From NCBI GenBank assembly GCA_021299095.1, contig JAJTFW010000010.1:1-38102 (forward strand): 38,102 bases of DNA, in the 5' to 3' direction. The notes beneath the pieces were generated by a model that ran no database searches, was not told the DNA's origin, and saw only the letters and a list, made by a program, of their open reading frames with translations. Positions 1 to 38,102 of this stretch are shown here, piece by piece; position 1 is the first letter of the stretch, and every line of letters begins with the position of its first letter. This DNA is from Sphingobacteriales bacterium (GTDB taxonomy: Bacteria > Bacteroidota > Bacteroidia > AKYH767-A > OLB10). The translations under genes were made by a program, and so were the position numbers.

Positions 1-785
1 ACATCCACTACGTTGTTGATTGGACGCAAACCGATTTTACGCAATGAGCGCTGCATCCATTCGGGCGAAGGGCCCACATGCAGGCCTTCAAGCTCGATTG
101 AGGTATACCGAATACAAGCCTCGGCCCAGTCAATTTGGGGTACAATCGTTGGATTCGCCTCAGAAATGGTCAATTCACCACCGGAATCCGGTAGTCTGAT
201 CACACCACCACCAACAATTGCCCTTATGTCACGCGCAACTCCTAAATGACCCGCTGCATCAGCACGGTTCGGGGTCAGGCCGATGTCCAAGATCCAGTCC
301 TGCTCAATTCCGAAGTGAGCGGCTGCAGGCATACCGGCTGGTAATTGATCCGGTAAAATCATAATACCATCATGCGAATCACCGATTCCGATTTCATCCT
401 CTGCACAAATCATCCCCTCGGATGTTTCACCCCGAATTTTCGATTTGCGGATTTCGAAAGGCTCACCTGCGGCCGGATGTAGCACCGCACCGGGAAGCGC
501 TACAAGTACGGTTTGACCAGCGGCTACATTCGGTGCACCGCATACAATTTGCCGCACAGCACCATCGCCTGTATCTACCGTTGTCACGTGCAAACGATCG
601 GCGTTCGGATGCCTTACACACGTCAGCACCTTGCCTATAACCACCCCTTCGAGGCCACCGGGCACACTGGTCCACGCAGAACAATGTTCAACTTCGAGAC
701 CGGCATCCGTCAGGGCTGATGAGAGCTCATCGGGCGAATGCGGAAAATCGATGAGTTGCCTGAGCCAGTTATAGGAGATTTTCAT
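1..785 (-). CDS. pheT: Phenylalanine--tRNA ligase beta subunit, 5' part (cut by window edge)
   Basis: The first 261 codons read on the minus strand from an ATG at 785 without a stop, and the gene continues past base 1. The product is the beta subunit of the cytoplasmic alpha2/beta2 enzyme that charges tRNA-Phe. The opening MKISYNWLRQLI, an OB-fold tRNA-binding (EMAP-like) segment around residues 40-150 (GKVLTCVRHPNADRLHV, IVCGAPNV, KIRGETSEGMICAEDE) and the start of the B3/B4 editing region (LTPNRAD) are typical of bacterial PheT. The gene follows a terminator of the upstream operon and has a TAnnTTTG element in front of it, so it should be its own transcript. About two thirds of the protein is missing only because of the window edge; nothing suggests a pseudogene. 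Confidence 0.95.
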   Translation of the reverse strand, partial: MKISYNWLRQLIDFPHSPDELSSALTDAGLEVEHCSAWTSVPGGLEGVVIGKVLTCVRHPNADRLHVTTVDTGDGAVRQIVCGAPNVAAGQTVLVALPGAVLHPAAGEPFEIRKSKIRGETSEGMICAEDEIGIGDSHDGIMILPDQLPAGMPAAAHFGIEQDWILDIGLTPNRADAAGHLGVARDIRAIVGGGVIRLPDSGGELTISEANPTIVPQIDWAEACIRYTSIELEGLHVGPSPEWMQRSLRKIGLRPINNVVD

Positions 786-802
786 GGGTGATAAGAGGTA
801 TA

Positions 803-810
803 CAAAAGTA
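803..810 (-). promoter_or_regulatory. Putative -7 element of the pheT promoter
   Basis: The minus strand reads TACTTTTG, a full match to the Bacteroidota TAnnTTTG -7 consensus, 17 bases before the pheT ATG. A TTG lies 23 bases further upstream, longer than the usual 19-21, so the -33 element is weak or absent. Confidence 0.45.
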
Positions 811-834
811 ACCATTCAGCCGCGGACACTGCAC

Positions 835-862
835 AAAAAAACGCCCGGCGTTAAGCCGGGCG
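835..862 (-). terminator. Rho-independent terminator of the dcw-yqeY operon
   Basis: A perfect 8-bp GC-rich stem (842-849 paired with 855-862, CGCCCGGC/GCCGGGCG) with the 5-base loop GTTAA is followed on the minus strand by seven T (841-835). It starts 23 bases after the yqeY stop and precedes pheT, so it should end the long division operon and insulate pheT. Confidence 0.85.
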
Positions 863-885
863 CCAGAATCTCTAATCAGGCTTGT

Positions 886-1335
886 TCAAGAAGTAAGTAG
901 TTCGCGTACAATGGCTGAAACCAGCTTATTGTCGGCCTTTCCAGCAAGTTGCTTGGTTACTACGCCCATCACCTTACCCATATCGGAGGGAGCTGAAGCT
1001 CCGGTTTGAGCAATTGCCTCCGCTACAGCCGCCCGGACTTCTGTCTCATCCATCATCTTGGGCAGGTATTTCGAAATAATCTCCACCTCTTCCTGCTCAG
1101 GACGCGCAAGGTCATCGCGCTCCTGTGTCTGGTAAATGGTGATTGATTCAAGTCGCTGCTTCACCAGTTTCTGAAGGATGCGCAATTCCTCATCCGGTCC
1201 GATCTCCTTGCTAGCAGATGCGGTTTTCGCAAGGAGTATAGCAGACTTGATGGCCCGCAGGGCGCGCAGGCCTGCTTCATCTTTGGCCAGCATAGCTGTT
1301 TTCAAATCCGATTGAATGGCGCTTTCCAGGCTCAT
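886..1335 (-). CDS. GatB/YqeY domain protein
   Basis: A 149-residue stand-alone GatB/YqeY-domain protein, the usual length for this family. The domain is shared with the tail of GatB, the tRNA-dependent amidotransferase subunit, where it contacts tRNA; the role of the free-standing form is not settled. Family features seen include the N-terminal helix MSLESAIQSDLKTAMLAKDE, the segment PEQEEVEIISKYLPKMM and the glycine-containing MGKVMGVVTKQLAGKADNK. Its ATG is 6 bases after the ftsZ stop and the operon terminator follows, so it is the last gene of the dcw transcript. The ftsZ-yqeY adjacency is, as far as I recall, common in Bacteroidota and does not by itself imply a role in division. Confidence 0.93.
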   Translation of the reverse strand: MSLESAIQSDLKTAMLAKDEAGLRALRAIKSAILLAKTASASKEIGPDEELRILQKLVKQRLESITIYQTQERDDLARPEQEEVEIISKYLPKMMDETEVRAAVAEAIAQTGASAPSDMGKVMGVVTKQLAGKADNKLVSAIVRELLTS

Positions 1336-1341
1336 AGTTTA

Positions 1342-3258
1342 TTAGTCTACGCGATCGTGAAGGAATGGGTTGTTGGGACGGATCTCAGGGCGGTTATCCT
1401 CTACCGAAAGGGTGTAACGGCTTACGTTGCTTTCGGTCGCGGTGGGAACATCTTCCAGTTTGATGTTACGGCGGCGATAAGCAGGCTCACGCTCCATGTC
1501 TGCAAGACCGTTGGGCGAATTGATCCGCATGCTCACCTCTTTGAGTCGCATGATGCGCTCACGCGAATGCAGATACATTTCATCCTCTGGGCTTAGCGGC
1601 GCACGCGCCGCAGCAGGCTCGTTCCGCTCCGCTTGAACCGGAGAGACCTCACCGGCATACAAATCATGGCGAACTGGCACTGGAGCATCGTTCAGTCCCT
1701 GCACATCGAACTCCATCATCGGATGGGGCATTTCATCGGACATATCCAGTGGAGGTGCATCCATCGCTGTCGGAAAATCAAAAGACAACACATGAACGGA
1801 AGCATCATCGTGGCTGACCGCATCACTGTGCTTGGACTCAACAGGAAAATCCATCCCGAAGTGGAATTCGAGTGGAGTCATCGTTTCCTGCTCCGTCAAC
1901 ACCTCCTCCTCTAACGAGAATGATGGTTCTTCATCCCGAATTATCAGAACAGGCTCAAGTTCGCTGGCTTGTGAACTGACAGGGATTTCGAGGAAAGATA
2001 TGATCGGCTCGGGCTGGTATTCGGTCTCGGACTCGAGTTCGAACGCGATCGTTGGCTCAACGGTGGAAACGATCTCTTCTTGCTCGACCGTATCGCGAAT
2101 AATCAGTACAGGCTCGAGCGGATCAATCTTGGCTTCCGGCTCAGCTACCGTAGTTGAGTTTGCGCTGGGAACGAGGGAAATGGGTGAAACCACGGGTGTA
2201 GGATCGACCAGTTGATGAACGATCATCTCTGGCTCATGCTTCTTTTCAGACAGCGGTTTTTTCTGTCCCCCATTGAATCCTGTTGCGATAATGGTGACAG
2301 AAACCTGTGACCCGAGTGATGGGTCGTTTCCGATACCCATAATGATATCAGCAGTCTGACCAGCCTGTGCCTGGATGTATTCATTGATTTCGCTAACCTC
2401 ATCCATCGTCACTTCGGATGTTCCGCTGGTGATGTTTAGCAGGATGTAATTTGCACCGGTAATGACATTGTCATTGAGGAGCGGAGAGTCGAGTGCAGCC
2501 TCTGCAGCACGGATAGCGCGGTTGTCCCCTTCCGCACTGGCCGAACCCATAATGGCCACACCACTTTCCTTCATCACGGTTTGGATATCCGCAAAATCGG
2601 TGCTGATGTGCATCGTGTTCGTGATGATTTCAGCGATGCTTTTAGCAGCGACAGCCAACACATCATCCGCATGGCCGAAGGCCTGGCTGATATTGAGGTT
2701 GCCATGGATTTCGCGAAGCTTGTCATTGCAAATGACGATGAGCGCATCGACATTCTTCTTCATCTCCTCGATGCCAGCCTCTGCCTGCTTGCGCCTTTTA
2801 CCGCCTTCGAACAGGAAAGGCTGGGTCACGATTCCCACCGTGAGCACACCACGCTCCTTTGCAATACCGGCGATGATAGGAGCTGCACCTGTTCCGGTGC
2901 CGCCTCCCATACCTGCAGTAACAAAAGCCATACGTGTGTGTTCGCCCAATGAGCGCAGGATATCCTCCTTGCTTTCGAGTACAGCTTGACGGCCGACTTC
3001 CGGAACGGCACCGGCTCCCATTCCCTGAGTGAGTCCGGGTCCGAGTTGTATTTTATCAGGAATTGGGCTAACCTGAAGCGCTTTCGCGTCTGTATTGCAG
3101 ACGAGAAAATCGACGCCTTTTATTCCCTGACGGTACATGTGGTTAACAGCGTTTCCGCCACCGCCGCCTACGCCAATCACCTTGATGATGGACGGGAGAT
3201 CCTGTTGGAGCTCGAAGAGCGGCTTGCTTGACGGTTCGTCGGTAAACAGCTGATTCAT
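1342..3258 (-). CDS. ftsZ: Cell division protein FtsZ with a long acidic C-terminal linker
   Basis: A tubulin-like GTPase that polymerises into the cytoplasmic Z-ring. Residues 25-330 carry the conserved core: GVGGGGGNAVNHMY (about 29-42), the tubulin signature GGGTGTG (118-124), the NDKLREI region, and the T7-loop segment STDFADIQTVM (about 219-229). At 638 residues it is far longer than the roughly 380 of E. coli. The extra length is a glutamate-rich, low-complexity linker from about 335 to 620, in which LEPVLIIRD occurs twice (381-389 and 434-442). The C-terminal tail PEIRPNNPFLHDRVD looks like the conserved peptide that binds FtsA, in the Bacteroidota form. A gap of 51 bases separates it from ftsA, the widest in the operon; I see no clear promoter in it. 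Confidence 0.98.
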   Translation of the reverse strand: MNQLFTDEPSSKPLFELQQDLPSIIKVIGVGGGGGNAVNHMYRQGIKGVDFLVCNTDAKALQVSPIPDKIQLGPGLTQGMGAGAVPEVGRQAVLESKEDILRSLGEHTRMAFVTAGMGGGTGTGAAPIIAGIAKERGVLTVGIVTQPFLFEGGKRRKQAEAGIEEMKKNVDALIVICNDKLREIHGNLNISQAFGHADDVLAVAAKSIAEIITNTMHISTDFADIQTVMKESGVAIMGSASAEGDNRAIRAAEAALDSPLLNDNVITGANYILLNITSGTSEVTMDEVSEINEYIQAQAGQTADIIMGIGNDPSLGSQVSVTIIATGFNGGQKKPLSEKKHEPEMIVHQLVDPTPVVSPISLVPSANSTTVAEPEAKIDPLEPVLIIRDTVEQEEIVSTVEPTIAFELESETEYQPEPIISFLEIPVSSQASELEPVLIIRDEEPSFSLEEEVLTEQETMTPLEFHFGMDFPVESKHSDAVSHDDASVHVLSFDFPTAMDAPPLDMSDEMPHPMMEFDVQGLNDAPVPVRHDLYAGEVSPVQAERNEPAAARAPLSPEDEMYLHSRERIMRLKEVSMRINSPNGLADMEREPAYRRRNIKLEDVPTATESNVSRYTLSVEDNRPEIRPNNPFLHDRVD

Positions 3259-3309
3259 GGAGTGTTCTTGGGGTTTAATGGGTTGTGTGTTGAGTTCGAT
3301 GGTTATAGA

Positions 3310-4599
3310 TCAGAGACGATCATCACTGTCGTCGCCGAAGAATTGCTTACTAAATATGTTGAACCAGGGTCCCTTGCGGCCTTCACGCGATGAGGCCTCT
3401 TGCTTGGAATTATCCGTTAGGGACACGGGCTTGTTTCGCTGTTGCTGTTCAAAGTCTTTCAATCCCTTAATTACAAGTCCGACACCCGTGGCATACATAG
3501 GACTTTTTACTTCATCCATGCCCTTGCCCAGGTGTTCGTTCGGGTAACCGATGCGGGTATCCATGCCCGTGATATACTCGACCAGCTGGGTGATGTTACG
3601 CAATTGCGATCCACCGCCGGTGATAACGATTCCAGCAATGAGTTTCTTTTCAAAACCGGAGCTCTTGATTTCGTAGTAAACGCTCTCGATGATTTCCTCC
3701 ATACGCGCCTGTATGATAGAGGCAAGGTTTTTAACCGAAATCTCCTTGGGCTCACGGCCGCGAAGTCCGGGAATGGACACGATTTCGTTGTCCTTCATCT
3801 GGCGCGAAAGTGCGGAGCCGAATTTGGTTTTCAGGAGCTCAGCCTGGTTGCGAATGATGGAGCAACCTTCCTTGATGTCATCCGTAATGACGTTTCCACC
3901 AAACGGAATAACTGCAGTATGTCGGATGATTCCATCTTGGAAAATAGCGATGTCGGTCGTGCCGCCACCGATATCGACCAGTACCACACCGGCTTCTTTC
4001 TCCTCATCGGTCAACACGGCCTCGGCGGATGCAAGGGGCTCCAGAATCAAGTCGACACTGTTAAGTCCGGCCTTGTTCACGCATTTGTGGATGTTGTTGG
4101 CAGCCGTAATTAATCCAGTTATGATGTGGCAATTCGCCTCGAGGCGAATGCCCGACATCCCGATGGGTTCTTTGATTCCCTGCTCGTTATCCACGATGTA
4201 TTCCTGCGGTATAACGTGAATGATTTCTTCACCGGGCGGCATGGACAGTTTGTACATGTCCTGAATGATTGCATCAATATCGCGCTGGCTGATTTCGTCC
4301 TGCGTACTGGTGCGGGTAATCATCCCCCGGTGCTGCATGCTTTTGATGTGCTGACCAGCGATTCCAACGTGCACGTCCTTGATTTCGACTCCGGATTTAG
4401 ACTCGGCTTCCGCAACGGCTTCTCGGATTGAGGTGACCGTCTTTTCGATGTTGGCCACCATACCCCGCATAACACCCAGCGATTCCGATCGACCCATACC
4501 CATGATCTCAACCTTGCCGTGTTCGTTACGGCGGCCGACGATGGCTGCGATCTTGGTGGTTCCGATGTCGAGGCCTACAATGATGCCGGAGTGTTCCAT
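3310..4599 (-). CDS. ftsA: Cell division protein FtsA
   Basis: An actin-like ATPase that tethers FtsZ filaments to the inner face of the cytoplasmic membrane and recruits later division proteins. Phosphate-binding loop 1 is GLDIGTTKIAAIVG (9-22) and phosphate 2 is VDIGGGTTDIAIF (about 208-220); the SHS2-type 1C domain lies between them (VHVGIAGQHIKS region). ITGGGSQL marks the adenosine-side motif. The tail GPWFNIFSKQFFGD (about 410-423) has the aromatic/basic pattern of a membrane-targeting amphipathic helix. At 429 residues the length is normal. The ATG lies 4 bases after the ftsQ stop, within the dcw operon. Confidence 0.98.
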   Translation of the reverse strand: MEHSGIIVGLDIGTTKIAAIVGRRNEHGKVEIMGMGRSESLGVMRGMVANIEKTVTSIREAVAEAESKSGVEIKDVHVGIAGQHIKSMQHRGMITRTSTQDEISQRDIDAIIQDMYKLSMPPGEEIIHVIPQEYIVDNEQGIKEPIGMSGIRLEANCHIITGLITAANNIHKCVNKAGLNSVDLILEPLASAEAVLTDEEKEAGVVLVDIGGGTTDIAIFQDGIIRHTAVIPFGGNVITDDIKEGCSIIRNQAELLKTKFGSALSRQMKDNEIVSIPGLRGREPKEISVKNLASIIQARMEEIIESVYYEIKSSGFEKKLIAGIVITGGGSQLRNITQLVEYITGMDTRIGYPNEHLGKGMDEVKSPMYATGVGLVIKGLKDFEQQQRNKPVSLTDNSKQEASSREGRKGPWFNIFSKQFFGDDSDDRL

Positions 4600-4603
4600 T
4601 CTG

Positions 4604-5416
4604 TTAGTTGCGTTTGGTGCATACCACCTGATTCTTGTACTTCAGGTTGATGAGTTCGTATTTATCCCAGCCTGTATTATTCAGACCCTGGAGGTAAAAG
4701 GTGCGCATGCGGTCAAGCTTGTCGCGCAGGTCGGTCGTGTCTCCCAAAAGAATCCTATGCTGACCAAGTCGCGGGATGAGTTCCATCTCCTGATTCTCGT
4801 TCACATAGAGCTGTTCGGTGTTGGCCGACCAGAACGTATCGGCCTCCAAGGCGAGGGCTGTTGTGAATATCTGCCCAATTGTTCGAGGTAATGGGGTACC
4901 GGCAGAGTCGCCCAAAGTGAAGTTGTAACCGATTTTCCCTTCGGAAAAGCGGTTGAATAAGTGGCCGTTGGCAACGACCACGGGAGGTGTGTGTCGGTCC
5001 GAAACCGGCATGAAAACTCCCTCAGAATCAATATAAAACTGCTCGTCGTACACGTTTATTACCCTGACCACCGGATGCCTCTGTTCAAGTTCGGCATGAA
5101 GGGTTCCGTCAATGGCTGAATATACCTCTGCGGTACGCACCCAAGGATTGCTTAGAATTCTTTTTTCCAACAATGTGAAGTCAAGACCGCCGACAGGCTT
5201 GCCGATGATTTTCCCCTTCGCATTGATCCTGCTCAGCACCTCGTTCCTGTCCACAAAATCGTGTGCATCCTGGTCAACGATGTTTACAACCACCGATTTG
5301 ACCAAGAGGGTGTGTTGACGGCTACCCACAAATCCCAATAGGACCAGAAAGGCAGCCCCACTTAAAATAACGCCTGTAATGTAGAGGATTCGTATGGCCT
5401 GCGCTCGGTTTATCAT
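4604..5416 (-). CDS. ftsQ: Cell division protein FtsQ/DivIB-type
   Basis: A bitopic protein of 270 residues. It has a short basic cytoplasmic tail, one membrane segment around residues 9-28 (ILYITGVILSGAAFLVLLGF), then an extracytoplasmic region with a POTRA-like part (VKSVVVNIVDQDAHDFVDRNEV) followed by the FtsQ beta domain (NPWVRTAEVYSAIDGTLHAE, where E. coli FtsQ has similar text). It is expected to link the FtsL complex to FtsW/FtsI at the septum. Sequence conservation of FtsQ is low, so the call rests on topology, the NPWVR-type segment and position between murC and ftsA. The start overlaps the murC stop as ATGA, implying translational coupling. Confidence 0.92.
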   Translation of the reverse strand: MINRAQAIRILYITGVILSGAAFLVLLGFVGSRQHTLLVKSVVVNIVDQDAHDFVDRNEVLSRINAKGKIIGKPVGGLDFTLLEKRILSNPWVRTAEVYSAIDGTLHAELEQRHPVVRVINVYDEQFYIDSEGVFMPVSDRHTPPVVVANGHLFNRFSEGKIGYNFTLGDSAGTPLPRTIGQIFTTALALEADTFWSANTEQLYVNENQEMELIPRLGQHRILLGDTTDLRDKLDRMRTFYLQGLNNTGWDKYELINLKYKNQVVCTKRN

Positions 5417-6804
5417 GGCAGAAGGATTGTTTTGATGGGTTGAACCAATTGATCGATATCACCAGCGCCCAGGGTGAGCAACAATGCAGGGGGTTCCTTC
5501 CGAAACTGGTCCAGCAAGGCACTTCGATCCATAAGCTGTTTGTCCTGGATGCCGATGCAGTCAAGCAAGGCAGATGAGGTGATTCCGGCAATCGGGAGTT
5601 CGCGTGCAGGATAGATTTCGAGCAAGTAAACCCTGTCGGCCAAGGCCAATGCATCAGCAAATCCTTGCATGAAATCCCGTGTCCGGCTGAAAAGATGGGG
5701 CTGGAATGCAACAGTAAGCCGCCGATCAGGAAACAGTTCTCGCGCCGATGAGATGGCCGCACGGATTTCCGAAGGATGATGCGCATAATCATCGATGTAT
5801 ACCGATGGACCGGTGGAAATGTGGCGCTCGAACCGGCGTTGTACACCTGTATATGATGCAAGTGCAGAAGGGATCGAGCCGGGATCGGTACCAGACTCGA
5901 GGGCTAGAGCGCAGGCACCCACGGCATTCTCAACATTGTGTCGCCCGGGCAATCCCAGTTTCAGACCCTCCAACACAAATCCGGGCGTATGTAAATCGAA
6001 GCAATAATTCCCGTCCTCAATGTGTACGCGGCGCGCACTATACTCCGAATCCCGTGAATCAACACCGTAGCGCAACTGACGCGCAGCCGTTTCACCTAGG
6101 TATAGGCCTTCTTTAACAACCAGTATGCCATCTGCGGATACCTGTGATGCATAGCTGCGGTAGGTATCATGCATGGTAGATTCATTACCGTAAATATCCA
6201 AATGGTCGGGATCCATACTGGTGATGACGGAGCCGTATGGATGCAAGGTCAGGAAGGAACGATCAAACTCGTCGGCTTCTACGACGATTTCATGGTTTGC
6301 GCCAGATGGATTACCCAAGAGCAGGTTGCTGCCGAAATTGGTACTGATACCACCAAGAAACGCAGTGCAATTGTGACCGGCACAGTGAAGTATATGCGCC
6401 AGAATGGACGAAGTTGTGGTTTTACCATGCGTTCCAGCTACAGCCAAGGTTTTCTGTCCCTGGGTTATCAGGCCCAGCACTTCCGAGCGCTTCATCAGCG
6501 AATATCCCGCGTTAATAAACCAGTTCAATTCGGAATGGCTGGAGGGTACGGCCGGAGTCCGAATGACAAGTGTGTGCTGTAAACGCGAAGGATCGCGGTA
6601 GGATAACGGAACTGCTTCAACACAATCATTGAAATGAATCTCCATTCCCTCATCGACCAAGGCATCAGTCATTGGTGTAGCTGTGCGGTCGTAGCCAGCC
6701 ACTGACAAGCCTGCAGCGCGGAAGTACCGTGCCAACGCACTCATCCCGATTCCTCCGATACCGAGGAAGTAAACCTGTTGGAAGCGTTGCGTGAGCAGAC
6801 TCAT
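5413..6804 (-). CDS. murC: UDP-N-acetylmuramate--L-alanine ligase
   Basis: A cytoplasmic Mur ligase that adds L-alanine to UDP-MurNAc using ATP, the first step of stem-peptide assembly. The N-terminal Rossmann domain shows FLGIGGIGMSALARYF (about 13-28), the ATP loop is GTHGKTTTSS (124-133), and the central domain has VEADEFDRSFL and MDPDHLDIYG. The C-terminal domain contains YIDDYAHHPSEIRA and FQPHLFSRTRDF, both diagnostic of MurC rather than MurD/E/F. At 463 residues the length is normal. The start and stop overlap murG and ftsQ by 4 bases each. No ddl gene lies between murC and ftsQ, unlike in E. coli. Confidence 0.98.
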   Translation of the reverse strand: MSLLTQRFQQVYFLGIGGIGMSALARYFRAAGLSVAGYDRTATPMTDALVDEGMEIHFNDCVEAVPLSYRDPSRLQHTLVIRTPAVPSSHSELNWFINAGYSLMKRSEVLGLITQGQKTLAVAGTHGKTTTSSILAHILHCAGHNCTAFLGGISTNFGSNLLLGNPSGANHEIVVEADEFDRSFLTLHPYGSVITSMDPDHLDIYGNESTMHDTYRSYASQVSADGILVVKEGLYLGETAARQLRYGVDSRDSEYSARRVHIEDGNYCFDLHTPGFVLEGLKLGLPGRHNVENAVGACALALESGTDPGSIPSALASYTGVQRRFERHISTGPSVYIDDYAHHPSEIRAAISSARELFPDRRLTVAFQPHLFSRTRDFMQGFADALALADRVYLLEIYPARELPIAGITSSALLDCIGIQDKQLMDRSALLDQFRKEPPALLLTLGAGDIDQLVQPIKTILLP

Positions 6805-7922
6805 AATTCGTTACTAGTTGCAATACGTATCACATGTTGTGCGATTTCTTCCGCTGCTTGCGGACGGGCCAACGATCCCATTTTCTCTGAAAGCGAACGA
6901 CAGCGCTCCGGATCGCTTATCAAATTGAGTGCATCGTGAACAAGTTGCGATGAAGCTTGCGCATCCTGCACAAGAATCGCCGCCCCCTGATCGACAAGTG
7001 CCTTACAGTTCTTTGTTTGGTGATCCTCAGCCGCAGTAGGCAGAGGAACTAGAATTGCTGGCTTGCGAACAATACACAATTCGGATACGGTGCTCGCTCC
7101 CGCCCTACCAATGACCACATCCGACATGGCATATGCAAGATCCATACGTGTGATGAACGCATCGACCCAAGCCTTTTTGCCAAGTGAGGCAACAGCATTG
7201 CGTGCATCCTGTAAAAATGGTTTCCCGGTTTGCCAAATGAGCTGAACTCCGGCTGTGTGAAGAGCTTCTATACCATCCCGTAAAGCCTTATTGATACTTC
7301 GGGCACCTTGGCTACCACCAACCACCAGTAAAGTTGGCAAAGAGGGGTCAAGGCCAAAAAATCGGGAGGCTTCGCCACGCAGGACGGCCGTACCCAGCAA
7401 TTCTTTGCGCACCGGATTTCCTGTGAATACGATACGATCAGCAGGAAAAAAACGCTCCATACCCGGATAAGCAACACAGATGGCAGATGCTTTCCGCGAC
7501 AGAAGCCGGTTGGTAATTCCAGGGTAGGAATTCTGCTCCTGAATAAGTGTAGGTACACCCCTGCGTGATGCCATGTATAGCATAGGGCCGCTTGCATAGC
7601 CACCCACACCTACTGCAACATCGGGGTTGAACTTACGCACTACAGATCCGGCTTTCATCAGGCTACGTACAAGCTTGAATGGGAACCGAAGGTTTTCAGC
7701 ACTTAACTCGCGCTTGATACCTGCTATAGGAAGTCCGACGATATCGTATCCTGCAGCAGGGACCTTCTCCATTTCCATACGCCCTTCAGCGCCGACAAAC
7801 AGAAATTCTGTATCAGGCCGTAGCGAACGAATAGCGTTGGCAATGGCAATGGCCGGGAAGATATGCCCACCTGTACCGCCGCCGCTTATCACGACTCTCA
7901 AAGGTCTATCAGGCGATTGCAA
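6801..7922 (-). CDS. murG: UDP-GlcNAc--lipid I N-acetylglucosaminyltransferase
   Basis: A GT28-family enzyme on the inner membrane face that turns lipid I into lipid II. Motifs: VVISGGGTGGHIFPAIAIA near the N terminus, GVGGYASGPMLY, VVGGSQGARSIN, and the donor-site segment GRAGASTVSEL. The start is uncertain because no ATG exists. The longest form begins at a GTG (7967) and overlaps ftsW by 59 bases with an implausible KRRRKR run that is the frame-shifted image of the FtsW Glu run. I chose the TTG at 7922: it has GGAGG 9 bases upstream and leaves the short leader MQSPDRPL before the conserved core (373 residues). A TTG at 7901 is the other option. The stop overlaps murC as ATGA. Confidence 0.93.
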   Translation of the reverse strand: MQSPDRPLRVVISGGGTGGHIFPAIAIANAIRSLRPDTEFLFVGAEGRMEMEKVPAAGYDIVGLPIAGIKRELSAENLRFPFKLVRSLMKAGSVVRKFNPDVAVGVGGYASGPMLYMASRRGVPTLIQEQNSYPGITNRLLSRKASAICVAYPGMERFFPADRIVFTGNPVRKELLGTAVLRGEASRFFGLDPSLPTLLVVGGSQGARSINKALRDGIEALHTAGVQLIWQTGKPFLQDARNAVASLGKKAWVDAFITRMDLAYAMSDVVIGRAGASTVSELCIVRKPAILVPLPTAAEDHQTKNCKALVDQGAAILVQDAQASSQLVHDALNLISDPERCRSLSEKMGSLARPQAAEEIAQHVIRIATSNEL

Positions 7923-9081
7923 GATTCTCTTCCTCCTCCTCTTGAGTATAGATTTCACTGCTGACACTCAGGATGATTCCCAAGGCCAGACTTGTAAACC
8001 AGATGGATGTCCCTCCCATACTGAGCATAGGCAGCGGCTGACCAGTCACAGGAAAAAGATTGACTGCGACAGCCATATTGATCAGAGCCTGTGATACCAA
8101 ACTAAATCCGACACCGATGGTAATCAGCGCAGCAAAGGCACGTTCGGTTCTTCGTACAATTTGTAGTACTCTGAAGAACAACAACAGATATAGAAAGACA
8201 ACGAAAATCCCACCGATAAGACCATACTCCTCAATAATGATGGCAAAAATGAAATCCGAATAGGGATGTGGAAGAAAATTCCGCTGCGTGCTGTTACCCG
8301 GCCCCTTGCCAGCAATGCCGCCAGTGGCGATGGCAATTTTTGCCTGGTCGATCTGGTAAGTGGTATCTGAGTCTTTGTCTTCACTGGCAAACGTATCAAG
8401 GCGACTCATCCACGTTTGAACGCGCTTGAACAAAGGGCCTTCATAATTCGCCAACTTGGCAACACCCAGGAATAAACCGAGAAAGAGAATTCCAACACCA
8501 AGTAATCCACCGATATAACGCATACTGATTCGGCCAATGAACATTAGCACAAGGCAAGTCATGAACAGTACAGCAGCTGTTGAAAGGTTCGCAGGGAAAA
8601 TGAGCATGCACACCAATGCGACAGGAACAATCAATGGCAGAAATGTGCCTTTGAAATCATCAACCTGATCCTGGCGCTTGGACAGCGTGCGTGCCACGTA
8701 TAAAATGAGTGCCACCTTGGCAAAATCAGACGTCTGAAACGAGAGTCCGATAATGGGAAGCGTGAGCCAACGATTGGCCTCGTTCACATTACTACCAATA
8801 ACCAGCGTCAGCAACAGAAGCGGAATAGCGGCGATAACTGCAACATTAGCAAAGCGCGAATACCATGTGTACTTCACAAAATGGCAGAAATACATGATGG
8901 CGAATCCGGCCAGAATAATGAGTCCGTGTTTCAAGAGATAATACTCGGTATTACCGCTTTGGTATTTATAAGCCAGCGTACCGGTTGAACTATACACGGC
9001 CAGAATACTCAGGATACTGAGGAATATCACAATCAACCAGATTGTGCGATCGCCTTTGAAATAGGTCTCGAGCCGAGTCAT
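7909..9081 (-). CDS. ftsW: Septal peptidoglycan glycosyltransferase FtsW (SEDS family)
   Basis: A polytopic SEDS protein of 390 residues with about ten hydrophobic segments. It polymerises lipid II into glycan strands together with its partner transpeptidase FtsI, encoded upstream in the same operon. Family signatures include NRWL in the first loop, FQTSDFAKVALILY, a long extracytoplasmic loop with GKGPGNSTQRNFLPHPYSDF, IIEEYGLIGG, and LPMLSMGGTSIW near the end. The C-terminal tail is a short Glu-rich stretch (YTQEEEEENLAIA) whose coding bases also supply a Shine-Dalgarno-like GGAGG for murG. Its position between murD and murG supports FtsW over the elongation paralogue RodA. Confidence 0.96.
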   Translation of the reverse strand: MTRLETYFKGDRTIWLIVIFLSILSILAVYSSTGTLAYKYQSGNTEYYLLKHGLIILAGFAIMYFCHFVKYTWYSRFANVAVIAAIPLLLLTLVIGSNVNEANRWLTLPIIGLSFQTSDFAKVALILYVARTLSKRQDQVDDFKGTFLPLIVPVALVCMLIFPANLSTAAVLFMTCLVLMFIGRISMRYIGGLLGVGILFLGLFLGVAKLANYEGPLFKRVQTWMSRLDTFASEDKDSDTTYQIDQAKIAIATGGIAGKGPGNSTQRNFLPHPYSDFIFAIIIEEYGLIGGIFVVFLYLLLFFRVLQIVRRTERAFAALITIGVGFSLVSQALINMAVAVNLFPVTGQPLPMLSMGGTSIWFTSLALGIILSVSSEIYTQEEEEENLAIA

Positions 9082-9102
9082 GCCGTGCGTTTTTTTAAAA
9101 AA

Positions 9103-10446
9103 TCAGAGTGAACGAACAGCTGCCTTAAAACGACGGCCTCGATCTTCGTAATTATCGAACAAATCAAAACTTGCACAGGCCGGAGAAAGCAACACAGCAT
9201 CACCTTTTTTCCCAAGCCGGTATGCCGCCTGCACGGCTTCTTCTGCAGTTTCGGTTTCGATGATCTCAGGAACCAGACCTGAAAACGCTTTCACAATTTT
9301 CTTGTTGTCCTTTCCCATGCAGACAATCGCCTTCACACGGCTTCCGACCAAATCGAACAGCATGCTGTAGTCATTGCCTTTATCAACTCCACCTGCGATC
9401 CAAATGACAGGCTTCTCCATGCTTTCGAGCGCATACCAGGTGCTGTTCACATTGGTCGCCTTAGAATCGTTGATGAAATCGATTCCATGAACCGATGTGA
9501 CAAACTCAAGCCGATGTTCGATGTTTTCGAAATCGGTAAAGCTTTCCCGGACGACTTCTTTTCGGATATCAAGGATGCGGCCTGCGATGCCGGCAGCCAT
9601 AGAATTGTAGATGTTGTGTTTTCCCTGTAGTGCGAGTTCGTGAATGGACATAGCGAAGGTCTGGTTATCGGTTTGAATGGTTAGTTGATCGTGGTCGAGC
9701 CATGCACTCATCCCTTCCGAAGTGCGAATGCTGAAAGGGTGAAGTTGCATGGGTGTAGCAGTGTGGTTCATTCGTCCGGTGGTCAGCTGATCATCGGCGC
9801 AAAAAATGAAGTGATCGCCGGCCCCTTGATTGCGCTGGATTCTGAATTTGGAATCGATGTAGCGCTCAAGCTGGTAATCGTACCGGTCGAGGTGATCTGG
9901 TGTGATATTGGTTAGAATCGCGATGTCGGCCTTGAACTCAAAACAGCCATCGAGTTGAAAACTGGAGAGTTCAAGCACATAGTGATCGAAGTCTGATTCC
10001 GCCACCTGACGAGCGAAACTGCGGCCGACATTACCTCCGAGACCGACATGGAGTCCGGCTTTTTTTAAGAGGTGATGCGTAAGAAGTGTTGTTGTGGTCT
10101 TTCCGTTTGTTCCGGTGATGCAGATCATTTTTGCATCTGTGAACCGGGATGCAAATTCGATTTCGGAAATCACCGGAATACCTCGATCGAAAAAATTACG
10201 CACAACCGGCATCGAATCAGGAATACCTGGACTTTTAACAACCAAATCTGCCTCTTTTGAAAGAGGACCGTGTCCACCTTCCTCAATCATGGCTCCGCAT
10301 TGCATCAGCTCATCACGGTAGCGCTCTGCAATCTTACCGGCATCAGACACGACCACAGAGTACCCTTGCTTCTTGCCAAGCACAGCAGTTCCGGTGCCGC
10401 TTTCGCCCGCACCGAGAATCAAGAGTCTGCCTGATGATGGAATCAT
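9103..10446 (-). CDS. murD: UDP-N-acetylmuramoyl-L-alanine--D-glutamate ligase
   Basis: A cytoplasmic Mur ligase of 447 residues that adds D-glutamate to UDP-MurNAc-L-Ala. The N-terminal domain begins RLLILGAGESGTGTAVL, a UMP-binding Rossmann pattern; SPGIPDSMPVV follows. The ATP loop is [12 protein letters not shown] (about 110-121), the central domain has ELSSFQLDG and NITPDHLDRY, and the C-terminal domain has NDSKATNVNSTWYALE, GGVDKGNDY and LLSPACASFDLFDNYEDRG, which are characteristic of MurD. The ATG follows the mraY stop by 7 bases, and ftsW starts 21 bases downstream. Confidence 0.98.
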   Translation of the reverse strand: MIPSSGRLLILGAGESGTGTAVLGKKQGYSVVVSDAGKIAERYRDELMQCGAMIEEGGHGPLSKEADLVVKSPGIPDSMPVVRNFFDRGIPVISEIEFASRFTDAKMICITGTNGKTTTTLLTHHLLKKAGLHVGLGGNVGRSFARQVAESDFDHYVLELSSFQLDGCFEFKADIAILTNITPDHLDRYDYQLERYIDSKFRIQRNQGAGDHFIFCADDQLTTGRMNHTATPMQLHPFSIRTSEGMSAWLDHDQLTIQTDNQTFAMSIHELALQGKHNIYNSMAAGIAGRILDIRKEVVRESFTDFENIEHRLEFVTSVHGIDFINDSKATNVNSTWYALESMEKPVIWIAGGVDKGNDYSMLFDLVGSRVKAIVCMGKDNKKIVKAFSGLVPEIIETETAEEAVQAAYRLGKKGDAVLLSPACASFDLFDNYEDRGRRFKAAVRSL

Positions 10447-10453
10447 GAATCGA

Positions 10454-11710
10454 TCAGCGGAGTTTAAGTGTGGCTACACTGAGAACGGCCAGCATGATGC
10501 CGACAATCCAGAAGCGGGTGACTATTTTGGATTCGTGATAACCGAGTTTCTGATAGTGGTGGTGTAACGGCGACATTTTGAAAATGCGCCGCCCTTCACC
10601 ATACTTTTTCTTGGTGTACTTGAAGTAGCTCACCTGCATCATGACCGACAAATTCTCTACTAAAAACACCCCGCAAATAATGGGGATGAGCAATTCCTTT
10701 CGAATAGAGATGGCGAACACAGCGATGATGCCCCCCAAAGCCAGGCTACCTGTATCCCCCATGAAGACCTGTGCAGGATATGAGTTGTACCAAAGAAAAC
10801 CGATGCATGCACCCACAAAGGCACTCATGAACACGAACAACTCGCCTGTGTGAGGGATGTACATAATGTTGAGGTAATCGGCAAATACAGTATTGCCTGA
10901 AACGTAGGCGAAGATGGCTAGCGTTGTGCCGATGATTGCCGATGTTCCTGTCGCAAGGCCATCAATCCCATCTGTAATGTTTGCGCCGTTAGAAACTGCA
11001 GTAATAATGAAAGTCACTATTACGATGAACAACAATGGGAGCATCCAGTACTTCTGATCACCAGCCCAAGCAATGATATCAGCATAGTCAAACTCATTGT
11101 TCTTAAGGAAAGGGATGGTTGTTTTAGTTGATTTTTCGTTTTTACCGGAGTAAAGTACCCCATCAGCAAAACCGAGATCGTTGATAACCGAACTACTGTG
11201 CTGGACGGTAATCGTCCCCTTCTCGTTTTTTTCACGAACAACCACATTCGAGTTGAAATACAAGACCGCACCTACAATCACACCAAGTCCGACTTGCCCG
11301 ATGAGTTTGCTTTTTGCACGCAAACCTTCCTTATCTTTTTTAAATACTTTGATGTAATCATCCAGAAATCCGATACAGCCGAGCCAAAGTGTACTGACAA
11401 TCATCAGGATGACATACACATTGTCGATCCGGGTAAACAGAATTGTCGGGATTAGAATGGCGGCAATGATGATCAATCCGCCCATGGTAGGTGTACCCTG
11501 CTTTTGCTTTTGCCCGTCGAGACCCAGATCGCGGATGGTCTCACCCACCTGCAACCTCAACAACTGGCCGATAATCCGTTTGCCGAGAAACAAAGTGATC
11601 ACCAGCGAAGTGATAACCGCCATTGCCGCACGGAAAGAAAGAAACCTGAACACCCCTGCCCCAGGTATATCATAGGTTGTATCAAGCCAGTCAAATACGT
11701 AATAAAGCAT
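10454..11710 (-). CDS. mraY: Phospho-N-acetylmuramoyl-pentapeptide transferase
   Basis: A polytopic membrane enzyme that transfers phospho-MurNAc-pentapeptide to undecaprenyl phosphate to give lipid I. Catalytic signatures seen are [24 protein letters not shown] (the DD pair), [27 protein letters not shown] and [22 protein letters not shown], the HHH motif. At 418 residues it is about 60 longer than the E. coli protein; the excess sits in one hydrophilic stretch between about residues 150 and 225 ([14 protein letters not shown] to [10 protein letters not shown]), which I believe is usual for MraY of this phylum. The carrier it uses derives from UppS, encoded at 33585-34343. It starts 2 bases after murE. 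Confidence 0.98.
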
Positions 11711-11712
11711 AG

Positions 11713-13170
11713 TCAGCAGGTTTCGAATGATTCTTCCAATACCTTTCTATCATCGAAAGGATATTTCACACCGTTGATTTCCTGGTATTTCTCGTGTCCT
11801 TTTCCTGCAAGCAGGATGATATCTCCCGGTCGAGCAAGTGCTACTGCAGTACGGATAGCCTCACGGCGGTCGCTCACAGCAAGTACTTTCCGGGTGTGTG
11901 TTACTTGAATCCCCGAACGCATCTGTTGGATGATGGCATCGGGATCCTCACTTCGGGGATTGTCAGACGTTAGAATGACCCGATCACTCATCTCAGCAGC
12001 GATAGCAGCCATTTGCGGACGTTTACCGGGATCACGGTCTCCGCCACAACCGACAACTGTAATCACCTGTTCATTACCGGTGCGCAACTCGGCAATGGTA
12101 CCGAGCACGTTTTGCAAAGCATCGGGTGTATGCGCATAATCCACAATTCCGGATATTCCCTGCGGGCCACTAACTTGCTCGAAGCGACCCTCCGGCGGCG
12201 AAACCAATGACAGGGCCGTTAACACATCCAGTTTTTGCTCGCCCAGCAGAACGGCAGTTGCATAGACAGCGAGCAGATTGTATGCATTGAATCCACCCGT
12301 CAGACGACATAACACATCAGATCCATCGATATTCAGCAACAATCCGGCTACAGTCCGCTCAAGGATACGCACCTTGTAGTCGGCAACAGATGACATCGCG
12401 AATGTCCTTACCGTTGCACGCGAATTCTGCACCATGATGCGGTGGTTGCGATCATCGGCATTTACCAACGCGAATGCTCCTTCGGGCAATAAATCAAAAA
12501 ATCCCTTCTTAGCCGCTATGTAGGCTTCAAAAGTCTTGTGATAATCGAGGTGATCGCGTGTAATGTTGGTGAAAACACCTGCTCTAAACCGTAATGCAGA
12601 GACCCTATGCTGGACTACAGCATGGGAACTCACTTCCATGAAGCAATGGGTACAACCCACTTCGAGCATTTTTGATAACAGCGCATTCAGCTGTATTGGA
12701 TCCGGAGTGGTATGCGTTGCTGTTATCTCAAGGTCATTGACCAAGTTGCGAACAGTGCTGATCAAACCGGTCTTATGTCCCAATCGGCGATAAAGGGCAT
12801 GAAGCAACGTGGCCGTTGTGGTCTTTCCGTTTGTACCTGTCACTCCCACCAGACACAGCTTCTCACTGGGATGATCATAAAAATTTGCAGCAATGAACGA
12901 CAAGGCATTTGCACTATCACGAACACGGACATACGTTACACCGGCGTGCAATACACCAGGCATCTCTTCCACGATGATAGCTGCTGCTCCCTGTGAAATC
13001 ACCTGGTCGATAAACCGATGACCATCACTGTTCACGCCGCGCACAGCAATGAACAGACAACCATCTTCAGCTTGCCGAGAATCAAAACATACTTTTCCGA
13101 TAGGAATAGTAGTATTTCCGACAACCTCCTCGATGCCGGTCTTATAAATAAGATCGCTGAGTAATTTCAT
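11713..13170 (-). CDS. murE: UDP-MurNAc-L-Ala-D-Glu--2,6-diaminopimelate ligase
   Basis: A cytoplasmic Mur ligase of 485 residues that adds the third stem-peptide residue. Motifs: [15 protein letters not shown] (uridine site), ATP loop [16 protein letters not shown] (about 109-124), [38 protein letters not shown], and [14 protein letters not shown]. The segment [14 protein letters not shown] carries DNPR, the motif associated with meso-diaminopimelate rather than lysine specificity, so the wall is predicted to be of the DAP type. Its ATG shares one base with the ftsI stop (TAATG), a coupling arrangement. No murF follows; D-Ala-D-Ala addition must be encoded elsewhere. Confidence 0.98.
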
Positions 13171-15260
13171 TAACCGAGTTCGATGGTGATCAGGCTGCCT
13201 TTTTCAGCAGTGCTTCCGGGTTTGATAGATTGACGTAACACCGCTCCGCGGCCACTGGGCTTCACCTGGAATCCCTGTCGTTCGAGTAGATACATGGCAT
13301 CGCGAAGACCCATACCTGTTACATCGGGAACTTTTCCTGCTTGCGGTGAATATTCCTTCAGATCGTTACGCACCCAACCGTAAGCCGGGACCTTTGTTGC
13401 CATTCCCAATTGGCGGAACGTCTTGTTTGCTGTTACCGAACGTCCGGCCTTAAGAACAGGACCAGCCAGCACTACCGAATCCGGGGGCGCTGTCAACTCC
13501 TTGTGCATCTCAACATCAAGTGCATAAACCTTGTCGGCTATGTCTTTGAAAACCGGGCATGCCACCGATGCGGCATAATACACATTATTACCAGGAGAAT
13601 ACACGACAACTGCACAGGAATACCGAGGCTTATCAGCAGGGAAGTAACCGCAAAATGAGGCCTGGTATTTTTTCTGCGCTCCGTATCCGGATGAACCTTG
13701 AGCAATCTGTGCTGTGCCGGTTTTACCCGCAATACTGTACTGAGCATGCTTGATGTGACTGGCTGTTCCTGATCGCACGACCTCTTCCAGCAGCTCGCGT
13801 GCTTTCGCGATAGTCTTCGAGGAGCAAATCGAATCAGCAATCACCTCGGTCGGAAAAGTCCTGACAACCTCACCCATATTCCGGATCTCCTTAACGAAAA
13901 GCGGCTTCACCATCTTTCCGTTATTGGCAACAGCATTGTAGAAAGTCAGTAACTGCAGTGGGGTAAACAATGACTCGTAACCGATCGACATATACGCCAG
14001 CGAATTTTTTGACCAATCTTCGCTGTATGTGTTCTTCATGCGCGGCTTTAATCCACCTTTAATCTGCAATGGGATTGAATCAGCAATGTGCATTGAGCGC
14101 AGCCGATCGATGAAAGCCTGCGGATTCTTCTCATACGAGCGCTTGATAATCTGATAAATTCCAACATTGGTACTGACTGCAAAAGCCTTTTTAACACTTA
14201 CCCGGCCATAACCGCCATTATGTGAGTCGGAGAGCACATAACCACCGGCTAACCGCTGCTTACCGCCATAGGTATCTACCGTATCATCAAGATCGATGAG
14301 TCCGTCCTCCAGCGCAGCCATCACCGAGGCCAACTTGAATGTAGATCCCGGTTCTGAGCGATAACCCAACACGAAATTGTAATCCTCGCGATACTCACCT
14401 GCATCATTCCTGCGCAGATTGGCAATCGCTTTGATATGTCCGGTAGACACCTCCATTAATACAGCACAACCCATCTCAGCATTGTGCGTGCTGAGTTGGT
14501 TCATGAGTGCATTCTCGGCAACATCCTGCAGATTAAGATCGATGGTAGTAACGATATCATAGCCATCATTAGGCTCAATTTCGTTTTCCGTATTGACCGG
14601 CTTCCAGACTCCACCTGCAATCCGGCGCATCAAACGCTTACCTTGGGTTCCACTCAAGTCTTTGTCGAAAGCGCCTTCGATGCCCACCGGCTGTACGGAT
14701 TTGTTCGGAAGACTAAAACCCACCGTACGCTGAGCGAGAATATTGAAAGGACGCTCGCGACGACTGGTTTGATCCAGAATCAACCCACCCTTGTTCTTTC
14801 CTTGACGAAAAATCGGAAAAGACTTGAGTGCCTTTTGCTGTTTGTAAGAGATGTTCCGCTTGAGCAGAAAAAACCGATCCCCTTCACCACGCGCCTCACG
14901 CAACATGCGCCTGTACTCTTCTTTGCTTTTATCACGAAACAAATTGGCGAGACAGTAAGCGAGTGAGTCAACCTCATCATTGAAAGAAGCTGCCTTCATC
15001 CCCGGTGATTTCATATCGAGATGTACATCGTATCTCGGTATCGAAGTAGCCAGCAGCCTTCCGTCGGCTGTATAAATACTGCCACGCATCGGCTCGATAC
15101 TTTTATAATCCAAAGTCAAGCTATCGGCCTTGCTTCTCCACATCTCACCCTCGGAAACCTGTAAGTAGGCCACCTTGCCGAGAATACAGATTCCCAACAG
15201 TAGAAATCCCGTGAATACGAGATAGCTTCTAATGAGAATATCGTTCTTCTTTTCTGCCAT
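13170..15260 (-). CDS. ftsI: Septal penicillin-binding protein (FtsI/PBP3-type transpeptidase) with PASTA domain
   Basis: A class B penicillin-binding protein of 696 residues that cross-links septal peptidoglycan. It has an N-terminal membrane anchor (about 11-31, SYLVFTGFLLLGICILGKVA), a dimerisation/pedestal region starting MRGSIYTADGRLLATS, and a transpeptidase domain with the serine in SEPGSTFKLA (S306, K309), the SxN triad in AVSTNVGIYQ and KTGTAQ late in the domain. The last 55 residues (about 642-696, VPDVTGMGLRDAMYLLERQG and following) form a single PASTA domain. PASTA is absent from E. coli FtsI but frequent in Bacteroidota. It partners with FtsW, encoded in the same operon, and lies 2 bases after the ftsL-like gene. 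Confidence 0.97.
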   Translation of the reverse strand: MAEKKNDILIRSYLVFTGFLLLGICILGKVAYLQVSEGEMWRSKADSLTLDYKSIEPMRGSIYTADGRLLATSIPRYDVHLDMKSPGMKAASFNDEVDSLAYCLANLFRDKSKEEYRRMLREARGEGDRFFLLKRNISYKQQKALKSFPIFRQGKNKGGLILDQTSRRERPFNILAQRTVGFSLPNKSVQPVGIEGAFDKDLSGTQGKRLMRRIAGGVWKPVNTENEIEPNDGYDIVTTIDLNLQDVAENALMNQLSTHNAEMGCAVLMEVSTGHIKAIANLRRNDAGEYREDYNFVLGYRSEPGSTFKLASVMAALEDGLIDLDDTVDTYGGKQRLAGGYVLSDSHNGGYGRVSVKKAFAVSTNVGIYQIIKRSYEKNPQAFIDRLRSMHIADSIPLQIKGGLKPRMKNTYSEDWSKNSLAYMSIGYESLFTPLQLLTFYNAVANNGKMVKPLFVKEIRNMGEVVRTFPTEVIADSICSSKTIAKARELLEEVVRSGTASHIKHAQYSIAGKTGTAQIAQGSSGYGAQKKYQASFCGYFPADKPRYSCAVVVYSPGNNVYYAASVACPVFKDIADKVYALDVEMHKELTAPPDSVVLAGPVLKAGRSVTANKTFRQLGMATKVPAYGWVRNDLKEYSPQAGKVPDVTGMGLRDAMYLLERQGFQVKPSGRGAVLRQSIKPGSTAEKGSLITIELG

Positions 15261-15262
15261 GT

Positions 15263-15661
15263 TCAGTCTTTACCGGCTTGGACTACGATTTTACGTGGGG
15301 CTTCCGTAGACTCGCGAATCCCTTTAACCTGAATGCTTCTTGCAACTTCAGTCAGCTTTGAACGGCTCATCAGTTCCGATTTGGTAGTGATGAACTCCGA
15401 ATGCAATTCCTTGATTTCACGCCCGACCTTATCGATTTCGCGGACTGATTTTTCTGCGTAATAGCTGTTACCGATATAAATCAAAGCAAGCATGAACAGA
15501 AAAAAAGCAAAAGGCATGAAGGCAATCACCCGGCGACGATCAAACAAAGCGAATACATTGAAGAATCCGGCAAAACGCACGGCCACACTCTGCTTTCTTG
15601 CTTCGTTTGGAACATTTGCCTCTGCCTTAGGCTCTACTTGTTCGGATTTTACCTTATTCAT
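15263..15661 (-). CDS. FtsL-like cell division protein
   Basis: A small bitopic protein of 132 residues. It has a roughly 55-residue cytoplasmic part rich in charged residues, one membrane segment around 47-67 (IAFMPFAFFLFMLALIYIG), and an extracytoplasmic stretch with heptad-like spacing (EIDKVGREIKELHSEFITTKSEL) suited to a coiled coil, ending in RSIQVKGIRES. Size, topology and position between rsmH and ftsI match FtsL, the division protein that pairs with FtsB and FtsQ. Sequence identity within FtsL is too low for motif proof, so the call rests on topology and synteny. The start overlaps the rsmH stop as ATGA. The basic/acidic cytoplasmic extension is longer than that of E. coli FtsL. Confidence 0.85.
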   Translation of the reverse strand: MNKVKSEQVEPKAEANVPNEARKQSVAVRFAGFFNVFALFDRRRVIAFMPFAFFLFMLALIYIGNSYYAEKSVREIDKVGREIKELHSEFITTKSELMSRSKLTEVARSIQVKGIRESTEAPRKIVVQAGKD

Positions 15662-16557
15662 TTTCTGATGGCGATTCGCATTTTAGCACTTCTGGAACGT
15701 GGGTTGAGTTCAAGCTCTTCTGCGCTGGGCACAACGGGCTTACGGGTAACCGCTGCGAATAACAAACCTGTCGTATGTCCGAAAAAATCCTTGTGAAGCT
15801 CTCCTTCAAGATTCCCGGTGTTAATCAGATTTTTCACCAATCGATCTTCCAGGCTGTGATAGCTGATCACAACAAGTCGACCACCGGCGCGTATCAAGCT
15901 AGAAGCTTGGACCAGCAACTCACGCAATGCACTTAATTCATCGTTCACCTCGATTCGGAGTGCCTGGAACAGCTGTGCATAAAAAGTATTCTCCTTGTTC
16001 CGAATCACACAACGGCTGACTGCATCCTTTAACTCCTGGCCTGTTGAAATAAAAGACACCTCCCTGGCCTGGACCACAGCCCTTGCAACCCGGCGCGGAT
16101 GATCCAATTCACCATATTGCCTGAAGATCCGTTCAAGTGCTTCCTCCGGATAATAATTAATCACATCGCGCGCAGTGAGGGTTTGTGCCCTATCCATCCG
16201 CATATCCAATACCGCATCAAAACGAATTGAAAAGCCACGCGAAGACTCATCGAATTGATGCGAAGAAACACCCAGGTCAGCAAGTAGGCCATCTACCTGG
16301 TCGATACCAATTTCCTTGAGCGAATCTTCCAAGCGCCTGAAATTCACAGGCAGCAGGGTGAATCGCTTATCATCCGGAACATTCGACTGAGCATCCTGAT
16401 CCTGATCGAAGGCAATCAACCTTCCTGAATCTGCTAACTGGGAAAGTATTGCCCTTGAATGCCCACCGCCACCAAAAGTCACATCAACATAAATTCCATC
16501 GGGTCGGATATCCAACCCCTTAATGGCCTCGTGCAGCAACACCGGCTTATGATACAT
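15658..16557 (-). CDS. rsmH: 16S rRNA (cytosine(1402)-N(4))-methyltransferase
   Basis: A SAM-dependent methyltransferase (MraW) that modifies C1402 of 16S rRNA near the decoding centre. From the start chosen here (299 residues) it opens MYHKPVLLHEAIKGL, followed by the SAM-binding VDVTFGGGGHS (about 24-34). Later motifs are DLGVSSHQFDESSRGFS, DMRMD, NTFYAQLFQALRIEVN and VVISYHSLEDRLVKN, all diagnostic. The reading frame stays open upstream to 16632, but that would overlap mraZ by 86 bases. The ATG at 16557 has GGAGGAGG ending 5 bases upstream, matches family N termini and gives a modest 11-base overlap with mraZ. The stop overlaps the ftsL-like start as ATGA. Confidence 0.97.
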   Translation of the reverse strand: MYHKPVLLHEAIKGLDIRPDGIYVDVTFGGGGHSRAILSQLADSGRLIAFDQDQDAQSNVPDDKRFTLLPVNFRRLEDSLKEIGIDQVDGLLADLGVSSHQFDESSRGFSIRFDAVLDMRMDRAQTLTARDVINYYPEEALERIFRQYGELDHPRRVARAVVQAREVSFISTGQELKDAVSRCVIRNKENTFYAQLFQALRIEVNDELSALRELLVQASSLIRAGGRLVVISYHSLEDRLVKNLINTGNLEGELHKDFFGHTTGLLFAAVTRKPVVPSAEELELNPRSRSAKMRIAIRK

Positions 16558-17029
16558 CTGCGCCTCCTCCCATATTGAGCTTACCCATAACCTCCTCCGC
16601 CAGTGCTGAGAAATCCTTGGGCTCCTCACCAATCAACTGGTTGTACCGTTCTACTGACCAGATTTCAATTTTATTGGACCAGCCATACAACACAGCTTCT
16701 TTTTCAATACCCGCATAATCGAGCAGTCGCTTTGGCAGCAACAAACGACCCGCACCGTCCAACTCAAGCTCAGTAGCACCCCTGAAAAAATAACGGGCAA
16801 ATTCACGGTTCTTGGCCACGAACATGTTTAGGCCGTTGATGACAGCGCTGATCTTCTTCCACTCATCCATCGGAAACAGTGCAAGACACTGCTCAAAACC
16901 ACGGTTGAGCATAAACCGCTCACCGGCTTCCGGAGCCAATTGCTTACGCAAGGCCGATGGCAGACTCAAACGCCCCTTTGCGTCAAGCTTGCATTCAAAT
17001 TCTCCGTGGAATTGTGTCATGTTCCGCAT
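16547..17029 (-). CDS. mraZ: Transcriptional regulator MraZ
   Basis: A 160-residue DNA-binding protein with two SpoVT/AbrB-like halves. The first holds FECKLDAKGRLSLPSALR (about 12-29), the second LELDGAGRLLLPKRLLD (about 90-106); the DxxGR pattern in each is the family signature. In E. coli and other bacteria MraZ binds TGGG-type direct repeats in its own promoter and controls the dcw operon, and three such repeats lie 42 bases upstream here. The start at 17029 has AGGA 8 bases upstream; an ATG three codons later (17020) would give the more usual MTQFHGEF N terminus. It is the first gene of the division operon. Confidence 0.96.
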   Translation of the reverse strand: MRNMTQFHGEFECKLDAKGRLSLPSALRKQLAPEAGERFMLNRGFEQCLALFPMDEWKKISAVINGLNMFVAKNREFARYFFRGATELELDGAGRLLLPKRLLDYAGIEKEAVLYGWSNKIEIWSVERYNQLIGEEPKDFSALAEEVMGKLNMGGGADVS

Positions 17030-17053
17030 TGCACAAATCCTGTGCTGCGGTGG

Positions 17054-17061
17054 TAAAAGTA
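17054..17061 (-). promoter_or_regulatory. Candidate -7 element of the dcw operon promoter
   Basis: The minus strand reads TACTTTTA, one mismatch from TAnnTTTG, 24 bases before the mraZ start and 9 bases downstream of the GTGGG repeats. I see no TTG at the expected -33 position; the repeats occupy that place. Confidence 0.35.
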
Positions 17062-17070
17062 ATTCGATTT

Positions 17071-17096
17071 TCCCACTTCATCCCACTTTCCCCCAC
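17071..17096 (-). promoter_or_regulatory. MraZ-binding box: three GTGGG direct repeats at 10-bp spacing
   Basis: On the minus strand GTGGGG, GTGGGA and GTGGGA begin at 17096, 17086 and 17076, exactly one helical turn apart. Known MraZ operators are direct repeats of TGGGN with 5-bp spacers, the same 10-bp period. Lying just upstream of mraZ, this should be the autoregulatory operator of the division operon. The repeats overlap where a -33 element would sit, which would suit repression. Confidence 0.85.
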
Positions 17097-17466
17097 TTTG
17101 TTAAAAACTTTCCAGGCCTGCATCATGGGCATTGCCAGACCTGACATAACTAGCCCAAATCAATCACATGGGCCGAAAAATACTATCAGATTGAATCATA
17201 ATCATTAGAATATTAGTTCGTTATGAACAGCATTGAGTGCAAAACACCGCGGGTTCCACCATGGCTGAAATCAAGCGGAATTGACTGAAGTGGTGGATGT
17301 AGTGATTGATCGTGGAGCCTCGGATAGGTGCAAACACCTAATTTAATTAAATCATTGATTGTCTGATATTTAGTGAAATGCTGTGCAAATTTTCATCCCA
17401 CACTGCCCCATCCCTTTGCACTTTATAAAGCCTCACTTCAAACGGCTATTTTCGGCAGCAATACCT
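17097..17466 (+). other. Divergent intergenic region, no gene recognised
   Basis: About 370 bases between the MraZ box and the first plus-strand gene. They are more AT-rich than the flanks and hold a short hairpin (17325-17340, TAGGTG-CAAA-CACCTA) followed by the palindrome ATTTAATTAAAT. I find no full TAnnTTTG match on the plus strand and no credible small ORF; an in-frame extension of the next gene back to 17383 is possible but looks less likely. The promoter for the acyltransferase pair presumably lies here. Confidence 0.6.
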
Positions 17467-18318
17467 ATGCAAACAGAACACGAGCGTATTATTGATGTCG
17501 AGCAGGTCATCGCGAAAAAAAATCCGAAAATCCTGCGGTGGCTACCAGGATTCGTTTTGCGATACATCAAACGGATCGTACACGAAGACCACATCAACAC
17601 GTTCATCCGGAACCATGGTCACAAGCAATCGTTCGAGTTCATTGACGCCGTCATTAATGATTTCGGCGTGCGTGTCATCAGCAATGGAATCGATCACATC
17701 CCCACGAACAGAGGTTGCATCATCGCGGCAAATCATCCGATTGGCGGATTGGATGCCTTGGCTTTAATGCAGGCGGTTGCCTTGCGCAGAAAAGACCAGG
17801 CATTCATCGTGAACGACGTGCTGATGAATCTGAAAAATCTCAGTGAACTATTTGTGGGTGTGAACAAGCACGGCAAGAACACACAGGAAGCACTTGCCGA
17901 AATCGATCGCCTATATGCAGGTGACGGTGCAGTCCTCATTTTCCCTGCAGGACTTGTGTCGAGGAAACAACACAGTGAAATCATGGACCTCGAATGGAAA
18001 AAAAGCTTCATCACCAAAGCAAGACGATTTTCAAAGCCGATTATCCCCGTCCACATCTCTGGCCGGAATTCGGATTTTTTCTATAACCTTGCCCGCTGGA
18101 GATCCCGACTGGGCATTCGCACCAACATTGAGATGCTTTACCTTATGGACGAAATGTTCAACCAACACGGAAAGAACATCACACTGACCTTCGGTGCGCC
18201 TCTCGAACCAATTCAATTCGACAACTCTAGGTCTGACCGTGAATGGGCCTTGAGGGTCAAGGAACACGTTTACAGCCTGGAGCCTGGCAAGAATCCCAAA
18301 GACCCATTCACACCATGA
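17467..18318 (+). CDS. Lysophospholipid-type acyltransferase (GlsA/OlsA-like, O-acyltransferase)
   Basis: A 283-residue PlsC-superfamily acyltransferase. The acyltransferase block shows ANHPIGGLDALAL (about 88-100), where the catalytic His and Asp are five residues apart instead of the usual four, and LIFPAGLVSRK in place of the common FPEGTRS. I-x-P-V-H-I-SGRNS is the downstream motif. Its stop overlaps the start of an N-acyltransferase-like gene as ATGA. In Bacteroides thetaiotaomicron an adjacent pair of this kind (GlsA/GlsB) makes glycine lipids; in other bacteria OlsA/OlsB make ornithine lipids. I infer that this enzyme esterifies the second acyl chain onto an N-acyl amino acid. The ATG at 17467 gives a clean N terminus; an upstream ATG at 17383 would add 28 residues. 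Confidence 0.8.
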   Translation: MQTEHERIIDVEQVIAKKNPKILRWLPGFVLRYIKRIVHEDHINTFIRNHGHKQSFEFIDAVINDFGVRVISNGIDHIPTNRGCIIAANHPIGGLDALALMQAVALRRKDQAFIVNDVLMNLKNLSELFVGVNKHGKNTQEALAEIDRLYAGDGAVLIFPAGLVSRKQHSEIMDLEWKKSFITKARRFSKPIIPVHISGRNSDFFYNLARWRSRLGIRTNIEMLYLMDEMFNQHGKNITLTFGAPLEPIQFDNSRSDREWALRVKEHVYSLEPGKNPKDPFTP

Positions 18319-19256
18319 CCATCGCCCGGGAGATTATCGCACCTGTCGACAGAAAATTGCTCATTGCGGAATTGACCACTGAGCGCTTTCTGCGTAGCAC
18401 GAACAATGGTGGGAACTTCATTTATAGTGTCAATGCACACAACTCACCGCATGTTCTACAGGAAATCGGAAGGCTGCGTGAAATCACCTTCCGTGCTGCT
18501 GGCGGAGGCACAGGGCTCGACTGCGATCTTGATCACTTTGATACCGACCCAGCCTGCTATGAACAACTCATCGTCTGGAGTCCAGATGACCAGGAAATTA
18601 TGGGTGGGTATCGCTACATCCATTGCGGAAAGTCTACGTTGGGAAGCGATGGTCATCCGGACCTGGCTACTGCAGAGATTTTCAGGTTCTCAGAAGATTT
18701 CATCCACAATTATCTGCCCCATACCATCGAATTGGGCAGGTCATTCGTTCAACCCAAATACCAGCCCCGGCCTGAAAACCGCAAAGGGCTATTCACGCTG
18801 GACAATTTGTGGGATGGTCTTGGCGCGATCCACGTTGACCATCCGGATGTTAAGTGGTTCTTCGGAAAAGTGACCATGTACAGGCATTACAATGCTGAAG
18901 CACGCGATATGATTCTTAGTTTCATGAATCATTACTTTCCGGACCAAGAGAATCTGGTTGTACCACTTTACCCCTTACCGATCACACACGATATGACGTC
19001 CTTCCTCAACGAAATCAAGGATCTTGACTACAAAGAAGGGCACCGCATACTGAACCAGCGCGTAAGGGCACTGGGCGAAAACATTCCACCGTTGGTGAAT
19101 GCATACATGAACCTGAGTCCGACGATGCGCAATTTCGGCACTTCGAGCAATCCGCATTTCGGAGATGTGGAAGAAACAGGGATTCTTGTCACACTGGCTG
19201 ACATTTACCTTTCAAAAAAAGAGCGTCATATCAGCTCGTATCAGAAGGGAAAATAA
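18315..19256 (+). CDS. GNAT-fold N-acyltransferase (GlsB/OlsB-like)
   Basis: A 313-residue protein resembling the hemolysin/OlsB-type acyltransferases of the GNAT superfamily. Recognisable pieces are LREITFRAAGGGTG (about 56-70), a DxDHFDTDPACYEQLIVW segment, a glycine/arginine pocket at EIMGGYRYIHCG, and ELGRSFVQPKYQ, where the GRSFV motif is typical of this group. The predicted role is transfer of a 3-hydroxyacyl chain to the amino group of an amino acid, giving the lyso-aminolipid that the preceding gene product would complete. The four-base overlap with that gene supports joint translation. The substrate amino acid (glycine, ornithine, serine or lysine) cannot be read from sequence. It converges on engB with 10 bases between stops. 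Confidence 0.78.
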   Translation: MTIAREIIAPVDRKLLIAELTTERFLRSTNNGGNFIYSVNAHNSPHVLQEIGRLREITFRAAGGGTGLDCDLDHFDTDPACYEQLIVWSPDDQEIMGGYRYIHCGKSTLGSDGHPDLATAEIFRFSEDFIHNYLPHTIELGRSFVQPKYQPRPENRKGLFTLDNLWDGLGAIHVDHPDVKWFFGKVTMYRHYNAEARDMILSFMNHYFPDQENLVVPLYPLPITHDMTSFLNEIKDLDYKEGHRILNQRVRALGENIPPLVNAYMNLSPTMRNFGTSSNPHFGDVEETGILVTLADIYLSKKERHISSYQKGK

Positions 19257-19266
19257 TGCCTTCAGA

Positions 19267-19884
19267 TCATTCAGCCGTTCCCCACACGGAAAGTACTGAC
19301 TGGATATAGTCCATCAACTCTCCTTTACCAGAACCGGTTTCGGCAGATGTAATCAGGAAGGGTGGTGTCTCCTCCCAACTTTCCAACATAGCAGCACGGA
19401 AAGCTTCCACATTTGAAGCCACCTCGGTACGCGAGGGTTTATCGGATTTCGTAAAGACAATAGCAACCGGGATACCCCGTTCGCCCAACGAACGTAAAAA
19501 CGATAAATCGCTGCGTTGCGGAGGAATCCTGACATCAATCAGAACAAACACACAGAGAAGATTTTCGCGGGTTGTAAGATACTTGCTCAACATCCGCTCC
19601 CAATCTTCGCGTATGGAACGTGAAACTCGGGCAAAACCATAGCCAGGCAAATCGACCAAATACCAAGAAGAATCAATCAGGTAGTGGTTGATTGTACGCG
19701 TCTTTCCCGGCTGTGAAGAAGTGTGGGCGAGTTCTTTCCGGTTCACAAGACAGTTGATCAAAGATGACTTACCAACATTTGATCGTCCGATGAATGCAAG
19801 CTCTGGCATCGCCGGCGCCGGCAACTGATCAACCTGCGATGAACTTTTAACAAACTCCGCTTTCCGTATAATCATGGACCCCAT
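19267..19884 (-). CDS. engB: Ribosome biogenesis GTP-binding protein EngB/YsxC
   Basis: A TRAFAC-class GTPase of 205 residues needed for assembly of the 50S ribosomal subunit. G1 is GRSNVGKSSLIN (about 32-43), G2 the threonine in QPGKTRTINHY, G3 DLPGYGFARVS, G4 TKSDK, and G5 ITSAETGSGK. The N terminus (IIRKAEFVKSS) fits the family from the second ATG at 19875; the first, at 19884, adds only three residues, and either is possible. It lies 21 bases downstream of gldC on the same strand and is probably transcribed with it. Confidence 0.96.
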   Translation of the reverse strand: MGSMIIRKAEFVKSSSQVDQLPAPAMPELAFIGRSNVGKSSLINCLVNRKELAHTSSQPGKTRTINHYLIDSSWYLVDLPGYGFARVSRSIREDWERMLSKYLTTRENLLCVFVLIDVRIPPQRSDLSFLRSLGERGIPVAIVFTKSDKPSRTEVASNVEAFRAAMLESWEETPPFLITSAETGSGKGELMDYIQSVLSVWGTAE

Positions 19885-19905
19885 ATCTAAGCTGCAAAGG
19901 ATTGA

Positions 19906-20256
19906 TTAGCGGATGACCTTTTTTTCACGACCGAAATCGCGGGCAAACTGCCGTATCCGGTCTGCCATTGAAGCATCAGCTGTCGAGCGCTCATAGGTTT
20001 CGGCCATCCCAGCCAGGGTTTCGTAGAAAAAAAAGTCCATTTCCTCGACTGTCATCTCGTGGGTCCACAAATCGATCCGCATGGTGCTTTTCTCAGCTGG
20101 ATCCCATGCAGAAAACATCAGTGAACGGGCTTTCTTCTCCCCTTCCAGTCCGGCATCCTCGGCGTGCCACGCTAGACCGACGGGCTGCTTCTCGGCGTTT
20201 AATTCGACTGCAATCCGGATTTCAGAACGGCGGGCGGGGGTCAGGTCTTTGGACAT
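19906..20256 (-). CDS. gldC: Gliding motility protein GldC
   Basis: A 116-residue cytoplasmic-type protein of the GldC family, known from Flavobacterium johnsoniae gliding. Family segments include SEIRIAVELNAEKQP, LAWHAEDAG, AWDPAEKSTMRIDLWTHEMTVEEM, FFFYETLAGMAETYERST and the closing FARDFGREKK. In F. johnsoniae GldC assists gliding without being an essential T9SS core part, and homologues occur in non-gliding Bacteroidota, so motility cannot be concluded. The frame is open further upstream to 20442 but that part is cysteine-rich, unlike the family, and overlaps the divergent gene; the ATG at 20256 matches GldC and has a TAnnTTTG element 25 bases in front. Confidence 0.93.
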   Translation of the reverse strand: MSKDLTPARRSEIRIAVELNAEKQPVGLAWHAEDAGLEGEKKARSLMFSAWDPAEKSTMRIDLWTHEMTVEEMDFFFYETLAGMAETYERSTADASMADRIRQFARDFGREKKVIR

Positions 20257-20281
20257 GCAGATACAATAAAACGGGTGGCTA

Positions 20282-20289
20282 CAAAGGTA
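20282..20289 (-). promoter_or_regulatory. Putative -7 element for gldC-engB
   Basis: The minus strand reads TACCTTTG, a perfect TAnnTTTG, 25 bases before the gldC ATG. No TTG sits at the ideal -33 distance. It faces away from the element at 20325-20332. Confidence 0.55.
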
Positions 20290-20324
20290 CGGAAAGCAAT
20301 GCGGGAAAGGCGCTTTGAAATACT

Positions 20325-20332
20325 TACCTTCG
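20325..20332 (+). promoter_or_regulatory. Possible -7 element very close to the 20338 start
   Basis: TACCTTCG, one mismatch from TAnnTTTG, ends 5 bases before the ATG at 20338. If used, transcription would begin at about the start codon, giving a leaderless message. The same spacing recurs at nadK (30703-30710). Confidence 0.35.
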
Positions 20333-20337
20333 CAAGG

Positions 20338-23300
20338 ATGCGTAATTCCATCCGATTCAGGCGTATCATTCCGCTTTTCGTATTCATCTGTATGCTTTGC
20401 CCAACAAAGCCAGCAGAGGCGCAATTCACGCGTGGCGTGCAAATGAATTTCGGAAAAAACAGGGTGCAGTACAATGATTTCCTGTGGACATTTTACCGCT
20501 TTAAGTCCTTCGACACCTACTACTACCTAGGGGGGCAGGAGCTTGCGGTATATACTGGACGAACCGCTGAAACCGAAATTGCGGAATTGGAAAAACTGTT
20601 CGATTACCGCATAAACGGACGGTTCCAGTTCATCATTTACAACCGACTTTCGGATTTGAAGCAGAGTAATATCGGGTTGGAAGGCGAAGAACAAAACACC
20701 AACACGGGAGGACTTACGCGCATCATCGGCACCAAAGTGCTATTGTATTTCGATGGCGACTACAGGCACTTTCGGGAACAAATCCGATCGGGACTTACAC
20801 AGGTAATGATCCAGCAACTGATGTACGGTGGAAGTATCAAAGACCGCGTACAAAGTTCTGTGCTACTTCATTTGCCCGATTGGTATTTGAATGGATTGAT
20901 TTTATTTGCCTCCCGCGGTTGGAATGTCGATCTGGACTGCGCAGTTCGTGATGCTATTTTATCAGGCCGATACAAAAACCTGAACAGCCTTTCAGGTGAA
21001 GATGCTTCAATTGCAGGTGCATCTTTGTGGAATTACATCGTAGAGACGTATGGTGCTGGCGCTGTTTCCAACTTGCTTTACATGACGCGTGTCAACCGGA
21101 ACATTGACCAAGGGTTTCTATACGTATTGGGTGTTCCGCTTAAGGACCTCGGGAAGAACTGGAGCCAATACTACACAGAGCTTGCTGCTGCCGATACAGT
21201 CGGACGTGTAATACCAACCAACACCATCCAACTCAGGACACGAAGATCGGGATCCATTGTGAGCCAATTGAGCATGAGCCCTGACGGGCGCCTAGCAGCC
21301 TACGTCACCAATGAATCCGGAAAATACCGCATATGGTTGTATAATACATCCACCAACAAGCGAAAACGCATTTCGAAAGGCGGATACAGAAGTGTAAGGC
21401 AAGACGTGGATTTAAGTTTTCCCAGTCTCGCCTGGCATCCATCGGGGAAATACCTTGCTTCTATCCGTGAACGCAAGGGTAAACTTTGGCTCGATTATCA
21501 CATGGCCGACAACAAGTTCAAGCGGGAATCATCCAAGTTCTTTTATTTTGACAAGGTCCTTGACTTTTCATTCTCATCGGCAGGAACCGAATTCGTATTA
21601 TCGGCAGTACAAAAAGGACAATCCGATCTATTCACATTCAGTCCGCGAACCAAGACCTATACCCGACTAACCGATGACCGTTGGGATGATTTACATCCGC
21701 GCTATGTGCTGGATGACCGATACATTGCATTCAGCTCGACACGAACTGCTGACAGCCTGAAACCAACACCGCTGAGGCAATCAGCAGATTTGGAACGCCC
21801 AGCTTCAACAGATCTTTTCCTGCTTGATGTCGTGAACAAATCACCAAAGCTTATTCCGCTGTCCCAGACGGCGGGAATCAATGAGACCTATCCGTTGGAA
21901 ATCGATGATGCACACTTCGGATTTTTGAGTGATAAAAACGGCATTGTTAACCGCTACGAAGCCCGACTCGACAGCACGATTGCATACATCGACACGACAA
22001 TCCACTACAGATATATCGTGGAGAGCAAACCGATGACTGACTTTTCGTTCAACCTCCTTGAACAGGATGTGACCCGTTTGTCGCCAAGAATCGGATTGCT
22101 GAGCAAGGCTGACAAAAAGTACATCCTGCAGATCATAAATGCGGCCGAATCCGGAACCGAACCTTCTAATCCTTTAAGACCCACTACCCTATCACGCAAA
22201 CTCCGTTCAGAAACCGGATTCGCACCATCGGTAAAAGGCAGCAAAGTGATAACAACCTCCAGTCAGGACGGAGTTGAAAAGGATAGCAGCTTTGCGAAAT
22301 CAGATAGCACTTTGGAATCGCCCAGGCCTCGTATCCTGTTTCAATCCGAGTTCACAGAAAAGCCAGGAGCCCGCAATCAAACCACGAACGAGCCTAGTGT
22401 ACCGGAATCGAACATCATTAGGATAAATTCTTCGTATGGAAACGATACGCTTTCTGTTATTGAACGTAAAACCAACACTACCACCGACTCCGTTGCTTAC
22501 CAATTGCCAAAACAACGCAATTACGAAATAGCATTCGGTCCCAGTTATGTTTTAACGCAGCTTGACAACAATCTCCTCAATGAAACGTATCAGACCTTTA
22601 CGGGAGGAGCCGTTTACTTCACCCCTGGACTGAATGCACTCTTTAAAATCGGGATTAGTGACCTCTTAGATGACTATCGCTTTGTCGGAGGACTTCGTCT
22701 CAGTGGAAACCTGAACTCAAACGAATACTACGTCGGATTCGACAATCTACGTCATCGTCTTGACAAGCAAATTTCGTTCTACAGACAGGCTCGTGAAGAA
22801 TTTACTCCCTTCTCATTCCTGAAAGTCCATACCCATGAGGCGAAATATTCCGTTCGCTGGCCTTTCAGTGACATTACATCACTCAGGGGAATGGTTGCCT
22901 ATCGCCACGACAGAGTCGTAGCCTTGAGTACTGATGCATTCAATCTGGTTGTACCTAATCAATACACCAACCGGATATCCATGCGTACCGAATATGTGTA
23001 TGACAATACGTTGTCAACAGGTCTAAACCTTTACAACGGCACCCGCTTCAAATTATTCGCTGAAGGATTCCGTAGACTCGACGGAGGGTTTCTTGGCGTT
23101 TTGGGTGCAGATATCCGGCACTACACGAAAATCTACAAGCAGTTGATCTGGGCGAACCGCTTTGCCGGTAGCACCTCTTTCGGGGATGAAAAACTAATTT
23201 ATTATTTGGGAAGCACCGATAACGCATTTACGCCAACGGACAATTTCAATACCGAGATTCAGATTGATCGGACTCAACAATACTCCTTTCAAGCACTTGC

Positions 23301-23700
23301 AACCAATCTGAGGGGATTTGTACAGAACATCCGGAACGGTAACAGCTTTGCACTGATAAACAGTGAAATCAGAATACCCGTCTTCCAAGTACTAGTTAAC
23401 AAGCCGATCCGATCCGACTTTGTCCGCAATTTTCAAATCGTCGGTTTTGGTGATATTGGAACTGCATGGACTGGGCCATCGCCATACAGCCGCACGAATG
23501 CACTTTTTCGCAAAGAGTACCCTGGAAATCCGATCAGCATCACTGTGACCAAGGACATCGAGCCGATTGTTGGCGGTTACGGTTTCGGCTTTCGTAGTCG
23601 GGTGCTAGGGTACTTCTTGCGTGCAGATTGGGCTTGGGGAGTTGATGATGGTGCAATCCAGGAACGGATATTCTACTTCTCACTTGGCCTAGATTTTTAA
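20338..23700 (+). CDS. Large outer-membrane protein: peptidase-MA-like, TolB-like propeller and C-terminal barrel-like regions
   Basis: A 1120-residue protein with a signal peptide (cut predicted near AEA-Q, residue 28). Residues about 40-290 look like a degenerate peptidase-MA domain: LPDWYLNGLILFASRGW resembles the P-x-W-x-x-E-G segment after the zinc site, but the HExxH itself is absent (the matching helix reads QVMIQQLMYGG). About 300-560 is a TolB/PD40-type beta-propeller (MSPDGRLAAYVTNES, LAWHPSGKYLASIRE, DDRYIAFSSTRT). A Ser/Thr-rich linker (about 590-725) leads to about 390 residues of alternating strands ending GGYGFGFRSRV and FYFSLGLDF, a BamA/Omp85-like finish with terminal Phe. 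I do not recognise a named gene. The start at 20338 was chosen over 20275 because it begins the signal peptide directly. Confidence 0.75.
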   Translation: MRNSIRFRRIIPLFVFICMLCPTKPAEAQFTRGVQMNFGKNRVQYNDFLWTFYRFKSFDTYYYLGGQELAVYTGRTAETEIAELEKLFDYRINGRFQFIIYNRLSDLKQSNIGLEGEEQNTNTGGLTRIIGTKVLLYFDGDYRHFREQIRSGLTQVMIQQLMYGGSIKDRVQSSVLLHLPDWYLNGLILFASRGWNVDLDCAVRDAILSGRYKNLNSLSGEDASIAGASLWNYIVETYGAGAVSNLLYMTRVNRNIDQGFLYVLGVPLKDLGKNWSQYYTELAAADTVGRVIPTNTIQLRTRRSGSIVSQLSMSPDGRLAAYVTNESGKYRIWLYNTSTNKRKRISKGGYRSVRQDVDLSFPSLAWHPSGKYLASIRERKGKLWLDYHMADNKFKRESSKFFYFDKVLDFSFSSAGTEFVLSAVQKGQSDLFTFSPRTKTYTRLTDDRWDDLHPRYVLDDRYIAFSSTRTADSLKPTPLRQSADLERPASTDLFLLDVVNKSPKLIPLSQTAGINETYPLEIDDAHFGFLSDKNGIVNRYEARLDSTIAYIDTTIHYRYIVESKPMTDFSFNLLEQDVTRLSPRIGLLSKADKKYILQIINAAESGTEPSNPLRPTTLSRKLRSETGFAPSVKGSKVITTSSQDGVEKDSSFAKSDSTLESPRPRILFQSEFTEKPGARNQTTNEPSVPESNIIRINSSYGNDTLSVIERKTNTTTDSVAYQLPKQRNYEIAFGPSYVLTQLDNNLLNETYQTFTGGAVYFTPGLNALFKIGISDLLDDYRFVGGLRLSGNLNSNEYYVGFDNLRHRLDKQISFYRQAREEFTPFSFLKVHTHEAKYSVRWPFSDITSLRGMVAYRHDRVVALSTDAFNLVVPNQYTNRISMRTEYVYDNTLSTGLNLYNGTRFKLFAEGFRRLDGGFLGVLGADIRHYTKIYKQLIWANRFAGSTSFGDEKLIYYLGSTDNAFTPTDNFNTEIQIDRTQQYSFQALATNLRGFVQNIRNGNSFALINSEIRIPVFQVLVNKPIRSDFVRNFQIVGFGDIGTAWTGPSPYSRTNALFRKEYPGNPISITVTKDIEPIVGGYGFGFRSRVLGYFLRADWAWGVDDGAIQERIFYFSLGLDF

Positions 23701-23756
23701 CCTGACGATTGGCCAGAGCTACATTCAACCTACAGAATACTTGACCTTCAACTTCT

Positions 23757-24947
23757 ATGATTCGCCCGGAGCACATTCAAGAACTTGCCGCAACCATTCA
23801 ATTGGATGTTGTAGCACACCGACGGCACCTGCACATGCATCCGGAGCTCTCATTTCATGAGCATAAAACAGCTGCTTATGTTTCGGAGTTTCTGAAAAAA
23901 GCAGGCATTTCATGCTCGGGAGGAATCGCAGGTACGGGTGTGGTAGGAATCATAGAAGGAACGAATCCCGGAAAAAAAGTCGTTGCGCTACGAGCGGACA
24001 TGGATGCCTTACCGATTCATGAACTCGGCTCAGCACCATACAAGAGCCAGAATCCGGGCGTGATGCATGCTTGTGGTCACGATGCGCATACAGCCTCACT
24101 ACTTGGTGCTGCAACAATTCTTAATCGGCTACGCGATCAATTTGAAGGAACTGTAAAGCTCATCTTTCAGCCGGCAGAGGAAAAACTTCCCGGAGGTGCA
24201 TCAATGATGATACAGGAGGGCGTATTGAAAAACCCTACACCCGATTGTATTTTTGGCCAACACGTAATGCCCCATATTCCGGCAGGAAAAGTTGGTTTCC
24301 GATCAGGTACATACATGGCGAGTACCGATGAACTCTACCTAAAGGTTATCGGCAAAGGTGGTCACGGAGCGATGCCACACATGAATATCGATCCGGTCCT
24401 GATCTCGTCTCACCTAATCATAGCCCTTCAGCAAGTAGTTAGCCGAAATGCAAATCCAACCGTCCCCAGTGTACTCTCATTCGGAAAAGTGATTGCTGAT
24501 GGTGCAACGAACGTGATTCCTGATTACGTTCTCATCGAAGGCACCTTCCGTACCCTCAGCGAGTCCTGGAGATCATCTGCACATGATCGCATGACGACAT
24601 TGGCCCATCAACTGGTGGAATCCATGGGTGGCCGCCTGGAGTTTGAAATCAGAAAAGGCTATCCGGTTCTGGTAAACGATTCGGAACTCACTGGGAAAGC
24701 CCGAACCCGTGCCGTTGAATACCTTGGACCAGAAAATGTAACTGATCTCGACATTTGGATGGCTGCCGAAGATTTCGCCTATTACACCCACGAGACCAAG
24801 GCTTGCTTTTACAGACTTGGAACACGGAACGAATCCAAAGGAATCACCTCATCCGTACACACCCCTACATTCGATATTGAAGAAGATGCTCTTCAAATCG
24901 GGTGTGGATTGATGGCCTGGCTGACGATATGCGAGTTGACGGAATAA
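23757..24947 (+). CDS. M20 family metallo-amidohydrolase (M20D type)
   Basis: A 396-residue cytosolic zinc/manganese hydrolase of the M20D group, which includes N-acyl-L-amino-acid, hippurate and IAA-amino-acid hydrolases. Metal-site motifs are MHACGHDAHTA (about 102-112), FQPAEEKLPGGA (catalytic Glu-Glu), the His of FGQHVMPHIPAG and the C-terminal VHTPTFDIEEDAL. GKGGHGAMPH marks the dimerisation/lid domain. It lacks a signal peptide. The sequence does not determine the substrate. It lies 56 bases downstream of the outer-membrane gene on the same strand, so read-through is possible, but no functional link is evident. Confidence 0.93.
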   Translation: MIRPEHIQELAATIQLDVVAHRRHLHMHPELSFHEHKTAAYVSEFLKKAGISCSGGIAGTGVVGIIEGTNPGKKVVALRADMDALPIHELGSAPYKSQNPGVMHACGHDAHTASLLGAATILNRLRDQFEGTVKLIFQPAEEKLPGGASMMIQEGVLKNPTPDCIFGQHVMPHIPAGKVGFRSGTYMASTDELYLKVIGKGGHGAMPHMNIDPVLISSHLIIALQQVVSRNANPTVPSVLSFGKVIADGATNVIPDYVLIEGTFRTLSESWRSSAHDRMTTLAHQLVESMGGRLEFEIRKGYPVLVNDSELTGKARTRAVEYLGPENVTDLDIWMAAEDFAYYTHETKACFYRLGTRNESKGITSSVHTPTFDIEEDALQIGCGLMAWLTICELTE

Positions 24948-25305
24948 AAGCCCCAGATCAAATGAATTGTCTGTGGAAACAAGAAACACAATGCTTATAA
25001 ATCCAAAGGGCGAATGATAGAGTTATACCTCGTCTTGCCTGGAAGCGGAGATTGAAAAAGTCTGATTTTATGTGATGACTGAATGATGAATTCTTTGGAG
25101 TGGATGGAAGCCAGGATAAACTGTTTTATATTTTCCGATACTAAAAAGAGGAAATCCAGTTTGAGGATGGATTCAAAACTGAGACCAGGTTAACTTCTCC
25201 AGTCACTAAGGGGGCCACCGCACCGCCCTCCCCAAAGCAAAGTTCGGGGTATTTTTTAAAACAACCTTCCGATTAGTCGTTTACAAACGGATAAAATCAC
25301 CAACA
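24948..25305. other. Convergent intergenic region without a recognisable gene
   Basis: About 358 bases between the amidohydrolase stop and the fbp stop, visibly more AT-rich than the flanking genes. The only open frame of note is a 36-codon one at 25083-25193 with no family resemblance. A possible terminator lies at 25230-25257. No repeat, tRNA or mobile-element trace was seen. Confidence 0.6.
25230..25257 (+). terminator. Possible intrinsic terminator
   Basis: CCCC (25230-25233) can pair with GGGG (25246-25249), extended by AA/TT across a one-base bulge, followed by a six-T run (25252-25257). The stem is imperfect. It would end plus-strand transcription from the amidohydrolase, though 280 bases after its stop. 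Confidence 0.35.
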
Positions 25306-26346
25306 TTAAGACGCAGTCGTTTCCTGCTCCTGTCGCATATACGCCTCGGCTGTATTAACCAACTCGGGTGAACCAATGAACAAAGGAGTACGCTGATGCA
25401 AGGATTCCGGTTGAAGTTCCAAAATCCGTGTCCTGCCATCGGAGGCCAATCCACCGGCCTGCTCCATAATAAAGGCAAGCGGATTGCATTCATACAGTAA
25501 ACGTAATTTCCCCGATTTCGCTTTTCCGGTAGATGGGTAAATATAAATTCCACCCTTAATCATGTTACGGTGAAAATCCGCGACAAGTGATCCGATGTAG
25601 CGTGTCGTGTATGGACGACCCGTTGACGTATCCTCCTCCTGGCAATAGCGAATAAATGCCTTCACTCCCTCCGGAAAATGAGCATAATTCCCCTCGTTGA
25701 TACTATAAATCTTACCCGATTGCGGGATTTTCATATCGGGATGTGACAGGCAAAACTCACCGATTGAAGGATCGAGTGTGAACCCGTTAACACCACGGCC
25801 TGTGGTATAAACCAACATGGTGCTGGATCCGTAAATTACATACCCAGCCGCAACCTGCTCAGTACCCTTCTGCAAAAAATCCTCCACACGAGCCGAGCCA
25901 TCCACTTCGCTTCTCCTCCGGTAAATGGAGAAGATTGTTCCGATGCTGACATTGACGTCAATGTTGGACGAGCCATCCAAGGGATCGATGCATACAACAT
26001 AGCGGGCATTTTGCGAGACTGAACTACTGATTTCAATCAAGTCTTCGTTTTCCTCACTTGCAATAGCGATACATTCACCACCGGCCCCCAATGCCCGTAT
26101 GAATTGTTCGTTGGCGTACACGTCCAATTTCTTCTGGTCTTCTCCCTGAACGTTGGTCTCCCCATGTTCACCAAGGATATCGGCCAGACCAGCCTTATTC
26201 ACTTCACGGTTAACAAGCTTGGCTGCGATACCGATGTCGCGTAACAAGCGCGATAATTCTCCCTTTGCGTACGGGAAGTCAGCCTGACGCTCAATGATGA
26301 ACTGGCCCAGTGTAACAAACCGCCTGGAAGGAATTAGTGTCGACAT
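25306..26346 (-). CDS. fbp: Fructose-1,6-bisphosphatase, class I
   Basis: A 346-residue gluconeogenic enzyme that hydrolyses fructose-1,6-bisphosphate to fructose-6-phosphate. The metal-binding signature [19 protein letters not shown] (121-139) is intact; upstream [13 protein letters not shown] and ASEENEDL supply further acidic ligands, and [23 protein letters not shown] plus [21 protein letters not shown] form the sugar-phosphate site. Length fits class I enzymes. The ATG at 26346 is preceded by a perfect TAnnTTTG element. It is a single gene, convergent with the amidohydrolase and divergent from the phosphoglycerate dehydrogenase. Confidence 0.98.
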
Positions 26347-26362
26347 GGTAAAGGGGTATGAA

Positions 26363-26370
26363 CAAAGATA
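26363..26370 (-). promoter_or_regulatory. Putative -7 element for fbp
   Basis: The minus strand reads TATCTTTG, matching TAnnTTTG, 16 bases before the fbp ATG. A TTG occurs only 13 bases upstream, too close for a canonical -33. Confidence 0.5.
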
Positions 26371-26467
26371 AAAATTCGGAAGGCAACCCCAGCGGTTAAC
26401 GGAACCTTGTTCAAAAAACCAGGGTGTTGTGATGAAAGCAGCAGCGAGTATAGCCTAATCTTGTTGA

Positions 26468-27694
26468 ATGCAGACTTCTGTTCCCAGAGATAAAGTCAAG
26501 GTCCTCCTGTTGGAGAACATACACCCCTCTGCCATAGCGATGCTCAAATCCGCAGGTTTCACCGACATTGAAGCACACACCGGCTCCCTGACGGAAAAAG
26601 AACTGCTGGACCGCATAAGCAAGGTGCATCTGCTCGGTATCCGATCGAAGACTCAACTCAATGCCAATATCCTGAAAAAAGCCGAACGGCTTATCGGTAT
26701 CGGGGCGTTTTGCATTGGCACGAATCAAATCGATGCAGCGGTTGCAAGGCAACAGGGAATTGCTGTTTTTAATTCTCCTTTTTCAAATACCCGCTCAGTG
26801 GCCGAATTGGTCATCGGATTGAGCATTATGTTGATGCGACGCGTTTTCGAAAAAAGCGAAGGGGCGCACCGTGGACAATGGCTGAAAGAGAGCACCAATT
26901 GCTACGAGGTTAGAGGAAAAACACTGGGCATCGTCGGCTATGGCCATATCGGCAGCCAAGTTTCGGTTTTGGCCGAATCGCTCGGAATGCAGGTGATTTT
27001 TTATGACATCGCGAACAAATTGACACTGGGTAACGCAAGAGCCAGTCGATCTCTCGACGAGTTATTAAAACGGTCTGATATCATCACCCTCCATGTTCCA
27101 GGCAGCCCTGAAACCAAGAACTTGATCAATGCGCAACGCTTGAAAAAGATGAAACCGGGGGCTGTCCTGATCAACTTGAGCCGGGGCGATGTGATGGATA
27201 CCTGGGCTGTGAAGGATGCTATTGAACGCAAACAGATCGGAGGACTGGCGGTGGATGTTTTTCCGGAAGAACCCAAGAGCAATAAAGACCTGTTCGCATC
27301 ACCACTTCAGGGTCTACCGAATGTCATCCTAACTCCACATATTGGAGGAAGTACCATTGAGGCACAGGAGGCAATCGGTGCCGATGTCGCCGAAAAAATG
27401 ATCGCCTTTACCTGCCACGGCAATACAGGGGGGTCACTCACCATTCCAGAGTTAACGCTTCCGATTGTGCAACATGCCCATCGTATTCTTCATATTCACA
27501 GGAATGTGCCCGGCGTGTTGTCGCAGATAAACGGTGTACTTTCAGGAATGAAGGTGAATATCCTGGGCCAGTACCTGAAGACAAACGAGGAAATCGGCTA
27601 TGTAGTTCTGGATATCGACAGAAAAAGTAGCAGCCGTGTAATGGCTGAACTTGGCAAAGTAAAAAACACCATCAGAACCCGAAGCCTTTACTGA
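26468..27694 (+). CDS. serA: D-3-phosphoglycerate dehydrogenase
   Basis: A 408-residue NAD-dependent 2-hydroxyacid dehydrogenase catalysing the first step of serine synthesis from 3-phosphoglycerate. The Rossmann motif is [10 protein letters not shown] (157-166). [11 protein letters not shown] carries the active-site Arg, FPEEP the Glu, and [12 protein letters not shown] the His. The last 75 residues (about 335-408, [22 protein letters not shown]) form a single ACT domain, as in the short E. coli-type SerA that serine inhibits. The [10 protein letters not shown] ending is typical. A near-consensus TAATCTTG lies 4 bases upstream of the ATG. Its 3' end overlaps that of pdxJ by 7 bases, tail to tail. 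Confidence 0.95.
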
Positions 27695-28416
27695 TTGAGT
27701 CCGTGTTGAAGGCACGACCTGTACCGGGCAATAGACTCTTTAAGGCCCAAGTACAGCGCATCACTGATTAGCGCATGTCCTATACTCACCTCGTCTAGGT
27801 GAGGGACGTTCTGTGCAAAGTAAGCCAGGTTATCCAGATTCAAATCGTGACCTGCATTCACACCCAGCCTACATTCATGTGCGGCACGAGCAGCCGCAAC
27901 AAAGGGCTCAATAGCTTGGTAAGGGTTAACCGGGTAACCAACAGCGTACGATTCGGTGTACAACTCAATGCGGTCGGTTCCAGTGGCGGCGGCAGATTCG
28001 ATTAAGCGGAAATCAGGTTCCAGAAAAATGCTCACCCGACAGCCTATTGACTTGATCCGGGCTACAATCTCCTTTAAAAAACCAGCATGTTTTTTCGTAT
28101 CCCAACCCGCATTGGAAGTCAGTGCATCCGGAGGGTCGGGAACCAAGGTAACCTGATCTGGCCGAACATCAGACACCAGATTCATAAACGATTCCGAAGG
28201 ATAGCCTTCAATATTGAATTCTGTGAGCACAACCTGTTTAAGTGCGACTACGTCCTCAAAACGAATATGCCGACCGTCGGGTCGCGGGTGAACAGTAATT
28301 CCATCCGCTCCATACTCCTGAATTCTTACTGCAGCCAGTACAGGATCGGGAATCTGTCCTCCACGGGCATTGCGCAGGGTAGCTATTTTGTTGATGTTTA
28401 CGCTAAGTCGGGTCAT
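27688..28416 (-). CDS. pdxJ: Pyridoxine 5'-phosphate synthase
   Basis: A 242-residue TIM-barrel enzyme that condenses 1-deoxyxylulose 5-phosphate with 3-amino-2-oxopropyl phosphate, the ring-closing step of the DXP-dependent vitamin B6 pathway. The N terminus [17 protein letters not shown], the segment [16 protein letters not shown] with the phosphate-loop residues, and [11 protein letters not shown]-like [16 protein letters not shown] and [13 protein letters not shown] near the end are diagnostic. Length is standard. The last 7 bases overlap serA on the opposite strand. The upstream region has a near-consensus TATTCTTG. In several Bacteroidota, pdxJ lies near the CBS-nadK cluster, as here. 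Confidence 0.97.
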
Positions 28417-28492
28417 TTCGATGCAAGAATAGCAAGACCACGGAAAACAAAGTGCGTTGGGTGGCCTGTTGAAGAAAAAAGTTCATGGAATC

Positions 28493-28522
28493 TTGCAAAC
28501 AGGATGTATACGCTTATGTTTG
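28493..28522 (+). promoter_or_regulatory. Bacteroidota-type promoter TTG-N19-TATGTTTG
   Basis: TTG at 28493-28495, a spacer of exactly 19 bases and TATGTTTG at 28515-28522 match the phylum consensus in both elements and spacing. It lies 41 bases upstream of the CBS gene and should drive the CBS-Omp85 pair. Confidence 0.75.
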
Positions 28523-28563
28523 CCCGCAACCCTTTCTGACCCCAGTTCGTTCAACCACAAGTT

Positions 28564-29226
28564 ATGTTCGCATCTAAGCTTCTCGCCGACAATATACCGT
28601 CCCTGAAACCAGGCGATTCCTGCGGCCGTGCCTTGGCCTGGATGGAGGAACTGCGCGTAAATGCACTTCCCGTGTTGAACGGAAAGGAATACATCGGACT
28701 TGTATACAAGTCCGAAATTGGAAAAACGGAACTGGCAAAATCCAGCATATCCGATTCGGGTGCACGATTGCACAAGATTTTCGTTCGCGACAATCAGCAC
28801 GTTTACGATCTCACCCGACTTGCCTCGTTGCACAAACTCGACCTAATCCCCGTATTGGGTAACCACGACGAATACATTGGGCTGGTGACGGTGAACGACC
28901 TCGTTTCGTATTTCGCTGAAAGTAAAAGCGTATATATGCCTGGAGGTATCATCATGCTGGAGATGCCTTACAACGATTATTCCATGAGCCACATCGCTCA
29001 AATCATCGAATCAGATGGAGCACACATTCTGAGTGCAGGCATCTCGGCAGCCTCCGATCCTTCCCGAATCGAGCTCACTTTGAAAATTGACAAGCAGGAC
29101 CTTAGCAGAATTCTAGCAGCATTTTACCGCCTCAATTACAATGTAACGGCTTCTTTCCACCAAAGCGAACATTCGGAAGACCTCCAGAACCGATACGACG
29201 CCTTGATGAATTACCTCAACATGTAA
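28564..29226 (+). CDS. CBS-domain protein
   Basis: A 220-residue protein with two tandem CBS motifs in about residues 8-125 (CGRALAWMEELRVNALPVLNGKEYIGLVYKSEI; then LTRLASLHKLDLIPVLGNHDEYIGLVTVNDLVSYF), followed by about 85 residues with an ACT-like pattern (GGIIMLEMPYNDYSMSHIAQ, then ELTLKIDKQDLSRILAAF). CBS pairs usually bind adenine nucleotides; an ACT-like tail would suggest a second ligand. The specific role is unknown. A similar CBS gene sits upstream of nadK in other Bacteroidota. A strong consensus promoter precedes it, and the following outer-membrane gene begins 1 base after its stop, so the two should be translated together. Confidence 0.85.
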   Translation: MFASKLLADNIPSLKPGDSCGRALAWMEELRVNALPVLNGKEYIGLVYKSEIGKTELAKSSISDSGARLHKIFVRDNQHVYDLTRLASLHKLDLIPVLGNHDEYIGLVTVNDLVSYFAESKSVYMPGGIIMLEMPYNDYSMSHIAQIIESDGAHILSAGISAASDPSRIELTLKIDKQDLSRILAAFYRLNYNVTASFHQSEHSEDLQNRYDALMNYLNM

Positions 29227-29227
29227 G

Positions 29228-30682
29228 TTGAGCCCCCAAGCCCTCCCATCGATTCAATTTCACCAATTTCGTGGCGTGGGCATTCGTTTACTCCTGCTAC
29301 TGTTCATCCTCACCCTATCGGATTTGTCCGCCCAGACCGTATCCGATAGTCTGAACTTACAGGCCTCACACATCCGGCAAATCATAATAACGGGAAACAA
29401 GCGCACCAAGGAGGCGATTGTGCGTCGTGAACTCACATTTACCGAAGGTGATACACTGCCAAGCTACGTTTTGGAAGAAGCCAGCGCACGAAGTCGCCAG
29501 AACCTCATCAATACCGGACTATTCAATTTTGCAGAGATCACATTCTTTCGCGGGCAGGGACTCGAAACCGTGGTTCATATTGACCTGACGGAGCGGTGGT
29601 ATCTGTGGCCGTCCCCGATTTTTGAAATATCGGATCGGAATTTCAATGAATGGTTGGTCAGAAAAGACTTTTCAAGGACCAATTACGGATTGGTTGTGCG
29701 CCAGGAAAACCTGAGTGGGAACGACGATATCCTACAGGCTCAAGGTATTTTCGGCTATACGAACCGATTCGGACTTGCCTATTCCCGCCCATTCATCAAC
29801 AAGCGCATGGACCTGGGGCTGACTGTCGGTTTTGCTTACTCCAAACAGGCTGAAACATCCTACAATACCACGGGGAACAAACTGGATTTTATAAGGCTCG
29901 ATGATACACCTGCCAGGACCGAACGCACAGCCTTCGTGCGGTTGGTGCGAAGAAAAGGGCTCTATCAGTATTTCACTACCACCGCCGACTATCGTCGTAC
30001 TGATGTAAACGATACGGTCATTCGCCTTAATCCCACCTATCTCTGGAGGGATGAAACGCGACAGCAATATTTCGGACTTACATGGTCCTATCGTTTCGAC
30101 AACCGCGATTATCAACCTTACGCCCTTGCAGGACGGGTCTTTGAAATTGAAGTGAATAAAACTGGAATCGGGTTGTTTAAAAATGAACCGAACTTGTTGA
30201 TGATTAGCGCTGGGCTCCGCGTGTATGGCCAATTTGCGAAGCGATGGTATGCCGCAGCAGCTATTAAAGGGCGCCTGACCCAACAGGAGTCCTCGCCATT
30301 CACAAACAGGAAGGCCCTGGGCTATGGTGGTGATTACATTAGGGGGTATGACCTATATGTCATCAACGGACAGAACTTCGTATTACTTAGAAGCGCAGTG
30401 CGATACAACCTGCTCCGTAGACGAGTTTATCAGTTACCATACCTGAACAGTAATAAATTCAAAAAGATCCCCATCACGATTCACATTACAGGGTTTTTTG
30501 ATGCAGGAAAAGTTGAAGACCCCCTGGCAGGCGCCCGAAATCCGCTGAGCAACAGCTGGCAATACGGGACCGGCATCAGCCTTGATTTGATTTCATACTA
30601 TGATGTTGTGATGCGTGTTGAAGCTGCAGTAAACCGTCAGGGTGAGCGCGGGCTGTTTTTACGCTTTGGTGCGCCGTTCTGA
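29228..30682 (+). CDS. Short Omp85/BamA-TamA-family outer-membrane protein with one POTRA
   Basis: 484 codons from a TTG start. A hydrophobic signal (IRLLLLLFILTLSDLSAQ) is followed by one POTRA-like module (about 50-120: IIITGNKRTKEAIVRRELTFTEGD, SRQNLINTGLFNFAEITFF) and then alternating strands to the end, finishing FLRFGAPF with the terminal Phe expected of a beta-signal. The conserved GGDYIRGYDLYVINGQNF segment resembles the VRGY loop of Omp85 barrels. It differs from the full BamA at 34336 in having far fewer POTRA domains. No ATG exists before the signal peptide: an in-frame stop lies at 29207, leaving TTG at 29228 (1 base after the CBS stop) or GTG at 29276. Its function is unknown; assembly or transport of envelope proteins is plausible. 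Confidence 0.82.
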   Translation: MSPQALPSIQFHQFRGVGIRLLLLLFILTLSDLSAQTVSDSLNLQASHIRQIIITGNKRTKEAIVRRELTFTEGDTLPSYVLEEASARSRQNLINTGLFNFAEITFFRGQGLETVVHIDLTERWYLWPSPIFEISDRNFNEWLVRKDFSRTNYGLVVRQENLSGNDDILQAQGIFGYTNRFGLAYSRPFINKRMDLGLTVGFAYSKQAETSYNTTGNKLDFIRLDDTPARTERTAFVRLVRRKGLYQYFTTTADYRRTDVNDTVIRLNPTYLWRDETRQQYFGLTWSYRFDNRDYQPYALAGRVFEIEVNKTGIGLFKNEPNLLMISAGLRVYGQFAKRWYAAAAIKGRLTQQESSPFTNRKALGYGGDYIRGYDLYVINGQNFVLLRSAVRYNLLRRRVYQLPYLNSNKFKKIPITIHITGFFDAGKVEDPLAGARNPLSNSWQYGTGISLDLISYYDVVMRVEAAVNRQGERGLFLRFGAPF

Positions 30683-30702
30683 ACATAGCCAGCGGCAATT
30701 CG

Positions 30703-30710
30703 TACCTTCG
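30703..30710 (+). promoter_or_regulatory. Possible -7 element for nadK
   Basis: TACCTTCG, one mismatch from TAnnTTTG, ends 5 bases before the nadK ATG. No TTG is at -33. If active, the message would be almost leaderless, as at 20325-20332. Confidence 0.35.
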
Positions 30711-30715
30711 GGTCC

Positions 30716-31591
30716 ATGAAAGTGGCCGTTTACGCCCGACAGGTATCCAGCGAACACCATGGATTGTTTGCCAGGCTGTTTGCAGAATTGGAGCGGCTGA
30801 AGTGTGCAGTGTTTATTCACCAACCCCTCCTCCATCAGCTGCGTGGAGCCGGAATAAAACCGGAGTGCACAGCATTTCATTCCGGCACGGAAATCCACGG
30901 TCGGGTTGATTTTTTACTCAGCCTGGGTGGAGATGGCACCATACTCGATACACTCACCCTGGTTCAGGATAGTGAGCTACCGGTGCTAGGGATCAACTTG
31001 GGGCGTCTGGGCTTTCTGACCGGAGTTGGACAAGACGAGCTCATTTCTGCACTGGAAGCCTTGCAGAAAGGGCATTTTTCCATGGATAAGCGTGGACTAC
31101 TTAGACTTGAATCAGACCGAAACCTGTTCGGCAAGGTCAATTATGCCCTCAATGAACTGACCATTCACAAAAAGGACAGTTCGAGCATGATTACCATAAA
31201 CACCTACCTGAATGGTGAGTTTCTGAATTCCTATTGGGCCGATGGATTAATCATTGCCACTCCTACCGGATCGACCGGATATTCAATGAGTTGCGGAGGG
31301 CCTATTGTCGCCCCTTACTCCGGCAACTTCGTCATTACCCCCATCGCACCGCACAACCTGAGCGTGAGGCCGATTGTAGTTTCAGACAAAAACGTTATTT
31401 CGCTCGAAGTAGAGAGTAGAACACCCTATTTCATCGCAACACTTGACTCACGCTCTGTGACAATTGACACCGCTATTTCATTGGCAGTTCGCAAGGAGGA
31501 TTTCGCCATGAACCTGATTCGATTGGGGTCCTCGAACTTTTTGGATACCCTCCGAAGAAAGCTCAACTGGGGTTTGGATACGCGAAACTGA
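30716..31591 (+). CDS. nadK: NAD kinase
   Basis: A 291-residue cytosolic kinase that phosphorylates NAD+ to NADP+. The GGDGT motif is in LLSLGGDGTILDTL (about 68-81), and the NE motif is in YALNELTIHKKDSSS. The glycine-rich TPTGSTGYSMSCGGPIV segment (about 183-199) and PIAPHNLSVRPIV complete the conserved core. Length is normal. It lies 33 bases after the Omp85-like gene and about 80 before the first PorG-like gene, in the same direction. I see no regulatory signal beyond the possible promoter. Confidence 0.97.
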   Translation: MKVAVYARQVSSEHHGLFARLFAELERLKCAVFIHQPLLHQLRGAGIKPECTAFHSGTEIHGRVDFLLSLGGDGTILDTLTLVQDSELPVLGINLGRLGFLTGVGQDELISALEALQKGHFSMDKRGLLRLESDRNLFGKVNYALNELTIHKKDSSSMITINTYLNGEFLNSYWADGLIIATPTGSTGYSMSCGGPIVAPYSGNFVITPIAPHNLSVRPIVVSDKNVISLEVESRTPYFIATLDSRSVTIDTAISLAVRKEDFAMNLIRLGSSNFLDTLRRKLNWGLDTRN

Positions 31592-31640
31592 GCTTTTGCA
31601 GGGTGAACGCAACCGGATTTTAACAATTCGACGGAAATGT

Positions 31641-31648
31641 TATTTTTG
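31641..31648 (+). promoter_or_regulatory. Putative -7 element for the first PorG-like gene
   Basis: TATTTTTG fits TAnnTTTG and lies 23 bases before the ATG at 31672. A weak TTA/TTT stands at the -33 distance. Confidence 0.5.
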
Positions 31649-31671
31649 TCCGTTACCCCTGAACCTGAACT

Positions 31672-32598
31672 ATGAAATGTAGACTATTATTCGTGCTTTC
31701 CCTGGTGCTGCTCAGCGGATTTACCGCTGATGCTCAGCGCATGAGAGCCCGCTGGAAAGCCTATCGCTACGAATGGAGTGCCGGTATCGGAGCCAGCAAT
31801 TTCTTGGGGGATCTCGGAGGAGCCAATGCCATTGGCACGAATGGCTTCAAGGATTTGGAACTCAGCCTTACACGCCCGGCCTTGACGGTCGGCTTCCGAT
31901 ACAAAATCGCCCAGAATTTTTCCCTTCACTCCCACTTGACTTACGGCCACGTTCGCGGTGATGACAAGCTTACTGAAGAGTTTTTCCGGAACAACAGAAA
32001 CCTCAATTTCAAGTCTGATATCTTCGAATTCAATCTGAATTTCGAAGCTGCGTTACTGAATCAGCGCCAAGGGGGTATTTACCGCCTTCGTGGAGTAAAG
32101 CGCTTGACCACCTATGAAACCTCCATTTATGCATTTGCTGGTATCGGCGTCTTCCGATTCAACCCAAAAGGAGAACTCAATGGCGAGTGGTATCGACTTC
32201 AACCTCTTGGAACGGAAGGACAAGGTTTGTCACCTGCCCGTGAACGCTACGACCTGGTCCAGATTTGCGTGCCCATGGGTATCGGCGCCCGATACTTCTT
32301 CAACCGACGAATGGGTGTAGGATTCGAGTTCGGCATTCGCAAGACATTTACGGATTACATCGATGATGTAAGTAAAACTTATTATGACAATGAGGCCATC
32401 AAGCAGAAGTATGGACAGGTAGCCGCCCTTCTTGCTGACCCTAGCGCATCCTCACTTAATGGTACCGATGCTGATGATGTTATCACTGCGCCTGGACAAC
32501 AGCGTGGGGACCCACGTGATAATGATGCTTATATGTTTGCCGTCATCAGCATTCATTACAAGTTGCGCACCGGCCGCTCCAATTTCCCGGTATTCTAA
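31672..32598 (+). CDS. PorG-like (DUF6089-type) outer-membrane beta-barrel protein, copy 1
   Basis: A 308-residue protein with a signal peptide (about 1-21, ending ADAQ) and a predicted eight-stranded-type barrel of alternating segments (YEWSAGIGASNFLGDLGG, LTVGFRYKIAQNFSL, YAFAGIGVFRFNPKGEL). The signatures LQPLGTEGQG and TFTDYIDDVSKTYYD are those of the PorG/DUF6089 family. PorG anchors the periplasmic PorK/PorN ring of the type IX secretion system to the outer membrane in Porphyromonas, where porG also lies just upstream of uppS. The next gene is a second copy of the same family. Which copy, if either, is the T9SS component cannot be told from here. The insert between the last two strands (ASSLNGTDADDVITAPGQQ) is longer than in copy 2. 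Confidence 0.82.
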   Translation: MKCRLLFVLSLVLLSGFTADAQRMRARWKAYRYEWSAGIGASNFLGDLGGANAIGTNGFKDLELSLTRPALTVGFRYKIAQNFSLHSHLTYGHVRGDDKLTEEFFRNNRNLNFKSDIFEFNLNFEAALLNQRQGGIYRLRGVKRLTTYETSIYAFAGIGVFRFNPKGELNGEWYRLQPLGTEGQGLSPARERYDLVQICVPMGIGARYFFNRRMGVGFEFGIRKTFTDYIDDVSKTYYDNEAIKQKYGQVAALLADPSASSLNGTDADDVITAPGQQRGDPRDNDAYMFAVISIHYKLRTGRSNFPVF

Positions 32599-32604
32599 AT
32601 CGGG

Positions 32605-32634
32605 TCTCACCGGAATCCGGGAGAACAATTTTTT
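32605..32634 (+). terminator. Putative intrinsic terminator or attenuator between the PorG-like genes
   Basis: TCTC-(A bulge)-CCGG pairs with CCGG-GAGA across an AAT loop (32605-32624), followed by a six-T run (32629-32634) and then six A. The next gene starts only 30 bases downstream with no evident promoter between, so partial read-through is likely. Confidence 0.55.
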
Positions 32635-32663
32635 AAAAAACTTCTGCGTTAGGAGCTAGAACC

Positions 32664-33506
32664 GTGAGACTTGCCACCCTAGCATTTCTGTTTTCACTGC
32701 TCATCGTGACAAATACCCGTTCTCAATCCAGAGAAATGGGGTTGATGCTTGGAGCCATGGGGTACCGTGGTGATCTGGACCCCACGATGTATGACACCCG
32801 CTTTATTGATCCAGCATTGGGTATCCTCTACCGCAGGTCGTACAGCAACCACTGGGCTTTTAAAACAGGGATCAACTACGGCAAAATCCATGCAGATGAC
32901 GCGGAAGCCGATAACCAATGGGAGAGGAACCGGAATCTGCATTTTCGCTCCTCTATTCTGGAACTGACAAGTCAGGTTGAATTCAACTTTTTCCCGTACC
33001 AGACCGCAAGCCCGTTCTCTAAGTTCAGCCCTTACCTCTTTTTTGGTGTTTCTGCTTTTCATTTTAACCCCAAAGCGGAAATCAACGGATCGTGGGTAAA
33101 ACTTCAGCCTTTGGGAACTGAGGGCCAGGGCACTGAATTGTATCCGGACCGTAAGCGTTATGGCCGAATCACCGGATCGTTCGTGTACGGAGGAGGATTC
33201 AAATTCAAGGTGATGCGGCGTTTTGGTGTAATGATTGAAACTGGCGTAAGACCCACATTCACCGATTACCTCGACGATGTAAGTTCAACCTATGCGGACC
33301 CGCTGGCCATCCGACGTGAATACGGCAAAACGGCGTCAGCGCTAAGCGATCGCTCCTTGGACAAGGATCCAGGAGGAAATATAGGTCGGCAGCGTGGCGA
33401 CCGCAGGCTGCGTGACTGGTATGTGTTTACAGGAGTACAAATCACGTACACCCTCTCAAAAAAATACATCGACAGCTGCCAGCCCTTCCGGATCAAGCTG
33501 TGGTAA
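32664..33506 (+). CDS. PorG-like (DUF6089-type) outer-membrane beta-barrel protein, copy 2
   Basis: A 280-residue paralogue of the preceding gene, from a GTG start with AGGAG 9 bases upstream. It has a signal peptide (about 1-20, ending TRSQS). It shares NRNLHFRSSILELTSQVEFN, PYLFFGVSAFHFNPKAEING, LQPLGTEGQG, PTFTDYLDDVSSTYADPLAI and a late QRGDRRLRDWYVF with copy 1, but is clearly diverged, so the duplication is not recent. The C terminus continues about 15 residues past the last strand (KKYIDSCQPFRIKLW), with a cysteine and a basic tail, unlike copy 1. Position directly before uppS matches porG in Porphyromonas, so this copy may be the positional orthologue. Confidence 0.82.
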   Translation: MRLATLAFLFSLLIVTNTRSQSREMGLMLGAMGYRGDLDPTMYDTRFIDPALGILYRRSYSNHWAFKTGINYGKIHADDAEADNQWERNRNLHFRSSILELTSQVEFNFFPYQTASPFSKFSPYLFFGVSAFHFNPKAEINGSWVKLQPLGTEGQGTELYPDRKRYGRITGSFVYGGGFKFKVMRRFGVMIETGVRPTFTDYLDDVSSTYADPLAIRREYGKTASALSDRSLDKDPGGNIGRQRGDRRLRDWYVFTGVQITYTLSKKYIDSCQPFRIKLW

Positions 33507-33565
33507 GTCTCCAGTTAAGTACGGGTTAATGCCCCGAAGCACGGTCAAGCGGGAAGTGCATTTAC

Positions 33566-33573
33566 TACCTTTG
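33566..33573 (+). promoter_or_regulatory. Putative -7 element for uppS-bamA
   Basis: TACCTTTG matches TAnnTTTG exactly, 11 bases before the uppS ATG. The -33 position has no TTG. Confidence 0.5.
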
Positions 33574-33584
33574 GCCTCCCGATT

Positions 33585-34343
33585 ATGTCCTCCCCTCTAA
33601 AAGAACAAATCAATCCGCACCATTTGCCCAGGCATGTGGCCATCATTATGGATGGAAACGGGCGTTGGGCGAAGAAGCAGGGGAAAATCAGAACCTTCGG
33701 ACATCAGGGTGGAGTGACTGCGGTGAAGGATACGGTAGAGGCTGCTGCCGAGCTCGGCATCGAGGTGCTAACCATGTATGCATTCAGCACCGAGAACTGG
33801 AGTAGGCCGAAACTTGAAATCGATGCCCTCATGCACTTGCTTGTTGAAACGATCAGCAAGGAAACACCGACGCTGATGAAAAATCAGATTCGTCTGGACG
33901 CAATCGGAGATATTGATGCATTACCCACCAAGGTGGCCCGTAACCTGAGAAAAACGATTGATGCAACCGCAACCAACACGAGAATGACCCTCGTGCTTGC
34001 GCTTAGCTATAGTTCACGTTGGGAGATCACCAAAGCGGTAAAGGCAATTGCATCCGAAGTTAAAGCGGGAATACTGGAACCTGAAGCAATAACTGAGGAT
34101 GTTGTAAGCAAACACCTTGCTACTGCCGAATGGCCCGATCCCGAACTGCTCATCCGCACCAGTGGTGAATCCAGAATCAGCAATTACCTGCTATGGCAAA
34201 TTGCCTACGCGGAACTTTATTTTACGCCGAAACTATGGCCTGATTTCCGGAAAGAGGATTTGTATGAGGCTCTGCTGGATTTCCAGCAACGCGAGCGACG
34301 CTTCGGAAAAACAACAGAGCAAGTAAAGTCTGAGCATGCGTAA
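33585..34343 (+). CDS. uppS: Isoprenyl transferase (undecaprenyl diphosphate synthase)
   Basis: A 252-residue cis-prenyltransferase that extends farnesyl diphosphate to C55, the lipid carrier for peptidoglycan and surface glycans. The catalytic Asp sits in IIMDGNGRWAKKQGK (about 18-32), followed by GHQGGVTAVKD, TMYAFSTENWSRP, LALSYSSRWEI and DPELLIRTSGESRISNYLLWQIAYAELYF, the full set of family motifs. Length is normal. Its last 8 bases overlap the start of bamA. The product feeds MraY of the dcw operon at the other end of the window. Confidence 0.97.
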   Translation: MSSPLKEQINPHHLPRHVAIIMDGNGRWAKKQGKIRTFGHQGGVTAVKDTVEAAAELGIEVLTMYAFSTENWSRPKLEIDALMHLLVETISKETPTLMKNQIRLDAIGDIDALPTKVARNLRKTIDATATNTRMTLVLALSYSSRWEITKAVKAIASEVKAGILEPEAITEDVVSKHLATAEWPDPELLIRTSGESRISNYLLWQIAYAELYFTPKLWPDFRKEDLYEALLDFQQRERRFGKTTEQVKSEHA

Positions 34344-36840
34344 AAAGCTGGTCCTTTTGTTCGTCCTAATTGGGATGTGCGCCGGCTTGGTTAGCGCTCA
34401 GCAAGTCGGTAGCGCCGAAGGTGTTCGCATTGATTTCAGTAACCCGAAAGAATACGAACTCGGAGGTATTACAGTTTCCGGAGTTCAGTTTCTGGACGAA
34501 AGCGTACTAATCACCCTAACAGGTCTGAACGTAGGCGATCGCTACCGTATTCCAGGGGAGCGCATTTCAATGGCCGTTGAAAACCTGTGGAAGCAAGGTT
34601 TGTTGTCCGACATTAAAGTAATCGCCACCAAAGTCATCAGCGATCGTATTTTTCTCAACTTCCAGCTAAGCGAGCGGCCTCGCTTGTCTCGTTTCGCATT
34701 TCAGGGTATATCGAAAAGTGAAGCGGACAAGTTGAGGGAGAAACTGCAACTCGTAAAAGGAAAAGTCATCACCGAAAACCTGGTATATCTGACCCGGAAT
34801 CAGGTCCGTGATTACTATATCGACAAAGGATTCCTGTTCATCGATGTCAGCATCCAAACTGAAAGGGACTCCACTGCCGGTGCAAACCAGGAGCTGATGC
34901 GGATTACCGTGGGCAACAGAAAACGTGTCAAGATTAACGATGTGATTTTGCACGGCAATTCGGTACTGAGCGAAAAGAAATTGCTCAGCAAAATGAAGGG
35001 GAGCAAGGAGTCTGCCTGGTATAAAATCTTCAGCAACTCGAAGTACGGGGATGAGGCACTCGAGAAAGACAAGGAAAAAATCATTGCAACCTATGCGGGC
35101 AAGGGAATGCGCGATGCCAGCATCTTAAAAGACAGCGTATATCGGCACGATGACCGCACTGTCAATATCGAATTATGGATTCAGGAAGGGCCGAAGTATT
35201 ACTTCAGGAATATAGACTGGGTCGGAAACACCAAGTATACTTCTACACAACTGGGGCAGATCCTGAGTATCAAACGAGGGGATATTTACAACCAGCAGAA
35301 ACTTGAAGAAGGCCTCTTCATCTCCCAAAGCGGCAGGGATATCAGCTCCTTGTACATGGACGATGGTTACTTGTTTTTTCAAGTGACTCCTGTTGAAGTC
35401 CTTGTTGACCAAGACTCTATTGACCTGGAAATGCGCATCTATGAAGGCAAGCAGGCCACAGTGAACAGGGTTACAGTAAAAGGCAACACCAAAACGAATG
35501 ACAAGGTGGTGCTAAGAGAAATCCGCACCAAACCGGGGCAGTTGTTCAATCGCTCTGACATCATCCGCACCCAGCGTGAACTTGCCCAGCTCGGTTATTT
35601 CGATCAGGAAAAACTCAATGTAAACCCCAAGCCCAATCCGGCCGACGGAACTGTCGATATCGAATACACCGTAGAGGAGCGTCCGTCAGATCAGCTTGAA
35701 CTATCGGGCGGTTGGGGTGGTGGCGCCGGTGTTGTGGGAACTCTTGGTGTTTCCTTCAATAATTTTTCTGCACGCAACATTTTCCGCAGGGACACCTGGT
35801 CTCCTTTACCCACAGGTGATGGGCAGCGTCTGTCTATCCGCTTCCAATCGAATGGACGATTTTTCCAGAGTTACAATGCCAGTTTCACCGAACCGTGGTT
35901 AGGAGGGCGCAAGCCGAATTCGCTCAGTGTTTCGGCCTTTCGGTCTATCCAAACAGACGGACTTCCGAAGGACGATGCGAACCGCTCCGTCCTTGCCATC
36001 AGTGGTATGTCGGTGGGTTTAGGAAGACGCCTTACCTGGCCTGACGATTTCTTCCAGATCTATCACGAGGCGGCATTTCAGCGCTACTCACTTGATCAGT
36101 GGACCGGCACCTTTTTGTTTACGGACGGGAACTCGAACAACTTGAACTTCGAACAGACCATTTCCCGCAATTCCGTTGATGGGTTAATCTGGATCCGGAG
36201 TGGTTCGCAGTTGTCGTTCACCCTTCAACTTACACCTCCCTTCAGCCTGTTTAACAAGACCACCGACTATGCCTCGGCCCCATCCGAGATAAAATACAAA
36301 TGGATTGAATACCACAAGTGGAAATTCAGTGGTAGCTGGTACCGTTCTCTCGGTAATAAGTTTGTGTTGTTTTCACGCGCACAAATGGCCATTTTGGGCT
36401 TCTACAATCCGGATATCGGTCCATCCCCCTTTGAGCGGTTTTACCTGGGCGGTGACGGATTATCGGGATTCGCCCTAGACGGACGTGAAATCATCGCCTT
36501 ACGGGGTTATGAAAACAACACGATTACACCCAGAATCAAGGGGAATCCCGTTGGAGGAACCGCCTACAACAAATTCACCATGGAGCTGCGCTTTCCGGTC
36601 TCCCTTAACCCCTCAGCAACCATTTACACCCTGGCCTTCCTTGAAGGAGGTAACAACTGGCTTGGAACACGATACTTCAACCCCTTTGTTCTCAAGCGTT
36701 CTGCCGGAGTCGGTGTACGGATATTCCTGCCCATGTTCGGTCTGCTCGGCCTTGACTGGGGTTATGGATTTGACGAGGTTGAGAACCTACCGGGTGTGAA
36801 CGGTGCCAATTTCCACTTCACCATCGGCCAGCAGTTTTAA
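34336..36840 (+). CDS. bamA: Outer-membrane protein assembly factor BamA
   Basis: An 834-residue Omp85 protein that folds and inserts outer-membrane proteins. A signal peptide (about 1-21, ending VSAQQ) is followed by five POTRA modules to about residue 450 (for example ITVSGVQFLDESVLITLTGL, RVTVKGNTKTNDKVVLREIR, GQLFNRSDIIRTQRELAQLG), then a 16-strand-type barrel. The strand-6 loop reads ALRGYENN, the VRGY-like motif that contacts the barrel interior, and the chain ends FHFTIGQQF with the terminal Phe. Length is typical of Bacteroidota BamA. The start overlaps the uppS stop by 8 bases. Two OmpH/Skp-type chaperones follow, as in other members of the phylum. Confidence 0.96.
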   Translation: MRKKLVLLFVLIGMCAGLVSAQQVGSAEGVRIDFSNPKEYELGGITVSGVQFLDESVLITLTGLNVGDRYRIPGERISMAVENLWKQGLLSDIKVIATKVISDRIFLNFQLSERPRLSRFAFQGISKSEADKLREKLQLVKGKVITENLVYLTRNQVRDYYIDKGFLFIDVSIQTERDSTAGANQELMRITVGNRKRVKINDVILHGNSVLSEKKLLSKMKGSKESAWYKIFSNSKYGDEALEKDKEKIIATYAGKGMRDASILKDSVYRHDDRTVNIELWIQEGPKYYFRNIDWVGNTKYTSTQLGQILSIKRGDIYNQQKLEEGLFISQSGRDISSLYMDDGYLFFQVTPVEVLVDQDSIDLEMRIYEGKQATVNRVTVKGNTKTNDKVVLREIRTKPGQLFNRSDIIRTQRELAQLGYFDQEKLNVNPKPNPADGTVDIEYTVEERPSDQLELSGGWGGGAGVVGTLGVSFNNFSARNIFRRDTWSPLPTGDGQRLSIRFQSNGRFFQSYNASFTEPWLGGRKPNSLSVSAFRSIQTDGLPKDDANRSVLAISGMSVGLGRRLTWPDDFFQIYHEAAFQRYSLDQWTGTFLFTDGNSNNLNFEQTISRNSVDGLIWIRSGSQLSFTLQLTPPFSLFNKTTDYASAPSEIKYKWIEYHKWKFSGSWYRSLGNKFVLFSRAQMAILGFYNPDIGPSPFERFYLGGDGLSGFALDGREIIALRGYENNTITPRIKGNPVGGTAYNKFTMELRFPVSLNPSATIYTLAFLEGGNNWLGTRYFNPFVLKRSAGVGVRIFLPMFGLLGLDWGYGFDEVENLPGVNGANFHFTIGQQF

Positions 36841-36869
36841 GTTTTGGCACCCCAAGGTGCAGGGCTGCA

Positions 36870-36900
36870 TTGGCTGGTTAGGCAGGATTCGGTACTTTTG
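36870..36900 (+). promoter_or_regulatory. Promoter TTG-N20-TACTTTTG for the ompH pair
   Basis: TTG (36870-36872), a 20-base spacer and TACTTTTG (36893-36900) fit the phylum consensus within one base of spacing. The start codon of the first ompH gene is 44 bases downstream, room for a normal leader. Confidence 0.7.
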
Positions 36901-36944
36901 GCACGATTCTTTCCACGGTCCGCACGAACCATTCCAAACATCAC

Positions 36945-37550
36945 ATGAAGAAGCTCATCCTTGCCTTGTTTTCCGGAATCCTGTTGGCATTTGCACCTTC
37001 AGCATTCGCGCAGAAGTACGCCTACATAGATTCACAGTACATCCTTGACAATATCTCCGAATACAAGGCGGCCCAACAGCAATTGGATCAACTGAGTATC
37101 GCCTGGCAAAAGGAAATCGAATCGAAGTACGCCGTAATAGATAAACTATACAAGGATTATCAGGCAGAGCAAATCCTGCTGACCGAAGACATGCGCCGTA
37201 AGCGTGAGATGGAAATCACCACGAAGGAGAAAGAAGTAAAGGAATTTCAAAAGCAGAAATTCGGGTACGAAGGTGAGCTATTCAAGAAAAAACAAGAACT
37301 CATCAAGCCAATCCAAGATAAGATTTATAACGCCGTCAAGAAAATGGCCACTGAACAAAGCTATGCGGTGATTTTCGATAAATCAGGAGACTTGGTTATG
37401 CTTTACACCAATCCGAAATACGACAAAAGTGACGATATCCTATCTGCCATGGGATACAAAGCCGGTAATAAAAACCAGGCTCCAGATGCTGCAGGGGGTG
37501 CCAAACAAGGTGGCCCTGAGGCAGCACCTGCTGCAGACGAACGTAAATAA
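36945..37550 (+). CDS. OmpH/Skp-family periplasmic chaperone, copy 1
   Basis: A 201-residue protein with a signal peptide (about 1-23, ending AFAQ). The mature N terminus KYAYIDSQYILDNISEYKAAQQQLDQL is the OmpH/Skp beta-strand and first helix. A long charged coiled coil (about 50-130) leads to KPIQDKIYNAVKKMATEQSYAVIFDKSGDLVMLYTNP, the closing beta body. Skp-type chaperones form trimers that carry unfolded outer-membrane proteins to BamA, encoded directly upstream. The last 35 residues form an Ala/Gly/Pro-rich, disordered-looking tail (GNKNQAPDAAGGAKQGG and on) absent from copy 2. A good consensus promoter precedes it. Confidence 0.93.
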   Translation: MKKLILALFSGILLAFAPSAFAQKYAYIDSQYILDNISEYKAAQQQLDQLSIAWQKEIESKYAVIDKLYKDYQAEQILLTEDMRRKREMEITTKEKEVKEFQKQKFGYEGELFKKKQELIKPIQDKIYNAVKKMATEQSYAVIFDKSGDLVMLYTNPKYDKSDDILSAMGYKAGNKNQAPDAAGGAKQGGPEAAPAADERK

Positions 37551-37579
37551 ATCCAACGCGCATCAAGCAACTCCTCTCT

Positions 37580-38092
37580 ATGACCCGCAAACTCCTTCTG
37601 ACCGGTTTCGCTATTGCCGGCTTATTCTTCACAGCTCAGGCTCAGCATTCCTACAAATTCGGACATGTGAACTCAACCCAGCTACTTAGCATGATGCCTG
37701 AAACAAAATCGGCTGATTCTTCGCTTCAAAAGTTCGGCTTATCGCTCGAAAACCAGTTGAAGACCATGACCGGTGAGTATCAAAACAAAATCAGCGATTT
37801 CAAATCGAAGGAAGCTTCCATGGCTGACCCCATCAAAGATTCGAAGTTGAAGGAGATTAGCGACCTCGAAGAGCGCATACAAACCTTCCAAGAGTCGGCA
37901 CAATCCTCCATGCAAAAGAAGAAAGAAGAACTATACACGCCTATTCTTAAGAAAGCAGAAGAGGCCATCAATGCCGTTGCCAAGGAAAACAAGTACAGTT
38001 ATATCTTCGACACAGGTGCTGGCAGTCTACTCTTCGCTCAAGAAAGCGATGATGTACTGCCTCTGGTGAAAAGCAAATTGGGATTGAAGTAA
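37580..38092 (+). CDS. OmpH/Skp-family periplasmic chaperone, copy 2
   Basis: A 170-residue Skp-like protein, 29 bases after copy 1 and likely in the same transcript. Signal peptide about 1-21 (GFAIAGLFFTAQAQ), then YKFGHVNSTQLLSMMPETKSADSSLQKF, a coiled-coil arm (about 55-115, KISDFKSKEASMADPIKDSK and on), and a closing KAEEAINAVAKENKYSYIFDTGAGSLLFAQESDDVLPLVKSKLGL. It keeps the YIFD closing strand typical of Bacteroidota OmpH and lacks the Ala/Gly tail of copy 1. Tandem OmpH genes after bamA are usual in the phylum; different client sets are possible but unproven. The window ends 10 bases after the stop, so a terminator cannot be judged. Confidence 0.93.
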   Translation: MTRKLLLTGFAIAGLFFTAQAQHSYKFGHVNSTQLLSMMPETKSADSSLQKFGLSLENQLKTMTGEYQNKISDFKSKEASMADPIKDSKLKEISDLEERIQTFQESAQSSMQKKKEELYTPILKKAEEAINAVAKENKYSYIFDTGAGSLLFAQESDDVLPLVKSKLGLK

Positions 38093-38102
38093 CCGGCTTC
38101 AT

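Follow-up and report, generated by a model that had tools for sequence, protein, structure and literature searches.

Proteins of the Omp85 superfamily build or cross the outer membrane. Their barrels insert or translocate proteins at this membrane, and the domains N-terminal to the barrel are usually periplasmic. Recent work on outer-membrane biogenesis in Bacteroidota has reportedly been done in Flavobacterium johnsoniae, and TolB, WD40, and propellers go unmentioned in the recent Bacteroidota outer-membrane literature that we examined. A WD40-Omp85 subfamily, in which the closest structural match of the propeller is TolB and for which a role in assembly was hypothesized, was named in 2014 (Heinz and Lithgow, PMC4104836). 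The original prediction for the locus described here, which held that propellers and Omp85 barrels normally belong to different machines, overlooked this subfamily. BepA, an M48 metallopeptidase acting on BAM, directs LptD to on- and off-pathways (PMC8423444). In the literature searched, we found no study of the protein described here, no experiment on any member of its family, and no report combining peptidase MA, PD40, and the outer membrane.

The protein is encoded in a 38,102-nucleotide stretch of DNA from a Sphingobacteriales bacterium, all of which was analyzed and which we call the window. Its gene (20338..23700, + strand, ATG start) specifies 1,120 amino acids and a stop codon and occurs once in the 2.5-Mb genome to which it belongs. 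At least 75 relatives were recovered by scanning species genomes, and the complete genes among them nearly all encode about 1,070–1,140 residues and are collinear with that of the window. The frame is open and single copy, and dozens of relatives conserve it over its full length, which excludes a chance reading. One typical Bacteroidia copy (L033) came from a record titled Saccharospirillaceae (Pseudomonadota), which is probably a metagenome assembly with the wrong title or wrong binning.

The putative signal peptide covers residues 1–28 (20338..20421, + strand), with cleavage before Q29, as judged from sequence and precedent without a dedicated predictor. The AQ(F/Y) junction is conserved among relatives, and the position of Q29 agrees with the Bacteroidetes Q-rule (PMC5837995). 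Near the N-terminus of the mature protein, the motif FGKNRVQY (residues 38–45; 20449..20472, + strand) is among the most conserved stretches family-wide; G39, N41, Q44, and the nearby W50 are invariant or nearly so, both in members with an intact zinc site and in those with a dead one. A full-length AlphaFold2 model built from a 48-sequence alignment (mean pLDDT 77.7, pTM 0.76) comprised a mixed N-terminal domain, a propeller, a linker, and a barrel. Every part of the three-part outer-membrane protein originally proposed, including its signal peptide, held in the sequence, the AlphaFold models, and the structure matches.

Residues 726–1120 (22513..23697, + strand) are predicted to form an Omp85-type 16-strand β barrel, with sixteen long strands spanning residues 733–1116 and Phe as the terminal residue. 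The best alignment was of residues 734–1120 with Deinococcus BamA (Z 24.6, rmsd 3.9, 315 residues). F. johnsoniae BamA, P. gingivalis BamA, TamA, and Sam50 likewise matched the barrel structurally, with BamA, TamA, and Sam50 matches at Z 20–24.6. Two motifs of the superfamily are present: LRGF (residues 991–994; 23308..23319, + strand) is the (V/L)RG(F/Y) motif of loop 6, with R992 and G993 invariant, and FGDIG (residues 1037–1041; 23446..23460, + strand) is the FxDxG barrel motif, with D1039 and G1041 invariant. In Pfam, PF01103 (Omp85) was unreported for the window protein and was matched by seven of 20 aligned relatives scanned (best E 1.1e-12). The Pfam scan found no POTRA domain in the window protein, where residues 297–601 are modeled as propeller and 602–725 as disordered. 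The Omp85-like finish read by eye is thus borne out, and the models indicate an Omp85-superfamily outer-membrane protein in which a gluzincin-fold domain and a propeller replace the usual POTRA domains.

The propeller, residues 297–601 (21226..22140, + strand; PD40 E 6e-6), was modeled as TolB-type. Where at least three PD40/TolB-type blades had been recognized at first, the strand pattern of the model gives six, and residues ~293–582 superpose on TolB (Z ~23, rmsd 2.6, ~239 residues). True TolB identity was ruled out by a score of 46.1 bits against the TIGR02800 equivalog cut-off of 343.15, and no protein above the TolB model cut-off was found in the protein's own genome, which is 96% complete. 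The low-complexity linker also survived closer analysis. It occupies residues 602–725 (22141..22512, + strand), has a pLDDT of ~30–40 across most of its length, varies from 75 to 148 residues in relatives, and is probably disordered.

The N-terminal domain, residues 29–296 (20422..21225, + strand), is predicted to adopt the gluzincin (peptidase-MA) fold. Modeled alone from 102 sequences, it reached a pLDDT of 88.1 and a pTM of 0.84. Its best PDB matches were the peptidase domains of collagenases (Foldseek E 2.8e-5; Z 15.9, rmsd 4.2, 233 residues), and M1 and M30 peptidases matched at Z 13–14. The window protein itself scored below the Pfam cut-off for Peptidase_MA_2 (PF13485; E 0.12, 12.6 bits, cut-off 32.4), which was matched by all 19 sister-class relatives scanned (best E 1e-16).

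This domain has lost its zinc site, as first suggested by the missing HExxH. In a joint alignment of 131 proteins, the HExxH columns of the window protein hold the degenerate motif SGLTQ (residues 151–155; 20788..20802, + strand), and the column of the third zinc ligand holds N185 (20890..20892, + strand). All 44 sister-class members carry HE(L)xH together with both Glu residues of EGxAE, which include the third ligand, whereas none of the 87 aligned Bacteroidia proteins has the HExxH residues. The counts of 87 dead and 44 intact sequences ruled out a single faulty sequence or alignment as the explanation. A zinc site is also absent elsewhere in the domain, as residues 1–300 contain no HE pair and only two His residues, H144 and H178. 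At a mean pairwise identity of 39%, the dead domain is nearly as conserved as the barrel (42%) and far more so than the linker (19%). It thus appears to be retained for some purpose, and its conservation argues for a binding or scaffolding part.

Dead and intact proteins were separated by a single branch (SH-aLRT 100) in trees built without the zinc-site columns; these trees are quick and unrooted, the structures are predictions, and the relatives were sampled within Bacteroidota, many of them from MAGs. Because the trees are unrooted, the direction from intact to dead is our inference, drawn from a parent fold that is enzymatic. The zinc site is likewise dead in six divergent Bacteroidia copies (L180-183, L185, L186). 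Some Bacteroidia (families f2, f109, and f6) encode a full-length gluzincin-propeller-barrel protein with intact HExxH, which we call subfamily B (L177, L178, L179, L184, L210-L213). Subfamily C (L202-L206) consists of shorter intact relatives (open frames of 958–1005 amino acids), present as second copies in several sister-class genomes. On the tree, the dead type, the sister-class type A, B, and C each lie on one side of a branch, and B and C group together. The HExxH copies of f2, f6, and f109 were discounted as a sign of repeated loss, since they belong to the separate subfamily B and f6 genomes encode the dead type as well as B. In our samples, the dead type was confined to Bacteroidia and type A to the sister classes, and the two never co-occurred, which is compatible with orthology; differential loss of old paralogues could also have produced this pattern.

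We consider that the window protein is probably an uncharacterized outer-membrane assembly factor and not a component of gliding or the type IX secretion system (T9SS), and the envelope assembly factor of the original prediction is supported as the most conservative function. More specifically, it may join an Omp85 insertase or translocase to a periplasmic module that handles clients, with the protease switched off in the Bacteroidia lineage, a reading by analogy to which we assign a probability of about 50%. As with other members of the superfamily, the barrel would insert or translocate proteins at the outer membrane. By Omp85 precedent, the propeller and N-terminal domain would lie on the periplasmic side, in the POTRA position, where they could capture arriving clients or bind partner proteins. 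In the sister classes, the intact HExxH...E site would let a single chain serve both assembly and quality control, promoting assembly or degrading failures by a logic like that of BepA acting on the BAM of E. coli. In Bacteroidia, the catalytic residues may have been lost once, leaving the binding or assembly role alone. A bolder version, which we offer tentatively and would not expect to hold in full, is that the family represents a third Bacteroidota Omp85 machine beside BAM and TamL/TAM. Such a machine would combine protease, client-binding propeller, and insertase or translocase in one chain and would comprise several paralogous subfamilies; the protease would have been switched off once in Bacteroidia, and its scaffold would have found further use purely in assembly.

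Canonical BamA is encoded by a separate gene in the same window (34336-36840, within a BamA/Skp cluster at 33.5–38.1 kb), so the three-part protein would be an accessory and not the core insertase. The window also encodes a BamA-like protein with a single POTRA (PF07244) and a barrel (29228-30682, + strand), its gene flanked by a CBS-domain gene and nadK; three Omp85-type proteins lie within 17 kb, and this is the middle one. Two tandem genes for outer-membrane proteins (31672-32598 and 32664-33506, + strand) lie directly upstream of uppS-bamA-skp-skp. The first product, at 102 bits, fell short of the 130-bit cut-off for the T9SS protein PorG, and by eye the second looks similar to the first.

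The architecture could also suit a self-translocating surface protein, whose barrel would export its own gluzincin and propeller part while the linker threads the pore. The precedent is PlpD, a patatin-Omp85 protein whose barrel exports its lipase domain (PMC4104836). The window protein lacks POTRA domains, and both the dead and intact groups have a disordered linker of ~100 residues, two features that would favor this reading. However, the TolB-like propeller is best known as a periplasmic fold, display would be pointless for a dead enzyme, and nothing in our data indicates surface exposure of the N-terminal part. PlpD-type proteins, moreover, retain their POTRA domains. We therefore regard self-translocation as unlikely, at perhaps the odds of an outside contender.

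The closeness of the propeller to TolB, together with the missing TolB-level protein in the same genome, brings to mind a stand-in for Tol-Pal, in which a barrel-anchored propeller would link the outer membrane to Pal and peptidoglycan or to a TolA/TonB-like force transducer. We find this quite improbable given the wide shortfall from the TolB cut-off, the absence of the protein from many families, and the retention in the barrel of the Omp85 catalytic-loop motifs, which would be superfluous in a mere anchor.

The gene neighborhood and the distribution of the family bear on the link to gliding and T9SS that the original prediction drew from gldC. This gene (19906..20259, − strand; GldC model 106.2 bits, cut-off 102.15) is indeed the divergent neighbor of ours in the window, but a neighborhood survey found the adjacency only there and in the four closest relatives (L002-L005). 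The linkage is not conserved among the relatives surveyed, gldC is not a conserved part of the system, and the idea of an operon with gldC was ruled out. Directly downstream of our gene lies an M20 peptidase gene (23757..24947, + strand, by Pfam), the commonest downstream neighbor in relatives. Among 75 relatives, an M20 peptidase is downstream in ~48 and an MBL-fold hydrolase upstream in 58, counts that are limited by contig ends. These recurring neighbors and a TauE/SafE-like membrane protein gave no lead to function.

The family spans Bacteroidota and is widespread in the class Bacteroidia. Some profile match was found in 273 of 296 genomes phylum-wide and in 281 of 295 genomes of the class, figures that exceed the true number of carriers because the weakest matches are propeller-only and fall in other proteins. 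SprA_N, a T9SS marker, was scored in 160 genomes. Across two samples, about 40 SprA-positive genomes, Flavobacterium among them, were without the protein; it is not present wherever SprA is, which ruled out a T9SS link as a requirement. Genome G021 was assigned to the genus Flavobacterium by the closeness of its SprA to that of F. johnsoniae (4521 bits over 2403 residues, full length). In the other direction, every dead-type genome tested was SprA-positive, and the dead type occurred in none of 10 SprA-negative genomes, a small set that includes very small genomes (0.5 and 1.2 Mb) and one genome (G002) with a type-B copy, an intact relative. The association is one-sided and phylogenetically confounded and gives no ground for a role in T9SS. 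Family f18 departs from the other sister-class families examined in that two of its small complete genomes (G010 and G020) have neither SprA nor a full-length copy. A T9SS- or gliding-linked assembly factor, which the gldC neighbor and the one-sided SprA pattern would favor, is the least probable of the readings considered here, given the SprA-positive genomes without the protein, the confinement of the gldC adjacency to closest relatives, the makeup of the SprA-negative set, and the intact relative in G002.

Absence from whole families, including Flavobacterium, shows that the protein is not indispensable for outer-membrane assembly in general. Since the family is missing from sampled Flavobacterium genomes and present in most other sampled Bacteroidota, a widespread Omp85-type protein appears to have gone uncharacterized. 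The sharp division into intact and dead types offers a natural experiment, in which comparing a sister-class member with a Bacteroidia member could reveal what the protease contributes to the handling of outer-membrane proteins.

With BamA, TamA, TamL, and Sam50 the window protein shares the 16-strand barrel, the (V/L)RG(F/Y) and FxDxG motifs, and the C-terminal Phe, but barrel identity is only ~13–17%, and propeller and pseudo-protease stand in place of POTRA domains. With TolB it shares the six-bladed PD40 propeller, here scoring far below the equivalog cut-off and set within a membrane protein behind a gluzincin fold. The fold of this preceding domain is shared with Peptidase_MA_2 and the M1, M9 collagenase, and M30 peptidases, and sister-class relatives retain HExxH and the third-ligand Glu, whereas the window protein and its class have lost all HExxH zinc ligands. 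The likeness to BepA (PMC8423444) lies in the proposed logic, by which immature outer-membrane proteins are handled by a periplasmic protease fold of the HExxH kind; BepA is an active enzyme of the M48 family on a separate chain, and the comparison is by analogy only. The nearest described architecture is WD40-Omp85 (PMC4104836), which likewise joins an N-terminal TolB-like β-propeller to an Omp85 barrel without POTRA domains. The difference is the gluzincin-fold domain found here ahead of the propeller, a domain that is dead in the Bacteroidia members; no peptidase domain is mentioned for the subfamily in the 2014 text. By the description given there, the window architecture is a variant of WD40-Omp85 with an added (pseudo)protease. 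The propeller-Omp85 combination has thus been known since 2014, and the class-wide pseudoenzyme transition is a notable addition to it.

Follow-up and report, generated by a model that had tools for sequence, protein, structure and literature searches.

The window analysed here, a stretch of 38,102 nucleotides from a Sphingobacteriales bacterium, carries two adjoining, diverged PorG-like genes upstream of a uppS-bamA pair (Table 1). Both open reading frames lie exactly where the first-pass annotation had put them, on the same strand, and are hereafter called copy 1 and copy 2. They are flanked by open reading frames which we take to be nadK (upstream) and uppS (downstream); among the class loci compared, the same nadK neighbour is found at many related loci, and uppS is likewise recurrent. 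The gaps between nadK, copy 1, copy 2, and uppS measure 80, 65, and 78 bp, respectively, and the uppS and bamA reading frames overlap. Because the genes share one strand, are separated by short gaps, and end in this overlap, nadK, copy 1, copy 2, uppS, and bamA likely form one operon. Scans for promoters (8 versus 8.8 by chance) and terminators (10 versus 9.9) stayed at chance level. A short Omp85-type protein (484 amino acids, one POTRA match) is encoded upstream of nadK at window positions 29228-30682, in the same gene run as bamA.

Table 1 Features of the tandem PorG-like locus (positions in the window)
Feature	Position	Strand	Description or basis
nadK (presumed)	30716..31591	+	Upstream neighbour; open reading frame
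Copy 1	31672..32598	+	Cys-less PorG paralogue, 308 aa, ATG start, signal peptide, 8-stranded outer-membrane barrel
Copy 2	32664..33506	+	PorG proper, 280 aa, GTG start, 8-stranded barrel
uppS (presumed)	33585..34343	+	Downstream neighbour; open reading frame, name from the first-pass annotation
bamA	34336..36840	+	TIGR03303, 330.6 bits
Copy 1, core of turn T2	32071..32112	+	Residues 134-147, between model strands 4 and 5 (AF2 model)
Copy 1, C-terminal tail	32566..32595	+	Residues 299-308, no Cys, ends F-P-V-F
Copy 2, codon of Cys272	33477..33479	+	Tail S-C-Q-P-F; putative disulfide site to GldK Cys308, mechanism from PMC12635249

The two products are paralogues, as had been proposed. A BLASTP comparison gave 93 identities over 251 positions (37%, E 6e-48), and both proteins exceed the Pfam gathering cut-off (23.2) for DUF6089 (PF19573), with 39.5 bits for copy 1 and 105.3 bits for copy 2. 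The segments LQPLGTEGQG, TFTDY(I/L)DDVS, and QRGD, on which the first-pass annotation had based this relationship, are all present in both copies; however, QRGD, described there as the final segment, sits 30-40 residues ahead of the C-terminus. DUF6089 is a family without assigned function, and its name is absent from the literature searched. Against the NCBIfam T9SS_PorG equivalog (NF052316, cut-off 130), copy 2 passed with 159.8 bits, so that the pair does not fall outside PorG altogether, whereas copy 1 failed with 102.1 bits. Both copies were modelled by AF2 as 8-stranded barrels (pLDDT 80 for copy 1 and 88.7 for copy 2). Foldseek searches against the PDB returned OmpA as the best match (E 2e-7 and 6e-9), followed by other small barrels, with no T9SS protein among the best 50 rows per copy; the clue to function given by this search is thus the barrel only. 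Among solved structures, a sequence search up to E 10 left copy 2 without a match, and the 18 matches obtained for copy 1 (best E 0.31) were taken as chance.

Copy 2 shows every PorG feature testable in this analysis. It is alike the PorG proteins of F. johnsoniae (Fjoh_1692) and P. gingivalis (PG0189) in its equivalog score, its 8-stranded barrel, and its periplasmic tail cysteine, and it stands before uppS-bamA just as F. johnsoniae porG is found at the bamA locus (PMC12611786). It differs from known PorG in having a single tail cysteine in a C-Q-P-F frame instead of CxC. Copy 1 departs from known PorG further, having no tail cysteine, a longer T2 turn, and a score below the equivalog cut-off.

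The genome from which the window comes (2.51 Mb, 93 contigs, 96% complete) was searched with profiles for the T9SS core genes. The gldK, gldL, gldM, and gldN genes adjoin one another, and sprA (2632 bits), a gldJ homologue (415 bits, below its own cut-off of 458), and PorP/SprF-family genes are also present. The T9SS C-terminal signal was matched 108 times, with 107 of the scores above the cut-off. An absence of T9SS core genes, which the first-pass annotation had named as an argument against its proposal, is therefore excluded. The GldK protein (L038:7187-8488, 606 bits) carries Cys308 inside an RGCF motif, while the GldJ of this genome has no RGCF cysteine. The gldJ gene (L239:2063-3328, minus strand, G000:C72) encodes 422 amino acids, compared with 480-491 amino acids in the matched open frames of genomes G006, G008, and G025; its profile match crosses stops, which represents either a real truncation or an assembly error. 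Beside it lies a PorP/SprF-family barrel gene (L239:3358-4536, minus strand), whose product has a tail ending S-C-P-S-F; this is the C-P-x-F frame of many PorGs and possibly a common docking motif for the GldK cysteine.

Several further proteins of this genome matched the PorG model. A third PorG-like barrel (G000:C47:54443-55327, corresponding to L039:8444-9328; 295 amino acids, 59 bits) has a long basic tail ending N-T-C-P-A-Y-Q, making it a second Cys-tailed track candidate in the genome. A fourth and distant one (G000:C39, L040:3709-4764, minus strand; 352 amino acids, 62.9 bits) has no tail cysteine. The model also matched a 522-amino-acid protein with a C-terminal OmpA-like domain (L041:2514-4079, minus strand, G000:C88). 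Matches within frames of 419-538 amino acids occur in 32 of 41 genomes, among the matches listed, and of these only the L041 protein was examined.

According to the sections of Liu et al. (2025, PMC12635249) covered here, the C-tail cysteine of PorG is disulfide-bonded to Cys343 of GldK or Cys356 of PorK, which lies in the RGCF motif, and is a conserved PorG feature across T9SS-containing Bacteroidota. In F. johnsoniae, Type A export ceases and the adhesin tracks change once PorG is deprived of its cysteines, while some Type B export remains, whereas deletion of PorG stops the Type B cargo that the Cys-less protein still lets out; PorG thus has a disulfide-independent role (PMC12635249). The first-pass annotation had ascribed a single porG at this position to Porphyromonas, and the same sections speak of one P. 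gingivalis PorG, PG0189, whose single tail cysteine is essential (PMC12635249). SprF, an outer-membrane barrel of the PorP/SprF family, is likewise tethered via a C-tail cysteine to the same GldK residue (PMC12635249), but it belongs to another family (TIGR03519) and carries an adhesin. By analogy, Cys272 of copy 2, the tail cysteine already noticed in the first-pass annotation, would form a disulfide with Cys308 of GldK in the window's species. The sequence of copy 1 excludes it as a covalent anchor through a tail cysteine. The suggestion that the pair represents two forms of the PorK/PorN ring anchor is not supported in that form, since copy 1 has no bond-making tail cysteine and only copy 2 could be the covalent anchor.

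This difference between the copies is not limited to one genome. At 30 loci, the window's own included, the tail cysteine is present in 30 of 30 copy 2 tails and in none of the 30 copy 1 tails (the copy 1 of L029 has a cysteine in the last strand, outside the tail). We then compared 191 family proteins, with the class loci drawn from the matches listed (about 18 of those listed were left out). Omitted from this set were proteins truncated at the 3' end, those shorter than 200 amino acids or scoring below 60 bits, as well as L001, L003, L004, L036 (the window again), L041, L141 (a repeat of L153), L181 (a fusion), and a copy 1 fragment at L020. Among these proteins, 117 are copy-2-like with a cysteine and 70 are copy-1-like without one, so that cysteine and barrel type agree in 187. 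The remaining four are L040, L142, and L143 (copy-2-like, no cysteine) and L194 (copy-1-like, with a cysteine).

Because the profiles used for this typing include the tail, a tree of the barrel only, with tails removed, served as an independent test (142 of the 191 rows, LG+C20, unrooted). It leaves aside near-identical rows and a number of long or odd ones, including the two distant paralogues of the window's genome, L039 (with a cysteine) and L040 (without), as well as L150, L125, L191, and two of the four L172 rows. The cysteine label required 2 changes over the 142 rows, against a shuffled mean of 43; a quick tree of all 191 rows, which keeps those dropped, required 3, against a shuffled mean of 58.2. 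Copy 1 falls inside a 51-row clade consisting entirely of Cys-less proteins (support 99/81), which comprises the 39 rows of its own clade (100/97) and another clade of 12 rows (100/98) whose members have very basic tails, mostly ending RAKF, and lie at other loci. The next row to join the 51-row clade is the Cys-tailed L194, with the tail YCPKF (98/85); the other Cys-less group in the 142-row tree is L142/L143. Because Cys tails stand on both sides of the remaining tree, the simplest reading of this unrooted tree is that the family was ancestrally Cys-tailed and that the clade of copy 1 lost the cysteine once.

The pair goes back to an old duplication common to much of the class and is not peculiar to the window's genome. 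Among the matches listed, at least 40 of 41 genomes (the window's own and 40 relatives) have the tandem pair on one contig, the one without it among those matches being G039, which is 85% complete. Each of the 30 loci around the best matches has one protein of each kind, and further families of the class likewise contain the pair. When a broader profile was applied (E 1e-20), it matched 15 of 24 genomes of this class versus none of 75 from other classes of the phylum. Some lineages of the class have two to four tandem Cys-tailed copies in place of the pair. Three or four tandem porG-like genes, every one with a tail cysteine, were seen at L153, L154, L159, L164, L169, L171, and L172 in other lineages, and two copy-1-type genes (the second of 245-266 amino acids) followed by a short Cys-tailed porG at L055, L056, L058-L062, and L064. 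No tandem or Cys-less PorG is described in the literature searched, in which most subscription journals lie outside, figures are not covered, and PMC12635249, PMC12611786, and PMC7323717 are represented by parts of their text.

Of 119 class genomes, 68 have a copy-1-clade gene when a score cut that we chose is applied to the copy 1 profile; the lowest genome counted has 247 bits and the highest left out 226. At 205 bits, the GldJ-lacking genome G061, which has a Cys-tailed protein, would enter the count. This distribution bears on the idea that copy 1 is the partner of GldJ: PorG would bond GldK by its cysteine and the Cys-less copy 1 would sit on GldJ in a GldJ-K-N track, so that ring-type species lacking GldJ would need none. 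Consistent with this, copy-1-clade genes were found in 68 of 101 GldJ-bearing versus 0 of 18 GldJ-lacking genomes (Fisher p 3e-8, uncorrected for descent; by 55 families 28/0/18/9, p 7e-4), and the missing RGCF cysteine in the GldJ of the window's genome, the one GldJ inspected for it, fits as well. However, a BamA tree of 29 genomes (30 were chosen out of the 119, and G073 dropped out with no BamA match) contained only 2 independent contrasts, so shared descent explains the pattern equally well, and the copy-1 count itself depends on the chosen cut (247 versus 226 bits). In addition, genomes G097 and G126, which from their PorG and GldJ scores we presume to be Flavobacterium-like, possess GldJ without any copy-1 match at E 1e-30, and at the porG locus of G053 and G090, which lack GldJ, there is a diverged Cys-less copy. 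The co-occurrence, striking by count, is lost as support once descent is counted and stays a lead; we consider a dedicated GldJ partner improbable.

Beyond the absent cysteine, the Cys-less proteins share features of their own. Of 118 Cys tails, 83 have an aromatic residue three places after the cysteine (shuffled mean 27.6, maximum 40). In 70 of 73 Cys-less tails, one of the three final residues is aromatic, and 43 of these 70 tails have it as P-x-aromatic; the frame is thus C-x-x-F/Y in the Cys form versus x-P-x-F in the copy 1 form, with R, L, F, or Y most often at the position of the cysteine. Tail net charge is +4.8 in Cys-less versus +2.2 in Cys-tailed proteins. The longer loop of copy 1 that had been noticed earlier corresponds to T2, which by alignment is about 10 residues longer than that of PorG: among 73 Cys-less proteins, this stretch is 25 residues long in 45, with a second mode of 19 residues in 11, versus 15 residues in 76 of 118 Cys-tailed ones, and its mean net charge is +3.8 versus +0.8. 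The copy 1 model is weak in T2 (pLDDT about 67-73); given its topology, with periplasmic termini, T2 is predicted to face the periplasm, towards the track. Copy 1 also has a basic stretch behind the signal peptide, and in the alignment it retains the barrel motifs and shows conserved motifs of its own. The specialisation at which the first-pass annotation had hinted is borne out, as are the paralogy and the T9SS setting.

For copy 1, dN/dS lay at 0.021-0.115, dS being usable in 8 of 10 genome pairs; for copy 2 it lay at 0.024-0.051, with a usable dS in 7 of 10. Several of the dS values were greater than 1. These low ratios, near those of copy 2, indicate that copy 1 is a working gene under strong purifying selection. 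A spare PorG without a distinct role, kept for dosage or redundancy, would agree with the common fold and locus of the two copies; however, the absence of the cysteine across the 51-row clade, the motifs peculiar to copy 1, and a dN/dS within the range of that of copy 2 all speak against it, as does the essential nature of the single tail cysteine in P. gingivalis (PMC12635249), and we regard this as very improbable.

Our favoured explanation, held tentatively and with a little under half of our confidence, is that copy 2 acts as the covalent anchor and copy 1 as a non-covalent companion of PorG. The moving track, which in relatives drives secretion and gliding, would pull copy 2 through the disulfide between Cys272 and the RGCF cysteine of GldK/PorK and thereby power the T9SS translocon. 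Because copy 1 has no bonding cysteine, it cannot be chained to GldK in that way; with its barrel and tail frame retained and its periplasmic turn longer and more positive, it would most likely do the disulfide-independent part of the work of PorG, such as contacting the track (perhaps at GldJ) or the translocon non-covalently, placing the track, or exporting Type B cargo. Since PorG has a disulfide-independent role and copy 1 has been kept beside PorG, a non-covalent role in the same machine is favoured. The earlier suggestion that one copy was recruited to another role was thus the better half of that guess, although the role itself, like the whole function of copy 1, is put forward here as a proposal. 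The tie of copy 1 to the T9SS is drawn from homology and gene order only. Co-occurrence with GldM was discarded as a link, having no power: GldM is present in 67 of the 68 copy-1 genomes (the exception is G091) and in 115 of all 119.

Alternatively, copy 1 may have left the T9SS altogether: descended from PorG, its barrel would now serve the outer membrane in some other way, such as inserting barrels next to bamA or acting as a surface receptor. Its tail without a cysteine, its longer and positive periplasmic turn, and its score below the PorG equivalog cut-off would all fit such a departure, and bamA is only two genes away. Copies away from porG also adjoin non-T9SS genes: nadK, uppS, and bamA had no match in the available flanking DNA of 38 of 80 named loci (some of which are contig ends, and one of which, L115, still has two adjoining PorG-like genes), and the recurrent neighbours at these 38 loci, in clusters named by eye, include no T9SS genes. 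Against this, copy 1 is maintained next to porG in nearly every genome of the 41-genome set among the matches listed, and it retains the tail frame and the barrel motifs. The BAM complex purified from F. johnsoniae had no T9SS components in the portions of that report covered here (PMC12611786), a point that weighs little, as no copy 1 turned up in G097 and G126, the genomes resembling that species. Overall, we consider that copy 1 has left the T9SS to be unlikely, albeit a more serious contender than the GldJ partner.

These results establish a well-supported and widespread Cys-less PorG paralogue beside PorG, to which we assign a function by proposal. It is possible, although we advance it with reserve, that in many Bacteroidia a single track serves two kinds of PorG, a chained force-transmitter and an ancient Cys-less, non-covalent rider or guide, possibly on GldJ, which would split the disulfide-dependent and -independent jobs of a single PorG. 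If so, nature would have divided the jobs that Liu et al. found inside one PorG (PMC12635249). The C-x-x-F/Y frame may further be a short motif that docks on the cysteine of the track. There is also a warning here, as annotation by homology may call two different proteins 'PorG'. In the large Cys-less clade, whose genes are often kept next to the Cys form, nature supplies an equivalent of the Cys-less mutant, which opens the unexplained disulfide-independent role of PorG to direct testing.
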